5,629 bases of DNA from Holosporales bacterium (GTDB lineage Bacteria > Pseudomonadota > Alphaproteobacteria > RUG11792). The DNA lies in NCBI GenBank assembly GCA_031260085.1, contig JAIRKP010000031.1:1-5629 (forward strand). The letters run 5' to 3'. Under the pieces are notes generated by a model that ran no database searches, was not told the origin of the DNA, and saw only the letters and a list, made by a program, of their open reading frames with translations. Positions 1-5,629 of the stretch are shown here, piece by piece (the stretch's first letter is position 1; every line of letters begins with the position of its first letter). The translations under genes and the position numbers were made by a program.

Positions 1-646
1 TAAATGCGATTTGAGATTCTTCAATTTCTGCGCTTATCTTAATTCGGGATCGTGCAATTGTTAATCCTATATTAGAAATTTTTTCTTCAATTATATCAAG
101 CCATTTTTCAATATCTTTATTTATATTTGAAGCAAAGTAAGTTTTTAAAATTTTTAACCTTTCTTTTGTCAATTTTTCATAATTGTGAACAGAATTCATA
201 TGATTTTTTATTGTAACCGAACAAAGCATATCAATAAAATCTCTTCTATAAGATGGAGATTGAAGAAATAATCTATCAGTTTCATAAGTCAGCCATAGAA
301 TGTAATTGTATTTTAAAAATTCACTCAGATCCCTTGTTGGCTTTTCGAAAACTTTGAATACTTTTTTCCATACTGTCCCAGATTTAATATATCCCGAAGA
401 ATAAACAAAATCTTCAGATTGAATAGTAATATTCCAAAAACTATCGTTTGAAGACTTATTTATCATTTCTTCATATTTCGCAGATCTTAATCCCCTTGTT
501 TGGGAAAATAAAGATATCGCTTCTAATATGTTAGTTTTCCCAGATCCGTTTTCTCCAAATAAAATAATGGTATTATAATCTTCAGGGATTGATATATTTT
601 GATAAAAGTAATTTCTAAAATTATTTATTCTTAAATTCTTTATCAT
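1..646 (-). CDS. recF: RecF, DNA replication/repair ATPase (N-terminal part, cut by window edge)
   Basis: RecF is an SMC/Rad50-like ATPase that helps load RecA at single-strand gaps and stalled forks with RecO and RecR. The 215 codons visible start MIKNLRINNFRNY, the typical RecF opening. A Walker A motif GENGSGKT follows at residues 31-38, leading into NILEAI and the RGLR segment at 51-54. Further on are WLTYETDRLF (about 118-127) and RRDFIDMLC (134-142), both characteristic of alphaproteobacterial RecF. No stop is reached; the lid, signature and Walker B regions lie beyond the left edge. The ATG at 646 lies inside the end of pssA (26-nt overlap) with only a weak purine stretch (AAAAAGA) upstream, so translation is probably coupled to pssA. 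An SMC-family paralogue is less likely, because the match runs past the Walker A motif. Confidence 0.9.
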   Translation of the reverse strand, partial: MIKNLRINNFRNYFYQNISIPEDYNTIILFGENGSGKTNILEAISLFSQTRGLRSAKYEEMINKSSNDSFWNITIQSEDFVYSSGYIKSGTVWKKVFKVFEKPTRDLSEFLKYNYILWLTYETDRLFLQSPSYRRDFIDMLCSVTIKNHMNSVHNYEKLTKERLKILKTYFASNINKDIEKWLDIIEEKISNIGLTIARSRIKISAEIEESQIAF

Positions 647-1403
647 TAGATCTTTTTAAAATTTTTTTAGCTTTTCGAGTGCAAAAGAATATCGATACTA
701 AATACACAATTACTGTAATACTAAACACTTTCCAAGTATATGAAAAAATAAGCCCTATGAATAAAATAACTAATATAAGAAATATTGTATATTGTTCTCT
801 TTTTATATGAAACTTTTTAATAGATAAAGTCGGAAGTTTAGATATGCATAATATTCCAGTAATAACGATATTAATAGCGCAAAAATACGGGTTTTTAAAA
901 AAGTCTCCATTAAACGCATTAAACAATATAATAGGGAATAAAGCCAAAATAGCCCCGGCAGGCGCAGGAACTCCTGTGAAAAACTTCCCTGTTAATGGCG
1001 TCTTCACGTTTTCAATATCATGCGTATTGAATCGGGCAAGTCTCAAACACATGCAAACAGCGTAAAATGCAGCAATTATCCACCCCATCCTCCCAAGCTT
1101 AGACAAGCTGTATACATATATCGTAATCGCAGGGCAAACTCCAAATACTGCAAAATCAGACAAAGAGTCTAGTTCCGCGCCAAACCTGCTGCAAGAATTA
1201 AATAGCCTTGCCAAACGCCCATCAGTCGCATCTAAAAACGCAGCAACCACAACAGATATAACCGCAAATTCCCATTTCTCAGTTAAAGTAAATCTTATTT
1301 GCGTCATACCAACCAAAAGCGCCGCAAGAGTAGCTAAATTAGGAATCATATTTTTAAGAGATAAAGATTCAAATATCTTTCTCTTGTATCGATTGTGTTT
1401 CAT
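621..1403 (-). CDS. pssA: CDP-diacylglycerol--serine O-phosphatidyltransferase (phosphatidylserine synthase)
   Basis: The enzyme joins CDP-diacylglycerol and L-serine to give phosphatidylserine, the precursor of phosphatidylethanolamine, in the inner membrane. The CDP-alcohol phosphatidyltransferase signature D-x2-DG-x2-AR-x8-G-x3-D-x3-D is complete: D58, D61-G62, A65-R66, G75, D79 and D83, counted from the ATG at 1403. About seven or eight hydrophobic segments span the 260 residues, and the end is Lys-rich. The frame stays open to a TTG at 1445 (274 aa). I prefer the ATG because an extended -10 at 1449-1454 would start transcription near 1442, inside that TTG codon's neighbourhood, and no Shine-Dalgarno precedes the TTG. 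The ATG itself has only a weak GAG about 12 nt upstream. The 3' end overlaps recF by 26 nt, so the two genes are probably co-transcribed. The usual partner psd is not in the window. Confidence 0.9.
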   Translation of the reverse strand: MKHNRYKRKIFESLSLKNMIPNLATLAALLVGMTQIRFTLTEKWEFAVISVVVAAFLDATDGRLARLFNSCSRFGAELDSLSDFAVFGVCPAITIYVYSLSKLGRMGWIIAAFYAVCMCLRLARFNTHDIENVKTPLTGKFFTGVPAPAGAILALFPIILFNAFNGDFFKNPYFCAINIVITGILCISKLPTLSIKKFHIKREQYTIFLILVILFIGLIFSYTWKVFSITVIVYLVSIFFCTRKAKKILKRSNDKEFKNK

Positions 1404-1448
1404 AATTTTATATTGCTCATGAAAGAGTGAGACCAACTTATTCAAAGT

Positions 1449-1457
1449 ATTATATCA
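1449..1457 (-). promoter_or_regulatory. Extended -10 promoter of pssA-recF
   Basis: On the minus strand this reads TGATATAAT: a perfect TATAAT hexamer (1454-1449) with the TG dinucleotide of an extended -10 one base upstream. At 17-bp spacing the -35 position reads TATTTT, a poor match, so recognition would rest on the extended -10. The predicted start is near 1442, giving a leader of about 39 nt before the ATG at 1403. This is inferred from sequence alone. Confidence 0.55.
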
Positions 1458-1526
1458 CTATGCCGCATACAAAAATAGAAAAATCACATTAAACAAATAT
1501 CAGCCTATGGTCCAAACCTTGGGCCC

Positions 1527-1658
1527 CACGGGGCGCGAGTATGGTATCATAATTATACCATATTCGCGCCTGCAGTCTGTCAAGGATCACTTCGTTCTCC
1601 TCCTTGACAGACTATACTGAGGTTAATTTAATACTCCATGTATGTTGCCAAAGGCTTG
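1527..1658 (+). repeat. Two-hairpin dispersed repeat, copy 1
   Basis: This is one of two near-identical copies in the window; the other is at 4908-5034. Hairpin 1 has arms 1532-1547 and 1555-1570 (GGCGCGAGTATGGTAT and its complement, 16 bp with one G-T wobble, 7-nt loop). Hairpin 2 has perfect 13-bp arms AGTCTGTCAAGGA at 1574-1586 and 1601-1613 around a 14-nt loop. A 28-nt tail (1622-1649) is identical to copy 2. Two short blocks flanking hairpin 2 differ, one of them by a 5-nt indel. No ORF of note lies inside. CCTTGGGC (1517-1524) and GCCAAAGG (1647-1654) could be imperfect terminal inverted repeats (7 of 8), as in a MITE-like element, but copy 2 lacks the left one. Strand is arbitrary. Confidence 0.9.
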
Positions 1659-1667
1659 GATCCCGGG

Positions 1668-1700
1668 GCGGAGTTGAAAATCTATGTTTTTCAACTCCGC
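1668..1700. repeat. 33-bp perfect inverted repeat, 13-bp stem
   Basis: The arms GCGGAGTTGAAAA (1668-1680) and TTTTCAACTCCGC (1688-1700) are perfectly complementary around a 7-nt loop. The palindrome sits directly after repeat copy 1 and has no counterpart beside copy 2, so it looks like a separate element. No U-run follows on either strand, so it is not a standard Rho-independent terminator. It could act as a bidirectional RNA hairpin between the gene at 1764-1979 and pssA, or be a short palindromic repeat. Confidence 0.8.
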
Positions 1701-1763
1701 TAATATTAACTACTCTATTACTACTGGTTTCGGAAGAAGTCGACTAGACACTCCCGTTATTAA

Positions 1764-1979
1764 TTACTTTCTATTTTCCCAAATATATCGTAGCAATAAA
1801 CTATGATATCGCGCCCAGATAGTTTCTCCAACATCGGCTTGGCTGCAGGCTTCTTCATATGTTTTCTTTCTATCTTCGGCTAATCTTTTTGCTAGATAAT
1901 CTATCTGTTTGGGGAGGGTTCCTCCTTCTTCTTCTGCTATATCTGTTACGATTTCGTAAGCTTCATCAGATAATCTCAC
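1764..1979 (-). CDS. Small ribbon-helix-helix-like protein, orphan antitoxin candidate
   Basis: A 71-residue protein from a GTG start; I cannot name the family. The N-terminus VRLSDEAYEIVTDIAEEEG, then LPKQIDYLAKRL, has the strand-helix-helix pattern of ribbon-helix-helix (Arc/MetJ-like) DNA-binding antitoxins. The second half (about residues 36-71) is charged, then aromatic and aliphatic, ending RYIWENRK; in such proteins this part would bind a toxin, but no toxin gene lies on either side. The GTG has no Shine-Dalgarno at a usable distance. A better-placed ATG at 1989 (AAGGA 11 nt upstream) is one base out of frame: removing one G near 1980 would give MTRVRLSDEAYEIV. The gene may therefore be frameshifted and decaying, or start weakly at GTG. 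A TATAAT at 2043-2038 could be its -10. Function is inferred only from the fold pattern. Confidence 0.5.
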   Translation of the reverse strand: MRLSDEAYEIVTDIAEEEGGTLPKQIDYLAKRLAEDRKKTYEEACSQADVGETIWARYHSLLLRYIWENRK

Positions 1980-2145
1980 CGCGTGTCATAATCTTGTACT
2001 TCCTTTGCATATATAACCAAACAGTCAAATTGTTAGCATTATATGATCAGTTTGTACTCTTTTTATTAAATAAAACCCAATCAACTCTTGCAATCCAACC
2101 TCCTTGATATCCTCAGGTAGATACTCTATAATGTTATCAATTTAT

Positions 2146-2526
2146 CTAATTCGATATAATTGCGAATGAGCAAACGTATGGGATTTCATCGCTGACGGAT
2201 ACGCTTATATTAAACTTTTCGTTGTGAAACTTTGCTGCAACTGTTTTGAGAGCCTGTCCTGATAACTCTACAAGTGGTTTGCCGTTTTCATCATGGACGA
2301 TCTCTATATTGTGCCACCGTATACCAGAAACGGTTGAGATAGCTTTAATCACACTCTCTTTTAGAGAATACATCTTTGCTAATGTTTCGATATATAACTT
2401 TCTCTTTCTGGCAAATTTTAATTCGTTTGGAGTGTATATTCTTTCTTCAAACTGTCGGCCATATTTGAGAATTATTCTTTGTATTCGTCTTATGTCTAGT
2501 ATATCGGTTCCTATGCCTATGATCAT
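2146..2526 (-). CDS. acpS: Holo-[acyl-carrier-protein] synthase
   Basis: AcpS transfers the 4'-phosphopantetheine arm from coenzyme A to the conserved serine of apo-ACP, switching on fatty-acid and lipid A synthesis in the cytoplasm. The 126 residues match the family's usual length. The opening MIIGIGTDILDIRRI carries the Mg-binding Asp8. The second signature LAKMYSLKESVIKAIS holds Glu57 in the K-E pair. Further family blocks are RWHNIEIV with the following GKP, and the C-terminal SVSDEIPYVCSFAII. The ATG at 2526 overlaps the gltX stop as ATGA (4 nt) and has no Shine-Dalgarno of its own, so translation is probably coupled to gltX. It is the last recognised gene of the rpoZ-gltX-acpS operon. 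No clear terminator follows the TAG. Confidence 0.93.
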   Translation of the reverse strand: MIIGIGTDILDIRRIQRIILKYGRQFEERIYTPNELKFARKRKLYIETLAKMYSLKESVIKAISTVSGIRWHNIEIVHDENGKPLVELSGQALKTVAAKFHNEKFNISVSVSDEIPYVCSFAIISN

Positions 2527-3914
2527 TTTGCAAATGTCGCAATATAGCGTTGGAGTCTTTTAATCGTTTCCGTTTTGCCCAGGATCTCCATTATTTCAAA
2601 AACACTTGGAGAAACTAACTTGCCACAAAGTGCTCCGCGGATGGATTGAGCTATTTCGACGAGCTTCGTATTTTTTTCTTTAGCTAATACTTTAACTCTA
2701 TCGCATAATGTTTGCTCGTCTATTTGTTGATAATTCTCCACTATCTCGACTATCTCTTTTAATAAATCCAAATGATATGGCGATGCATATTTCTTACAAG
2801 ATTCTTCGAATTCAAGAGGTTCTGAAATATAGATTTCAGCTGCTTGGGCTAGCTCTTTTAGCGTTCGCGCTCGCTCTTTTAAGCTATTCATCCCTTTTAA
2901 TATTCGATTCTTTGAATCTTCCGATATTGATTTGCAAGAAAACTCTTTAATAAGTTCTAATAACGATTCATTGCTTCTTTCGCGGATATAATGGGCGTTA
3001 AGATTTTGCAATTTTGCTATGTCAAATCTTGCAGGAGATTTCCCAACGGAGTTTAAATCAAACCATTTTATTGCGTCACTTTTAGAGATAATTTCATCAT
3101 CTCCATGACTCCATCCTAATCGTAGCAAGTAATTTGATATAGCTTCTGGAAGATAGCCTAATTGCCTATAATCCTGAGCACTTGAGGCGCCGTGACGTTT
3201 GGATAATTTTAGGCCGTCGGGGCCATAAATTAAAGGTATGTGAGCAAATTGCGGTATATCCCAACCGAACGCTTTATATATTTGAATCTGACGGAATGTG
3301 TTGGTTAAATGATCATCCCCTCGTATGACATGAGTTATGCCCATATCATGATCGTCTGCCACGACAGATAGCATATAAGTTGGAGTTCCATCAGACCTCA
3401 GTAAAACCAAATCATCTAATTGAGAGTTTTCAATTTCGACTCTACCTTGAACGATATCATGAACAATTGTACTTCCAGGTATCTCAGATTTTAATCTTAT
3501 AGCTGCGGGTATATTGCTGCGTTTTGCTTTGAAATCCCTGCATTTTCTATCATACTTATAAGATCTTCCTTCTTTTATAGAGAGTTCTTTTTTCGAAGCT
3601 AACTCTTCAGGAGTACAATAGCAAAAATATGCCTTTCCTCGCTCAACAAGTTCTAATGCAAGTTCTTTATGTCTTTCTAGTCTAGAAGATTGTATAACCG
3701 GCTCTTCATCCCAATTTATATTTAACCACTCCAAGATTTCAAAAATAGAATTAATGTTTTCTTTAGTAGAGCGCAATTTATCCGTGTCTTCTATACGCAA
3801 CAGAAATTTACCATTATTATGTCTCGCAAAAAGCCAATTAAAAAGAGCTGTTCGCACAGACCCTATGTGCAAAACGCCAGTCGGGCTTGGCGCAAATCTA
3901 ACTTTAACAGACAC
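2523..3914 (-). CDS. gltX: Glutamyl-tRNA synthetase (class I)
   Basis: GluRS charges tRNA-Glu with glutamate; in many alphaproteobacteria it, or a second copy, also makes Glu-tRNA-Gln for the amidotransferase route. The 463 residues are full length. The class I HIGH motif appears as HIGS (16-19) after RFAPSPTG, LRIEDTD is at 39-45, and the KMSKS loop is KLSKR (236-240). The zinc-site cysteines C98, C100 and C125 are present, but residue 127, His in E. coli, is Asp here, so zinc binding is uncertain. The rest of the catalytic domain (VIRGDDHL, 197-203) and the helical anticodon-binding domain follow. The start is GTG at 3914, supported by GGAG 7 nt upstream inside the end of rpoZ. It lies 2 nt after the rpoZ stop and overlaps acpS by 4 nt. 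Which tRNA it prefers cannot be read from this window. Confidence 0.96.
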   Translation of the reverse strand: MSVKVRFAPSPTGVLHIGSVRTALFNWLFARHNNGKFLLRIEDTDKLRSTKENINSIFEILEWLNINWDEEPVIQSSRLERHKELALELVERGKAYFCYCTPEELASKKELSIKEGRSYKYDRKCRDFKAKRSNIPAAIRLKSEIPGSTIVHDIVQGRVEIENSQLDDLVLLRSDGTPTYMLSVVADDHDMGITHVIRGDDHLTNTFRQIQIYKAFGWDIPQFAHIPLIYGPDGLKLSKRHGASSAQDYRQLGYLPEAISNYLLRLGWSHGDDEIISKSDAIKWFDLNSVGKSPARFDIAKLQNLNAHYIRERSNESLLELIKEFSCKSISEDSKNRILKGMNSLKERARTLKELAQAAEIYISEPLEFEESCKKYASPYHLDLLKEIVEIVENYQQIDEQTLCDRVKVLAKEKNTKLVEIAQSIRGALCGKLVSPSVFEIMEILGKTETIKRLQRYIATFAK

Positions 3915-3916
3915 AA

Positions 3917-4264
3917 TTATTCTCCATAATCGGAGGTGTCTTCTTCATTCGAATAGCTATCAAAATCAGCATCTTCATCTTCAGCAATCGAGCTATCCTC
4001 TTCGAAATCTTCCCTGGAAATGTTATCCATTGGATTTTCGATATCCTCAATGAAGCTTGATTTAGCAAGTTTTCTAAGTCCATCTAATGATATAGTCTCT
4101 TCGGCGATTTCTCTTAATGCTATAATAGTTGGCTTATCATTCTCCCGCATTACAGTTGGCTTGGCACCCCTTTCTAAATCTTTGGCACGTCTTGCCGCCA
4201 TCAACACTAATTCGAATCTGTTCTCCACTTTATAAATACAATCTTCAACTGTCACTCTAGCCAT
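3917..4264 (-). CDS. rpoZ: RNA polymerase omega subunit, with long acidic tail
   Basis: Omega binds the beta-prime subunit, helps RNA polymerase assemble and forms part of a ppGpp site in proteobacteria. The N-terminal 60 residues are diagnostic: [20 protein letters not shown], an arginine-rich helix ([14 protein letters not shown]), then [18 protein letters not shown]. The protein is 115 aa against 91 in E. coli. The extra length is an acidic tail, with 20 Asp or Glu among residues 69-115, probably disordered. The ATG at 4264 has AAAGG about 7 nt upstream. It is the first gene of a minus-strand operon with gltX and acpS; its last codons contain the gltX ribosome binding site. Elsewhere in alphaproteobacteria rpoZ is often near a rel/spoT gene, which is not seen here. 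Confidence 0.95.
3922..3925 (-). promoter_or_regulatory. Ribosome binding site of gltX inside rpoZ
   Basis: GGAG on the minus strand, 7 nt before the GTG at 3914. It lies in the last codons of rpoZ and decides the gltX start; no ATG is available at this distance. Ribosomes ending rpoZ stop 2 nt before the GTG, so reinitiation is also possible. Confidence 0.7.
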
Positions 4265-4298
4265 TTTATGCCTTTCAAAACATTACCTTGATATCGCG

Positions 4299-4307
4299 AT
4301 TGTATCA
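4299..4307 (-). promoter_or_regulatory. Extended -10 promoter of rpoZ-gltX-acpS
   Basis: The minus strand reads TGATACAAT: -10 hexamer TACAAT (4304-4299) with an upstream TG. A start near 4292 would give a leader of about 28 nt before the rpoZ ATG. No -35 hexamer is found at 16-18 bp. The layout is the same as at pssA (TGATATAAT). The palindrome ATCGCGAT (4293-4300) overlaps the -10 and start region and could be an operator, though it is short enough to be chance. Confidence 0.5.
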
Positions 4308-4536
4308 TAAAAATTCAAAATTTTCCTTTATATTTGGCTTAATACACCCCCCTTCCTTTTTGATTACTATAACTATATCATTATTTTAAAAGCTTCAAAA
4401 AAGTCGCAAGAAAAAATATGTAATAGTGTCAATAATGCTCTCATCAGAGCTATGACATAGCGAGTTACTGGATCTGGAGACGCTGTCACATCAAATAAAG
4501 AACATCCTTGAACAAGCAGCAAGAATATCCACAACA

Positions 4537-4899
4537 ATGAATACCTTAACTGAAAATATGTGTACTGCAACGCGGCAAACGGCCGACAAAGCAAATGCTT
4601 TAGCAGCCGGGGCGAAAGAGAAACTCAAGAGCGATGACATGGATCCAAAAAAAATAGCTGATATCATTAATAGCTTTCAGATTCGGTTACAAAAAGCGCG
4701 AAATGATATTAGAAACAACACAAACGAAGAGTACACTAGACTCTTAGAAGCACTCGATAGGCTAAATAAAATGGAGAAGCTATGCGACAGTGCAAGCTTA
4801 GGATATAAAGTCAGAATAGCCGGCGATGCCGATGAAATTGCGGGTACTTTGGAGACAAGAAAATTTCAATGCTCCACGTGGAACATTTTGGTGTTTTAA
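4537..4899 (+). CDS. Unrecognised helical protein, probably N-terminally truncated remnant
   Basis: I do not recognise this 120-residue ORF. It reads like coding sequence: charged, helix-rich, few prolines, with a helix-rich N-terminal half (MNTLTENMCTATRQTADKAN), a DPKK turn near residue 36, then a second helical stretch (IADIINSFQIRLQKARND) continuing to about residue 83. No signal peptide or catalytic motif is visible. The ATG at 4537 has no Shine-Dalgarno. The frame stays open and protein-like upstream to 4456 (including SELLDLETLSHQIKNILEQA) until a TGA at 4453, with no start codon, which suggests the 5' end is lost or broken. The last codons (CSTWNILVF) overlap the parS-like site and look unlike the rest, so the 3' end may also be altered. 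It is divergent from rpoZ. A live gene with a weak start is possible. Confidence 0.4.
   Translation: MNTLTENMCTATRQTADKANALAAGAKEKLKSDDMDPKKIADIINSFQIRLQKARNDIRNNTNEEYTRLLEALDRLNKMEKLCDSASLGYKVRIAGDADEIAGTLETRKFQCSTWNILVF
4870..4885 (+). promoter_or_regulatory. parS: parS-like ParB-binding site
   Basis: TGCTCCACGTGGAACA differs from the widely conserved parS form TGTTCCACGTGGAACA (general consensus TGTTNCACGTGNAACA) at one base, the third. The 14 inner and right-hand positions including the CACGTG core are intact. parS loads ParB, a CTP-dependent clamp, for chromosome segregation with ParA, and chromosomal sites cluster near the origin. It lies at the 3' end of the ORF at 4537-4899 and 22 bp before repeat copy 2. 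It is the only such site in the window. Confidence 0.7.
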
Positions 4900-4907
4900 A
4901 GATACTT

Positions 4908-5034
4908 CACGGGGCGCGAGTATGGTATAATTATTATACCATACTCGCGCCAATAGTCTGTCAAGGATCACTTCGTTCTCCTCCTTGACAGACGTACGTT
5001 AATTTAATACTCCATGTATGTTGCCCAAGGCCTG
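4908..5034 (+). repeat. Two-hairpin dispersed repeat, copy 2
   Basis: This is the second copy of the element at 1527-1658, in the same orientation. Hairpin 1 is here a perfect 39-bp palindrome: 19-bp arms 4913-4931 and 4933-4951 around a single base. Hairpin 2 has 12-bp arms GTCTGTCAAGGA at 4956-4967 and 4982-4993 around the same 14-nt loop as copy 1. The 39-nt block 4955-4993 and the 28-nt tail 4998-5025 are identical to copy 1; the spacer between them is 4 nt rather than 9. It follows the ORF ending at 4899 by 8 nt, so a plus-strand transcript would run into strong hairpins, though no U-run is present for intrinsic termination. Confidence 0.9.
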
Positions 5035-5043
5035 AGCCAGGGG

Positions 5044-5236
5044 ATGCGATTATCCGAAGAAACTTCGGGCATATCTTTGATTATGGAGAGTTATTAAAGA
5101 GATCATTGTTTTGTCCAAAATGCATAATATTTGCGGTGGGCATAACTCGTAATCAGTTTCTTGCCGCTCGAATGCTTAGGCCCACCTTAAGTATAGTTCG
5201 GAATTCTGATTCAAAATTACCGGAGGTAAAAAAATA
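5044..5236. other. Gene-free spacer downstream of pheS
   Basis: About 190 bases between repeat copy 2 and the pheS stop. A small hairpin CCGAAG-AAA-CTTCGG (5054-5068) and a 7-bp inverted repeat GGTGGGC/GCCCACC (5135-5141, 5180-5186) with a 38-nt gap are present. Neither has a following U-run. No pheT, tRNA or convincing ORF is found, although a plus-strand frame stays open for 65 codons to the TAA at 5238-5240 without a supported start. Confidence 0.6.
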
Positions 5237-5629
5237 TTAACAAGCATAATATTTTAACCAACGGGTATCTGTATCGAAAAGATTTCTGATATCTTGTATT
5301 CCGTTTTTCAACATTACCAATCTATCAAGGCCAACTCCAAAAGCAAAGCCGTATGCAGGCTGCTCGATTTTGCAAGCTTTAAAAACGTTGGGGTGAACCA
5401 TCCCAGCTCCAACAAGCTCTATCCATTTATTGCCATGTTCAGAAATAGTTAATTTTCCATCTTTAATGATGCATTTGCAATCGACTTCCATACCAGGTTC
5501 TGTAAATGGGAAGAAACTTGGTCTAAGCCTAATGACAACATTCTCAACCTCAAAGAAAAAGGCCATCAGCTTCTTTAACTCACTGCTTAAGTGCCCAATA
5601 TTAATTGGTTTTTGATCAACGACAAGTCC
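5237..5629 (-). CDS. pheS: Phenylalanyl-tRNA synthetase alpha subunit, C-terminal part (cut by window edge)
   Basis: PheS is the catalytic alpha chain of the alpha2-beta2 enzyme that charges tRNA-Phe; the core is a class II synthetase fold. The 130 codons visible continue past the ATG at 5566 to the right edge, opening with GLVVDQKPINIGHLSSELKK, a family-typical stretch, so that ATG is internal. Class II motif 2 is seen in RLRPSFFPFTEP with EVDC, followed by the GAGMVHPNV block and motif 3 in FAFGVGLDRLVMLKNGI. The family's usual TEPS reads TEPG here. The protein ends normally in RWLKYYAC and TAA. pheT, usually directly downstream, is not in the 5.2 kb that follow on this strand, so the two subunits are encoded apart unless pheT lies elsewhere upstream. 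Confidence 0.95.
   Translation of the reverse strand, partial: GLVVDQKPINIGHLSSELKKLMAFFFEVENVVIRLRPSFFPFTEPGMEVDCKCIIKDGKLTISEHGNKWIELVGAGMVHPNVFKACKIEQPAYGFAFGVGLDRLVMLKNGIQDIRNLFDTDTRWLKYYAC

Follow-up and report, generated by a model that had tools for sequence, protein, structure and literature searches.

In a family of reduced-genome, host-associated Alphaproteobacteria, several members carry full 16-bp parS sites on many of their contigs, and the presence of these sites goes in step with the ParB residues that read parS, which is an unusual pattern. Bacteria commonly have a few parS sites, kept near the origin of replication. This confinement is close to a rule, which a lineage with genomes of 23-156 exact sites seems to violate. 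The window, by which we mean the whole stretch of 5,629 nucleotides analysed here, is contig C11 of a draft Holosporales genome (G000; 613,461 bp in 118 contigs, 64% complete), and the other G labels denote its family relatives (35 family genomes in all). On sequence grounds, the copy at 4870-4885 is a real parS-type site but a poor landmark for the origin.

The parS-type site of the window

The preliminary description had pointed to a 16-bp sequence that matches parS at 15 positions with the CACGTG core intact, and the sequence bears this out. Read on the + strand, TGCTCCACGTGGAACA agrees with TGTTCCACGTGGAACA at 15 of 16 positions, the sole difference being C for T at 4872, and it is the single match to TGTTNCACGTGNAACA within the window when up to three mismatches are allowed. 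The same description held that a match this close is very unlikely by chance. Dinucleotide shuffles of the window support this view, as they gave a mean of 0.16 matches at up to three mismatches (with one or more in 30 of 200 shuffles), and a one-mismatch match is rarer than that rate. The palindrome TGTTNCACGTGNAACA also has 23 exact copies elsewhere in G000. Moreover, the variant found in the window occurs five times in the relative G012, three of them on the parB contig of that genome, so a single mismatch need not mean a dead site.

Table 1. Features of the window and their positions
Feature	Position	Strand	Remark
recF	2-646	-	partial
pssA	621-1445	-	
acpS	2146-2526	-	
gltX	2523-3914	-	
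rpoZ	3917-4264	-	
Orphan ORF, 120 aa	4537-4899	+	no homologue detected; last ~15 codons and stop inside the repeat
Left arm of dispersed repeat GACAAGAAAATTTCAA	4854-4869	+	4 mismatches to consensus GGTAATAATATTTCAA
parS-type palindrome TGCTCCACGTGGAACA	4870-4885	.	one mismatch to TGTTNCACGTGNAACA
Right arm of dispersed repeat TTTTGGTGTTTTAAAGATA	4886-4904	+	3 mismatches to consensus TTTTAGTGTTTTGAACATA
pheS, C-terminal part	5237-5629	-	

The orphan ORF has the site at its 3′ end; a protein search with this ORF returned only the ORF itself, and it may not be a gene. No match was found in an Rfam search. The nearest named relatives of the GltX protein, at 65-70% identity, come from Alphaproteobacteria MAGs (rumen, roe-deer rectum) and from one Holosporales MAG. 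The window also holds a second dispersed repeat, hairpin-rich and 86-134 bp long, at 1527-1660 and 4908-5034, with a 39-bp palindrome starting GGCGCGAGTATGGTAT. This second repeat has matches in 23 of 37 compared G000 stretches, and in several of them it lies less than 100 bp from a parS repeat.

Distribution of parS-type sites and the par locus

The absence of a parB gene would have spoken against the preliminary description, and G000 has one. A single ParB_N match was found, at position 2476 of contig C85, in a protein that also matches ParB/Spo0J proteins of solved structure. The gene order on C85 is an acetyltransferase-like ORF, rsmG, parA and parB (the first three named by inspection), and parS-type sites lie alongside at 225, 442, 639, 879 and 1000, that is five within about 0.8 kb, four of them exact, on a contig of only 3.5 kb. 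With rsmG-parA-parB in this order and a ParB that carries Q162, R173, N178 and G201 (Caulobacter numbering, used throughout), C85 holds a cognate parA-parB pair. At least one exact parS was present in the examined stretch at 16 of 22 relatives' par loci, which makes this the usual arrangement in the family.

Altogether, G000 carries 23 exact and seven one-mismatch parS sites on 24 of its 118 contigs. A genome-wide scan at one mismatch had been suggested to see whether the hits cluster with parAB; the cluster of five beside parAB fits that idea, but the remaining 25 of the 30 sites lie on 23 other contigs. The numbers are larger still in two relatives, with 156 exact sites in G010 (a genome of about 0.9 Mb) and 61 in G002, followed after G000 by G029 with 11, G012 with 10 and G006 with eight; when one mismatch is allowed, the counts become 184 in G010, 69 in G002, 30 in G000, 12 in G029, 18 in G012 and nine in G006. 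G001, which belongs to the same genus as G000 and is 92% complete, has seven exact sites, two of them beside rsmG-parA-parB, and 13 of the 35 family genomes have no exact site. Outside the family, the largest count was nine in 109 genomes of the class and eight in 396 other genomes of the phylum, two samples that overlap.

Such numbers are far from what chance would give. Base composition predicts about 0.004 exact parS per Mb, and the reversed pattern, used as a control, had no exact match in any of the 35 family genomes and no match at one mismatch in 34 of them (G024 had one). Chance matching is ruled out by the site counts, the shuffles and these controls. The assemblies are drafts, which leaves some room for an artefact of assembly, but the scatter recurs in three genomes with different flanking sequences, and we give an explanation by chance or artefact next to no weight.

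The sites also reach over a large part of the genome. Among the 50 of 156 G010 sites listed, 20 of contigs C1-C28 (of about 80 contigs) carry sites, and among the 50 of 61 exact G002 sites listed, 31 of contigs C1-C71 (of about 90) do. The site-bearing contigs sum to at least 256 kb in G010 (15 contigs, 28% of the genome) and to at least 375 kb in G002 (20 contigs, 37%), so that in both genomes the sites exceed an origin domain taken as 20% of the genome (PMC7022226). The corresponding sum in G000 is 151 kb (24 contigs). The mean spacing of exact sites is about 6 kb in G010, 16 kb in G002 and 27 kb in G000 (20 kb when one-mismatch sites are included), figures which are averages over fragmented drafts and do not imply an even distribution round the circle. 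One-mismatch sites are fewer than exact ones, at 28 to 156 in G010, 8 to 61 in G002, 7 to 23 in G000 and 8 to 10 in G012. The centre variant CC..GG is found in 22 of the 23 exact G000 sites and in 42 among the 50 G010 sites listed, and TC..GA in all 50 among the G002 sites listed; in these three genomes the scattered sites mostly share the centre variant of the sites at parAB.

If the site were real, the preliminary description reasoned, it would place the window near the origin, and this part of the description was not supported. According to that explanation, the window would lie in the origin domain and its site would be an ordinary member of the usual cluster. A parAB locus with a parS cluster does exist in G000, and four of the 22 par loci have genes of the kind found in the window no more than about 5 kb from parA or parB: recF-pssA is about 4 kb from parB in G005, acpS-pssA-recF adjoin parA in G010, and in G022 and G027 the distance from pheS to parB is about 5 kb. 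The 151 kb of site-bearing contigs in G000 could, moreover, fit one wide origin domain. Against this stand the 25 sites off the parAB contig, the repeat arms of the window site, which the parAB sites do not have, and the shares of at least 28% and at least 37% of the genome in G010 and G002; furthermore, gltX was found with parA or parB in none of 20 gltX stretches. We therefore regard an ordinary origin-proximal site as unlikely.

ParB residues and gene context

Caulobacter ParB contacts parS through Q162, G170, K171, S172, R173, N178, G201 and R204, of which R173 and G201 are reported to be shared by every extant ParB orthologue (PMC7383237). We found that Q162, R173, N178 and G201 are kept in the ParB of all 25 family genomes that have a ParB outside genus g8, a set from which the second ParB-like protein of G006 was excluded. 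Each of these 25 genomes carries one or more sites when one mismatch is allowed, versus two of the 10 others (Fisher p 1.9e-6, a value that ignores phylogeny and treats same-genus genomes, which are not independent, as separate). The contact positions 170 and 204 vary among the genomes with many sites, being T/K in G000, C/K in G010 and C/R in G002, where Caulobacter has G/R. The CTP motif GERRWR and the ParA-facing motif LGRGLSAL are both kept in the ParB of G000, G010 and G002, so these proteins look like partners of ParA and not like Noc. In G006, contig C1 (L187) encodes the second protein, a diverged ParB-like paralogue without the parS-contact residues.

The 10 other genomes fall into three sets. 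The ParB of genus g8 (G008 and G023) has I or M at 162, E or D at 201 and I at 204, with GERRWR kept, and no parS was found in either genome at up to one mismatch; this ParB may read another sequence. A palindrome near parB that is common to G008 and G023 (with one mismatch in G023), ACTTATCATGATAAGT, was considered as a re-specified centromere of g8 and was dropped, since it sits in a 600-bp stretch that is conserved throughout and is probably coding. Elsewhere in the 22 compared stretches it recurred once at two mismatches (in G023) and seven times at three. Genus g7 (G007, G021 and G026; 93-97% complete) gave neither a ParB_N match nor a site. The last set comprises five genomes in which no ParB was matched (completeness 59-86%), among which G015 has six sites and G017 has one; these two site-bearing genomes without a parS-reading ParB are drafts, at 63% and 78%. 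In the GltX tree, genus g8 forms a group with a g7 genome (support 99/96).

We also considered that the palindrome followed by T's might be a transcription terminator. The window copy does score as terminator-like on the - strand, with eight pairs and a loop of 4, and three terminator-like sites were found in the scanned kilobase versus 0.7 in shuffles. A terminator would be expected just downstream of genes and not between divergent ones. Gene context was read at 47 of the 156 exact sites in G010 and at 40 of the 61 in G002, with ORFs called by length (at least 80 aa) and without a gene finder, and 31 sites near the end of a stretch or contig were left unclassed (11 in G000, 16 in G010 and four in G002). 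Intergenic positions account for 28 of 31 resolvable sites in G010, 34 of 36 in G002 and seven of 13 in G000; the other six in G000 lie inside ORFs of at least 80 aa, three of them on the parAB contig, and some of these ORFs are perhaps spurious. At the intergenic sites of G010 and G002, respectively, the flanking ORFs are divergent in 8 and 8 cases, co-directional in 14 and 13, and convergent in 6 and 13. Thus 16 of 62 sites lie between divergent ORFs (8 of 28 and 8 of 34), and 48 of the 62 are at least 100 bp from the nearest ORF. The occurrence of every gene orientation rules out termination as a general explanation. Together with the identity of the 16-mer to the ParB consensus and with its presence tracking the ParB residues, this makes a terminator very improbable as the meaning of the site.

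Dispersed repeats and possible ParB loading

Next to the core, the sites share flanking sequence. The left arm GGTAATAATATTTCAA, allowing four mismatches, was found at 19 of the 25 G000 sites away from parAB, at none of the five at parAB and at 0.3% of about 5000 positions picked at random. For the right arm TTTTAGTGTTTTGAACATA, with six mismatches allowed, the figures were eight of the 25, none of the five and 0.2% of random positions. This enrichment is partly built in, as the arm consensus was derived from the same sites. A comparison of flanks with the core masked is free of that effect, and it revealed that the sequence next to the core matches that at another site in the same genome for 17 of 20 sites in G000, 38 of 44 in G010 and 19 of 40 in G002, versus 0 of 20, 0 of 44 and 0 of 40 control positions. 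Shared flanks at many unrelated loci are what defines a dispersed repeat, and the arms differ between the three genomes. The window copy has both arms, giving a repeat of about 50 bp (about 4854-4904), and a copy on contig C60 of G000 is nearly symmetrical, with the left arm on either side. At up to two mismatches the left arm occurs at 23 places in G000, and the adjacent core is a full parS in 14 of them, has one mismatch in two, two mismatches in one and three or more in six. In G002, no flank match to another site was detected for 21 of the 40 examined sites, and pooling the 40 gave a conserved unit that extends little beyond AAAATGTTTCACGTGAAACATTTT, with four bases on each side at 89-100%. 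These results suggest that repeats carried many of the sites, though in G002 not obviously all.

Two further observations concern repeats. On contig C38 of G000 (L018:1001-1253), two parS-type sites, one of them with one mismatch, lie in an open frame (747-2252) in similar surroundings, so parS can also be present in protein-coding repeats. In G010, a large repeat family (L190, L191 and L199) has many copies with another sequence in place of the parS core.

We then compared core and arms in copies that were defined by their arms and have a recognisable core. Conservation of the core and of the arms was 0.963 and 0.879 in G010 (n=46), 0.986 and 0.886 in G002 (n=21), and 0.929 and 0.905 in G000 (n=25), where the G010 and G002 stretches had been chosen for intact sites and are therefore biased toward intact cores. 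Copies without a recognisable core (six or more mismatches) made up 51 of 97 in G010, five of 26 in G002 and five of 30 in G000, which indicates that the G010 repeat is not solely a carrier of parS. In a tree of GltX sequences from 21 family genomes, with three outgroups, G000 groups with G001 and G002 groups with G016 (four sites), while G010 is unplaced and the deeper forks are poorly supported. The simplest reading would be separate expansions in G000, G002 and G010.

The main rival to a role in ParB loading is the spread of a neutral or selfish element: a short palindromic repeat would have gained a parS core and spread, perhaps bound by ParB, without benefit to the cell and tolerated in reduced genomes. 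The adjoining flank matches, absent at control positions, agree with such a history, as do the similar conservation of core and arms in G000, the coreless copies in G010 and the abundance of other repeats in G000. Since the core-arm comparison is biased and coreless copies were seen, we rate this rival as serious. It accounts less well for the position of the three expanded genomes at different places in the GltX tree (with its poorly supported deeper forks) and for their different flanks, or for the G002 sites, 21 of 40 of which share no flank and which nevertheless stand at 61 exact to eight with one mismatch. Eight of the 10 family genomes without a parS-reading ParB, moreover, carry no site, the two exceptions being the drafts mentioned above. 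On balance we consider neutral spread a possible explanation, though not a probable one.

We favour, by a slight degree of confidence, the prediction that the window site is bound by the ParB of its own genome and that this ParB would load at many chromosomal places, not only beside parAB. It is established biochemistry that CTP-dependent loading at parS is followed by closure of ParB into a clamp, which then slides away. By the same steps, ParB would bind the scattered copies with CTP, close into a clamp and slide off each of them; repeats would have been the vehicle by which the sites spread, and selection for ParB loading would maintain at least part of them. Expressed in E. coli, Caulobacter ParB spread no further than 2 kb about a lone parS (PMC5815017), and B. 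subtilis ParB spread about 15 kb (PMC9242446). If ParB spread 2 kb to either side, it would cover about two thirds of the G010 chromosome and about one fifth of that of G000; at 15 kb it would cover nearly the whole chromosome. Either ParA would then pull a partition complex that is diffuse and holocentric-like, or ParB would organise the nucleoid in a way comparable to Noc, and we think that one of these is the likeliest use of the sites. Some features limit this reading, as contact position 170 differs from Caulobacter in G000, G010 and G002 and position 204 in G000 and G010, the window copy is mismatched, the G000 core is barely better kept than its arms, six of the 13 resolvable G000 sites fall inside ORFs, and more than half of the arm-defined G010 copies lack a core.

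Extra or separated parS sites can be costly in Caulobacter and in B. subtilis. In Caulobacter, an extra parS at mid-arm lowers fitness, whereas insertions near ori or ter are tolerated, and a plasmid-borne parS can be lethal (PMC5815017); in B. subtilis with SMC, separated parS sites carry a collision cost (PMC8357415). Both the harm at mid-arm in Caulobacter and the SMC collision cost in B. subtilis argue against a harmless scatter, and the Caulobacter result also counts against the chromosome-wide loading that we favour. Loss of SMC was considered as a reason why scatter is tolerated, and the idea was dropped because the search was uninformative: the SMC hinge (PF06470) was matched in none of the 35 family genomes, and the control, Caulobacter, which has SMC, was also unmatched.

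A bolder scenario can be put forward only tentatively. In this family, a point centromere would have given way on three or more occasions to one that is diffuse and holocentric-like, with repeats and short palindromes seeding full parS sites every 6-27 kb, ParB loading chromosome-wide and ParA partitioning the whole nucleoid; in a sister clade, the contact residues of ParB would have changed and every parS would have disappeared, as would, in part of the clade, ParB itself. Whatever the use of the sites, the relatives of the expanded genomes have 0-11 exact sites, part of them beside parAB, and grade down to genera without a site and with a changed or missing ParB. They form a natural series for asking why centromeres stay at the origin, what effect chromosome-wide ParB has and how a centromere is lost.

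Comparison with known systems

ParABS itself is well known; the layout seen here, with full parS sites far beyond the par locus, appears to be new as far as the literature searched shows, since none of the open-licence papers listed (titles and the starts of abstracts) described full parS sites scattered genome-wide. In the known systems, the vast majority of parS sites lie within the origin domain (PMC7022226). Compared with the chromosomal ParABS of B. subtilis, Caulobacter and most bacteria, the family has the same 16-bp palindrome, the rsmG-parA-parB order with a local parS cluster and the key ParB residues; unlike them, G000 has 25 of its 30 sites off the parAB contig, and its relatives reach 156 sites on contigs that exceed an origin domain. 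Many parS per genome are also known from Streptomyces coelicolor and Listeria innocua (22 in one genome), but those 22 lie near the origin (PMC5815017). In G000 and its relatives the sites occur on many contigs, for the most part within repeats, and number up to 156 in about 0.9 Mb. In Pseudomonas aeruginosa, ParB is bound on half-parS sites at hundreds of places in the genome, with a proposed role in chromosome topology (PMC7022226, PMC10419367). Those half sites are common 7-bp sequences, whereas the sites described here are full 16-bp palindromes far above chance.

NBS sites are spread over the B. subtilis chromosome, and the parS-type sites are likewise dispersed, over 24 contigs in G000 and many in G010 and G002. 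Noc, the ParB paralogue of B. subtilis that reads NBS, is likewise a clamp that depends on CTP and is loaded at sites of 16 bp (PMC8429893). The ParB of G000 is of another kind: at the positions of the Noc residues Q173, K179, K184 and R201 (QKKR) it has R, A, C and G, it keeps LGRGLSAL, and the sites in its genome are parS and not the NBS motif. Lastly, the RPEs of Rickettsia and the REP and BIME elements of enterobacteria are short dispersed repeats that sometimes lie within ORFs or at their ends. The G000 repeat resembles them in being short, dispersed and sometimes in ORFs or at ORF ends, and differs from them in that its centre is a centromere-type site.
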